Of a DNA stretch of 44,977 nucleotides, positions 1 through 44,977 are shown piece after piece. The notes beneath the pieces are model-generated. The model did not search any database. It was not told where the DNA came from and worked only from the letters and a program-made list of their open reading frames with translations. The first letter of the stretch is position 1, and every line of letters starts with the position of its first letter. Source of the stretch: Blastocatellia bacterium (lineage in GTDB: Bacteria > Acidobacteriota > Blastocatellia > UBA7656 > JADIYM01); assembly GCA_021463145.1 (NCBI GenBank), contig JAJTWZ010000035.1, forward strand, positions 1 through 44,977, in the 5' to 3' direction. Both the position numbers and the translations under genes were made by a program.

Positions 1-74
1 GGCGCTTCACGCCGCACTCCAAGGCGCTTCACGCCGCACTCCAAGGCGCTTCACGCCGCACTCCAAGGCGCTTC
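1..74. repeat. 22-bp tandem repeat, three copies plus a partial fourth
   Basis: Three identical 22-base units, each beginning GGCGCTTCACGCCGC, lie at 1-22, 23-44 and 45-66. A fourth breaks off after eight bases at 74. The array starts at the window edge, so its true length is unknown. It sits 13 bases past the purQ stop codon, between purQ and whatever follows. No open frame uses it. Identical copies suggest recent expansion or active homogenisation. Confidence 0.9.
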
Positions 75-87
75 GCGCAGGCGATCG

Positions 88-795
88 TTACGACGCTTTG
101 GCGAGCTCGGCGAGCGCGGCCGCAAGCGACGTGAAAACGCCGCGGCCGTCCGCCGATCCGAGCGCCTCCTCACTTGCCCGCTCCGGGTGCGGCATCATCC
201 CGAGCACGTTCCCTCGATCGTTTACGATCCCGGCAATGTTGTTGCGCGAACCGTTCGGATTCGACTCGGGGGTCGGATCGCCCTTCGAATCGACGTAACG
301 GAACAGCACCTGGCCCTCGCCCTCCAGCCTGGCCAGCGTCTCGTCGTCGCAGAAGTAGTTACCGTCGCCGTGCGCGATCGGAATCGACAGCACCTGGCCT
401 CGCTCGTAGTCGCGCGTGTACACCGTGTCGGTTCTCTCGACGCGAAGGTTCACGTGACGGCACGCGAACGCAAGGCTCGCGTTTCGCAACAGCGCGCCCG
501 GCAATAGCCCCGACTCGCACAGGATCTGGAATCCGTTGCAGATGCCGATGACGATCCCGCCATGGTTTGCGAATCCGACGACCGACCGCATTACCGGCGA
601 CATACTCGCTATCGCGCCGGTGCGCAGATAGTCGCCGTACGAGAACCCTCCCGGCAGCACTATGCAGTCGAAACCGTCCAGGTTCGAATCGCGATGCCAA
701 ATGAAGTCGACCGGCTGGCCGATCACCTTACTGATGACGTGATAGGCATCGTGGTCGCAGTTGGACCCGGGAAAGACGACGACTCCGAATTTCAT
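88..795 (-). CDS. purQ: phosphoribosylformylglycinamidine synthase, glutaminase subunit PurQ
   Basis: This is the glutamine amidotransferase subunit of FGAM synthase, step four of purine synthesis in the cytoplasm. It frees ammonia from glutamine for the PurL subunit, with PurS as the bridging subunit. The 235 residues match the class I amidotransferase fold of small PurQ proteins. The nucleophile elbow is GICNGFQ with Cys86, and the catalytic His/Glu pair lies in the HPE motif near residues 203-205. The start overlaps the purS stop by four bases (ATGA), so translation is probably coupled. purL is not visible and would be expected past the left edge or elsewhere. The separate PurS/PurQ/PurL arrangement is typical of non-gammaproteobacteria. 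Confidence 0.97.
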
Positions 796-1037
796 TCGTG
801 AATCTCCAGCCGGTAATCCTCGATGACCGGATTCGAAAGGATCTCGCGCGCGATACGATCGAGCTCGGCCCGAGCAGCCGCCGGTTCGAGCGCCGGAGCA
901 ACCTCGATCTCGAAATACTTGCCCTGCCGCACCGCCGCAATCGCGTCCGATCCGTTTGCCTCGATTGCGTGTTGGATGGCCTTCCCCTGCGGATCGAGCA
1001 CCCCGCGCTTCAACGTCACATAAACTTCGGCTTTCAT
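792..1037 (-). CDS. purS: phosphoribosylformylglycinamidine synthase subunit PurS
   Basis: PurS is the small bridging subunit of the three-part FGAM synthase; a dimer of it helps join PurQ to PurL. The 81-residue length is normal. The beginning ([18 protein letters not shown]) matches the family signature of a first beta strand followed by the DPQG turn, and the end ([11 protein letters not shown]) matches the conserved C-terminal strand. The gene lies 15 bases after purB and overlaps purQ by four bases, so the three form one transcription unit. An AGAGGA stretch just before the ATG can serve as ribosome binding site. Confidence 0.95.
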
Positions 1038-1052
1038 AGTCCTCTCGTTCGA

Positions 1053-2375
1053 TCAGGCCGTTGCCGGCCCGAGTACCCGCTCAAAGATTCGATCCACGTT
1101 CCGGAGTTGCGTCCCGAGGTCGAATACCCGCTCGACCTCCTCGTTCGACATGTGCGCTGCAATCGCCGGGTCCTCGAGGACCAGTCCACGGAAGTCGCGG
1201 TCTTCGTCCCAGACCCGCATCGCGAGCGGCTGGACCATTGCGTATGCGTCCTCGCGACTCACTCCCTTTCGCGTCAGCTCGAGCAGCATCTGGCCGCTGA
1301 AAATCACGCCGCGCAAAGCGTTCAGGTTCTCGGCCATCCGTTCCGGAAACACGACGAGTCCTTCGACGAGCCAGGTAGTCTTCGCCAGCAGGTAGTCCGT
1401 CAGGATGCACGAATCCGGCAGGATCACGCGCTCAACCGACGAGTGCGAGATGTCGCGCTCGTGCCAGAGCGCGTTGTTTTCGATAGCCGGAACTACGTTG
1501 CCGCGCACGACCCGGGCCAGGCCGCAGATCTGCTCGCACACGACCGGATTGCGCTTGTGCGGCATCGCTGACGAGCCCTTCTGCCCCTTCCCGAACGGCT
1601 CCTGCGCTTCCCGGACCTCGGTACGTTGCAGGTGGCGCACCTCGAGCGCGATCTTCTCGAGCGACGAACACAGGATGGCGAGCGCCGAGACGAATTCGGC
1701 GTAACGGTCGCGCTGGACGACCTGCGTCGAGACCGGCGCCGCCGTCAGTCCAAGCCGCTCGCAGACCCGCTCCTCCACCTCCGGATCGAGGTGGGCGAAG
1801 GTCCCCACGGCGCCGCTGATCTTACCGGTGCTGACTGCCGCGACCGCGCTCTCGAGGCGCGAGATGGCTCGTTCGATCTCGGCGTACGAGACGAGAAGGA
1901 CGAGTCCGAAAGTGGTCGGCTCGGCGTGCACTCCGTGAGTGCGGCCGATCATTACCGTGTTCTTGTGCTCGATCGCGCGGCGACGCAGCGCCGCCGACAG
2001 ATCGCGGCAGCGTGAGAGCAACTGCTCGCCTGACGCCTTCAGCAGGAGGCCGTTTGCCGTGTCCACGACGTCCGAGGAGGTCAGTCCGTAATGCACGAAG
2101 CGGGACGGCTCGCCGACGCGCTCGGCAACGGCAGTTGTGAACGCGATCACGTCGTGGCGCGTGACGCGCTCTATCTCGAGCACGCGGGCGACGAAGGCAT
2201 CGTCGACGGGCGCAGCTGCGGTCCGTTCACGTATCACGGCCGCGTCGGCCGCCGGGATCGTTCCCATCTCAGCATGCACGTCACAGACGGCAACTTCGAC
2301 GTCGAGCCACGCCTGGAACCGCGCGACGTCGGTCCAGATGGCTCCCATTTCCGGCAGGGTGTAGCGTTCGATCAT
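1053..2375 (-). CDS. purB: adenylosuccinate lyase
   Basis: Adenylosuccinate lyase removes fumarate from SAICAR and from adenylosuccinate, acting twice in purine synthesis. The 440-residue protein carries the fumarase/aspartase superfamily signature [11 protein letters not shown] in its C-terminal half, the [11 protein letters not shown] block near residues 100-110, and [14 protein letters not shown] with the catalytic histidine region. Length is normal for the short bacterial PurB type. It is followed by purS and purQ and preceded by the metallo-hydrolase gene with a gap of 29 bases, so it belongs to the same minus-strand operon. Confidence 0.97.
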
Positions 2376-2404
2376 CTCGGTTCAAACCGGCGTGCAGACG
2401 CCGT

Positions 2405-3199
2405 TCACATGTTGATCCACGGGCTCATGCCGTCAGGGTCGGCCGTGCTGACGCGCCGTTCCGCGTCGAACGAGAACAGCGGCCCGCGCTTCGAAAGCGC
2501 CTGCAACGCCGCAAGGCGCGCCACCTCGGGGTGATTGGTGTTCTTCGAAAGATGCGCGAGTACGACGTGGCTCGCACGGCCGTCGAACTCCTCGGCCAGG
2601 AATGCCGAGACGTGATCGTTCGACAGATGTCCGTGCTTCGACAGCACCCGCTGCTTGAGCGACCACGGATAATGCGGGCAGATCTTGAGCATCTCGACGT
2701 CGTGGTTCGACTCGAGGATGAGCACGTCGGCGCCACGGACACGGTCGCAGACGAGTTGCGTGATGTAACCGAGGTCGGTGACGAAGCCGATCTTCGCCCC
2801 GCCCGACTCGATGGTGAGCGCAAATGAATCGACCGCGTCGTGGGGCACCGCGAATGGATGAATGTCGAGCGATCCGATCTGGAAAGACTCGCTCGACTGA
2901 ACGTCCACGAACCGCATCTTCGATTCGAAGCGGCCGAACTGGCACGCCTCGCGCGTGCCCTCGGTAAGGTAGACGGGAATGTCGTTGCTTCGCGCAAAGA
3001 CGCTAACGCCTCGCGAGTGGTCTCCGTGCTCGTGGGTCACGACGATGCCGTCGATCGACGAGGGATCGATCCCCGCTTCAGTCAGACGCCGCGAGGCCTC
3101 GCGAGCCGACAGACCCACGTCGACGAGAATGCGCGTCTCGCCCGATTCGACATAGAGCACGTTGCCCGAACTCCCCGAACCGATGATGCGAACACGCAC
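2405..3199 (-). CDS. MBL-fold metallo-hydrolase, YycJ/WalJ type
   Basis: This 264-residue protein is a metallo-beta-lactamase-fold hydrolase. It shows the metal-binding THEHGDH motif near residues 55-61, the DVGLSAREASRRL block after the first strands, and later the GHLSNDH and LAHLSKNTNHP motifs characteristic of the YycJ (WalJ) branch. Members of that branch are cytoplasmic and have been linked to DNA 5'-exonuclease activity and cell-wall coordination in Firmicutes; the role here is not shown by the sequence. The gene starts 9 bases after the M16 peptidase stop and is followed by purB, which suggests co-transcription. Substrate is unassigned. Confidence 0.85.
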   Translation of the reverse strand: MRVRIIGSGSSGNVLYVESGETRILVDVGLSAREASRRLTEAGIDPSSIDGIVVTHEHGDHSRGVSVFARSNDIPVYLTEGTREACQFGRFESKMRFVDVQSSESFQIGSLDIHPFAVPHDAVDSFALTIESGGAKIGFVTDLGYITQLVCDRVRGADVLILESNHDVEMLKICPHYPWSLKQRVLSKHGHLSNDHVSAFLAEEFDGRASHVVLAHLSKNTNHPEVARLAALQALSKRGPLFSFDAERRVSTADPDGMSPWINM

Positions 3200-3208
3200 G
3201 CGATGACC

Positions 3209-4468
3209 TCAACAGGCGAGCATCCGGCGCTCGAGCTCGATGCCCTCGATGTCGCCGAGCGCGGCCATTGCGAGGCCGTCGGGTTCGAATATTTCGTTTG
3301 CCATGCGGGTAACGTCGTCGCACGTCACCGCATCGATGCTGGCCAGCACCTCGTCGACTGGGATCTGCCGGCCGTAAACGGTCTCGTGACGCGCGAGACG
3401 CGACATCCGATTGAACGTCGACTCGAGCGCTAGCACGGTAGAAACCTTGTACTGTTCCTTGGCGAAGCGCAGTTCGTCTTCGGTCGGTCCTTCCTTCTTG
3501 AGCGATCCGATCTCGCGGACGATGAGCTCGATGACTTCGGGCAGATTCCCGGGCGACGCCCCGGCGCCAATCGCGTGAACGCCGGTGTCGTTGAACGACT
3601 CGACCGACGAGTAGATGCCGTATACGAGTCCTCGCTCTTCCCTGATTCGCTGAAAGAGCCGCGAGCTCATTCCGTCGCCAAGGATGGCGCTCATGAGGTT
3701 CGCGGCGTAACGGTCAGGTGACGTCACGTTAGGGCAAGGCGATCCCAGCACCAGGTGCGCCTGCTCCAGTTCCGGCTTGGCGCGAAGCACGAAGGCGCTC
3801 GCGGTCCGCGGCGAAGAATCGTCGCCGTGGACCTGGTCGCGCTCGACGCCGCCAAGGAGTGGCTCGATCGCGCGCACGACCCTGGCGTGATCGAGATTCC
3901 CGGCCGCGGCTACGATCATTCCGCCGGCGCGATAGCGTGAGCTGTGGTAATCGGCGAGATCGTCGCGGCGAAGCGCGGCAACCGTTTCAAGCGTGCCGGC
4001 CACGGGCCGGCCGAACGAATGCCCCGGCCAGAAGTGCTCGGCGAAGATGTCATGGATGAGCTCGTCCGGCGTGTCCTCGACCATCTTTATCTCTTCGAGG
4101 ATGACCTGTCGCTCGCGCTCGATCTCGTCGGCGAGGAATGCGGGGCCGGTGAGCATATCGGCGATGAGGTCGATTGCCTGGCCCAGATGTTCGTCGAGGA
4201 CTCGCGTGTAGATGCAGGTCGTTTCCTGACCGGTCGAGGCGTTGAGGTTGCCGCCCTGACGATCGCCCTCGATTGCGATGTCGCGAGCCGACCTGCGGGA
4301 CGTTCCCTTGAAAATGGCGTGCTCGATGAAATGCGAGATGCCGTTGAGCTCGGCCGGTTCGTGCCTGGAGCCGGTTTCGATCCAGACGCCGATGCTAGCG
4401 GAGCGGACATGCGGCATCTGCTCGGTGACGATGCGGAGTCCGTTGTCGAGGCGGGTCGTCTGGATCAT
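3209..4468 (-). CDS. M16 family zinc peptidase (processing-peptidase type)
   Basis: The protein is a 419-residue single-unit M16 (pitrilysin-family) metallopeptidase. The inverted zinc motif is H46-F-I-E49-H50, and a third ligand glutamate is expected in LEEIKMVED about 75 residues later. The C-terminal half holds the usual inactive M16_C domain. A longer frame reaches back to 4684, but its extra 72 residues are arginine-rich and unlike the family. ATG at 4468 gives the standard start (MIQTTRLDNGLRIV). No signal peptide is seen, so a cytoplasmic role is likely. It heads the operon with the MBL hydrolase and purBSQ. Small bacterial M16 peptidases of this type are often paired with dut or pnp; neither is present here. 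Confidence 0.92.
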   Translation of the reverse strand: MIQTTRLDNGLRIVTEQMPHVRSASIGVWIETGSRHEPAELNGISHFIEHAIFKGTSRRSARDIAIEGDRQGGNLNASTGQETTCIYTRVLDEHLGQAIDLIADMLTGPAFLADEIERERQVILEEIKMVEDTPDELIHDIFAEHFWPGHSFGRPVAGTLETVAALRRDDLADYHSSRYRAGGMIVAAAGNLDHARVVRAIEPLLGGVERDQVHGDDSSPRTASAFVLRAKPELEQAHLVLGSPCPNVTSPDRYAANLMSAILGDGMSSRLFQRIREERGLVYGIYSSVESFNDTGVHAIGAGASPGNLPEVIELIVREIGSLKKEGPTEDELRFAKEQYKVSTVLALESTFNRMSRLARHETVYGRQIPVDEVLASIDAVTCDDVTRMANEIFEPDGLAMAALGDIEGIELERRMLAC

Positions 4469-4553
4469 GAGCACAACAGCGCGGTCCGGCGTCCGGCGCG
4501 GAACTGGCAACCGTAGCACGCGCCGTCGGGGGGCGACAAGCCGAGTCCATAAT

Positions 4554-4569
4554 TGAACACGGATGTTCA
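4554..4569. promoter_or_regulatory. 16-bp perfect palindrome upstream of the M16-purine operon
   Basis: TGAACA and TGTTCA arms flank a CGGA centre about 86 bases before the M16 start codon. A symmetric site of this size in a gap that should hold the operon promoter could be a repressor operator. The arms resemble a LexA box, but the spacing (GAAC, six bases, GTTC) is two bases longer than the Gram-positive LexA consensus. The regulator is not identified. Confidence 0.3.
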
Positions 4570-4584
4570 CCGGTCCCACTCCGC

Positions 4585-5082
4585 TTAGTGCTCGCCGGCA
4601 CCGATCCGCGAGCCTGGCAGCCGTCTCGATTTGCGGGCGAACGGAAGTTCGCGCACATCCTCCGGAAGCCGGCTGCCGGCGCATTCACGAATCGACTCGA
4701 GCATTCGAAGCCGGCGTTGGCCGCCCGTCTCGAACGCCTCAACGAGCGAGACATCGCACACTATCGAGATTGCCTCGATCGCCCTGGGTTAACCGCAGAC
4801 GGCCTCGGCCTCTTCGATGGTCCATCCGCCGCGAAACGCCGCGGGCAGGTCGAATGCATTTCGCGCTTCCCCAATGGGGCGCAGAAACACCCGCTTCCTC
4901 CACGGACCGTCGACGTGGTAGTCGACGGCCGGTACTGCCAGCCTGCACCAATCGAATCGGCCGCTGCGGGCAATGTCATTTCGCGGCGAGCGAATCCGCC
5001 AATCGCCGAACAAGGAGCGCAGCGCCCCACGAGGCCGGCCCGTCCAAGAGAACGCTTCCGCTGAAGTGCCCGCGAGGTTCAC
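4585..5082 (-). pseudogene. decayed minus-strand gene with an in-frame stop
   Basis: One minus-strand frame across this stretch has coding-like codon use, with mostly G or C in third positions and ordinary protein composition. It is interrupted by TAA at 4789-4791 and ends at TAA at 4585-4587. The upstream piece includes DGPWRKRVFLRPIGEAR and FRGGWTIEEAEAVCG. The downstream piece continues in the same frame with AIEAISIVCDVSLVEAF and RMLESIRECAG. No family is recognised. The 5' end is uncertain: GTG at 5082 is one option, and a second frame (ending 4976) also looks coding-like upstream, so an older frameshift is possible. Two very short genes are the alternative reading. Confidence 0.4.
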
Positions 5083-5138
5083 CGCATTGTGAAACCAGCG
5101 ACACGACGGGATCCCCGCTCCCGATCGACGCGGGCAGA

Positions 5139-5168
5139 TTGTCCCACCACGAGCCGGGCCGGTATCCT
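5139..5168 (+). promoter_or_regulatory. possible sigma-70 promoter of folD
   Basis: TTGTCC at 5139-5144 and TATCCT at 5163-5168 are separated by 18 bases and lie about 65 bases before the chosen folD start. Each hexamer matches the consensus at four positions. The site falls inside the decayed minus-strand gene's upstream region, which supports that gene having lost its function. Confidence 0.35.
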
Positions 5169-5234
5169 GCGGCGACGGGCCGTACCGCTGCGGCGGCAGG
5201 ACCGGATTCAACAAGACACGGGGAGATGCCTGAA

Positions 5235-6155
5235 ATGGCCGAATTGCTCGATGGAAAGCGGATCGCGGACGAGATCCTGGGCGAAGTTCGCAGCGAGTTG
5301 CTCGCGACGGAGGCCGCGGGCCGCCGTCCGCCGGGACTTGCCGTCGTGCTGGTCGGCGGAGACCCCGCGTCACTCGTGTACGTTGGACTGAAGGTCAAGA
5401 AGTGCGCCGAAATCGGGTTTCATTCCGAGCGATACGACATGCCCGAGTCGACTACGACCGAGGAACTTCTCGAACTGATCGCGCGGTTGAACGCCAAGCA
5501 CGAGATCGACGGCATCCTCGTGCAGCTTCCGCTGCCGAAACACATACCCGAACAGAGAATCCTCGACGCGATAAGGCCTGAGAAGGACATCGACGGCTTT
5601 CATCCGATCAACGTAGGGCTGCTTTACCTCGGACAGGAGTCGCACGCATTGACGCCATGTACTCCGACCGGTGTCATCGAACTGCTCGAGCGATCGAGTG
5701 TTCCGATCGAGGGCGCGAGCGCGGTCGTCATCGGCCGGTCGGCGATCGTCGGCAAGCCGATGGCGTCACTGCTCATCAACCGCAGCGCGACCGTCACTGT
5801 CTGTCATTCGCGAACCGTGGACTTGCCTGGCGTCTGCCGGAATGCCGACATCCTAGTCGCGGCGATTGGAAAGCCGGCGTTCGTAACGGATGCCTTCATC
5901 AAGCCAGGCGCGACCGTCGTCGACGTAGGGATCAATGCGGTCACCGATCCATCGTTCGTGCGGACGGTGTTCGGAGAAGACGAGAAGCGGCTTGCGGCGA
6001 TCGAGAAACGTGGACAGACGATTGTCGGCGACGTGCATCCGCGACTTGCAGAGCCGGTCGCGGGACGGCTGACTCCTGTGCCAGGGGGCGTCGGACCGCT
6101 CACGATCGCGATGCTGATGAAAAACACGTACAAGGCATACCGCCTTGCCCTCTGA
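5235..6155 (+). CDS. folD: bifunctional methylene-THF dehydrogenase / methenyl-THF cyclohydrolase
   Basis: FolD interconverts 5,10-methylene-THF, methenyl-THF and 10-formyl-THF in the cytoplasm, using NADP. The 306-residue protein shows YVGLKVKKCAEIGF with the catalytic lysine, QLPLPKH, the nucleotide-binding GRSAIVGKPMA block and the C-terminal PVPGGVGPLT signature. ATG at 5226 is three codons upstream, but GGGGAG at 5220-5225 sits directly against it and nine bases before the ATG at 5235, so 5235 is the better start. The frame is open back to 4563 without folD-like sequence. The product supplies formyl groups for purine synthesis, which fits the neighbouring pur genes. Confidence 0.96.
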   Translation: MAELLDGKRIADEILGEVRSELLATEAAGRRPPGLAVVLVGGDPASLVYVGLKVKKCAEIGFHSERYDMPESTTTEELLELIARLNAKHEIDGILVQLPLPKHIPEQRILDAIRPEKDIDGFHPINVGLLYLGQESHALTPCTPTGVIELLERSSVPIEGASAVVIGRSAIVGKPMASLLINRSATVTVCHSRTVDLPGVCRNADILVAAIGKPAFVTDAFIKPGATVVDVGINAVTDPSFVRTVFGEDEKRLAAIEKRGQTIVGDVHPRLAEPVAGRLTPVPGGVGPLTIAMLMKNTYKAYRLAL

Positions 6156-6188
6156 GGACTTCCGCGTGGCCTTCACCGGCAACTCGCG

Positions 6189-6848
6189 ATGTTGGCCGTA
6201 GGACTCACCGGCGGCATCGCCGTAGGGAAGACGACGGTGATGCGCACGTTCGCCGAGCTCGGCGCCGTGTGCATCGACGCCGATGCCATTGCGCGACTGG
6301 TCGTCGAGCCCGGGCGGCCGGCGCTTGCCGAGGTGGTTGCCAGATTTGGACCGGGTCTCTTGCGAGTCGACGGGACGCTCGATCGCGAGGCGCTTGGGCG
6401 GATCGTGTTCGCGGACGCGGACAAGCGCCACGAGCTCGAGGCGATCCTCCATCCTCCGATCGTCGCCGAGCAGGACCGCCTCATCGCGGCCGCCGCCGTC
6501 GAAGATCCCGATGCGATCGTCATCGTCGACGCGGCGCTTATGATCGAGTCTGGTGGATATGCGCGGTTCGACGAACTGATCGTCGTTCACTGCTTGCCGG
6601 CGATCCAACGCGAGCGGCTGATGGCGAGGAGCGGAATGACGGCCGAGGAAGCTGACCGCCGAATCGCAGCGCAGATGCCCCAGAACGAGAAGCTGACATA
6701 TGCGACTCGTACGATAGACACGAGCGGGACGCTCGATGAAACTCGTTACCGCACCGAGGCCGTGTGGCGTGAGCTGAGTGAACGAGCAAGCGCCTCGAAG
6801 GAAAGGACCGTTGGTGAGACGGACCTGACGGATCGGGACGGATCCTAG
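6189..6848 (+). CDS. coaE: dephospho-CoA kinase
   Basis: CoaE phosphorylates the ribose 3'-hydroxyl of dephospho-CoA with ATP, the last step of CoA synthesis. The 219-residue protein has the P-loop GLTGGIAVGKTT at residues 6-17, the DADAIAR acceptor-binding motif and LHPPIVAEQDRL typical of the family. It begins 33 bases after folD and is likely co-transcribed. The last dozen residues (ending TDLTDRDGS) extend past the normal CoaE C-terminus and are encoded by one arm of a long inverted repeat, so the stop may have shifted into a terminator or repeat. Confidence 0.93.
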   Translation: MLAVGLTGGIAVGKTTVMRTFAELGAVCIDADAIARLVVEPGRPALAEVVARFGPGLLRVDGTLDREALGRIVFADADKRHELEAILHPPIVAEQDRLIAAAAVEDPDAIVIVDAALMIESGGYARFDELIVVHCLPAIQRERLMARSGMTAEEADRRIAAQMPQNEKLTYATRTIDTSGTLDETRYRTEAVWRELSERASASKERTVGETDLTDRDGS

Positions 6849-6881
6849 GTCCGAGCGGCTCGGACCCGTCAGTTCCGTCTC
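6816..6881. repeat. nested inverted repeat at the end of coaE
   Basis: Outer arms at 6816-6831 and 6866-6881 (16 bases, one mismatch) enclose an inner perfect hairpin at 6848-6866 with 8-base arms GGTCCGAG/CTCGGACC and a three-base loop. The left arm is inside coaE and supplies its last codons. The structure could end the folD-coaE transcript, but no T-run follows, so it is not a standard intrinsic terminator. A REP-like element is the other option. Confidence 0.7.
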
Positions 6882-6972
6882 ATCCGTTGTCCCTCTCCCC
6901 GTTTGGCCCGCGTTGCCCCGTCGAAACCAACGTGGTACTTGTCCGTAGACTCGGCATCCGGGAACTCGGCCC

Positions 6973-7965
<993 letters not shown>

Positions 7966-7972
7966 GTCTCCG

Positions 7973-9049
7973 ATGAACGAATCGCTCATCGCCCTCGAGA
8001 ACCTGAAGGTCCATTTCGACCTCTCGCGGCGAGGTCTTGTCGCGCGCGCAACGGGTCGCGCCGCCGAACGGATCGTCAAGGCGGTCGACGGCGTCACGCT
8101 GGACATCCGGAAAGGAGAGACGCTCGGGCTCGTCGGCGAGTCCGGATGCGGCAAGTCGACGACCGGTCGCGCGATTCTGCAGCTCGTACGGCCGACGTCG
8201 GGCAGCGTGCGATTCGCCGGAACCGACCTTGTGACATTGCCGGAGCGCGAGATGAAGCAGCATCGCCGGCGGCTGCAGATGATCTTTCAGAATCCGTATG
8301 CTTCGTTGAATCCGCGGATGACGGTCGGCTCGATCATTGCGGAGCCGATGCGGAACTTCAGGCTCGGCTTCGACGATCGACAGGCATCGGTCCGCACGCA
8401 GGAACTTATGAACGTGGTCGGACTCGACCCGCGGTATGTGAAGCGGTATCCGCACGAGTTTTCGGGTGGACAGCGCCAGCGAATCGGCATTGCGCGGGCG
8501 CTCGCGGCCGATCCCCGGTTCATAGTTGCGGACGAGCCGATCTCGGCGCTCGACGTTTCGATACAGGCGCAGATAATGAACCTGCTCGCCGACCTGCAGG
8601 AGCGGTTCGAGTTGACCTATCTCTTCATCTCGCACGATCTGCGCGCGGTCCGCCACGTGAGCGATCGCGTCGCGGTGATGTATCTCGGCAGAATCGTGGA
8701 GCTGGCGAATGCGACGGACATTTATTCGCGGCAGATTCATCCGTACACGAAGGCGTTGATCTCGGCGGTGCCGGTAGCGGATCCGAAGCTCGAGAAGCAG
8801 CGGAAGCGGGTCGTGCTTCAGGGCGACGTGCCATCGCCGATCAATCCCCCCACGGGCTGCCAGTTCCACACGAGGTGCCCGTTTGCGATCGCGGCGTGTT
8901 CGCGCGTCGTGCCGGCGATGACCGAGATCCAGCCGCAGCATTTCGCGTCGTGCATCCGGGTATCGCCGGAGCACCCGGACGTCGAGGCCGTCGCCGCGAT
9001 GCCAGGCGACAAGCACTTCGCACCGGACGATCGGAGCCTGGAGAAATAG
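7973..9049 (+). CDS. oligopeptide/dipeptide ABC transporter ATPase, OppF/DppF type
   Basis: This is the second ATPase of the peptide-transporter pair, 358 residues. It has Walker [11 protein letters not shown]-loop [11 protein letters not shown], signature [15 protein letters not shown], Walker [13 protein letters not shown] and H-loop SHDLR. The oligopeptide C-terminal region with [14 protein letters not shown] is present. An insertion after the first strand ([24 protein letters not shown]) is usual for OppF compared with OppD. It starts seven bases after oppD. A tail of about 35 residues after the cysteine motif is poorly conserved in the family. Confidence 0.93.
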
Positions 9050-9087
9050 CGATCGGGTCGTCGTTCGATTCCGAAGCGGCGCACGGG

Positions 9088-9199
9088 CCGTCCGTGCGTA
9101 TCGGCCTCCGTCGTGTTCACGGACGGAACTACCCCGCCAGGCCGGCGGTGACTCCTGCGGGATCGGTGCATTTGGCCGACGCGCCGCCGGCCCCGCAGG
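9088..9199. repeat. hairpins between convergent oppF and gpx genes, one with pseudoknot order
   Basis: CCGTCCGTG at 9088-9096 pairs perfectly with 9118-9126. Next to it, GGCCGGCGG at 9140-9148 pairs with 9184-9192, while CCTGCGGG at 9154-9161 pairs with 9192-9199. The last two stems interleave (1-2-1'-2'), the order of an H-type pseudoknot, or they are mutually exclusive folds. The gap lies between convergent genes, so a shared terminator is the simplest role. No T-run is present. Confidence 0.5.
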
Positions 9200-9259
9200 C
9201 GGCGCTCCGACCCATCCGGCTTTCCGTCAGACCCGGAGTTGCCATTCCTGGCGCTCCAG

Positions 9260-9856
9260 TCAGAGCAGTTTCTCTATAGCTGCAGTGAGCTCAGGCGACA
9301 TCGGATCGACCTTGGACGAAAATACGCCGACGAGCTTGCCGTTCCGGTCGATCAGGTACTTCTGGAAGTTCCATTTCACATCTCCTGCCAGCGCCGCATC
9401 GCCCCCGCCCGAAGTCAGGAACGCATACAGTGGCGCCTTGCCGTCGCCCTTTACGACGACCTTCGAGAACATGTCGAACTTCACCCCGAATTTAGACGAG
9501 CAGAACTCCTTGATCTCGGCCTCGCTGCCAGGTTCCTGCCCGCCAAAATCGTTCGACGGAAAACCGAGCACGCGAAGTCCGCGATCCCGATACTTCTCGT
9601 TCAACTCCTCCAGGCCTTTGTACTGCGGCGTGTACCCGCATTTCGAGGCGACATTGACGATCAGAACGACGTTACCGGAGTAGTCGCAAAGACTCTTGTC
9701 GGCGCCGTCAATCGTCTTGGAGATGAAATCCAGCGCGGGCGGACAGTCCTTCTTCGAAGCCCGAACGCAACGTGTGCCGCCGGCCATCGCCAGGAATCCC
9801 GAAACGAACGTCAGGGTCATCGCGATCGCGGCAATCCGGCTCGTACTCCACATCAT
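9260..9856 (-). CDS. secreted or periplasmic glutathione peroxidase family protein
   Basis: This is a thiol peroxidase of the GPx family with a cysteine active site. The 198 residues contain NVASKCGYTPQY with Cys73, GFPSNDFGGQEPG with Gln107, and KWNFQKYL with Trp162 and Asn163, which complete the catalytic tetrad. A hydrophobic N-terminal segment (residues 8-27) followed by CVRASKKDC indicates export, by signal peptide or as a lipoprotein, so it probably reduces peroxides outside the cytoplasm using thioredoxin-like donors. The start at 9856 is set by GGAGG at 9865-9869 with 8-base spacing; the frame runs further upstream without GPx sequence. It diverges from uvrA. Confidence 0.92.
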   Translation of the reverse strand: MMWSTSRIAAIAMTLTFVSGFLAMAGGTRCVRASKKDCPPALDFISKTIDGADKSLCDYSGNVVLIVNVASKCGYTPQYKGLEELNEKYRDRGLRVLGFPSNDFGGQEPGSEAEIKEFCSSKFGVKFDMFSKVVVKGDGKAPLYAFLTSGGGDAALAGDVKWNFQKYLIDRNGKLVGVFSSKVDPMSPELTAAIEKLL

Positions 9857-10016
9857 TCGATCGTCCTCCAACATGGGATTGCGAGCCGTCACGGCCCGTA
9901 GACCTCTACGGAGCAAGTCGTCCAACGGTTTCGTCGCCGGCTGGCCGGCCGGTTTTGCGTGCTGGTACACTTCGGGGTTCTTGCCCGCTGCGCGTAGCGG
10001 ACATGGACCCTCCACA

Positions 10017-12914
<2,898 letters not shown>

Positions 12915-13282
12915 AGGATTCGGCGGGAGTCGGACTATCGGCCCTGCCCTATGGAGCGCCCTGGACGTTCCGCCGCCGGGTTCCCAGGCCTGAAGCGCCG
13001 AAGAAGAATGACCGCGCGGCGGTCCAGATTGAGAGGCGGAAGTCGTGGACGTGAGTGAAACGATCCGCCGCGCTCCGGCCGTCCACTTACCCATCCCATC
13101 CCATCCCATCCCATCCCATCCCGATCGCGCAGCGGTAACGATGCATTTCGACATCCACCACGCGAGCTAGTTCTCCATTGACACCGCGCCGGCTGTCGTG
13201 AGATCACGTCGCGCGTGGAGCAGCGTCCTGTTGTGTTGTTTTCGGACACGCTCCCGATCACACCTGAGAATGGAAATCTGAC
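12915..13282. other. gene-free gap after uvrA
   Basis: No frame here has protein-like sequence. The stretch holds a small hairpin GACCGC-GCG-GCGGTC at 13010-13024, the CCATC microsatellite at 13091-13120, and an isolated TTGACA at 13178-13183 without a convincing -10 partner. The promoter of the following two-gene operon must lie in it. Confidence 0.7.
13091..13120. repeat. (CCATC)6 microsatellite
   Basis: Six perfect copies of CCATC run without interruption, about 160 bases before the start of the zinc-ribbon/TPR gene. Pentamer tracts of this kind change length by slipped-strand mispairing. On the reverse strand it gives a spurious frame with GMGWD repeats. It lies outside any credible gene, so a length change could alter only transcription. 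Confidence 0.95.
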
Positions 13283-14335
13283 ATGAAATGCGAACGGTGC
13301 GTGGCCTGCGACGCCGAGACCCCGCTCAACTCCCTGTTTCGGGTCAACGACAGGTTGTTGTGCGAGTCGTGCGGAAATCGGGAACTCGGCGAGCTGAGGA
13401 GCCGCAACGTCGAACCGACCGTGATCCGGGAGGTTGATCCGACTGTCTGCGCAAATTGCAGCGCTGACTTCGGCAGCCAGGCTCTGCCTCGCGTATTGGA
13501 CTGCCCTCTCTGTGCGAATTGCACGCAGCTGATCTATGCGCGGCCATTTCCGACGTGGCTCAAGGCCTCGTTTGCCGGGCTGGTTCTCGCGCTCGTATTT
13601 GCGATCGTGCACGCCGTCCCGTACTTCAAGGCCGGGCGCGAATATGCCCGCGCGGAAAGACTGTTCGATGCCGGAAAATACGACGAAGCGATCCCAGGTC
13701 TCGAGGCGGCCGTGAAGGCCGGGCCCGATGCTTCCGAGATCAGGCTGCAGCTGGCATTCGCGTACCTGGCGGTTGCGGACGTCGGCAAGGCGAGTGAACT
13801 CGTCAAAGACAGGTCGTTCCCGAAGTCCGAGCTGTTCAACCGGGTTCAGGCGACGTTCGCGCGATTCGACAAGGCCGGCCTGAAGCTGGAGGAAGCCGCG
13901 AAGCTGTCTGAACAGAATCGTTCCGCCGAGGCGGCGAAGCTTCTTCGTGAGGCGGCAGTGCTACTGCCCGAACTTCCCGATCTCGCGGAAGGCGTGGAGA
14001 TCATGGAGGCCTCCGCCGCTTTCGAGCAAAAAGACTACGAGGGATTCATCAAGGCTTCTGAAAAGATCTGGAACGAGAAACACGATTCCGCCAGCGCGGC
14101 GATGCTCGCGAGCGCAATAGCGTGCAGGTACGCGACCGGCGGCGTCGCCGCCGAGCGAAAAAGCGCCGAAGAGATGCTGAACACGGCCGGACAGCTTGCA
14201 ACGACCGACGAGGAACGCGAGGCACTCGCCGAGTACACCCCGCGCATCCGCCACCGTCTCGACTCGCGGGAGATCATCGATCGAAAAGAGTTCAACCGGC
14301 GGTACCGGCCCGAGCTCGCTGAGGAGTCAAACTGA
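13283..14335 (+). CDS. zinc-ribbon, single-pass membrane protein with TPR-like C-terminus
   Basis: This 350-residue protein has three parts. The N-terminus carries two cysteine fingers of identical spacing: Cys6/9 with Cys27/30, and Cys56/59 with Cys77/80, each pair separated by 17 residues, like tandem LIM-type or zinc-ribbon knuckles. One hydrophobic span follows at about 93-113. The rest is helical and alanine-rich with TPR-like pairs such as ARAERLFDAGKYDEAIPGLEAA. Topology predicts cytoplasmic fingers and an exported TPR part, or the reverse. Its stop overlaps the ATG of the next gene (TGATG), so the two are coupled. No named family is recognised; a role as adaptor or regulator of the neighbouring protease is inference. 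Confidence 0.85.
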   Translation: MKCERCVACDAETPLNSLFRVNDRLLCESCGNRELGELRSRNVEPTVIREVDPTVCANCSADFGSQALPRVLDCPLCANCTQLIYARPFPTWLKASFAGLVLALVFAIVHAVPYFKAGREYARAERLFDAGKYDEAIPGLEAAVKAGPDASEIRLQLAFAYLAVADVGKASELVKDRSFPKSELFNRVQATFARFDKAGLKLEEAAKLSEQNRSAEAAKLLREAAVLLPELPDLAEGVEIMEASAAFEQKDYEGFIKASEKIWNEKHDSASAAMLASAIACRYATGGVAAERKSAEEMLNTAGQLATTDEEREALAEYTPRIRHRLDSREIIDRKEFNRRYRPELAEESN

Positions 14336-14871
14336 TGTTTTTCATTCCCGGACCCGTGATTGCGGCGCTGACGTTTCCAGGCGTGATAGTTCACGAAGCC
14401 GCGCACTTCCTTTTCTGCCGCGTGTTCGGTCTGGCCGTGTTCGATGTCTGTTTCTTCAGATTCGGCAACCCGGCCGGATACGTCGTACACGAGCCGACGG
14501 ACGACTTCAAGAAGTCGTTTTTCGTGAGCATGGGGCCCTTCTTCGTCAATTCGGCCCTTTGCGTTCTTTTCTGTTCGGCTGCATTCGTACCAGTTTGGGT
14601 ATTCGAAGCGAAGGACCCGATTGCGTGGTTCTTCTACTGGCTGGGCCTTTCGATCGGAATGCAGGCATTTCCTTCGACGACGGACCTGAGCCACATCTGG
14701 CGGCTCGCGCCGGAAAACGCGCGAAAGGGCAACTTGCTGGCGATCGTCAGCTTTCCTATTGTCGCCATTCTGTACCCGCTCAACTTCCTTCGGATCGTGT
14801 GGGCGGACCTCGGCTACGGACTGGCAATTGGCATCCTCGGTCCCCTGGCCCTCTTCAAATGGCTGGCGTAG
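14335..14871 (+). CDS. M50-like integral membrane metalloprotease with HEAAH motif
   Basis: This 178-residue, very hydrophobic protein has the zinc motif H20-E21-A-A-H24 inside the first membrane span, as in site-2-type proteases. FKKSFFVSMGPFFVNSALC resembles the GP..N motif of that clan, and FPSTTDLSHIW may give the third ligand aspartate. About four membrane spans are expected. It is translationally coupled to the zinc-ribbon/TPR protein before it. The small size and absence of a PDZ domain separate it from RseP and suggest a compact M50 or DUF3267-like member. Possible work: intramembrane cleavage of a signalling protein. Function is inferred from motif and context only. Confidence 0.75.
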   Translation: MFFIPGPVIAALTFPGVIVHEAAHFLFCRVFGLAVFDVCFFRFGNPAGYVVHEPTDDFKKSFFVSMGPFFVNSALCVLFCSAAFVPVWVFEAKDPIAWFFYWLGLSIGMQAFPSTTDLSHIWRLAPENARKGNLLAIVSFPIVAILYPLNFLRIVWADLGYGLAIGILGPLALFKWLA

Positions 14872-14910
14872 CCACTTGCGCAGCCAAAGGGACCAGCCCG
14901 CCTTTTCCTC

Positions 14911-15942
14911 CTAACTTGCAAGCTCCGCGCCGATTGCATCCGCGGCTTCCAGGCAATCTTCACTCGAAACGTCGTTGTGCGTGACGAGCCGAATCCTGCG
15001 TGCGCCGAAGGCGATGGCGCGGATCTCCCTGTCGAAGAGCGAAGCCACAAGCGACGGCGCGTCGCGCACGCCAGCCTCCAGCTCGAAAATCACGATGTTC
15101 GTCTGCACAGATTCGGGATCGAGCACGATTCCAGGAATCCCGGCAAGCGCCGTTGCCAGCAATCGCGCGTTGGCGTGATCGTCGGCGAGGCGCTCCGTCA
15201 TCCTGTCGAGAGCAACGAGCCCCGCGGCCGCCAGCACGCCGACCTGTCGCATTCCGCCGCCGAAAGTCTTGCGGACGAGCCAGGCCTTGTCGATCAACTC
15301 GCGTGTGCCTGCGAGTATCGAGCCCACCGGAGCCGACAATCCCTTCGACAGGCAGAACATCACGGAATCGACTGGAGCTACAACGTCACGCACGTCGCAC
15401 TGCAGTCGGGTCGCCGCGTTGAACACGCGGGCGCCGTCCAGATGAACGGGCAGCCCCAGTTCGTGGACGCCATTAGCAATCTCCCGCATGGACTCGAGCG
15501 GCATCACCGTGCCGCCGGCCAGGTTGTGCGTATTCTCGAGCGCCACGAGACCGGTCTTCGCGTTGTAGGTCGTGCGCTGGCGAATCGCCGCACTCACGTC
15601 TTCCCACGCAAGCCGCCCTCCCTCGCGGCCGGGAACCGCCCTCGGCATTACGCCTGAGAGGAGCCCCATTCCCGCCATCTCGTAATCGAGGATGTGCGAA
15701 CGCGATTCGCAGACGACTTCGTCGCCGCGCTCCGTGTGGCAGGCGATGGCGATCTGGTTGCCCATCGTGCCGGTCGGAACGAAAAGCGCCGCTTCCTTGC
15801 CAAGCCGTTCGGCCGCGCGCCGCTGAAGCTCGTTAACGGTCGGGTCTTCGGCGAACACGTCGTCGCCGACCTCGGCCGCTGCCATCGCCGCGCGCATCTC
15901 GGCCGTCGGCTTCGTCACTGTATCTGAACGCAGGTCGATCAT
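14911..15942 (-). CDS. ltaE: low-specificity L-threonine aldolase
   Basis: This PLP enzyme cleaves threonine or allo-threonine to glycine and acetaldehyde in the cytoplasm. The start [13 protein letters not shown] is the family's standard N-terminus, so ATG at 15942 is preferred to one 14 codons upstream. The PLP lysine is Lys200 in [13 protein letters not shown], the ring-stacking region is [10 protein letters not shown], and [11 protein letters not shown] holds the cofactor aspartate. Length (343 residues) is normal. It lies about 100 bases after hemW on the same strand and may share its transcript. Glycine formed here can feed one-carbon and purine synthesis. Confidence 0.95.
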
Positions 15943-16046
15943 GGATGAGTGAGTACCATTGAGTGGATTGACGGGGGGAGACAACTTTCACGAGTTCCGG
16001 AGTTCCCGCGAATCCTCTAAAAAGCCCGCGAGCCCTGTCAACATTC

Positions 16047-17264
16047 CTACACGAATGCCTGGAAGACCTCATTCGAGAGCAGCAGGCCCTTCCGGCTCAG
16101 GCGAAGCCAGCCGTCCGACGTGTCGAGCAATCCCGCCTCGAGAAGTGGATCGAGCCCGTCGGCGAATGCCTGCAGGAGGTTGATCCCGTATCGCGACTCG
16201 AAGCCTGCCAGGTCGATTCCCGCCGTGCGCCGCAGTCCAAGGAAGGCTGCCTCCGAGGCGCGATCCCTTGCGTCCAGGGTGAACTCTTCCGCAGTTGCCG
16301 AACCGGTCGCTTCGATAGCATCGGCGTATCCCGCTATCGACCGGACGTTCGACCGGCGACGGCCGTCAACGTAACCGTGCGCGCTGACGCCGAAGCCAAA
16401 GTAATCCGCATCCAGCCAGTACTTCTCGTTGTGCCGGGATCTGCGATCCAGACCGTCCGGACTCGCCTTCGCAAAGTTCGAGATCTCGTAATGCACGAAC
16501 CCGGCTCCGGCGAGCGTCTCGATCATCTCTTCGTACATCGCCGCCGCGAGGTCGTCATCCGGGTGCGCGACGCGACCGGCCTCGACGTCGCGGGAGAGTC
16601 TGGTCCCCGGGTGCAGTTCGAGCAGGTAGAGCGAGAGATGGTCTGGCGACAGTTCGAGGGCCGCGGCGAGGTTAGCCCTCCAGGTTTCGATTCGCTGCAG
16701 AGGAAGTCCCGCAATCAGATCGAGGCTGACGTTGTCGAAGCCCGCCTCCCTCAGTAGCCCGATCGCGGCTCGGGCGTCCTTGGCGTCGTGCACGCGTCCA
16801 ATGCTGGCGAGCTCCGTGTCGTCGAAACTCTGCACCCCGACGCTGGCGCGATTGACACCCGCGGCACGGTACGCATCGAGCTTCTCGCGAGTCAGCGTCC
16901 CAGGATTCATCTCGACCGTTATTTCGGCGTCATCGCTGACGTCGAACGAATCTCGAACCGCCTCCAGTATCCGAACGAGTTCATTGGCCGGAAGCAGCGA
17001 CGGGGTGCCGCCCCCGAAGAAAACAGAATCGATGTGCGGACGGCCGAATGCGCATCCCGCCTCACGAATCTCGGCGTCCAGGGCCGGCAGATAACGCGCG
17101 GCGAGCCCCTCATCGAAGTCGCCCGAAACGAACGCACAGTAGGTGCACTTCGTGCGGCAGAACGGCACGTGGACGTAGACGCCCGGCAGGACGTTTGTCT
17201 GCGGCGCCGGTCCGCCGTGCTGGCGCAGAGTGGGCAGGACCATCGGGAACTGAAGTGGATTCAC
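16047..17264 (-). CDS. hemW: radical SAM family heme chaperone HemW
   Basis: HemW binds and delivers haem to target enzymes. It belongs to the HemN-like radical SAM family but is not the coproporphyrinogen oxidase. The 405 residues contain the cluster motif CRTKCTYCAF (CX3CX2C) near residue 36, FFGGGTPSLLP, GVQSFDDTELASIGR and the C-terminal HemN region. The reading starts with GTG at 17264, preceded by an AGGA stretch. An in-frame ATG seven codons later (17243) is also possible and gives nearly the same protein. The gene lies 67 bases after the degP-like gene on the same strand. Confidence 0.92.
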   Translation of the reverse strand: MNPLQFPMVLPTLRQHGGPAPQTNVLPGVYVHVPFCRTKCTYCAFVSGDFDEGLAARYLPALDAEIREAGCAFGRPHIDSVFFGGGTPSLLPANELVRILEAVRDSFDVSDDAEITVEMNPGTLTREKLDAYRAAGVNRASVGVQSFDDTELASIGRVHDAKDARAAIGLLREAGFDNVSLDLIAGLPLQRIETWRANLAAALELSPDHLSLYLLELHPGTRLSRDVEAGRVAHPDDDLAAAMYEEMIETLAGAGFVHYEISNFAKASPDGLDRRSRHNEKYWLDADYFGFGVSAHGYVDGRRRSNVRSIAGYADAIEATGSATAEEFTLDARDRASEAAFLGLRRTAGIDLAGFESRYGINLLQAFADGLDPLLEAGLLDTSDGWLRLSRKGLLLSNEVFQAFV

Positions 17265-17331
17265 AGGACTTTTCCTGGCCGGCTTTCCGTGCGAATCCCC
17301 ATCAAGTCCCGTTCACCCTGCCCACTCACCT

Positions 17332-18879
17332 TCACGGCATCCGCAGCGAGATGAACCGGCGCTCGATCTTCGCGCCGACGCGTCTCGCCACCTGCAGGAT
17401 CAGCTCGTCGCCGGGGCGCAACCGCGACAATTGATCGCTGAACTCAGGCTGGCCGAGAATCCGGCGTTGATTCACGGATATCACGACGTCGCCCGCGAGA
17501 AGTCCGCGCTCGGCCGCAACCGAGCCCGGATCCACGCTCATCACGTACGCGCCGGTCAGTCCGTCGAGCGATCTGTCACGCGCCAGATCGGGAGTGAGAG
17601 TCCTCAAAGTTATGCCGAGACTCGGCCGGACCGGGGGATCGGCCTGGGGCTCGTCGGGCGGCAACTCGGGGTCGCCTTCGCCTCCGTCCTCACCGTCGAA
17701 CTGCTCCGCACGGCCGCCGGACGCCGCGATCATTTCTTCGCGATCGCCAAGCTTCGCGGTTGCTGTACCGGGGGTACCTTCCCGGACGTAAGTGAGCCTG
17801 ACGACGGAACCAGCCGGGAACGACCCGATGCGCCGAATCAGATCTCTCCGATTCCGAACCCGCTCTCCGTTGATTTCGGTGACGATGTCGCCGCTCGCAA
17901 GACCTGCCGCCGCGGCGGGGCTGTCATCGCGAAGCACTCCGCTGATGACGACGCCATCGCTGCCGTCAAGACCGTTGCTCCTGGCTACCTCCGGCGTGAG
18001 GTCGGCGACCTCCACTCCAAGGAAGCCCCGGTTAACGCGACCCTTCGAGACGAGCTCGTTGTAGATCTCGGAAGCCGTGGACGAGGGAAGGGCGAAGCCG
18101 ATGCCGCTGAACGCACCGGTCCTCGTTGCAATCTGCGTGTTGATGCCGACGACTTCGCCGGCCAGGTTCACGAGTGGGCCGCCGGAGTTTCCCGGATTGA
18201 TCGCGGCGTCGGTCTGCAGGAACTGCTGGAAGGCGCTGGAGCCCCCGTCGGTTTCCCTTCCCTTGGCACTGATGATGCCCGCGGTAACGGTCTGTTCCAG
18301 CCCGAATGGGCTGCCTATCGCAAGCACCCAGTCGCCGACGCGAAGCCTGTTGGAATCGCCGAAGCGAGCGAACGGCAACGGTTTGTCCGATGTGATTCGA
18401 AGGACAGCGAGATCCGTATCCCGATCCGTGCCGATCAACTCGGCGTCGAATTCCCTGTGGTCGAACAGTCGCACGCTCATCTTCGTCGATCCTTCGACTA
18501 CGTGCATGTTCGTGAGAATGTACCCGGAAGCGGTGACTATGACGCCGGAGCCTTTGGCTTCTCTTCCGGCGAGCCGTCCCTTGCCCTCCTGGACGTCGAT
18601 GTGAACGACGGCCGGTTCGACGATCGATGCCGCGTTCGCGAAACTCGCCGACAGGTTGTCCGCAACCGGTCCAGTCGAGCTGATGACGATGCGGTTGTCG
18701 GGATCGGCGAATGCGCCGCGCGTCACGACAGCACCGATGAGAACGCCGAGAAACAGCGTCGCCACCATCATCGAGCCGATTACCATGCGCTGTTGCTTCG
18801 AGATCCGCTCGAGAGCCTGCACGGTCAGGCCGGCTGTGGACGCCGGCAGTCCGGCGACCTCGTCACGCGTATCGTTCAT
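17332..18879 (-). CDS. membrane-anchored HtrA/Do-like serine protease with two PDZ domains
   Basis: This 515-residue protein is a periplasmic quality-control protease. One membrane span lies at about 32-53. The trypsin-like domain has the triad His126 (TNMHVVEG), Asp156 (DTDLAVLRI) and Ser232 (INPGNSGGPL). PDZ1 lies at about 265-355 and PDZ2 at about 425-510, joined by an acidic linker (GEDGGEGDPELPPDEPQ). ATG at 18879 has GGAGG at 18888-18892 with 8-base spacing. The uncleaved anchor makes it DegS-like in topology but Do-like in domain content. The closing PDZ (GLLAGDVVISVNQRRI) is complete. Confidence 0.94.
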   Translation of the reverse strand: MNDTRDEVAGLPASTAGLTVQALERISKQQRMVIGSMMVATLFLGVLIGAVVTRGAFADPDNRIVISSTGPVADNLSASFANAASIVEPAVVHIDVQEGKGRLAGREAKGSGVIVTASGYILTNMHVVEGSTKMSVRLFDHREFDAELIGTDRDTDLAVLRITSDKPLPFARFGDSNRLRVGDWVLAIGSPFGLEQTVTAGIISAKGRETDGGSSAFQQFLQTDAAINPGNSGGPLVNLAGEVVGINTQIATRTGAFSGIGFALPSSTASEIYNELVSKGRVNRGFLGVEVADLTPEVARSNGLDGSDGVVISGVLRDDSPAAAAGLASGDIVTEINGERVRNRRDLIRRIGSFPAGSVVRLTYVREGTPGTATAKLGDREEMIAASGGRAEQFDGEDGGEGDPELPPDEPQADPPVRPSLGITLRTLTPDLARDRSLDGLTGAYVMSVDPGSVAAERGLLAGDVVISVNQRRILGQPEFSDQLSRLRPGDELILQVARRVGAKIERRFISLRMP

Positions 18880-18918
18880 CGAAATTGCCTCCGTACAATC
18901 GGGAACCCGACTCCTCGC

Positions 18919-18924
18919 AGTATA
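18919..18924 (-). promoter_or_regulatory. possible -10 box of the HtrA-like gene
   Basis: TATACT on the minus strand lies 39 bases before the ATG at 18879, close above its GGAGG ribosome site. The expected -35 position does not resemble TTGACA, so the promoter may be of the extended -10 type or use another sigma factor. Confidence 0.3.
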
Positions 18925-19194
18925 GCAGGGCCACCTCGGAGTGGTATCCGCAGCGCCGGCGACGGGCCGTCCGTGCGACCCGCAGCAGTCCACCGCACGC
19001 GCGACCCCTCGCCTGTCGTACCCGGAGCGCCGGCGCAGTCAGCGCGATCCGGAGGATTCGAACGGCCGCCCCGAGATCGAACAGGCATACTTGACGCTGC
19101 CTGAAAATCCGCCCGGGAACAGTCGCGGCACGAGCGGCAACCCCAAGCGCCGGAACCGGGCGTCACCATTGCGATGGCGCTCCAGTTCACTGAG
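18925..19194. other. gap without recognised gene
   Basis: No frame shows a known protein or consistent coding composition. The stretch separates two minus-strand genes and must hold the terminator of the small unknown gene to its right and upstream sequence of the HtrA-like gene. No strong hairpin followed by a T-run is seen. Confidence 0.5.
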
Positions 19195-19602
19195 TCAGAT
19201 ATCGTCAGGCACCCCGACACCCGCCGCCCTGAGAACGGCAATCGCCTCGCCCCGGGTGGCGACGACGAGATCTGGACTGCGTCCGACTTCCACGAGCAGG
19301 CGACGCACCATATCTCGCATCGCGTCGTTCCCGCCGGTTATCCACGTGGCCGCCAGCAGCCTCTCGTCGCAAAAACTGCGCTCCAGTACCGCCTTGAGGA
19401 CTGGGATTGCCGGCTCCGCAAAGCTCCGCACCTTCGAATAGTCGCTGAGGACCGCAAACGGAAGCTCGGATTCGTAAATCTCCAGGAACTGCCAGACAAC
19501 GGTCGAAAGGCCGTCCGCCGTAACCAGTGTGGGAAGTTCGGCTCTAATCAGCCTGAACTCCGGATAGTCCACGAACGAGAAGTCGAAGCCACCGACAACC
19601 AT
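19195..19602 (-). CDS. small cytoplasmic protein, possibly STAS/SpoIIAA-like
   Basis: This 135-residue protein has an alternating strand-helix pattern: VVGGFDFSFVDYPEF, LPFAVLSDYSKVRSF, ERLLAATWITGGND, SPDLVVATRGEAIAVL. It lacks a signal peptide or membrane span. The pattern, and the aspartate after the LPFAVLSDYS strand, recalls STAS-like proteins of about 130 residues seen near regulators, but no signature is decisive. ATG at 19602 is preferred; a GTG 20 codons upstream adds an arginine-rich tail. It stands alone between the HtrA-like gene and a divergent pilin gene. Function unknown. Confidence 0.65.
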   Translation of the reverse strand: MVVGGFDFSFVDYPEFRLIRAELPTLVTADGLSTVVWQFLEIYESELPFAVLSDYSKVRSFAEPAIPVLKAVLERSFCDERLLAATWITGGNDAMRDMVRRLLVEVGRSPDLVVATRGEAIAVLRAAGVGVPDDI

Positions 19603-19819
19603 GCGCCGGATCTTACGCCGCGCCCCGGCCGGCTTCACAGCGAACCCGGAGTCTGACGGCACAGGCCAGGTGGAACAGGTCGGCCGATGGCCACTGTCGC
19701 CTGGGCGCGACGCGATGAATCCGTACCTTCCGGTTCCCTTATCCGCCAGAATTTGCTAAGGTTGCGGCTGCCTCCACAACCAAGACGGATCCAGGCGTCA
19801 TTTGCCTCGACACCGAAGA

Positions 19820-20809
19820 ATGTCTCACCGCTCGACGTCACGAAAGCCGGCCCAGGCAGGCTTCTCGCTGCCGGAATTGATGTTCGCGATGCTCATCACG
19901 ATGGCGCTGATGGTCATCGTCTTCACCATCATGCGGCAGAACCAGTCGATATTCGCCACGGAGACGGGCGTTACATCGATGAACGAGAACATACGGGCCG
20001 CTGTCGACCTTATAACACGTGAAGTTCAGGCTGCAGGAACGGGACTGCGAGGGATGACCGCGCCAATCCTTGGAGTCGACGGTGAAGGCGACGCCGGCGA
20101 CCGGTTGGTTTTGCTTATCGGAGATCCAAACGCACCAATTGCGGAGGTTCGATCGAACTCGCCCTATCCATCCGGGAATACCCAGGTTGCACTGATTCCG
20201 CCGACGGGAACCACGGGACCGCCCAATGCTCCTCAGTATCTGGACGATCGGAAGAAGGTCCGGTCGCTGTATCAATCGGGCGATCGCTACATTCTCTACA
20301 ACGAGACGCGATTCGTGGTCGTGCGCATCTCTTCGACGTCGGTCACTTCCGGTGGCGACATCCTCGTCAACTTCAGGATTGACAAGTCGAATCCGAAGCC
20401 GAAATTTGGCGATTACCGATTCCGGACCGCCGCGGACAGCAACGGTGCGTTCTTCGCCAAGCTGGACGGCATAGTTACCTATCGCTACGACAAGGATGCC
20501 GAGACACTCGAGCGGCGCGAAACCGAAGACGGGTTCGTGGCCGTGGCGCACGGGATCATTGGCTTCCAGACACGGTATCGAGTCCTGAAAGCCGACGACA
20601 CGCTTGGCGAGCCGCTCGACGATCCACCGACGGAACGCGACACGGTTCGCTCGCTGGTCGTCACTCTGAAGGCTCGCACGATCGACGCGGAGCCCGATAC
20701 CGCCAACTATCGCGAAACGGCGGAACGAATCGAGATAACCCCCCGCAACATGCGCCTGCGGCGTCCCGCGGGAGAAGACGCAGGGCCATCGAAGTTGGCC
20801 TTCCACTGA
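19820..20809 (+). CDS. PilW-like minor pilin / type IV prepilin-like protein
   Basis: This 329-residue protein has a class III prepilin leader: 14 residues, basic, ending A-G before F-S-L-P-E, then the hydrophobic helix MFAMLITMALMVIVFTIM. Cleavage after Gly14 leaves Phe1 and Glu5, the residues needed for processing and assembly. The rest resembles PilW proteins (TREVQAAGTGLRGM, GIIGFQTRYRV). ATG at 19820 gives this leader; a TTG six codons upstream is less likely. It is followed by a PilX-like gene, the usual partner. The product should be processed by a prepilin peptidase encoded elsewhere and join a pilus or pseudopilus tip. Confidence 0.88.
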   Translation: MSHRSTSRKPAQAGFSLPELMFAMLITMALMVIVFTIMRQNQSIFATETGVTSMNENIRAAVDLITREVQAAGTGLRGMTAPILGVDGEGDAGDRLVLLIGDPNAPIAEVRSNSPYPSGNTQVALIPPTGTTGPPNAPQYLDDRKKVRSLYQSGDRYILYNETRFVVVRISSTSVTSGGDILVNFRIDKSNPKPKFGDYRFRTAADSNGAFFAKLDGIVTYRYDKDAETLERRETEDGFVAVAHGIIGFQTRYRVLKADDTLGEPLDDPPTERDTVRSLVVTLKARTIDAEPDTANYRETAERIEITPRNMRLRRPAGEDAGPSKLAFH

Positions 20810-20813
20810 ATTG

Positions 20814-22757
20814 ATGGATTTCATGCTCGCCCAGCAAGACAAGACCCGCCGGCGACGTCGGATCCGCCGGCGGCGCCGGCAGAGCGGAGCGGCGCTGATA
20901 ACGGCGCTCCTCTGTATGACGCTGCTCTACGCTCTCGCCCTGGCACTACTGCTGTCGACGACCACCGACACTCTCATCACGTCGAGCTACCGGGCGTCGG
21001 AGGAGGCGTTTTTCGCGGCTGACGCCGGCATTGCAATGGGGCGCCGGGCCGTCGCGAAGGCCGTCTCGGAGCAGATAACGGCCATCGCCGAAGGCAGGGC
21101 GCCAGCCTTCCGGCCGGAAACGCAGATCCTTCCCGACTCGACAGCGGCTCCGGATTCGCCGTTCTTCAACGCGATCCGGTCGCGCGCAGCTTCGCTGGCG
21201 AACAGCGAAGCAAGAAGCCAGTTCTCGAACGACGCGCAGTACCAGATCGAGATCCTGTCCGTAGAAGGCGGACCCTCGACGACGCCGATTCGCAACGAGG
21301 CAAACGGTCTCGAAAGCTACATCTATCGCTACGAGATCCGTTCTACCGGAAAGAGCGCATACGGCGCCCGGGCCGAAGTCGTGGAACGCGGTGAGCTTCG
21401 GACGCACCTGACTGCCTCTATCAGTGTGTCGCGCCGGCCGTTCACGGCTTACGGCACCTTCTTCGACCGGGGCGACCCCGACGGGGGACTCGTCCTCGTC
21501 AGCGGTGCGTTTACCGGACCCGTCCATACCAACTCGCACTTCAACTTCTCGTCGAAGAACACTGTCGTATTTCGCGGCCGCGTTTCGCAGGCCGACGATT
21601 ACGTCATTTATGACGGCAGATCCGAACCTGTTCCCGTCGACGGCAAGACAGGCGTAGTCGTGAGCTCGGGCACGTACGAGCGAAAGGAGAAAATTCCCCC
21701 TCCGCAGAACAACTACGTTCAGGAGCTCGCAGTGATCAACGGGAACGGCTACAACGGCAACTCCGTGCCGGGCACTGTTGACGGACAGGGCCGAGTCACG
21801 GCGGCGACACTCGCCGCCGGGCTGACCGACGTGAACGGCCGGCCGCCCCAGGTCAACGGCAACGACATACCGAACGGCGTCTACGTTTCGTCGACCGACG
21901 GTTCGACCATCACCGGTGGCGGAATCTACGTCAATGGCGACGCCAGAATCGAACTCACCACGAGCGGTAATTCTCAGACGATTCAGATCGGTCAGGGCGC
22001 GTCCACGAGCACGGTGACGATCGACTACGACGCCTCGACTACAACGTTCAGCTCCGGAGGGACCACTCGAGTTCTTACGGGAGTTCCGATGGACTCGTCA
22101 CTTGGAGAATCGAACCAGTCGCCCGGGATCTCGCTGTTCGTCGACGGCTCGATCACGTCGCTTTCCGGACCTGCGGCCGTGGAAGGACAGACCGGGCCGG
22201 CGATCTCGCCCCAGACCGCCCTTACGATCACGGCGCAACGGCACATCACTGTTACCGGCGACATCAAGTACACCGAGCCCGTCGTTGGTGCCGACGGCAA
22301 CGCGCTTCCGCGGGCAAATTCCGTGAAGTCGGTCCTCGGTATCTTCACGAACGACGGAAACGTGGTTCTCCAGCCCGACGGATCGCGAACCGACGGCGAA
22401 GGCGCCAGCATGGAGATCGATGCGTCGATTGCCGCTTTCAACAGTTCGAAATCGAACGATGGCGGCAAACTGGAAGGGACGATCGTCTACGGCTCCGGTT
22501 CGCCCGGAACCGGCGCCCGTTTGAAGATCGTGGGCGCGCGTATCCAGTCGAACATCGCGAACATCAAGTACAAGAACCGGCAGATCTACTACGATCCGCG
22601 GCTCGAGGGCGGCAATTTCGCTCCGCCGTTCTTCCCCGGAACGGAAATCAAGAAGAACACTTCGGATCTGAAGATCGTGTTTCCCGGTGAACAGTCCGTC
22701 GTCATACTCGCGAATTCGTGGCAGCGCGACGAGCGGCGCCACAAGTCCTCCGAGTAG
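20814..22757 (+). CDS. PilX-like membrane protein with DUF4900-type body
   Basis: This is a 647-residue protein. It begins with an exceptional basic stretch (RRRRRIRRRRR) ahead of SG and the hydrophobic helix AALITALLCMTLLYALALALLL, followed by SYRASEEAFFAADAGIAMGRR, the PilX N-terminal pattern. It lacks Glu5, as in PilX and GspK. The body contains GTFFDRGDPDGGLVLVSGAFTGPVHTN and resembles DUF4900 proteins, with a long glycine-, serine- and threonine-rich beta region from about 260 to 600. It follows the PilW-like gene by four bases. It is about three times longer than usual PilX, so it may form a surface-exposed tip or adhesive domain. No cysteines for disulfides stand out in the body. Confidence 0.8.
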   Translation: MDFMLAQQDKTRRRRRIRRRRRQSGAALITALLCMTLLYALALALLLSTTTDTLITSSYRASEEAFFAADAGIAMGRRAVAKAVSEQITAIAEGRAPAFRPETQILPDSTAAPDSPFFNAIRSRAASLANSEARSQFSNDAQYQIEILSVEGGPSTTPIRNEANGLESYIYRYEIRSTGKSAYGARAEVVERGELRTHLTASISVSRRPFTAYGTFFDRGDPDGGLVLVSGAFTGPVHTNSHFNFSSKNTVVFRGRVSQADDYVIYDGRSEPVPVDGKTGVVVSSGTYERKEKIPPPQNNYVQELAVINGNGYNGNSVPGTVDGQGRVTAATLAAGLTDVNGRPPQVNGNDIPNGVYVSSTDGSTITGGGIYVNGDARIELTTSGNSQTIQIGQGASTSTVTIDYDASTTTFSSGGTTRVLTGVPMDSSLGESNQSPGISLFVDGSITSLSGPAAVEGQTGPAISPQTALTITAQRHITVTGDIKYTEPVVGADGNALPRANSVKSVLGIFTNDGNVVLQPDGSRTDGEGASMEIDASIAAFNSSKSNDGGKLEGTIVYGSGSPGTGARLKIVGARIQSNIANIKYKNRQIYYDPRLEGGNFAPPFFPGTEIKKNTSDLKIVFPGEQSVVILANSWQRDERRHKSSE

Positions 22758-22787
22758 CCGCCCCAGGGAGCCCGAACCGCTCTCCCG

Positions 22788-23837
22788 TTACTGCGCCGAG
22801 TAGCCTTTCCGCGTCCGGACCGTGACTCCCGGTCGAGTCGGAAAGATCTCGATAGCACGCCAACGTCCGTCCCGCACGTCGTTGGCCGATACGTAGGTCA
22901 GCACGTATTGCTGCTTCAGTTCGAGCGCGACGTCCTTGTAGGCGTGGTCCAGCTCGTCGAACGAGACGGGTGAGTAAAGCCGGCCGCCGTAGCGGTCCGC
23001 AAGGCGCTTCATCCGCTCTTCAGATGCCTGCAGCTCACCGATCGCGGCGCGCGCGGGCTTCGCCGATCCCGTGAGCACGCCAGCCTTACCGGCGTATGGC
23101 TTCAAGCGCTCTACGATCGCCTGGACCTCGCTTACGACATAGAGCGAAGCGCCGCAGCGATCCAGCGCGGCCCGAACCTGGTCTTCAGATAACTTGCTGG
23201 ATGTGTCGACGCCGTCCGACAACAGAATGATCGCCCGGCGCCCCTCGACCTTGGCCAGCTGGTCCTCGGCGGCAAGATACAGCGCGTCCCAGTACGCAGT
23301 CGCATCGCCCCCTCGATATCGCCAGTCGAGCGCGTGCTGAATCTCTTCCCGGTTCGACGTCCAATCCTGCAGAAGCTCGACTTTGTCGGCGAACTGGATC
23401 ACGGAAACGCGGTCGTCCGGGCCAAGCTCGCTTGCAAAGGCTCCGGCTGCCTTCCTGATGTTCACGCGCTCCGAAAACACGCTCCCGCTCGCATCCAGAA
23501 CGAGGACGACGTTGACTGGCAGCATCGCTTCGCGGCAGGACGCAAGTTCCTGCCTGACCCGGTCCTCGGCGACGATGAAGTCCTCCCCGGTCAACCCTTT
23601 CACCGGCCTGCCGCTGGCATCGCGGACCGTGACGTTGAGCAATACCTCCTGGGTCCCGAGGCGGATGTCCGCGTCGGGGTCCTGGCCTGGAAGCACCGGC
23701 GGAGCCTTTGGCGGTGGCTTGCGTCCGCTCTGGGCGGCGTTGGCGAAGTCTCCGCAGGTGAGCGAGGCCACAATTATCGCAAGAGCCCACCAGGCGAGCC
23801 GGGTCCGGAATAGATGACGCGAGATCATGGGTCGCAT
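22788..23837 (-). CDS. secreted VWFA-related protein of acidobacterial type
   Basis: This 349-residue protein has a signal peptide (hydrophobic core LAWWALAIIVASLTCG, cleavage near ANAA), a short proline-rich linker, a beta domain (VLLNVTVRDASGRPVKGLTGEDFIV) and a von Willebrand A domain with the MIDAS motif DASGSV and a later threonine in TAYWDALY. This is the architecture of VWFA-related proteins abundant in Acidobacteriota; function is unknown but protein binding in the envelope is likely. The start is ATG at 23837 or 23828. TACAAT lies seven bases before the second ATG and overlaps the first, so a leaderless message starting at 23828 is possible. It converges on the PilX-like gene with a 30-base gap. 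Confidence 0.88.
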   Translation of the reverse strand: MRPMISRHLFRTRLAWWALAIIVASLTCGDFANAAQSGRKPPPKAPPVLPGQDPDADIRLGTQEVLLNVTVRDASGRPVKGLTGEDFIVAEDRVRQELASCREAMLPVNVVLVLDASGSVFSERVNIRKAAGAFASELGPDDRVSVIQFADKVELLQDWTSNREEIQHALDWRYRGGDATAYWDALYLAAEDQLAKVEGRRAIILLSDGVDTSSKLSEDQVRAALDRCGASLYVVSEVQAIVERLKPYAGKAGVLTGSAKPARAAIGELQASEERMKRLADRYGGRLYSPVSFDELDHAYKDVALELKQQYVLTYVSANDVRDGRWRAIEIFPTRPGVTVRTRKGYSAQ

Positions 23838-23916
23838 TGTACAGGTGACGGAAGACTCCGTGACCGCGAAGGCATCGAAGTGCTCCGGGGTGAATCGTTT
23901 TCAAGTGAATTCGCAG

Positions 23917-23945
23917 TTGACACTCCAGGGATCGGTCGGTACACT
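23917..23945 (+). promoter_or_regulatory. strong sigma-70-type promoter of the M23 peptidase gene
   Basis: A perfect TTGACA at 23917-23922 and TACACT at 23940-23945 are separated by 17 bases. Transcription would start near 23952, giving a 5' leader of about 180 bases before the ATG at 24132. The leader is richer in A and T than its surroundings and contains a GCGCC/GGCGC hairpin ahead of the GGAGG ribosome site at 24123-24127. Confidence 0.75.
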
Positions 23946-24131
23946 CGGGCGTCTCCAAAAAACAACACGAATCCAAATTTTCGTTGAGAGGGGCGCAGAC
24001 CCTTCGTCTTCTACGCCAGTCCCTGTGTCATCAATAGCCAACGCTGTTCTTTGTTCTCACGGTTTTGCAGGTTGGTTGCGCCCACAAGGCGCCATTAGTT
24101 CTATCTGCGACTACATCATCTCGGAGGTTGC

Positions 24132-24986
24132 ATGCGATTGAACGCACGCATTTCGGTCTCGGTATCCGCACTCTTCCTTCTTGGCGCATTCGGCGCGACA
24201 ACGGCATACGCCCAACAATCTGGCACTCCCGCTTCTGATTCCCCCACGTTCACAAAGGAAGTCATCCAGGACAAGCCTGAAGGCACTCCCGACGTCGAAG
24301 GCGCCCCGGCGCCGATTCCGACCGTCGCGCTCGTCGTGCCGCCATCGCCGCGAATCGTGACGGGCGGGCCTGGTTCGATCGCTATCCGTGGCGGCGAGAT
24401 CACGAGCGATTCGCCCTACGCGATGAAGCCGGCCTCGGCCACCAGTATGCGCATCAACAGCAACTTCGGCTGGCGGGGCGGAAGGGTGCACAAGGGCGTC
24501 GACTTCCAGGCGTCTTATGGCGACAGCGTCGGGGCGTCCATGTCGGGCGTCGTGGCGTTTGCCGGCGTCAAGCGTGGATATGGCAACCTCATCGTCGTCG
24601 ATCACGGGAACGGTGTGTCGACCTATTACGCGCATCTTTCGGCAATGTGGGTGTCGGTCGGACAGTCCGTTTCGCCGGGCCAAGTCATCGGCGCCATCGG
24701 CGTTACGGGAAGGTCGTCCGGGCCGCACCTGCACTACGAAGTTCGTGTCAATGGCGAAGCTATCAATCCGGCCTATCTCATCTCCTTCACCGAAGGACAG
24801 GTTTGGGTCAATGGCAAGCCGTTCGAGAAGGACGAGGACGACGAACCGGTTCCTGGCGGCGAAGTGAAGCCGATATCCGACGCCCGGTCGACGGCGGCCG
24901 AAGGCACACGGCCACGCCGCGTCAGCGCCGATCCTTCGAAGAGCACTGTGATCATCGCGTCGAACGACACTATGACGGCATACTGA
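24132..24986 (+). CDS. secreted M23 family peptidase (LytM/peptidoglycan endopeptidase type)
   Basis: This 284-residue protein starts with a signal peptide (cleavage after AYA). A proline-rich region follows, then a complete M23 domain at about 110-220. HKGVDFQ gives the first zinc His/Asp, YYAHLS and GPHLHYEV give the HxH pair, and G-rich turns (GNLIVVDHGNG) are present. All expected zinc ligands are visible, so it should cut peptidoglycan cross-bridges or crosslinks. The C-terminal 70 residues are acidic and unordered. Ribosome binding site GGAGG lies four bases before the ATG. It is a single-gene unit with its own promoter and terminator. Confidence 0.93.
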   Translation: MRLNARISVSVSALFLLGAFGATTAYAQQSGTPASDSPTFTKEVIQDKPEGTPDVEGAPAPIPTVALVVPPSPRIVTGGPGSIAIRGGEITSDSPYAMKPASATSMRINSNFGWRGGRVHKGVDFQASYGDSVGASMSGVVAFAGVKRGYGNLIVVDHGNGVSTYYAHLSAMWVSVGQSVSPGQVIGAIGVTGRSSGPHLHYEVRVNGEAINPAYLISFTEGQVWVNGKPFEKDEDDEPVPGGEVKPISDARSTAAEGTRPRRVSADPSKSTVIIASNDTMTAY

Positions 24987-25024
24987 TCCGGGGCGAACGA
25001 GCCTTTCCGATCGGGTTTTTCCCG

Positions 25025-25054
25025 AGGACCGCGGTGCAAGCCGCGGTCCTTTTT
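25025..25054 (+). terminator. intrinsic terminator after the M23 peptidase gene
   Basis: A perfect ten-base stem AGGACCGCGG/CCGCGGTCCT with loop TGCAAG is followed by TTTTT at 25050-25054. It stands 38 bases past the stop codon. This is the clearest intrinsic terminator in the window. Confidence 0.92.
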
Positions 25055-25160
25055 CATTCCGGCCGTGTGGCGGCCCGAGCGATCGTCGGCTATCTTTTCG
25101 ACTGTGAACCGGGCATCGCGGAAGGCTACGGAGATCATCGCAACCCGTCGAACGCTCAGA

Positions 25161-26018
25161 ATGGAGGATTTTCGGACCGTGACCATCCGTTCGCTCGTCA
25201 TTCTCGTGGCCGCGCTTGCGCTCGTTCCCGCTTCTGTCTCTGGACAGGCCACCACTCGGTCCCGCCGTGTGCAGGGACAGCCGGCCGCAACTGTCCGGAC
25301 AACAAAGCCCGAGGCCGCGAGTGCCGAGCCGTCTGCGCCGGCCGTTCCAGCCTTCGAGAAGCTGCCCTTTGGACCCGGCGAGACTTTGACCTACGACATC
25401 GCGTGGAATGGATCCACCACGGCGGCGACGATGGTCCTGACCGTTGGAGAGAGATCTGCCGATGGCCTGCCGATCCGGGCGGATGTCGAGACCGTGGGGC
25501 TGACCCGCTTCCTGGCCGCGGTCGACGCCGTCTACACGACCTATGCCAGTCCGAAGACCGTGCTGGGCAATCGTACCGAGTACGAAACCACGTTCAACGG
25601 AAAGAGCCATCGCGGTTCCACGGTTTTCGATCGCAAGAAGAACGTCGCCGTGTCTTCGCAGGCGACGACGCCGATCGGTCCTGAAACGAGCGACGGGCTT
25701 TCGCTCTTCTACCGCCTTCGCGCGTTGCCGCTGAAGTCCGGCGAAGTTCTGACCCTCGACGGTGTCGAAGGACGAAACCGCCGCCAGGTGCGCGCGGTCG
25801 TCGAGGCCCGCGAGTCGATCGCTTCGACCAATGGCTCGATTCCGGCAATCCGGGTGGCATTCATGCCGATCGTCGGCGGCCAGCCAGACGATCGGGATCA
25901 GGTGCGAGTGTGGTACAGCGACGACGTCGCTCGAGTGCCGTTGCTCGTGACCGCCGAACCTGATGTCGGGGCGATTCGCGTTACGCTCAAGAGCGCGAGA
26001 GCGACTCGCACGCGATAG
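25161..26018 (+). CDS. secreted DUF3108 family protein
   Basis: This 285-residue protein has a signal peptide and a DUF3108 domain. The domain hallmarks are GETLTYDIAWNGSTTAATMVL, GLPIRADVETVGLTRFLAAVDAVYTTY with an E-T-V-G-L core, FDRKKNVAV, and DGLSLFYRLRALPL. DUF3108 proteins form an envelope beta-barrel-like fold of unknown function, often as putative outer-membrane-associated proteins. The start is ATG at 25161 or GTG at 25179. GGAGG at 25163-25167 lies inside the first option and 11 bases ahead of the GTG, and the GTG gives a cleaner signal peptide (VTIRSLVILVAALAL). The next 1.7 kb downstream is repeats. Confidence 0.85.
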   Translation: MEDFRTVTIRSLVILVAALALVPASVSGQATTRSRRVQGQPAATVRTTKPEAASAEPSAPAVPAFEKLPFGPGETLTYDIAWNGSTTAATMVLTVGERSADGLPIRADVETVGLTRFLAAVDAVYTTYASPKTVLGNRTEYETTFNGKSHRGSTVFDRKKNVAVSSQATTPIGPETSDGLSLFYRLRALPLKSGEVLTLDGVEGRNRRQVRAVVEARESIASTNGSIPAIRVAFMPIVGGQPDDRDQVRVWYSDDVARVPLLVTAEPDVGAIRVTLKSARATRTR

Positions 26019-26169
26019 GTGCCCCCACGCCAGTGGCGCACCCCTCGTAATGAAGCGGGTATGCGCTCGGGAAGTGCCCCCCGAAGACGGCACCTCGATC
26101 CCTGTCACGAACGCGACCTCGCTTGCGCCACGCCGATCTCGCCGAGGAAGCGTTGGGGGGTTCGTAACA
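26019..26169. other. gene-free left part of the repeat block
   Basis: No credible gene is seen in this stretch, which begins the 1.7-kb gap after the DUF3108 gene. It is GC-rich with short segments related to the inverted arms that follow (GCACCCCTCGTAATGAAGCG resembles the arm at 26190-26211). It probably represents older, eroded repeat copies. Confidence 0.4.
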
Positions 26170-26410
26170 GTTCCCCACGCGCCTGCGGAGCACCCCCTAG
26201 GATGAAACGAGCAGCGTTTCGGGTCCGGGGGTCGTTCTGAAGCGCCGGAGCAACGGTGTTTTCTGTCAACGTGGAAATGCTTCGAGTCTGGCCTTCCGAG
26301 AGGCGAACGGGTCCGCGACCGCGGAGCGGTCGATACAATAGCCGTGGGTCACGCGCGGCGAGCGCAGCGAGCAAGCGCGCGACCCGCGGAACCGCCCGCC
26401 GCGTTGGGCC

Positions 26411-26577
26411 GACCGCGGAGCGGTCGCATTGTCCGTCCCAATGCGCGCCGGTGGCGACGCAAGCGATGTTGTTTCCCGGCAAAGAGGCATCTCTTTCCTG
26501 GCCGAAGATCGAGATTCGTACGGCTCGAGCTGCGAACCCAATGTGACCGCTCCGCGGTCGGCGCGGTTGGGCGGGCC
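26411..26577. repeat. REPIN/MITE-like unit A
   Basis: This 167-base unit begins with the core at 26411-26425 and ends with the inverted core at 26545-26559 plus 18 bases. The two ends form terminal inverted repeats of about 18 bases (GCCGACCGCGGAGCGGTC on both outer sides). The interior includes a perfect AAAGAG-GCAT-CTCTTT hairpin. It is directly followed by a second copy. No transposase is encoded. Confidence 0.85.
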
Positions 26578-26744
26578 GACCGCGGAGCGGTCGCATCGTC
26601 AGTCCCAATGCGCGCCGGTGGCGACGCAATCGACGTTGTGTCCCAGCAAAGAGGTATCTCTCTTCTGGCCAAAGATCGAGATTCGTACGGGTCGAACTGC
26701 GAACCAAACGCGACCGCTCCGCGGTCGGCGCGGCTGGGTACGCG
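26578..26744. repeat. REPIN/MITE-like unit B
   Basis: This is a second copy of unit A in direct tandem, with the same 134-base distance between cores (26578 and 26712) and no insertions or deletions. By eye it differs at about 20 positions. Both terminal cores are unchanged, and most differences fall in the interior. The equal length with scattered substitutions suggests an old duplication, or constraint on the ends. Confidence 0.85.
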
Positions 26745-27000
26745 GTACCGCGGGTCGCGCACCTGCTCGCTGCGCTCGCCCGCGCGCGACCCACGGCTAT
26801 TACATCGACCGCTCCGCGGTCGCGGACTCGCTGGCGCACGACCCAACGGCTGCTACGGAAAACGGCCGTGCGTTGGTGCCTGCACTCCGCCCGTTTCATT
26901 CCAGGGAGGGGGTACTCCGCAGGTGTGTGGGGAACTATTACATCGACCGCTCCGCGGTCGCGGACCATCCTGCCTCTCGAGAGGCCAAAGCTGTAAAGCG

Positions 27001-27225
27001 CCGTAGGCGCGAAAGCAGTAAGGCGCCGTAGGCGCGAAAGCACCGTAGCCCACGGCGCAAGGCGTGGGTATTGCGGCGGAGTTCGGTCAAGCCCCGGAGG
27101 GGCGAAAGAAGAACGCGAACGCGCGACGGCCGTGGCCCTCTTTCGCCCCTAGCGGGGCTTCGATCGATTTCTGCTTGCTGACCCACGGCTTGCGCCGTGG
27201 GCTACGGTGCTTTCGCGCCTACAGG
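27001..27225. repeat. nested inverted repeat, second repeat family
   Basis: Arms of about 43 bases at 27025-27068 and 27181-27224 are inverted with about two mismatches; each contains CCGTAGCCCACGGCGCAAG or its complement. Inside them lies a second inverted pair with AAGCCCCGGAGGGGCGAAAG (near 27089-27108) and its near-complement (near 27140-27160). An extra direct copy of GCGCCGTAGGCGCGAAAGCA starts at 26999. The whole could extrude as a cruciform or fold as a long RNA hairpin. Similar GCCCCGGAGGGGCG and CCCACGG..CCGTGGG motifs occur as dispersed repeats in some Planctomycetes and Acidobacteriota genomes. Confidence 0.85.
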
Positions 27226-27226
27226 A

Positions 27227-27331
27227 CTCCGGAAGAATGCGATGACGACTCGTTCACGGCGCTCCGGAAGAATGCGATGACGACTCGTTCACGGCGCTCC
27301 GGAAGAATGCGATGACGACTCTTTCATGCGG
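27227..27331. repeat. 35-bp tandem repeat, three copies
   Basis: Units beginning CTCCGGAAGAATGCG start at 27227, 27262 and 27297. The first two are identical over 35 bases; the third diverges in its last ten bases (TTTCATGCGG). The array directly abuts the inverted-repeat element to its left. It has no spacers and is not a CRISPR. Confidence 0.9.
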
Positions 27332-27748
27332 CATTGCGACTCGAGGAATACGGAGTGGCTTCGTAACAACCCGTCAATCCAGCACGATTCACCGAAACGC
27401 CGAAGAGCCGCGCAGAATCCCCCTCGATCCTCGCGGCTCTTCGCCGATTGAAAGCGGCCGCGGGAGGCCTGGAGGGGCGCTTCCGAGCGGCCTCTGCTCC
27501 GCCCTGAGTTGCACCGACCTCCCCACCGCCGCCCTATCGTTCCCGGGGTCCTCTCTGAACGACGCGCCTCCGTTGCGCTCGGCGCGGCGATCCCCCGGGA
27601 ATATCAAACTCACTGCAACTCCCCGGGCAACCCAAGTGCCACAGAGCTGGCGGCAATTGAATCAGTACTTTCTGGAAATTCCGGCTGCGGCCGCCGTCAG
27701 ACCGGTGCAGTTGTGCGCCTGCATCTGTCGGCAAATTCCTGCATCAAG
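27332..27748. other. gap without gene; one strong hairpin
   Basis: No credible gene is seen. A perfect 12-base inverted pair, CGAAGAGCCGCG at 27401-27412 and its complement at 27432-27443 with a 19-base loop, is the main feature. It has no T-run and lies about 300 bases past the rlmB stop. The stretch CCCCCGGGAATATCAAACTC and a second CCCCGGGCAACC 30 bases on hint at another eroded repeat. Confidence 0.5.
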
Positions 27749-28477
27749 TCAGCGCCCGCGCATCCGGCGCCTCGCCTCGAAGAGGACGACGCCAACAGTC
27801 ACCGATACGTTCAGCGAGGTAACGGCGCCATACATTGGCACCGCAAGCAGCACGTCGCATCGCTCGCGAACGAGCCGCCGCAGGCCGCGTCCTTCCCCGC
27901 CGAACACAAGGGCTGTAGGTCCGTCGAAGTCGTAGGCCGTGTAGGCCGTATCCGCTCCGCCGTCGAGGCCCGCGACCCACGCACCCGCCTGCTTCAACGT
28001 TTCCATCGCCTGAACAAGATTGGTCACGCGCGCGACCGGAATGTGCTCGAGCGCGCCGGCCGACGTCTTTGCGACGGTTTCGGTCAATCCAACCTGTCCG
28101 CGTGCCGGAACCACCACGCCGGCGGCTCCCGCGCACTCCGCGGTGCGGAGGATTGCGCCCAGGTTGTGCGGATCTTCGACGCCGTCCAGGAGGACCACGA
28201 GCTTGCAATCCGCCATTCGGGCAATCACCGTGTCCAGTTCCGCGTAGGCCGCCGAGCCCACGACGGCCACGACACCCTGGTGGTTCCGAGTGCCGGCCGC
28301 CCTGTCGAGAGCCTCCGAAGGTTGCCGCGCCACCGGGACGCCGGCAGCGCGGGCGGCCTTCACGAGCTCGTCGAACCTGGCGATGCGCACTCCCGTCGCG
28401 ATCGCGATCCGCTCCACCGGGCGCCGCTCGCCTCGAAGGGCTTCGAGCACCGGATTCACGCCGAAGATCACGCTCAT
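27749..28477 (-). CDS. rlmB: 23S rRNA (guanosine-2'-O)-methyltransferase, RlmB type
   Basis: This SpoU-family (SPOUT) methyltransferase probably modifies G2251 (E. coli numbering) in the peptidyl-transferase loop. The 242 residues contain the substrate-binding N-terminal domain (FGVNPVLEAL), then the three SpoU motifs: LLDGVEDPHNLGAILRTAE, LVFGGEGRGLRRLV and VPMYGAVTSLNVSVTVGVVL with the catalytic asparagine. All knot residues are present. It overlaps the preceding lipoprotein gene by four bases, so the two are coupled. RlmB and the TrmH-type tRNA enzymes are close; the N-terminal domain favours RlmB. Confidence 0.93.
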   Translation of the reverse strand: MSVIFGVNPVLEALRGERRPVERIAIATGVRIARFDELVKAARAAGVPVARQPSEALDRAAGTRNHQGVVAVVGSAAYAELDTVIARMADCKLVVLLDGVEDPHNLGAILRTAECAGAAGVVVPARGQVGLTETVAKTSAGALEHIPVARVTNLVQAMETLKQAGAWVAGLDGGADTAYTAYDFDGPTALVFGGEGRGLRRLVRERCDVLLAVPMYGAVTSLNVSVTVGVVLFEARRRMRGR

Positions 28478-29265
28478 CCGCCACCCCCGCGCGCAAACAG
28501 ATAGAGCGTTCCCCGCGTGCCGGGACCGAGGTCTGCGACGGCGAACATCCGGTTGCGATCGTCCAGCGCAAGTCCTTCGATGGCTGGATAGTTTACGGCC
28601 AGTCGATTGAGCGTCTTCCCGCTCCGATTCACTTCGATGACGGCCTCCTCGAACCGTGCCGCAACCAGAAACGAAGCTCCTCCCGGAGTGGCGGCCACCG
28701 CGCCGATCGATTGCGTTTCGACCTTGGCACGGCTTGTGATCACGCCTTCCCTGCTGATGAAGACCAGTTCGGCAGGCCGTTCGAGCGCGAGGACGAACCC
28801 GTCCGCCGATTCGTCGTACGCGATTCCTTCGATCCCTGAGTTTCCCGTCCGCACATCCACTTTGAAGCGGCGCTTCACGTCACCTGCCCGTGTCAGTTCA
28901 ACGATCTCGGCGGTCGCCTCGTCCGCCACGAAGAGATGGCCCGACCTCGGGTCCAGGGCAACGCCCTCCAGATCCTTTCCGCCGACGTCGATACCGCTTC
29001 CCGACACGGCACCGTCCGGCGCGATACGGTGGAGCGTTCCCGTCTCGTCCGAAACCGTCCACAGAGTTCCCGTCTCAGGGTCGAAAACCAAGTCCGACGG
29101 CTCTTCGACGGCCTCACTCACCGGTCGTTCCAGGCCGAGCCGCAGACCGAAAAGCACGGAATCGGATCGAACCTTTTCGCCGTCGACGGCGTGCAGAACC
29201 GCACACCCGCACAACGAGACCGAGACGACGATCCAGGCGATGCTGATGGCGGCACGTCCGGGCAT
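28474..29265 (-). CDS. SdiA-regulated/YjiK-like beta-propeller lipoprotein
   Basis: This 263-residue protein starts with a lipoprotein-type signal (ISIAWIVVSVSLCGC). A propeller of the SdiA-regulated (YjiK, esterase-like) family follows: PSDLVFDPETGTLWTVSDET, GVALDPRSGHLFVADEAT, NSGIEGIAYDESADGFVLALE, and IEGLALDDRNRMFAVADLG repeat the strand pattern. Family function is poorly known; a calcium-binding or phytase-like envelope role has been suggested. ATG at 29265 is chosen because upstream sequence in the frame (to 29493) lacks a signal peptide and overlaps the divergent small membrane gene. Coupled to rlmB by a four-base overlap. Confidence 0.85.
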   Translation of the reverse strand: MPGRAAISIAWIVVSVSLCGCAVLHAVDGEKVRSDSVLFGLRLGLERPVSEAVEEPSDLVFDPETGTLWTVSDETGTLHRIAPDGAVSGSGIDVGGKDLEGVALDPRSGHLFVADEATAEIVELTRAGDVKRRFKVDVRTGNSGIEGIAYDESADGFVLALERPAELVFISREGVITSRAKVETQSIGAVAATPGGASFLVAARFEEAVIEVNRSGKTLNRLAVNYPAIEGLALDDRNRMFAVADLGPGTRGTLYLFARGGGG

Positions 29266-29343
29266 TCGCGAATGATACTTGGCCACCGGCAGGCGGCGCC
29301 AGAAATCGTGCCGTCTCGATCCGTCCGGCGGTACACTGACCGC

Positions 29344-29697
29344 ATGTTGATCGCCGTACTGGCGTGCATTGCCGGGATCGTCGTCGAGAATTGGTACTTT
29401 CCACAGGATCGATCGGCGCTGCTCGGCCGGTTTCTCGACTCGGGACGCCCCGCAGAGAGGCTCTCGCTGCTCGTCGGGCTGGTCCTGGGACACTCGGTCG
29501 TGCGCTGGCTCATCGCCTTCGCGGCCGCGGCGATGCTCGTCCTTGTCGTTCTCCAGATTCCTGGCCTACAGAGCGCTGTCAAGCGGGCAATCGACGGCGG
29601 CAGCATCTCCCTGGCCGCCTTCGACGCAATACTAGGCCTGGCCATATCGGCCGTCATGGCCTTGCTGGCGCTCGTTGCACGCCGCCTTGCCGCGTGA
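29344..29697 (+). CDS. small membrane protein, three predicted spans
   Basis: This 117-residue protein has three hydrophobic segments: LIAVLACIAGIVV, WLIAFAAAAMLVLVVLQI and AFDAILGLAISAVMALLALVA. The rest is short loops with few charges. The frame stays open upstream to 28936, but ATG at 29344 begins the hydrophobic part and the earlier region opposes the lipoprotein gene. No family is recognised. It lies between a divergent lipoprotein gene and the convergent broken DinB gene. Confidence 0.6.
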   Translation: MLIAVLACIAGIVVENWYFPQDRSALLGRFLDSGRPAERLSLLVGLVLGHSVVRWLIAFAAAAMLVLVVLQIPGLQSAVKRAIDGGSISLAAFDAILGLAISAVMALLALVARRLAA

Positions 29698-29718
29698 CGC
29701 AGAGGCTTCGCTACGCTG

Positions 29719-30162
29719 TTACGACCCGTCCGGTGCTGCCGAGGGTGGCCAGGCGCCGATCCGCTGGCGCAACGCAACGATCTTGCCGAAGTGATATGCG
29801 TTATGGACGGCCACGCAGTTAAGCTCGTCGGCCAGGGTCACGCCCGGCTCCAACTCGAGCGCCAGACGCTCGGGCGTCTGCCCCATCGCTGCCGCCGTGC
29901 GGGCACCGTCCAGGAACACGCGCACCAGGTCGTGCCACTGGTCTCCGTGTTCCGGAGCCTTGCTCGGGAATAAATCGCCGGTTGGACCGCTGCCCGGCTC
30001 GATGATGCTCTGCTGGTACCCCACCAGGTGTCACAGCTCCTCGTAGATCGAGTGCGATGCGCCGTCCGGGCGAAGCGCGACCTGCTCGAGCGTGAGCCCG
30101 GACAGAAGGTAGGCTCGCTCGGGAAACTCCCCGGCGAGAAACAGATGTTCCAGGGAATGCAT
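29719..30162 (-). pseudogene. DinB-family protein gene broken by a TGA at codon 44
   Basis: Reading from ATG at 30162 (AGGAG at 30170-30174, 7-base spacing) gives a DinB four-helix protein: MHSLEHLFLAGEFPERAYLL, then SIYEEL, a TGA at 30031-30033, then HLVGYQQSIIEP, and finally NCVAVHNAYHFGKIVALRQR with the terminal metal-binding histidines. DinB relatives usually have tryptophan exactly before this HLV histidine, so a single TGG-to-TGA change explains the break. Everything else is intact, 147 codons in all. The longest downstream fragment could restart at GTG 30024 but would lose the first helix. The product was probably a small bacillithiol-transferase-like or stress-induced enzyme. Confidence 0.85.
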
Positions 30163-30308
30163 CCCATCGCTCCTTTTATCTGTTCGATTCCAGGTCCTAC
30201 GTATTCTGAGTTTTCAGACTTCGCTGTCAGTGCGAAGCAATCAGACGAACGCCGCAGGATGCGTTCGTGCGGCCTCGCTCTCAGAGGTGGCAGCCGAGTG
30301 AGTCTCCG
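30163..30308. other. upstream gap of the broken DinB gene
   Basis: No credible gene is seen. This part of the 477-base gap between divergent genes must contain the DinB promoter on the minus strand. No clear promoter pair was found by eye. Confidence 0.4.
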
Positions 30309-30399
30309 AGGTTCGGCCCCTTTCCAGAAAAGATGAGTTTCGCACCCAAATCGTCATCGGGAAAGGAGTCATGCGAACCCTCGCGAAGCCGGCGAACCT
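30309..30399 (+). other. possible structured RNA or operator region with three-way-junction fold
   Basis: AGGTTCG at 30309-30315 pairs with CGAACCT at 30393-30399. Inside, CCTTTCC at 30319-30325 pairs with GGAAAGG at 30360-30366, and GCGA-ACCC-TCGC forms a hairpin at 30373-30384. Together these make a three-way junction. The conserved bases of c-di-GMP, cobalamin, glycine and SAM riboswitches were not recognised. It lies upstream of the proposed promoter of the next gene, so it would need its own start site to act as a leader. Confidence 0.25.
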
Positions 30400-30513
30400 A
30401 GAGACGCCCCGATCAAGAGTAATTCCCGCTGACAAATCGTCTGAACGTCGACGCCACGGAAGGGGCGGACGGACCTCCGGCACCTGCCGCGTAGCGGTCT
30501 TGTTCAACTGAGG

Positions 30514-30542
30514 TTGAGCGTCGCGCGAGTATGGAGTACAAA
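30514..30542 (+). promoter_or_regulatory. sigma-70-type promoter of the secreted protein gene
   Basis: TTGAGC at 30514-30519 and TACAAA at 30537-30542 are 17 bases apart. Transcription would start near 30549, leaving a leader of about 90 bases before ATG 30640. The ribosome site GGAG at 30628-30631 is eight bases from the start. Confidence 0.5.
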
Positions 30543-30639
30543 TTCATGTGGCCCACTGGCGCTTGCGGAATGGCGCCCGATTCGTCGCCCGATCTCTTTA
30601 TTGCCGCTCTCTGCGGCTCAAGCCTCTGGAGAAAAACTC

Positions 30640-31965
30640 ATGAAGTACCTACCCGCGCGGGCAGTCATTTCGTCCCTCGTTGCTACGCTGCCGCTTGTTG
30701 TGGCCGTCGTCGCATCGGGATCGGGCGTCTCCGGGCAGGCCGGCGGCGCGTCACTGCACAGTCCGTTCGGCTCTACGTCGCGCAGTAGCTCCACGGCTAC
30801 GAAGGTTGCGAACCCCCCGGGCACGCAACTTCTGTCGCTCGACGACGGTTCGTTCGAATCGGCGCTCGGTGTAACGGACCAGTACAACGAGATCGGATCA
30901 CAGGCGGTGTACCTGAATCGATTCACGCCGGATGCGAGCCAGCTTCCAATAACGATCGACACCATTGCAATCCTGTTTCCCGTCGAAACGGAGTACCCGA
31001 CCGGCCTGATGCCGGGTATGCCTTTCGAAGTGCTCGTCTATCTTGACCCATCCTCGAATGAAAACCCGATCGCCGCGTCGCTCGTACGTCGTCAAGCGTT
31101 CCTCGTCTATCCGAGCAACTACGAATTCCAATACATCACCCTCGACGAGCCGGTAACCGTCGACCAGGGAACGGTGTACATCGGTTTCACGAACTCGATC
31201 ACAGCCCAGACGAATGCGCCGATCTTCCCGGGCGCCATTGACACCGACACGCTGTCGCTTTTGTCGTTCGCGTTCTTCAACACCGAACTCTATTCGCACT
31301 TCGACGGGACTTTGCTGTCGGAAGCGACGAGCGGCCCGGTCGTTCTGAATGGGACGTGGCTCATCCGGGCGTATTACTCGACTGGCGGGGCGATGAGAAT
31401 CTGCTGGAGCCCGCCGACCGGCTCGGGCCAGGCGCCGCCTACGGACGCTCGCGTCTGCACACCGACGGGTGGCGGAGCGGTGCTTCCGGCAGCGGAACAG
31501 GGTCCGCGCGACACGTTGATCGGTTACAACGTCTACCGCGGAACTTCGCCAGGTGTGACAGCCACGCCCGGAAACTTCTTCACGTCGGTCGGACCAAGCC
31601 AGACCTCCGCCGGATCGTCCGTGGCGCCCGGCGGGTCGTTCTTCGTCGTGACCGGTGTGTACGACACTGGAGAAAGCAGCGCGTCGAACGAAGTCAATGC
31701 GACCCCTGGCGTCGTGACTTCTGTAAAGGTCAAGTCGACGAAGGTAGTCACCAAAGGCGCCGGATTCACGGCAACCGTTCAGGTTTTCGTCGACGGCATT
31801 CCTTTTGCCGAACCGGCAACGGTCAAAGCACTGAAGAAGGTCACCCAGAAAGGCAATCTGCTGACGGGCCAGTCGGTGCGGGAATACCTTTCCTCGCACG
31901 GGGGCTCGGCACGGATGACGATTCGAAATGAATCGGGCGCTACCGTGACGAGGCCGATTCCCTAG
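30640..31965 (+). CDS. secreted protein with fibronectin-III-like and IPT-like modules
   Basis: This 441-residue protein has a signal peptide (ISSLVATLPLVVAVVASGSG) and a serine-rich linker. A beta domain at about 65-250 looks like a carbohydrate- or ligand-binding sandwich (SLDDGSFESALG, PITIDTIAILFPVE). A fibronectin-III-like piece follows (LIGYNVYRGTSPG, SFFVVTGVYDTGESSASNEV), then a C-terminal module (VTQKGNLLTGQSVREYL, GGSARMTIRNESGA) of the IPT-like type common in secreted proteins of Acidobacteriota. No catalytic motif is seen. It is probably surface-exposed or released, binding function unknown. The start is supported by GGAG. Confidence 0.8.
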   Translation: MKYLPARAVISSLVATLPLVVAVVASGSGVSGQAGGASLHSPFGSTSRSSSTATKVANPPGTQLLSLDDGSFESALGVTDQYNEIGSQAVYLNRFTPDASQLPITIDTIAILFPVETEYPTGLMPGMPFEVLVYLDPSSNENPIAASLVRRQAFLVYPSNYEFQYITLDEPVTVDQGTVYIGFTNSITAQTNAPIFPGAIDTDTLSLLSFAFFNTELYSHFDGTLLSEATSGPVVLNGTWLIRAYYSTGGAMRICWSPPTGSGQAPPTDARVCTPTGGGAVLPAAEQGPRDTLIGYNVYRGTSPGVTATPGNFFTSVGPSQTSAGSSVAPGGSFFVVTGVYDTGESSASNEVNATPGVVTSVKVKSTKVVTKGAGFTATVQVFVDGIPFAEPATVKALKKVTQKGNLLTGQSVREYLSSHGGSARMTIRNESGATVTRPIP

Positions 31966-31988
31966 TTCTTCACCATAAGGCGACTTTG

Positions 31989-32044
31989 GCGCCTTTGCGT
32001 GACCGGCAATCGTCCTGTCGACGAAAGCCGTTGCGCAAAGGCGC
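31989..32044. terminator. bidirectional hairpin between the secreted protein gene and the tRNA operon
   Basis: GCGCCTTTGCG at 31989-31999 pairs perfectly with CGCAAAGGCGC at 32034-32044. Shorter paired segments (CGGC/GCCG, CGTC/GACG) continue inside. It lies 23 bases after the plus-strand stop and 10 bases after the tRNA-Cys 3' end on the other strand. A T-run is lacking, so efficiency is uncertain. Confidence 0.6.
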
Positions 32045-32054
32045 TGGTCGCGAG

Positions 32055-32126
32055 AGGCGACGATCGGAGTCGAACCGATGTGTAGAGGCTTTGCAGGCCC
32101 CCGCCTTACCACTTGGCCACGCCGCC
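32055..32126 (-). tRNA. tRNA-Cys (anticodon GCA)
   Basis: Acceptor stem GGCGGCG pairs with CGTCGCC (one G-U), followed by discriminator T, as expected for tRNA-Cys. The anticodon loop reads CTGCAAA, and the T arm has GGTTCGACTCC. The 72-base gene lacks an encoded CCA. It follows tRNA-Gly in the same transcript. Confidence 0.96.
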
Positions 32127-32183
32127 GATCGATCCTGGAACGAGAGAAGCGGCCACGTCGGGCCGCTTCAGGATCGAAAGCTT

Positions 32184-32258
<75 letters not shown>

Positions 32259-32272
32259 TCAGCGAAGGCGTG

Positions 32273-32301
32273 AGCATACTGGCGGGTCCTGGGGCTGTCA
32301 A
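32273..32301 (-). promoter_or_regulatory. promoter of the tRNA-Gly/tRNA-Cys operon
   Basis: On the minus strand a perfect TTGACA (32296-32301) and TATGCT (32273-32278) are 17 bases apart, the latter ending 14 bases before tRNA-Gly. With the promoter at 23917 this is the best match to the sigma-70 consensus in the window. Confidence 0.8.
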
Positions 32302-32432
32302 GAACCGAGTTCAGCGGCGATCCGGAAGAACGGTCAGGGCTCATCGGATTGTCGGCCAATGACTACAAGGACCCGTTCCTGCAACCAGGCCGCGAAATCC
32401 CTGTAAATCCTGCCTACTCTCCCTCTACCTAT

Positions 32433-34190
32433 TCACGCATAACGCGTCACGGCGAAGAGGCGAACCTCACCCATTCCCTCGAAGTCCGCCGTGCCTCGGT
32501 CTTCGAACTCGATTCCCGATCCGGCCACGATGTCTTTCACGGTGCCCGTGACAAGCACCTCTCCGGAAGAGGCAAGCCTCGCCACATGCGCGCCAATCTC
32601 GACTGCAAGGCCGCCGGTGCCCGACGGCCGGACTTCGCACTCACCGGTGTGCAACCCGGCGCGGACTTCCACGCCGAGCCGGCGAGCCACGTCGCGAATC
32701 GCACAAGCGCATCGAATCGCCCGAGCCGGACCGTCGAAGGTGGCAGTGACACGGGAGTCAAGCACCTCCGCCGCGCTCCCTCTGAACAACTGGATCTCCC
32801 GGCCCACATGCGACACGAACCGGTACAACAGGCCACGACCTCCCGATGCCGCGCTCTCCGGTGAAGGCGTCGGAACGCTGTCTATGAAGGCAACCAGAAC
32901 CGTTGCAAGCACGCGATCTAGATCCGGGGCGTGACGGGCGCCGGTCAGGAACTCTTCGATCTCGTCCAGGATCGCGTCCTGATCGCCAACGAACGGTAAA
33001 TGGTCGGCACCGGGCAATTCGACGAACTTGGCGCCAGGGATGCGTTCGGCGACGAATCGGCCTTCTTCCACGCGCAAGCACGTGTCGCCGGTCCTGTGAA
33101 GGACAAGCGTCGGGACGCGGACGGACCGCAGAATACTCCTGACGTCAATCTCGGCATTCATTCGCGTCAGCGCAACGGCAGCCGCCGGACTTGCGCCCAT
33201 TCGAAGATACGCCGCCCACCACTGCCGGAATTCCGGGTCCTCGGCTCGGCTGGGCGCGCGCTCGTCGATTCCGACCGGGCCTCCCCAGTCTCTCTGCAGC
33301 ATTTGGAGAAACGCCTCGCGCTGCTCGACGGTCGGTCCCCAGGGATAATCTGCTTCACGAAGCCGCTTCGCATACGTCCCAATCATGACGAGCGCAACCG
33401 TCTTCTCCGGGTAGGTCGCGGCGAACAATGCGCTCATCGGGCCGCCCTCCGATACCCCGATCAACGCCGCCTGCGTCGACCCGACGGCGTCCATCACCGC
33501 GCGCACGTCGTCCATTCGCTGCTCGAGTGTGGGCAACTCCTTGAGCGACACGCGGTCGGAAAGACCGGTGCCGCGCTTGTCGAACAGGATCAAGCGCGAA
33601 AAAGCAGCCAGACGGGACAGGAAGCGCGCAAAGTCCAGGTTCTTCCAGTAATACTCGAGATGCGAGACCCAGCCCATCACGAACACGACGTCGATCGGCC
33701 CATCTCCGACGACCTGATAGGCAATGTTGACGTCGGCGCTCTGCGCATAGTGGATTTCGGGCGGCCGGCGGATGATCTTAACCTTCGACCCGTCATCGGT
33801 GCGAGGGGAGCCGACGGCCACGGGAGCGGCCGCCTCGGCTGCCGCGACGGGCAACCCACCCGAGTCGAACTGGCGGACCTTGTCGGCAAACCTGTAACCG
33901 CGACGCGGAACGGTCTCTATGTACTGTCCCCCATCCGCACGCTCGCCAAGCGCCTTGCGCACCAGCGACACATTCACCGCCAGGTTCGCTTCCTCCACGA
34001 ACGCGTCGGGCCAGATCGCCTCGAGAAGCACCTCCTTCTCGAGTACCCGGCCCGCATTACGGACGAAAAACGCGAGCGTGTCGAACGCCTTGGGCGTGAG
34101 CGCGACGTTCTCTCCATCCCGCAACAGGACCCGTTCGGTGAAGTCCAGGCGAAAGGGACCGAAATCGTAGTAGCGCGTTCGAGATTCCAT
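32433..34190 (-). CDS. winged-helix / alpha-beta hydrolase / cyclase-like three-domain regulator
   Basis: This 585-residue protein begins with an OmpR/CadC-type winged helix (residues 6-102; PKAFDTLAFFVRNAGRVL, YIETVPRRGYRF). An alpha/beta-hydrolase follows (about 145-415) with LFDKRGTGLSDR, nucleophile Ser247 in GVSEGG, Asp369 and His397. The C-terminus (about 425-585) is a class III nucleotide cyclase-like domain (GPARAIRCACAIRD, VEVRAGLHTGECE). The cyclase part is damaged: the first metal site is FIDS with one aspartate left, the GDG loop is altered to LDSRV, and the transition-state Arg is His535. It may sense a ligand by the hydrolase fold. ATG at 34190 excludes a basic non-homologous extension. 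It diverges from the ECF sigma operon. Confidence 0.85.
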   Translation of the reverse strand: MESRTRYYDFGPFRLDFTERVLLRDGENVALTPKAFDTLAFFVRNAGRVLEKEVLLEAIWPDAFVEEANLAVNVSLVRKALGERADGGQYIETVPRRGYRFADKVRQFDSGGLPVAAAEAAAPVAVGSPRTDDGSKVKIIRRPPEIHYAQSADVNIAYQVVGDGPIDVVFVMGWVSHLEYYWKNLDFARFLSRLAAFSRLILFDKRGTGLSDRVSLKELPTLEQRMDDVRAVMDAVGSTQAALIGVSEGGPMSALFAATYPEKTVALVMIGTYAKRLREADYPWGPTVEQREAFLQMLQRDWGGPVGIDERAPSRAEDPEFRQWWAAYLRMGASPAAAVALTRMNAEIDVRSILRSVRVPTLVLHRTGDTCLRVEEGRFVAERIPGAKFVELPGADHLPFVGDQDAILDEIEEFLTGARHAPDLDRVLATVLVAFIDSVPTPSPESAASGGRGLLYRFVSHVGREIQLFRGSAAEVLDSRVTATFDGPARAIRCACAIRDVARRLGVEVRAGLHTGECEVRPSGTGGLAVEIGAHVARLASSGEVLVTGTVKDIVAGSGIEFEDRGTADFEGMGEVRLFAVTRYA

Positions 34191-34303
34191 GATTCGGGCA
34201 GTTCCGCGGTGGCGAGTATACGCAGCACCGGGCACCCTGGCTCCATTTTTTGCATTCGAAACCTTGTTGGACCGCGTATAGGGGTTCGAACGCGATTTGA
34301 TAC

Positions 34304-34849
34304 GTGGCCATTCAGAATCCAAACGAGACGTTCGATGCCGCGCGGCTAGGCGACCACGCCGCGTTCGCCTCGCTCGTTCGAGAGCATCAGGCGATGGTCT
34401 TCAGCATCGGGCTCAATTCGACTCGCGACCGCGCACTTGCCGAGGAACTGGCTCAGGAAGTGTTTATGGAGCTCTACAAGTCGCTGCAGTCGCTCCAGAG
34501 CGCCGCACACGTGCGATTCTGGTTACGGCGCGTTACGAGCCATCGCTGCATCGACGCGATGAAGCAGCGCCGGGTTCGAAATTTCGTGGGCCTCGACGAA
34601 GTGCCGGAGCCGGCGGCGCCGGCCAGTCCCACCGACCCTTTGCTGAGCAGGCGCCTGCAGCGGATCGTTGCGGCGCTGCCGGAACCAGCGCGAATGATCG
34701 TGATCCTCAGATTTCAGGAAGACCTCCGACCCGCCGACATCGCCGAGATTCTCGAACTTCCTGTAAACACCGTAAAAAGCCACCTCCACCGTTCGCTTGC
34801 CATACTCCGCGGCAAGCTCGAGCCGACGATCCACGAGGTTCCCGCATGA
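34304..34849 (+). CDS. ECF-family RNA polymerase sigma factor
   Basis: This 181-residue sigma-70 factor has region 2 (FASLVREHQAMVFSIGLNST, AEELAQEVFMELYKSLQSL) and region 4 (LQRIVAALPEPARMIVILRF, LRPADIAEILELPVNTVKSHLHRSLAIL), without regions 1 and 3, as in ECF factors. The start is GTG at 34304; no better in-frame start precedes region 2. The stop overlaps the next gene by four bases. The operon runs sigma, membrane protein, DUF4252, hypothetical, so the sigma factor probably controls an envelope response and likely its own operon. Target genes are not known. Confidence 0.94.
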   Translation: MAIQNPNETFDAARLGDHAAFASLVREHQAMVFSIGLNSTRDRALAEELAQEVFMELYKSLQSLQSAAHVRFWLRRVTSHRCIDAMKQRRVRNFVGLDEVPEPAAPASPTDPLLSRRLQRIVAALPEPARMIVILRFQEDLRPADIAEILELPVNTVKSHLHRSLAILRGKLEPTIHEVPA

Positions 34850-35427
34850 ACGATCTGGAATCCGAACTTCGCGCGGCACTCGCGCGAGAGGAGCCGCCCG
34901 GCGATTTCACCGGGCGCGTGCTCCGCTCGCTGCCGTCCCACGCATCGACCGTAGTCCTCGCTCCGGCCCCGCCGGGCAGGCGCCGGGTCTGGCTGCCAGT
35001 GGCGGCAGCACTTGCGCTCGGAGCCGCCACCCTTGGAATCGCCGTTCTCTCGCCAGGCAAGCGTGTCGACGTCACTAGCGGCGTCACCAACACTGACGTA
35101 ACCAGTCCAAGAGCGCCAATCTTCGACGGCGGACCTAGCCGGACCACGGACAGGCCCGCCGAACCTTCAGACCTCGTGCCGAAAAACCCACCCCCGCGTG
35201 TCTCGCACCCGATGCGCCCGAGGCGGGCAATCCGTCCAACGAAGATCCAGGACCGTGACCTGACGCGAGAGCAGGAAGCACGGGCATACCTCGCCGCGCG
35301 TCAGTTGCGGCTGGCGCTCACCATCACGAGCGAGAAACTGCGCGACGCTCAACGCAGCGTCACGAATCGCTCCGAACTTCCAACGGGTCGTGGCCCGGAA
35401 CCTGTCGACCGAGGTAACGCACGATGA
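34846..35427 (+). CDS. probable anti-sigma factor, single membrane span
   Basis: This 193-residue protein has an N-terminal helix (MNDLESELRAALAREEPPGDF), a membrane span at about 45-65 (VWLPVAAALALGAATLGIAVL), then a proline-rich, basic exported part ending in a helical stretch (REQEARAYLAARQLRLALTI). It overlaps the sigma gene (ATGA) and the DUF4252 gene (ATGA), which points to stoichiometric production. No zinc-finger HxxxCxxC motif is seen, so if it is an anti-sigma it belongs to a ZAS-less class. The assignment rests on position and topology. Confidence 0.7.
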   Translation: MNDLESELRAALAREEPPGDFTGRVLRSLPSHASTVVLAPAPPGRRRVWLPVAAALALGAATLGIAVLSPGKRVDVTSGVTNTDVTSPRAPIFDGGPSRTTDRPAEPSDLVPKNPPPRVSHPMRPRRAIRPTKIQDRDLTREQEARAYLAARQLRLALTITSEKLRDAQRSVTNRSELPTGRGPEPVDRGNAR

Positions 35428-36014
35428 ACTTTCTCCCCAACGCACTCACTCGTCCCCTTCTGGCATTCGCCGCACTTGCTGCGCTCTCGTCGCCGGCGCT
35501 GGCACAGAACCCGAAGCTGCAGCTCGACAGCCTCTCTCGCCTGGAATCCAAGGCATCGAGAACCATCGACGTCACTATCGATCGCGAGCTCATGGGTCTC
35601 GCTTCCAAGGCGCTGTCGAGCGAGAACGGCGCCAACGCCGGCAAGGTGCGAGATCTGATCGCGGGTATTCAGGAGATCTACGTCCGCGGCTACGAGTTCG
35701 ATACCGAAGGCGCGTTCGACAAGGCGGATGTCGATGCGATCCGGGCGCAGGTTTCCGGCCCCGGATGGAGCCGCATCTCGAGCGTACGGACGCGGAAAGG
35801 CATCGACAATGCCGAGGTCTATGTCATGCACGGAGCCGGAAAGGTGAAAGGCCTCGTCATTCTCGTCTCGGAGCCGAAGGAACTGACGGTCGTCAACATC
35901 GTTGGCGAGATCGATCCCGAACGTCTGAGCGAACTCGACGGCGACTTCGGAATTCCCCGCATCGAGCTTAAGCGGGACACCGGCACGAAGCCGGCCCCCG
36001 AGGGCCGTTCATAG
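35424..36014 (+). CDS. DUF4252 domain secreted protein
   Basis: This 196-residue protein has a signal peptide cleaved after ALA and a DUF4252 domain: DVTIDRELMGLASKALSS, GIQEIYVRGYEFDTEG, WSRISSVRTRKGIDNAEVYV, GKVKGLVILVSEPKELTVVNIVGEID. DUF4252 genes in Acidobacteriota and Bacteroidota regularly follow ECF sigma/anti-sigma pairs; function unknown, possibly a periplasmic signal or target of the system. Its start overlaps the putative anti-sigma gene by four bases. The last ten residues are disordered. Confidence 0.9.
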   Translation: MNFLPNALTRPLLAFAALAALSSPALAQNPKLQLDSLSRLESKASRTIDVTIDRELMGLASKALSSENGANAGKVRDLIAGIQEIYVRGYEFDTEGAFDKADVDAIRAQVSGPGWSRISSVRTRKGIDNAEVYVMHGAGKVKGLVILVSEPKELTVVNIVGEIDPERLSELDGDFGIPRIELKRDTGTKPAPEGRS

Positions 36015-36030
36015 CGAAGGGGGAGCGGAA

Positions 36031-36504
36031 ATGACAAGGGCCAATGGCATTTTACTCGTCGTCGCCATCGCCGTGCTTCTCGTGCCGATCAGCGTGGCGC
36101 GAGCAGCCGACGCGGAGTTCGAGGCCGTCGCCAGGCACTTCGAGTCGACCTACAACGTACGCCGCAACGAACCGAAGGCCTCGTGGTTCGCAAACGTCGC
36201 GATGCGATTGGTGCAGCCGAAGGGCGTCAAGACTCTGCGAATCGCGACCTTCGAAAACCTGAATGGTCCAGTCACCGATCCTCGACTCGGCGAAGTTGTG
36301 CGCAACAGCCTCGACAAGACCTGGAAAGCAGTCGTCCGCGAGACTTCACGAGTCGACCGCGACCAGACGTTCGTTTATGTCCGGCAGGCAGGCGACAGTC
36401 TCGAAGTGCTGATCGTCTCGGTGGACATCGAGGAAGCCACCGTCATCAAGGCAAGGGTCGATCCGAAAGCGGCCGGAAGCTGGCTCGAGTATCTGGACTC
36501 GTGA
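36031..36504 (+). CDS. secreted protein, last gene of the sigma operon
   Basis: This 157-residue protein has a signal peptide (cleavage near ARA-AD) and an alpha-beta domain. Its C-terminal part (GDSLEVLIVSVDIEEATVIKARVDP) resembles the last strands of DUF4252, so it may be a distant paralogue of the preceding protein. GGGGGAG at 36018-36024 is the ribosome site, 7 bases ahead of ATG 36031. No membrane span beyond the signal peptide and no catalytic motif were seen. Co-expressed with the sigma factor by position (16 bases after the DUF4252 stop). Confidence 0.8.
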   Translation: MTRANGILLVVAIAVLLVPISVARAADAEFEAVARHFESTYNVRRNEPKASWFANVAMRLVQPKGVKTLRIATFENLNGPVTDPRLGEVVRNSLDKTWKAVVRETSRVDRDQTFVYVRQAGDSLEVLIVSVDIEEATVIKARVDPKAAGSWLEYLDS

Positions 36505-36549
36505 TTGACTGGGCCTTCCGGCGCATTCCCTCGCACCGGAAGCCAGTCG

Positions 36550-37311
36550 ATGAACGACTCGAATCTCCAGATCTTCCCTCAGTTCCACCCCACGGCGCCG
36601 GCATTCGGTGCCGTTATTTTCGACATGGACGGCCTGATGCTCGACACCGAGCGGATGGCCCACCGGCTCTGGACTGCGGTCGCATCCGAGCTTGGATTCG
36701 ATCTCACCGGCGAGCTGTTTCTGAGGCTCGTCGGCCGCACCCGCGCCGATACCGACGGAATCCTGTCGGAGGCTTTAGGTGACGGATTCCCGCTTCTCGA
36801 GTTCCGCCGGATGTGCACCGAACGCTGGCTGGCCGAGATCGCCCGGTCCGGTATTGCCCTGAAGCGAGGACTGCTCGAACTGCTAGACGCCATCGACGCT
36901 GCGGGTGTCGGGACCGCAGTTGCAACGTCGACGCGCCGCGTCGGTGCCGAGCGGTCTCTGCTCGCGGCGGGGATAGCGGGACGATTCCACCACGTCGTAA
37001 CTGGCGATGAAGTCGCGCGCGGCAAACCCGCACCGGACATCTTCCTGCTCGCGGCCGAGCGCCTTGGAGTCGCACCGTCAGCCTGCATAGTCCTCGAAGA
37101 CTCGCTCTACGGCATCGAAGCGGCGCACACGGCCGGAACGATCCCGGTGATGATTCCCGACCTGGTTTCTCCGTCGGTCGAAGTTCGTTCCATCGCCCAT
37201 CGGATCTTCGGCTCGCTCGACGAAGCGCGAGCGTATTTCTTCCCGGAGTCGGTGACATCGGGGCCGCGGTCCGAATGTGTCGCCGACGACCCGGTTCGTG
37301 GTACAACCTGA
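36550..37311 (+). CDS. HAD-superfamily phosphatase, beta-phosphoglucomutase/PGP-like
   Basis: This 253-residue cytoplasmic hydrolase has motif I FDMDGLMLDTE with nucleophile Asp25 and acid/base Asp27, motif II ATSTRRV, motif III Lys in RGKPAPDIF, and motif IV VLEDSLYGIEAA. The cap is the four-helix C1 type between motifs I and II. This fits the subfamily IA phosphatases that remove phosphate from sugar phosphates or phosphoglycolate; the substrate cannot be told. ATG at 36550 is chosen (GGAAG at 36538-36542); a TTG 15 codons upstream adds nothing conserved. Confidence 0.9.
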   Translation: MNDSNLQIFPQFHPTAPAFGAVIFDMDGLMLDTERMAHRLWTAVASELGFDLTGELFLRLVGRTRADTDGILSEALGDGFPLLEFRRMCTERWLAEIARSGIALKRGLLELLDAIDAAGVGTAVATSTRRVGAERSLLAAGIAGRFHHVVTGDEVARGKPAPDIFLLAAERLGVAPSACIVLEDSLYGIEAAHTAGTIPVMIPDLVSPSVEVRSIAHRIFGSLDEARAYFFPESVTSGPRSECVADDPVRGTT

Positions 37312-37314
37312 GTC

Positions 37315-37890
37315 GTGCGAGAGACGCCGTCAAATTACAACCGGATCGGAATGACGCTCGGTGAACGGGGGCGTTTCGCCGAGGCGATCGAGGCTTTCGA
37401 GCGAGCCATCGAGATCAAGCCCGACTTTGCACCTGCCTTTCACAACCTGGGGCTTGCGTGGTGGAAGCTCGGCATGGCGAACCAGGCCATGGCCGCTTAC
37501 CGTCGTGCCATCGAGCTCGATCCCAGAAACGTCGAGCCTTACTGCGGACTCGGCCACGCGCTCGCGGAGCTCGGCCGGCCCGGTGAATCGCTCGAAGTGC
37601 TCAGGACCGCCGTTGCCGCCATTCCCAGATCCGGAAAAGCGCATTACAGCCTGGGAGTGGCGGCCGAACGACTTCTGCTCTGGAACGACGCGGCGGATGC
37701 ATACCGGCGCTCTATCGAACTCAACCCCCTTCGTCCCGAAGTCTACACGCGGCTCGCGAACCTCTGTCTCTTCATACTGGGACTGCCCGACGAAGCCATC
37801 GACGCCCTGAACTCGGCGCTCGAGCTCGATCCGGCAGACGCTCGAGTGCAGAAGGCGCTCGACGACGCGATCGAGTTCGTCGTCAGATAG
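37315..37890 (+). CDS. tetratricopeptide repeat protein
   Basis: This 191-residue protein consists of five TPR units, for example GRFAEAIEAFERAIEIKPDF, GMANQAMAAYRRAIELDPRN, LWNDAADAYRRSIELNPLR and LPDEAIDALNSALELDPAD. No signal or membrane span. It starts with GTG at 37315, three bases after the HAD stop. TACAAC lies eight bases ahead of the GTG, so a leaderless transcript from inside the HAD gene is possible besides read-through. Partner unknown. Confidence 0.85.
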   Translation: MRETPSNYNRIGMTLGERGRFAEAIEAFERAIEIKPDFAPAFHNLGLAWWKLGMANQAMAAYRRAIELDPRNVEPYCGLGHALAELGRPGESLEVLRTAVAAIPRSGKAHYSLGVAAERLLLWNDAADAYRRSIELNPLRPEVYTRLANLCLFILGLPDEAIDALNSALELDPADARVQKALDDAIEFVVR

Positions 37891-37913
37891 GGATTCGGCG
37901 TCAGGCTGCCGAG

Positions 37914-39287
37914 CTACGCGAGCGCGCGCTCCAGTTCTTCGCGAATCTCGTCGAGCGTTAGATTTGCGAGCCTGCCGTCGACGACGAGCGGCCGGCCGGC
38001 GACCCAGGAATGGCGCACGGCGGTCTGCGCCACCATCGAGTAGACGACAGCGTTGAGCAGGTCGTCGCCGCCCGTGAAGGCGCCGGGCCAGAGCGATGGA
38101 TCGTCGAGCGAGATCGCAATCACGTCGCCCCACAGCCCCGGTTCGAGACGGCCGGATTCGATGCCGAGGGCGCGCGCTCCGCACTGCGACCCGAGCTCGA
38201 AGAGCGGGAGTGCCGATCCGCGCGACGCCGGCGCAGCGCCCGGAACGATTCCCATCTCGAGCGCCGTAACGCGTTGCAGGTATTCGACCGCGCGCATCTC
38301 GTCGAACAGGTTGAGGCGATTGTTTGCGTCAGTTCCCAACGCGACGGACACTCCACGCTTCAGCAGGTCAGGAATTCTCGCGACTCCATCGCCGAGAGCC
38401 ATGTTCGTCAGGGGGTTGTAGACCAGGGCGCCGCCGCGATCGGCGAGCAGTTGCCGCTCGCCCTCGTCCAGCCAGATGCCGTGCACGATCGCAGTCAGTT
38501 CCGAGAGCGCTCCCATTCGATCGAGCGCCCGGAGCGGCGAAACGCCATACTTCTCGAGCGCAAACGGCAGGTCGCCTTCCTGTTCAGCCAGATGGATGTG
38601 AAACGGCGCGCCGATCTCGCCGGCAATCTCGGCCGCGGCACGGATCATCGGCTCCGACGCTCCGTGCAACGAATGCGGCGCTGGCCGGACCGCGACCAGA
38701 TCGTCGCCGGCGCAGGCCTCGTGCAGGGCGCGCGTGTTCGCCGCTGCGTCGTCGACCGACTCCCGGAAACTCGCCTGTCCCGGCTTCGAACCGAGGTCGT
38801 ACATCGTGCGCAGCAGCGCGATCCGGATCCCGAGCCGGCGCGCGGAGTCGATCACGGCTTCGGCGTGCCGATTGCCGCCACCCGACCCGTTGCGCCCGTG
38901 ATGAACGTAGAAAAACTCCCCGACGGTCGTCGTTCCGGAGAGCGCCATCTCGGCGTAGGCGAGCAAGGCGGCGGCTGCGATCGCTCGCTCGTCGAGGCGC
39001 TCGACCAGCGGATAAAGGTGACCGTCCACCCAGTCGCGGAAGTTGCGGGCGTTGTCTCCGTTTCCCCTCAGCAAGACCTGGAACGAGTGCGTGTGACTGT
39101 TGATACAGCCTGGAAGCAGCGCGTGCCCCGGAAAATCGCGACGGGTCGCTCCAGCAGCCTCCGGAAGCATTTCCAGCTCTGCCACCGGTCCGACCCCGGC
39201 AATGCGGCCGTCGTCTCCGATGAGCACCGCGCAGCCCGGCGCGAATCGCCGGTCCAGGAAGACGTGGTCCGCCGTCAGCAGTTGCAC
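37914..39287 (-). CDS. amidohydrolase-family deaminase, HutF/TRZ-ATZ-like
   Basis: This 457-residue metal-dependent hydrolase has H65-T-H67 in CINSHTHSFQ, HIHLAEQEGD, HGIWLDEGE and the metal aspartate in LGTDANNRLN. GEFFYVHHGRNG resembles the EFHYLHH signature of formimidoylglutamate deiminase, and the C-terminal beta domain of the ATZ/TRZ group is present. Likely reaction: deamination of an amidine or ring C=N bond of a small molecule. GTG at 39287, four bases after the M20 peptidase stop, is the start; the longer frame lies in another gene's sequence. The tight coupling with an M20 hydrolase suggests consecutive steps of one pathway. Substrate unassigned. Confidence 0.85.
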   Translation of the reverse strand: MQLLTADHVFLDRRFAPGCAVLIGDDGRIAGVGPVAELEMLPEAAGATRRDFPGHALLPGCINSHTHSFQVLLRGNGDNARNFRDWVDGHLYPLVERLDERAIAAAALLAYAEMALSGTTTVGEFFYVHHGRNGSGGGNRHAEAVIDSARRLGIRIALLRTMYDLGSKPGQASFRESVDDAAANTRALHEACAGDDLVAVRPAPHSLHGASEPMIRAAAEIAGEIGAPFHIHLAEQEGDLPFALEKYGVSPLRALDRMGALSELTAIVHGIWLDEGERQLLADRGGALVYNPLTNMALGDGVARIPDLLKRGVSVALGTDANNRLNLFDEMRAVEYLQRVTALEMGIVPGAAPASRGSALPLFELGSQCGARALGIESGRLEPGLWGDVIAISLDDPSLWPGAFTGGDDLLNAVVYSMVAQTAVRHSWVAGRPLVVDGRLANLTLDEIREELERALA

Positions 39288-39291
39288 GCGA

Positions 39292-40317
39292 TCACCCGGC
39301 TGCGAGTGACGACTCGAGCAATTCGGCACCGAGACGTTCGTAGAGCTGGATGCCGAGCGCGATCTGCTCCATCGTGATGTGCTCGTTCGACGAGTGAGCG
39401 ACCTCGATGTCGCCCGGCCCCACCAGAAGGATTCTGCCCAGCGCCTTGAGGAAGCTCGCGTCAGTGTTGAAGTTCGCGACGCCGGTTTCGTAACCGTAAG
39501 GAACGTCGAACAGCTCCGGGCCGTTCTCGGTAAGCACCGTACGCTGCACGCCTTCCACAAGTGCAGCATCGATCGCCGCTAGGACATCCGCCGAAGGTCC
39601 GACCGTTCGGAACATGAGCTCGGCGGACGCAGCCGGAGCGAGAACGTTCGCGGCGACGCCACCGCCAATCAGTCCAACATTGAAGAACGTCTCTCCGAGA
39701 ACGTCGTGCCTTGGCCAGTCGCGACACCTGAGCGCCTCGAGCGTTGTCAGCAACCTATCCACCGCCGAGACTCCCCGATGCGGAAAGCCGGAATGGGCCG
39801 CGCGCCCTTCGGCATCGAGGCGCACTTTCACGACTCCTTTCTGAGCGGCGATGACGCTGCAGACCGTGGGTTCGCAAAGCAGGATGTCGGATGTTGCAAT
39901 CGGAAGCCTGGCCGCCGCCTTCGCGCCGGAATGATCGACTTCCTCGCCGACGACGAACAGGAACCCGAAATCGCCGATTCCCCGCTCGCGGAGCCGGCGT
40001 CCTGCTTCGAGCATCGCGACGATCCCGCCTTTCGTGTCGCACGCGCCGCGGCCGAAAATAGTGTCGCCTTCCCGGCGATACGGAATGAAAGGCGGCACGG
40101 TATCGATGTGAGTCGAGAAGTAGAGTCGCGGCCGTTCTCCCTCGCTGATGGCGAGGATGTTGTCACGGCAGGGCGCAACCTCGTGGGAAGTGACGCGGTA
40201 TCCGTCGGCCTCCAGGACGCGCGACAGAATCGCGGCGATTCCGGCTTCGTCGCCAGTCGTGGATGGCGTGTCGATCAACTCTCTCAGCAGGTCGAGGCAG
40301 TGTTCAGGGACGTTCAT
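39292..40317 (-). CDS. M20 family metallo-hydrolase (ArgE/DapE/CPG2 type)
   Basis: This 341-residue dizinc enzyme shows STHIDTVPPF with His70, FGRGACDTKGG with Asp94, VVGEEVDHSG with the Glu pair near 125, and C-terminal AHSSNEHI. The lid domain at about 160-270 is normal. M20 members remove acyl groups from amino acids or peptides; nothing distinguishes ArgE, DapE, or a carboxypeptidase here. ATG at 40317 overlaps the stop of the preceding fusion gene by four bases, and the deaminase follows after four bases, so the three are one operon. Cytoplasmic. Confidence 0.9.
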   Translation of the reverse strand: MNVPEHCLDLLRELIDTPSTTGDEAGIAAILSRVLEADGYRVTSHEVAPCRDNILAISEGERPRLYFSTHIDTVPPFIPYRREGDTIFGRGACDTKGGIVAMLEAGRRLRERGIGDFGFLFVVGEEVDHSGAKAAARLPIATSDILLCEPTVCSVIAAQKGVVKVRLDAEGRAAHSGFPHRGVSAVDRLLTTLEALRCRDWPRHDVLGETFFNVGLIGGGVAANVLAPAASAELMFRTVGPSADVLAAIDAALVEGVQRTVLTENGPELFDVPYGYETGVANFNTDASFLKALGRILLVGPGDIEVAHSSNEHITMEQIALGIQLYERLGAELLESSLAAG

Positions 40318-40868
40318 TCCTCTCCACTCCCGGTCTGCAAAGGGACGAGCACGGCCACCGGTCCGTACACTTCGGACTGACAGGAAAGGCGCCAGCCCTC
40401 CGGCAGCAGGTTGTCGAGATGCCTGCTTTCGGGATCCGTGGATTCCGACAACGACGACGCACCCTCCAGAACCTGCACGCGGCACGTGCCGCAGATCCCC
40501 TGGCCGCCGCAGTCGTGTCGAATCTCGACACCCGCCGCCTCGGCGATATCCAGCAGCCTGTCGCCAGCGGTGCACGTAGTCGACACTCCCACCGGTTCGA
40601 ATATGACCGGGATCGATCCCGCCGGCCGCGCAGTTCTCCGTCCGAGGCCGGCACGTTCGAGAGCTTCGGCCTGCCCGGCGTCGTATCGCGACAGCATGTC
40701 CACGGCCTCGCCAATGTGGTGCTTCTCCTGCCTCGTGATCTCGACCAGAAGCTCGCGAACAGCGGCAGTGCGCGCACGATCGACCATCTCCGTATAGACG
40801 TTCACCGTATCGAGCTCACGAACGAGGAGTTCGCGGATCAGATCTTCCGGGTCGCGGGCTTTCGGCAT
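40314..40868 (-). CDS. EncFtn-like two-helix ferritin domain fused to a plant-type [2Fe-2S] ferredoxin
   Basis: Residues 6-65 form a ferritin-like two-helix unit with Glu18, Tyr25, Glu48 and His51 (QEKHH). The spacings Glu-7-Tyr, Glu-30-Glu, Glu-3-His equal those I recall for the encapsulated ferritin EncFtn (E32, Y39, E62, H65). Residues 87-175 are a [2Fe-2S] ferredoxin with Cys120, Cys126, Cys129 and Cys163. A short basic linker joins them. No encapsulin gene or EncFtn-type targeting tail is seen in the window. Possible role: iron oxidation or reduction coupled to electron transfer. A rubrerythrin-like half-domain is the alternative. It overlaps the M20 gene by four bases. Promoter and start are discussed at 40878. 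Confidence 0.75.
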   Translation of the reverse strand: MPKARDPEDLIRELLVRELDTVNVYTEMVDRARTAAVRELLVEITRQEKHHIGEAVDMLSRYDAGQAEALERAGLGRRTARPAGSIPVIFEPVGVSTTCTAGDRLLDIAEAAGVEIRHDCGGQGICGTCRVQVLEGASSLSESTDPESRHLDNLLPEGWRLSCQSEVYGPVAVLVPLQTGSGEE

Positions 40869-40877
40869 GGCGTGTGG

Positions 40878-40906
40878 ATTCTGGGTGCGGCTGGGTGACG
40901 TGTCAA
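40878..40906 (-). promoter_or_regulatory. promoter of the ferredoxin fusion/M20/deaminase operon
   Basis: On the minus strand a perfect TTGACA (40901-40906) and CAGAAT (40878-40883) are 17 bases apart. The -10 ends nine bases before the ATG at 40868, so the message would begin within about two bases of the start codon and be leaderless or nearly so. Confidence 0.65.
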
Positions 40907-40932
40907 TCTGAAGTGCAACGCAGGCGCTCAGG

Positions 40933-41409
40933 TCACGGAGCCGTCTCCGTCGGCAATGACTTCTTCAGCCAGGCGCTCAGACCGCCTTTCAAAGCGTAAG
41001 CGTAGATGAAACCGGCCCTCTGAAGCTTCAGAACGGCATTTATGCTGGTGTGCTCGTCCGAGCAGGTGCAATAGGCGACTATCACCGAGTCGCGGGGCAA
41101 GCTCTTGCTCCACGCAAGTACCTCTAGTTCGGGGACGTGAGCCGCACCGGCGATTTTCGGACCCGTGAACGAACTGCGCGTATCGACGAAGCGGATCTCG
41201 AGACCGGCGTCCATCCACTCCTGCAAGTCGTCGACCGAAACGCGGCGCGCGACGGTGACCTCGACCGGCCTCTCCGTCTCGGTGCCCGGCATCGCCATCT
41301 TGGGCGGCGGGGGTGGCGGCTTGGGTCGCTTCCGGCGGCGCTGCGCGTGTGCCGGTATTGCCAGCACGCAAACCATGGCGACCGCAACGAGGACTGACCA
41401 TACACGCAT
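40933..41409 (-). CDS. exported rhodanese-domain protein
   Basis: This 158-residue protein has a signal peptide (cleavage after AHA), a basic and polyproline linker (RRRKRPKPPPPPP), then a rhodanese domain at about 55-150 with RFVDTRSSFTGPKIAGAAHVPELE and the active loop YCTCSDEHTS (Cys114 or Cys116). The loop is longer than the common six residues and has two cysteines, like single-domain rhodaneses of uncertain sulfur acceptor. ATG at 41409 has GGAG seven bases upstream; GTG at 41415 is too close to it. Exported; role in thiosulfate or persulfide handling is inference. Confidence 0.9.
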   Translation of the reverse strand: MRVWSVLVAVAMVCVLAIPAHAQRRRKRPKPPPPPPKMAMPGTETERPVEVTVARRVSVDDLQEWMDAGLEIRFVDTRSSFTGPKIAGAAHVPELEVLAWSKSLPRDSVIVAYCTCSDEHTSINAVLKLQRAGFIYAYALKGGLSAWLKKSLPTETAP

Positions 41410-41456
41410 TCGCACTCTCCTCTGCGACTCTCCGGACGTCGCAGACTATCGCTCGT

Positions 41457-43172
41457 CTATTCGACGGTGAAGGCTCCGATGCCCGTTGCGGAAGCGCCGT
41501 CCGGATTTGTCACCACGACATCGCGCGCCGAGCGGGAGGCCTTCTTCTTAATCTTGATGTTCACGTCCAGGCGCGTCGGCGATACGAACGTCACGGATTG
41601 CACCGTTATCTTCGACCCGAATGAGACTGTCGCCCCCTGAACGAATCCCGTACCCGCGACGGCGACGGTGACCGACGCCTTTCGGCGCGCCGACGGCGGG
41701 GTGCAGCCCGTGACCGCAAGCGGCGCCGTGCCCTCGACCGTCACCGAGAACGAACAGGACCCCCCGCCCGTCTGTGAGGCACACTCGACGGTGGTCGTGC
41801 CGACGTTGAACTCCGAGCCCGACGCAGGTGTGCACGTCACCGCCGAACATTCGCCAGTTGGCGACGGCGAGTCGAACGTCACGGCTTCCGCGCCGTCGCC
41901 GTCGGTATCGTCCACGACGACGTCGGCCGCGCAGCGCAGGTCACAAGCTCCGTCGCGCAGCACGATCTTGAAGACTCCGCCCCGGCCGCCGAACACGCTG
42001 TCCGTCACGACATAGAGTTCGCCGCTCTCGTCTTCTCCGAACGAAACGACCGGTTCGCCCGACGCCCCGGTCGGCATGGTTACGGCCGTGTCGCTTCCGC
42101 GGGCCAGAGACAGGATCTGTCCCGATCCGAGGCAGTAGTCGGCAAAGACATACTTTCCAACGAGCGACGGGATCGCCGTGCCCCGATACACGTAGCCACC
42201 AGTCACGGAGCATCCGGATGAAACTCCGTTGCTGCCGCCGTGCGAATACTCGAACACAGGCAGGATCTTTCCCGAAGTGTCGCATCCGGTCGTCGGCGGA
42301 CGGCAGTGCCGCCCTTCCATGATCTTCCAGCCGTAATTCCCGCCCTTCGTGATTATGTCGATCTCTTCGTATTGGTTCTGGCCAACGTCGCCTGCCCAAA
42401 GGTCGCCCGTCACACGATCGAACGAATAGCGCCAGGTATTACGCATTCCGTAGGCGTAAATCTCGTCGCGCCCGTCCACGCCAACGAACGGATTGTCGGG
42501 AGGAATCGCATATGGCTGGGCGCCGTTGACGTCGAACCGCAGGATCTTCCCGAGCAGCTCTTCGATGTCCTGTCCGTTCTCGTCCGGATCGTTGGCTGAC
42601 CCGCCATCTCCAGTGGAAGCGTAGAGGTATCCGTCGGGTCCGAACTTCAAAAGGCCGCCGTTGTGATTATCGGCAAGAGAGTGGTCGATCTCGATGATCC
42701 GCCTTTCGGACGTACTCGCAACGTTTGGATTGCCGGCCATCGCCTGGTATTCCGCAATGACGAGCCCTCCCTCGACCGGCGTCCGCCCGGTGTAGAAAAC
42801 GAAGAACCTGCGATTCGTCTCGTAGTCCGGATGGAAGGCGACACTGAGCAATCCCTGTTCGTTCCCGCTGTCCTCCACTCGGTCCTCTATGTCGAGGAAC
42901 GGCGTTGCAAGCAGCTGGCCGTTCTGGATGATGCGGATCTGGCCTTCCTTCTCGACCGCGAAAAGGCGGTTCGTCCCGTCACCGGCATTCGTAACCAGCA
43001 CCGGGCGCTCGAGGCCAGACACGACGAGGTCGAGTTCGATCGGAGCCCCGGTCGTGCCGCGATCCACATCCTGCCTCGGCCTCAGGCGTGTCGCGGCAAG
43101 GCCCGTCGAAAGGGATGCAGCAACCAGCGAAATTCCGGCAACCGCGCCAACCCGTCCAAAAAGTGACCTCAT
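41457..43172 (-). CDS. secreted PQQ-type sugar dehydrogenase propeller with HYR and IPT domains
   Basis: This 571-residue exported protein has a signal peptide and a six-blade GSDH-type propeller (about 45-415): GLERPVLVTNAGDGTNRLFAVEK, EQGLLSVAFHPDY, NHNGGLLKFGPDGYLYASTGDGG, AYGMRNTWRYSFD, and GDVGQNQYEEID are family hallmarks. The HxxxD/NHNGG site that binds PQQ and calcium is present, but soluble GSDH activity is not proven. A HYR domain (about 420-490) and an IPT/TIG domain (about 490-571; DVVVTNPDGASA) follow. Start ATG 43172 follows a G-rich ribosome site. Extracellular carbohydrate oxidation or binding is likely. Confidence 0.88.
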   Translation of the reverse strand: MRSLFGRVGAVAGISLVAASLSTGLAATRLRPRQDVDRGTTGAPIELDLVVSGLERPVLVTNAGDGTNRLFAVEKEGQIRIIQNGQLLATPFLDIEDRVEDSGNEQGLLSVAFHPDYETNRRFFVFYTGRTPVEGGLVIAEYQAMAGNPNVASTSERRIIEIDHSLADNHNGGLLKFGPDGYLYASTGDGGSANDPDENGQDIEELLGKILRFDVNGAQPYAIPPDNPFVGVDGRDEIYAYGMRNTWRYSFDRVTGDLWAGDVGQNQYEEIDIITKGGNYGWKIMEGRHCRPPTTGCDTSGKILPVFEYSHGGSNGVSSGCSVTGGYVYRGTAIPSLVGKYVFADYCLGSGQILSLARGSDTAVTMPTGASGEPVVSFGEDESGELYVVTDSVFGGRGGVFKIVLRDGACDLRCAADVVVDDTDGDGAEAVTFDSPSPTGECSAVTCTPASGSEFNVGTTTVECASQTGGGSCSFSVTVEGTAPLAVTGCTPPSARRKASVTVAVAGTGFVQGATVSFGSKITVQSVTFVSPTRLDVNIKIKKKASRSARDVVVTNPDGASATGIGAFTVE

Positions 43173-43217
43173 CAGTTCCCCCCCCCGTGGTTCGCCAGAT
43201 CGACCCGGATTCTCGAG

Positions 43218-43247
43218 AGTGTAGCCTCGAATCCCCGTCGAGGTCAT
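43218..43247 (-). promoter_or_regulatory. possible promoter of the sugar dehydrogenase gene
   Basis: On the minus strand ATGACC (43242-43247) and TACACT (43218-43223) are 18 bases apart, and the -10 ends 45 bases before the ATG at 43172. The -10 sequence equals that of the strong promoter at 23940. Confidence 0.4.
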
Positions 43248-43313
43248 GGAGACATGCGTCGACGCGCGTGATACCGCTGCCGGCTTCAATGAAGCGATGG
43301 GCCCCGCTGCAAT

Positions 43314-44696
43314 TCAACCGTCACGTTTTGCCAACATTCGGGCCAGCAGTTCAATCTGCCCGCGCAACGCTGCCGATTCCTCGATCAGGTCGGAGAGGAT
43401 TCGACGCAAGGTCGCCGCCTCGGTCGAATCCGGCCTGGCGAATCCGCGGTTCAGGTCGGCGTCGGTGCATTGCCGCAACCACGCTTCAAGTTGGCCGTGT
43501 GCCCACGCGACTTCGGCGATGAGCCGGCTCGGGCTCTTCCGGGGCGCAAGCTCGGGAGTGCCGAATCCGAATCTTGCCTGCACGTCGTCTGGCACGATCT
43601 CGCCGGCGAGCACCTCGTGGTGAACGCGCACGACCTCGGCGCCGGCCTGCAGGAGCAGGCTCGCGATCGCCGGTGCTTCGTTCGATGGACGCCACACGAC
43701 CTCGTCGAGCGTCAATCCTTCGGTGATGGATTCCAGTGTGTCACGTTGCTCGAAGAGACGGCGGGCAAGCCTTCCCACTCCGGGTGAAAGTCCCGGCCAC
43801 GGCTCGACATCCGTGGCGACACGAAGGGCGACGTCGCCCTCGAGGGCGCCGCTTGCCGAGTGCGAGAGGAAGCCGTCGATTGCATCGACGAAGGCGTCGG
43901 GCTGTTCGAACGTCACTAGATGGCCGCAAGGCTCGAGTGGCTCGACACGAGCGCGCGCAATTTCCTCCCTCGCTCGTGTGGCAGAAAGAGGCGACGCGAC
44001 CGGATCGTCGGCGCCCCAGATGATAAGGGTCGGCGCCGTAACCTTCGAGAGCCGGTGACCGACGGGATGGTGCAGCACGGACGACATCGCTTCTTCGACG
44101 GTTCGAGTCCAGGCTCGAAACGCCACGCACTGGGCAAGCTCGTCGCGTAGTTGAAGCTCGTCCTCGAGTTGTTCGTTCCATCCGGCGGCGAGCGACTGGT
44201 ACCAGGCCCGCCGGCCAGTCCTGTCGTGCGCGAGCAGTTCGTCGCCGCGCCAGCGCTCCATTGCGGCGTCAAGCTCGGTATCGGACAGCCTGTCGACGGC
44301 AGGAATCGCGGAGAGGACGAGCCGGTCGACGCGCTCCGGGTACTCCGACGCGAATCGCACGGCGATCGCGGCCCCAAGGCCGTGACCGACCAGCGATGCT
44401 CTGTCGATGTCCAATGTCGTCAAGAGCCCGCCAAGCAGATTCGTGTGCAGGACGACAGCGTCATCCATTGGCGGCCGGTCCGATTTGCCGAAGCCGAGCA
44501 GGTCGAAGCCGACCGCGCGGCGTGTTGCGCCGATGCGCTCGTACGCGGCCGCGAAGGCGTCGAGATCCGAAGCAACGTCGTGGAGAAACACGACTGGCTC
44601 GCCGGCAAATTCGTTGACGTCGACGTACGCGTGGCGAAAGCCATCCACGACGGCGAAACGAGTCGGGTATCGGTATGGAACATCGAGAAAATTCAC
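43314..44696 (-). CDS. alpha/beta-hydrolase fused to a DinB-like domain, both active sites incomplete
   Basis: This 460-residue protein has an alpha/beta-hydrolase domain (about 10-290) and a C-terminal DinB-like helical bundle (about 320-460). In the hydrolase the nucleophile elbow reads G104-H-G-L-G108 where GHSxG is expected, so the catalytic serine is glycine; Asp in WGADDPVAS and His in CGHLVTF remain. In the DinB part expected metal histidines are lost (SLLLQAGAEV, DLIEESAALRGQI). Start chosen at GTG 44696 because GGAG lies nine bases upstream; ATG at 44777 would add 27 proline-rich residues. It may be a binding protein rather than an enzyme. It is the first gene of the minus-strand cluster. 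Confidence 0.8.
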   Translation of the reverse strand: MNFLDVPYRYPTRFAVVDGFRHAYVDVNEFAGEPVVFLHDVASDLDAFAAAYERIGATRRAVGFDLLGFGKSDRPPMDDAVVLHTNLLGGLLTTLDIDRASLVGHGLGAAIAVRFASEYPERVDRLVLSAIPAVDRLSDTELDAAMERWRGDELLAHDRTGRRAWYQSLAAGWNEQLEDELQLRDELAQCVAFRAWTRTVEEAMSSVLHHPVGHRLSKVTAPTLIIWGADDPVASPLSATRAREEIARARVEPLEPCGHLVTFEQPDAFVDAIDGFLSHSASGALEGDVALRVATDVEPWPGLSPGVGRLARRLFEQRDTLESITEGLTLDEVVWRPSNEAPAIASLLLQAGAEVVRVHHEVLAGEIVPDDVQARFGFGTPELAPRKSPSRLIAEVAWAHGQLEAWLRQCTDADLNRGFARPDSTEAATLRRILSDLIEESAALRGQIELLARMLAKRDG

Positions 44697-44777
44697 GGAA
44701 GGCGTCTCCGCTGCGGGCGGCCCGGGGGAAAACCGCTTTCTGGAATCGGGGCCTGGCAACTGGCCGGTCGGGATCAT

Positions 44778-44898
44778 AGCTCAGACCTCGCTCGAGAGTC
44801 GTATCGCAGTCCGGCCATTCGAACCATTGGACCTCTGGCGCGGCCGCATTGATTCTTGCAGGCCGTGGGTTCCGCCGCGCTCGTCGCGATGGTGAAAG
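44778..44898. other. gap upstream of the hydrolase-DinB gene
   Basis: No gene is recognised. A short minus-strand frame through this region and the following repeat is arginine-rich and not protein-like. The hydrolase-DinB promoter is expected here but not identified. Confidence 0.4.
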
Positions 44899-44977
44899 TG
44901 CGACCGCTCCGCGGTCGGCGCGTTGGGGCTGGCGTGTCCGCGGGTCGCGCCGCGGCTCGTTTCACTCGCCCGCGCGC
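44899..44977. repeat. partial copy of the 26-kb repeat family at the right edge
   Basis: The hairpin core GACCGCTCCGCGGTC at 44902-44916 is followed by GGCGCGTTGGG and by CCGCGGGTCGCGC and CTCGCCCGCGCGC. The same order is seen at 26712-26800, with the segment between core and CGCGGGTCGCGC slightly different. The copy runs off the window. It lies in the intergenic space left of an unseen gene. Confidence 0.85.

Follow-up and report, generated by a model that had tools for sequence, protein, structure and literature searches.

In insertion sequences of the IS200/IS605 family, such as IS608 and ISDra2, the subterminal hairpins lie on the same strand and are not inverted relative to each other, and insertion takes place next to a short target motif without duplication. 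Subclass 1.2 of the TnpA-Y1 proteins, which is found mostly in Cyanobacteria and Bacteroidetes, is listed as 'REP: no' and as generally lacking typical IS200 ends in the available part of a survey of these enzymes (Quentin et al. 2018, PMC6006769). According to the same part of that survey, 20 of the 26 described TIRYTs belong to subclass 2.1 and the other 6 to subclasses 2.2 and 2.5, with none in subclass 1.2 (PMC6006769).

Here, we describe a repeat element from a Blastocatellia bacterium (GCA_021463145.1, contig JAJTWZ010000035.1), located in a stretch of DNA of 44,977 nucleotides that was analysed as a whole and that we refer to as the window. Most likely, the element derives from a single-strand (Y1 HuH) transposon of subclass 1.2 and is non-autonomous and MITE-like: it lacks tnpA, carries mirrored end modules and is probably mobilised in trans.

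Results

The initial annotation of the window had reported two units of 167 bases in direct tandem, each bounded by the same hairpin core in opposite orientation and with equal distances between the cores. This description was accurate, as two copies of 166-167 bp (26406-26571 and 26573-26738) follow each other with a spacing of 167 and an identity of 90%, the inner 17-bp cores return in inverted orientation with inverted arms of 23-38 bp, and the distance between cores, measured from start to start, is 134 bp in both copies. The interior differences, put at about 20, came to about 15-17 when counted, and from core to core (152 bp) the copies are 90.1% identical. The hairpin core is a 17-mer with a 7-bp stem and a GGA loop, and its exact sequence was found 162 + 144 times (306 occurrences) in the 5.28-Mb genome, compared to 0 + 0 times for a reversed control, thus its recurrence is not due to chance. 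The proposed genome-wide search for the unit also returned many copies, since the 171-bp unit gave 66 matches, which represent 18 distinct interior units after removal of repeats. When the literature was searched by sequence string, the matches listed (15 of 282) were unrelated papers.

Identity among the family copies averages 90.3% and ranges roughly from 85 to 96%, and because of this divergence the family may be old and inactive. A recent local tandem duplication of the unit was ruled out, since the mutual identity of the two copies (90.1%) compares with the family mean of 90.3%, and both resemble one copy from another contig more closely (94.4 and 93.7%). Recombination between two elements is the probable origin of the doubled interior.

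Further cores, which the initial annotation had overlooked, are located outside the tandem pair at 26316, 26806 and 26944, therefore the pair sits within a larger mirrored structure. With arrowheads for the orientation of the cores and numbers for the distances between them, the grammar of this element is >94>134<33>134<95<. Each end module (about 94 bp) is composed of, in this order, a short outer hairpin core, an (A)TAG-tagged long hairpin, a linker and a short inner hairpin core. The features are as follows:

26316..26332, plus strand: type A outer hairpin core at the left end, a 17-mer; copy conservation drops just outside it
26338..26389, plus strand: ATAG-tagged long hairpin (CCGTGGGTC.../...GACCCGCGG) at the left end, from sequence, fold and the alignment of 57 copies (99.1% of cells paired)
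26410..26426, plus strand: left inner hairpin core, a 17-mer core, at which interior unit 1 begins
26410..26561, plus strand: interior unit 1 (134-bp class, core to core), from repeat comparison
26577..26727, plus strand: interior unit 2 (134-bp class), which a short linker sets apart from unit 1, from repeat comparison
26711..26727, minus strand: right inner hairpin core, a 17-mer core
26748..26800, minus strand: long hairpin at the right end with CTAT, the mirror image of ATAG, from sequence and module alignment
26806..26822, minus strand: type A outer hairpin core at the right end, a 17-mer
26944..26960, minus strand: second outer core, at a distance of 138 bp to the right, after which comes the usual flank of the element class, from the core and repeat comparison
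26314..26824, no strand: whole mirrored element, which folds as single-stranded DNA into one long hairpin
26168..26985, no strand: full extent of the sequence around the element that is repeated elsewhere in the genome, from genome repeat comparison

In support of the initial annotation, the element lies between genes. A plus-strand gene (DUF3108) ends at 26018 and a minus-strand gene starts near 28477. Codon-position GC periodicity stops at 26018 and returns near 27750, where the long open frame is on the minus strand, so that the element probably sits between convergent genes.

To describe the family in the genome of the window (G000), a survey set of 59 non-redundant stretches (128,925 bases) was used. 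The grammar >94>X<95< recurs across these stretches, with an X of 71, 90 or 134, or with tnpA in this place (542, 629). Two subfamilies of end modules, A and B, have the inner core in common and differ in the outer core and the long hairpin. Two A ends are present in the window element and in the other complete single-unit 134-bp element (N003), and the two tnpA genes of this genome, on contigs C119 and C128, are flanked by A modules and by B modules, respectively. The complete 71/90-bp elements, on the other hand, all have one A and one B end (7/7), and this difference from the A/A and B/B arrangement of the tnpA genes counts against our reading, in that the elements may be moved by either enzyme.

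Seventy sides of 40 inner core pairs were readable, and an outer core was found 86-101 bp away in 45/70 and a TAGCC tag in 43/70; the 25/70 sides that lack the outer core likewise count against our reading. Copy conservation falls toward background just outside the outer hairpin in three genomes (end sequences: G304, n=28; G290, n=34; G000, n=54 for A and n=26 for B), with the limit at about 1-5 bases outside this hairpin, where G290 is T-rich. Weaker similarity persists further out in the A and B sets of G000, which in the case of the A set fits the longer flanks common to the 134-bp class. The 167-bp unit had thus been wrongly taken for the mobile unit, and the tandem pair is the doubled interior of a larger element, since the outer core is present on most readable sides and conservation stops at the outer and not at the inner hairpin.

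Contig ends are no more than a few hundred bases away from many of the cores listed for G000. The assembly is thus probably broken by these repeats, which would make the copy numbers lower bounds. Other repeats are found around the element as well. A further inverted flank (AGTTCCCCACG...) lies outside of it at 26168-26220 and 26880-26940, and was found in about 15-25 of the 59 stretches. It is also present on the left side of the C119 tnpA element, and may represent either an outer module or a repeat of its own. A second repeat at 27000-27225 has the same three-hairpin mirrored grammar with another sequence (outer GCGCC-GTA-GGCGC, tag GTAGCCCACGG, inner GCCCC-GGA-GGGGC), is covered by matches in up to 10-11 of the 59 stretches, and has no known tnpA of its own. 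At 27227-27326 there is a 35-bp unit in 2.9 tandem copies with 98% matches.

The three helices of the end module are supported by 57 modules (38 A, 19 B), in which 99.1% of the cells are paired, compared to a mean of 94.7% and a maximum of 95.8% in shuffles. Two-sided pair changes amounted to 6, and because the best of 300 shuffles also reached 6, the covariation is modest, and mostly reflects the difference between A and B. Folded as single-stranded DNA, the whole element (26314-26824) reached -225 kcal/mol (z = -17.8), and 0/100 shuffles were as low; a single end module is not unusual for its composition (z = -1.13).

The genes on C119 and C128 are the only two Y1_Tnp genes in the whole genome, and both are located on contigs other than that of the window. 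The earlier remark that no transposase is nearby therefore holds for Y1 enzymes within the window, and the search that had been suggested, for a transposase gene with the same ends, led to these Y1 HuH tnpA genes, which are flanked by the same modules. At C119 (L063), the mirrored cores are at 2023+, 2119+, 2142+, 2165+ and 2260+ before the gene and at 2802- and 2896- after it, and at C128 (L064) they are at 1939+ and 2031+ before, and at 2660-, 2752- and 2878- after the gene. The left modules of C119 and the window are 94% identical. Since the tnpA genes sit between the same mirrored modules, in the place that is occupied in the window by the non-coding 134-bp interior in two copies, the window element looks like a tnpA-less derivative.

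That the interior is an internal deletion product of tnpA was considered and rejected, as visual comparison with the flanks and ends of the two tnpA genes revealed no clear similarity. Beyond these two genes, no tnpA remnants were found by tblastn over the 59 stretches. Three cores that are spaced 23 bp apart beside the C119 tnpA (L063:2119-2181) form a tandem of bare hairpins.

The C119 and C128 TnpA proteins have a length of 148-151 aa and are 51% identical. Both passed the IS200/IS605 TnpA model NF033573 (62.2 and 63.5 bits, cut-off 55) and matched PF01797 (84.3 and 88.8 bits, cut-off 23), and they scored below the cut-off of 80 of the RAYT model NF047646 (17.6 and 27.0 bits). Their motifs, ENHVH/EDHMH (HuH), WQ and Y-x3-Q-x2-HH, are the signature of subclass 1.2 as given in the available part of PMC6006769.

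These data bear on the comparison with REPINs that was made in the initial annotation. If the locus were a classical REPIN, the inner inverted hairpin pair alone would be the unit and a RAYT would mobilise it. The inverted hairpin pairs with their variable spacer, the high copy number, the position between genes and the presence of the same hairpins beside a transposase gene are all in line with this. However, conservation extends to the outer hairpin, the window has an ATAG foot in place of the canonical GTAG (5' GT[AG]G), and the enzyme is a single-domain Y1 HuH protein for which a RAYT assignment is ruled out by the NCBIfam score and by Y-x3-Q-x2-HH in place of Y-x3-NP. A classical REPIN is therefore unlikely; what stands of this comparison are the hairpin ends and a presumed mobilisation in trans, and what falls are the unit, its boundaries and the enzyme family. 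By enzyme and tag the element is not a REPIN, and 'REPIN-like' is a fair term for how it may work.

Whether mirrored ends recur around related genes was examined with a four-protein alignment as query, which gave matches in 71/297 genomes of the same phylum. The 103 loci yielded a set of 92 distinct proteins, of which two were reassigned by motif. The flanks were scored by the inverted similarity of the 300 bp on either side, with a threshold of 45, the 99th percentile of swapped flanks among subclass-1.2 genes. Scores above 45 were obtained for 57/75 subclass-1.2 genes, for 0/13 subclass-1.1 genes and for 0/4 unclassed genes, although these loci are not independent trials, because they are related and partly hand-picked. 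The published description of subclass 1.2 as without REP-like ends thus does not apply to these 57/75 sampled genes, and the other 18/75 had no mirrored flanks at this threshold. An earlier test with 400-bp flanks placed 20/30 above its 99th percentile and 25/30 above its 95th. The longest hairpin started at a [TAC]AGC foot in 36/55 arms (TAGC 24, AAGC 6, CAGC 6), and in some of the remaining arms a tagged hairpin is present that is not the longest. A branch with 100/99 support separates subclass 1.2 from the other sequences in a tree of 88 proteins, and MAGs named as Acidobacteriota and as Verrucomicrobiota are found on the subclass-1.2 side.

Mirrored pairs of the local module without tnpA were present in 3/3 other genomes tested, with 18/18 loci away from tnpA in G304 (an Acidobacteria gp4 MAG), at least 12 in G290 and 2 in G011. 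Two other arrangements were observed. In G006, from the same order as G000, six tandem copies of a 76-78 bp repeat (L097:3060-3500) consist of a tagged hairpin and the core of the window or a one-base variant of it. In G011 (L169:1480-1745), the left flank of an element is nearly the reverse complement of its right flank, which is perhaps an inverted duplication or an assembly artefact.

For the window's own element, no empty site was found among the genomes compared, of which the nearest to G000 belong to the same order and another family. Presence and absence could be compared for one related tnpA element. This element, from G282, is about 667 bp long (L268:2168-2834) and lies between two genes. 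We searched 14 other genomes for this site and read 12/14 junctions. In G125 and G199, 3 bp separate these two genes at the position of the element, so it is precisely absent in 2/14 related genomes. Both empty junctions, at this one site, read CT followed by ATTT. Cleavage at CT is described for TnpA_REP in the available text of PMC8266576. G244, from another genus, carries a related tnpA element at this site, G008 has 90 bp and the others have longer stretches, and the length of the stretch varies greatly among related genomes, as at an insertion hot spot. The presence/absence is precise, and may reflect insertion, excision or a hot spot. Given the different inserts in most of the remaining genomes and the related tnpA element of G244, insertions may be frequent at this site, or the element may have been lost from G125 and G199.

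If the hairpins were transcription terminators or mRNA stabilisers that the host maintains, and had spread through gene conversion and recombination instead of transposition, this would suit a position between convergent genes, and the occurrence of mosaic arrays and larger conserved flanks. Yet this leaves unexplained why several lineages have a transposase gene bracketed by the modules and why presence and absence alternate at a 3-bp junction, which makes this explanation very improbable. A MITE of a DDE transposase with terminal inverted repeats would have long inverted ends too, but we give it hardly any credence, as the matching ends are found around Y1 tnpA genes, both here and in other genomes, and visual inspection of the listed elements showed no consistent target duplication.

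Discussion

A tnpA-less derivative of a subclass-1.2 transposon could be mobilised in the following way. TnpA from C119 or C128 would be supplied in trans, and would bind the tagged hairpins while the element is single-stranded, for example during replication. The HuH/Tyr centre could then cut next to the outer hairpin, for which the TAG foot may serve as guide, and the segment between the mirrored ends would be moved or copied.

On balance, we slightly favour a wider view, in which single-strand transposons with mirrored three-hairpin ends form a wide class that has TnpA-Y1 subclass 1.2 as its transposase and whose non-autonomous copies make up a large share of the intergenic palindromic repeats in several bacterial phyla. 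REPIN-like elements would thus have arisen in the IS200 branch as well as in the RAYT branch. The family described here shows that there are REPIN-like repeat families without a RAYT. We found no paper in the open-access literature that assigns REP or inverted ends to subclass 1.2, and the elements described here offer candidates for the substrate, the end structure and the mobile nature of an enzyme subclass for which the literature found reports none of these. IS200-type enzymes normally act on same-strand hairpins, and how such an enzyme reads mirrored single-strand ends can be tested here in a natural case.

Compared to IS200/IS605 elements, the enzyme is similar in that it passes NF033573 and that the nearest solved structures by sequence, at a weak match, are IS200-type transposases. 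The ends differ, as they are mirror images here, and no such mirror was found in the flanks of the 13 subclass-1.1 genes. With REPtrons and the REPIN-RAYT system, as described in the available parts of PMC8266576 and PMC6006769, the element shares tagged hairpins, a mirrored arrangement and non-autonomous copies that are probably served in trans, whereas theirs is a class 2 enzyme with Y-x3-NP and a GTAG foot, and here we find a class 1 enzyme, an (A)TAG foot and three hairpins per end. The short protein (148-151 aa), WQ, Y-x3-Q-x2-HH, HuH and the few diverged copies per genome (2 here) agree with subclass 1.2 as far as this is covered in the available survey text, from which our findings differ by mirrored three-hairpin ends, also in a Verrucomicrobiota MAG, and by many tnpA-less copies, including in an Acidobacteria MAG. 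Within the published material available to us, the nearest architecture is that of the TIRtrons (TIRYTs), in which a Y1 gene is enclosed by long inverted repeats that are in some cases double palindromes, and whose genomes also contain repeat families (Di Nocera et al. 2013, PMC3733652); the enzyme described here differs from theirs by having the motifs of subclass 1.2 and not those of 2.1, 2.2 or 2.5.

Follow-up and report, generated by a model that had tools for sequence, protein, structure and literature searches.

A gene joining an EncFtn-like domain to a ferredoxin

The DNA analyzed here, referred to as the window, is a stretch of 44,977 nucleotides from a Blastocatellia bacterium, and on its minus strand a single gene encodes an EncFtn-like helical domain followed by a [2Fe-2S] ferredoxin. 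The features of this gene and of the two genes downstream are as follows.

40314..40868, minus strand: fusion gene, 184 aa, EncFtn-like domain plus [2Fe-2S] ferredoxin (open reading frame, family matches, and AlphaFold2 model)
40644..40868, minus strand: EncFtn-like helical domain, residues 1-75, with helices 7-31, 35-62, and 64-72 (EncB_fam, PDB entries for EncB and PFC_05175, and model)
40815..40817, minus strand: E18, equivalent to the diiron ligand Glu32 of EncFtn
40794..40796, minus strand: Y25, equivalent to EncFtn Tyr39
40725..40730, minus strand: Q47-E48, E48 being the bridging Glu62 and Q47 the outer-site Glu61
40716..40718, minus strand: H51, equivalent to the diiron ligand His65 of EncFtn
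40617..40643, minus strand: linker, residues 76-84, at the place of the disordered tail of other EncFtns
40329..40616, minus strand: [2Fe-2S] ferredoxin domain, residues 85-180
40482..40511, minus strand: cluster cysteines C120, C126, and C129 (CX5CX2C)
40380..40382, minus strand: fourth cluster cysteine, C163 (RLSCQ)
39292..40317, minus strand: M20 deacylase, DapE-like
37914..39287, minus strand: HutF-like amidohydrolase

The reading frame proposed by an earlier, sequence-only reading of this DNA proved exact, running from an ATG at 40868 to 40314 as an uninterrupted 184 aa with no internal stops. An overlapping plus-strand frame, 40263-40898, was discounted, since it is antisense to a family-supported gene. 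The core of that proposal, a four-cysteine [2Fe-2S] ferredoxin joined to an EncFtn-like domain whose diiron half-site is intact, is upheld by family models, matches to solved structures, conservation in homologues, and a confident structural model. Both domains are well supported, and the EncFtn, Fer2, and PDB matches are far beyond chance.

The presence of the fusion in one genome only might point to a sequence accident, either an error of assembly or base calling or a gene fusion that is recent and nonfunctional, but we consider this very improbable. The two domains share a single unbroken frame with a short linker, and the ferredoxin has no plausible start of its own, the nearest in-frame candidates being GTG at codons 93 and 95, both inside the ferredoxin. 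GC3 is even across the halves (0.73 and 0.75), coding-type and similar to that of the neighbor genes, and the stop of the fusion is coupled to the next gene.

This coupling extends to both hydrolases, as had been claimed, with an ATGA overlap between the fusion stop and the M20 start and only 4 nt between the M20 stop and the GTG start of the amidohydrolase; the three genes are probably cotranslated. In several relatives, the M20 homologues (35-44% identity) adjoin genes resembling lysC, asd, or dapB, as judged by eye, which suggests a DapE-type deacylase. The match of the amidohydrolase to HutF is below the curated cut-off. No ferredoxin or EncFtn was found beside the M20 homologues, and the pairing of the fusion with the two hydrolases was not seen in other genomes. 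The DapE-like and HutF-like hydrolases, which have no evident iron role, are probably functionally unrelated to the fusion.

Two other multidomain genes were observed on the minus strand of the window. The gene at 43314-44777 encodes an alpha/beta hydrolase with a C-terminal DinB/mycothiol-S-transferase-like domain (MST at 26.5 bits, just under the cut-off of 27; DinB_2 at 2.2e-4), and the gene at 32433-34322, assigned by eye, combines a winged-helix DNA-binding domain with an alpha/beta hydrolase and ends in a cyclase-like domain.

The helical domain is EncFtn-like and divergent

Residues 10-72 of the fusion match the NCBIfam EncB family (encapsulin ferritin-like cargo) with an E value of 3.6e-13 and 49.6 bits, below the curated cut-off of 90, and the PF22277 match reaches 16.2 bits against a cut-off of 27 (E = 0.0088). 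The domain is EncFtn-like but divergent, since it falls under both curated cut-offs. A single-sequence query with the N-terminal half found Pyrococcus furiosus PFC_05175 (2e-7) and Myxococcus xanthus EncB (1e-6) in the PDB, while an EncFtn profile of four sequences, the query domain among them, matched EncC, PFC_05175, and EncB at 1e-17 to 4e-20. The identity of the helical domain to the EncFtn paralogues of the same genome is 29-33%.

AlphaFold2 with a 32-row alignment returned a model with a mean pLDDT of 90.8, in which the three helices, mostly at pLDDT 87-97, are followed by a beta-grasp fold from residue 86. The pLDDT is lower at about residues 70-80, and with a pTM of 0.61, how the two domains sit relative to each other is uncertain. 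The model has the EncFtn layout of two long helices and then a short one (PMC11202242). A single-sequence model (pLDDT 51.7) was rejected.

The Pfam Rubrerythrin model scored 16 of 22.8 bits, below its cut-off, and no rubredoxin is present. Whereas a rubrerythrin has a single-chain four-helix domain with two ligand sets plus a rubredoxin, the fusion has two long helices with one half-site.

The diiron residues are retained and the outer iron site is altered

The spacing of E18, Y25, E48, and H51 (7-23-3) is that of Glu32, Tyr39, Glu62, and His65 of Rru-EncFtn (numbering of PMC11202242), as the sequence-only reading had asserted. All four residues are kept in 15 of 15 EncFtn homologues, drawn from this genome and from others of its class and phylum, with alignment rows picked by the register of the expected residues; the mixed alignments A2 and A3 misplaced the EncFtn homologues. 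The same four residues show no variation in the plain alignment A1, and the PDB profile matches align them as well. The worry that the ExxH residues might prove unconserved is thereby answered, and so is the worry that the two helices might form a rubrerythrin half with no subunit-shared site: the helical domain holds a single E...ExxH half-site, and with one half-site per chain, a complete diiron site would have to be shared by two subunits, consistent with the D5 decamer of EncFtns.

Bacterial EncFtns also carry the pattern His57-xxx-Glu61-Glu62-x-Glu64-His65, in which His57, Glu61, and Glu64 form an outer electronegative site through which iron has been proposed to enter (PMC11202242). The fusion departs from it. 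Position 57 is E43 here and H or D in 15/15 homologues, position 60 is R46 here and mostly acidic in homologues, and position 64 is H50 here and often E in homologues. Glu61, an E in all 15 homologues, is replaced by Q47, a loss seen in one fusion sequence and one that conservation among fusions cannot weigh. As read from this one sequence, the putative redox site is retained while the presumed iron-attracting surface is changed. The suggestion that one chain would combine iron storage with its electron partner therefore stands in part: the diiron residues are there, but storage is not supported, the chain lacking a targeting peptide and having altered outer iron-site residues.

These residues bear on a reading of the fusion as a ferroxidase with an electron sink, in which Fe(II) would be oxidized at the diiron site and electrons would exit via the ferredoxin rather than pass to O2, as might serve anaerobic or low-O2 iron oxidation or the handing on of iron. 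The EncFtn diiron residues, Y25 included, are all intact, and known EncFtns are ferroxidases (PMC11202242). The alteration of the proposed iron-entry site (Q47, R46, and H50) argues against a high iron flux, and even though iron entry from the central channel side is possible, with D20 kept, we regard this reading as rather improbable.

The ferredoxin domain

All four cluster cysteines had been claimed for the C-terminal half, and C120, C126, C129, and C163 (CX5CX2C...C) are indeed present and kept in 16/16 homologues; a fifth, C99, is not conserved. Pfam Fer2 (PF00111) covers residues 91-167 with an E value of 4.1e-15 and 55.9 bits against a cut-off of 21, so that score, the four cysteines, and beta-grasp fold all place the domain in the Fer2 family. 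Fold comparison of the model returned ferredoxins only, so these matches concern the ferredoxin half alone. The best was Rhodobacter capsulatus FdC (9i2a; VIA Z 15.3, rmsd 1.5 over 92 residues), with further matches to Fdx and to RACo (3zyy; VIA Z 12.9).

The closest relatives of the ferredoxin, at 40-49% identity, lie within frames of ∼650 aa, and its nearest kin are the N-terminal ferredoxins of RACo/AcsV-type corrinoid-protein activators (DUF4445/ASKHA). The AcsV model matches the fusion at 1.2e-14 with 53.7 of 800 bits. In contrast to these activators, the fusion has its ferredoxin C-terminal to the EncFtn domain and ends 4 residues past it, with no ASKHA ATPase domain.

That these relatives serve as electron donors in other systems, as in the RACo-type activators, lends something to the view that the EncFtn part is a mere oligomerization scaffold, with the diiron site unused and the ferredoxin serving an unrelated reductase. 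We judge this quite improbable, given that the four diiron residues are kept while neighboring surface positions have drifted, which suggests selection on the site.

An encapsulin system elsewhere in the same genome

The sequence-only reading took the fusion to be coupled to hydrolases instead of an encapsulin, and a search of the genome corrected this: a shell gene is present, though not adjacent to the fusion, together with two EncFtn genes, also located elsewhere.

G000:C108:54350-55141: EncA-like shell gene (PF04454, E = 1.5e-64; best PDB match M. xanthus EncA, 1.5e-101)
C172:5311-5541 (L027): EncC orthologue (E = 8.7e-34 across nearly the full length), ending in SPTVGSLRKQ
C24:49835-50068 (L026): another EncFtn, ending in AWTVGSLRGLPYPE, with a TVGSLR targeting peptide

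A search of the genome with a TVGSLR-type codon pattern found C-terminal targeting peptides only on the C24 and C172 EncFtns. The fusion, the third EncFtn paralogue of the genome, ends in VAVLVPLQTGSGEE and has no TVGSLR-like targeting peptide; its ferredoxin occupies the position of the tail and targeting peptide. Of the two marks of a family 1 encapsulin cargo, an encapsulin in the genome and a targeting peptide on the protein, the fusion has the former and lacks the latter.

This EncA/EncC/EncFtn set resembles the Myxococcus one. Each of its three genes is on a different contig, and neither cargo gene adjoins that of the shell. In a genome of the same order (G005:C106), a 106-aa EncFtn ending in FTVGSLREK (L048) lies directly downstream of an encapsulin gene. 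Three EncFtn domains in phylum relatives (L110, L113, and L115) are preceded by a hydrophobic N-terminal segment and a short spacer, for example, NRLVPLFIGLFIIGGGMLLVGFLLGSPAPADNP..., and read as if they were membrane anchored or exported.

The fusion shares its helix layout, diiron residues, and one half-site per chain with the targeting-peptide-bearing EncFtn/FLP-TP proteins (M. xanthus EncB and EncC, P. furiosus PFC_05175, and Rhodospirillum rubrum Rru_A0973), but a ferredoxin replaces the disordered tail, the targeting peptide is missing, Glu61 is Gln, and the family scores fall below the cut-offs. The s-FLPs, such as Nitrosomonas europaea NE0167 (PDB 3k6c), also combine the EncFtn fold with no recognizable targeting peptide (PMC11202242); unlike the fusion, these have no ferredoxin, and those of the relatives have a WYxQR-type helix whereas the fusion is nearer EncB.

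With an EncA-like shell and two EncFtns bearing TVGSLR tails, one of them the EncC orthologue, the genome raises the possibility of an iron-release subunit, which would enter the encapsulin in mixed rings with the targeting-peptide-bearing paralogues and whose ferredoxin would reduce stored Fe(III), in the manner of bacterioferritin-associated ferredoxin or EncD. Ferredoxins do occur with IMEF encapsulins and have been proposed to aid iron release (PMC8346489, PMC11202242). Like the fusion, the IMEF-operon ferredoxins and Bfd link a [2Fe-2S] protein with a ferritin-like protein, but they come from a separate gene, belong to the Bfd family, and have an N-terminal TVGSL motif, whereas the ferredoxin here is Fer2-type and covalently joined. 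The fusion carries no targeting peptide of its own, its gene is not near the shell gene, and the 29-33% helical-domain identity to the paralogues makes mixed rings uncertain. We therefore find this role unlikely.

Distribution

The same fusion was sought elsewhere, and no second copy appeared in 162 class genomes (E ≤ 1e-15), 396 of the phylum, and 395 of another phylum, nor in plasmids and viral contigs; the class and phylum samples overlap and include no genome of the same genus or family. A scan of genome contigs gave ferredoxin matches only, and no fusion was found around ferredoxin matches in same-order genomes, where the motif filter recognized 1/7 ferredoxins. The stronger grounds for its absence elsewhere are the lack of long-coverage matches and the EncFtn profile search, which found EncFtns in 16 of the 396 phylum genomes, with a ferredoxin attached in the fusion genome only.

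Published precedents include Flp domains joined to the shell protein, IMEF encapsulin operons that carry a separate ferredoxin gene, and s-FLPs lacking a targeting peptide (PMC8346489, PMC11202242). No report of an EncFtn-ferredoxin fusion was found in the open-licence literature, a scope outside which most subscription journals lie. The fusion is a domain combination not known before and, so far, comes from a single genome.

A possible redox function outside the encapsulin

A rubrerythrin chain contains a complete diiron site and ties its diiron domain to a redox partner. The hydrogenase-rubrerythrin chimera couples H2 oxidation to H2O2 reduction (PMC11926857). Both resemble the fusion in having a diiron ferritin-like site and an electron-carrier domain in one chain; they differ from it in their partner, a rubredoxin or a hydrogenase, where the fusion has a [2Fe-2S] ferredoxin, and the complete site of a rubrerythrin chain compares with a half-site in the fusion.

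With these precedents in mind, our preferred, if tentative, reading is that the fusion may be a soluble, unencapsulated, oligomeric EncFtn-type diiron redox protein with a built-in ferredoxin as its electron partner, following a rubrerythrin-like logic. Two chains would pair via their EncFtn helices, probably in an EncFtn-like ring, such that E18, E48, and H51, with Y25 nearby, complete the diiron site. The tethered ferredoxin would accept electrons from a cellular reductase and pass them to this site, which would reduce O2 or H2O2 outside the encapsulin instead of mineralizing iron inside it. We infer the oligomer, the direction of electron flow, the substrate, and the location from the EncFtn and Fer2 matches, the conservation of the diiron residues and cluster cysteines, the confident model, the missing targeting peptide, the changed outer site, and the precedents above. 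Counting against this reading, EncFtn rings without a targeting peptide, as in s-FLPs, may still be loaded (PMC11202242), known EncFtns act as ferroxidases, and the operon has no redox or stress partner.

A further-reaching form of this diiron redox reading, which we hold to be possible but somewhat doubtful, is that of a self-contained EncFtn-ring redox enzyme with intersubunit diiron sites wired to tethered clusters. The ferredoxin would have replaced the targeting tail, and a former cargo would have become an O2/H2O2 or iron-mobilizing reductase beside an intact EncA/EncC system.

For electron transfer into and out of EncFtn ferroxidases and the iron cores of encapsulins, separate ferredoxins, flavins, and EncD have been proposed (PMC11202242). 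A natural chain that joins a ferredoxin to an EncFtn diiron site would allow the passage of electrons to that site to be tested directly, and it would be an example of an EncFtn that departed from the encapsulin with its paralogues remaining cargo.
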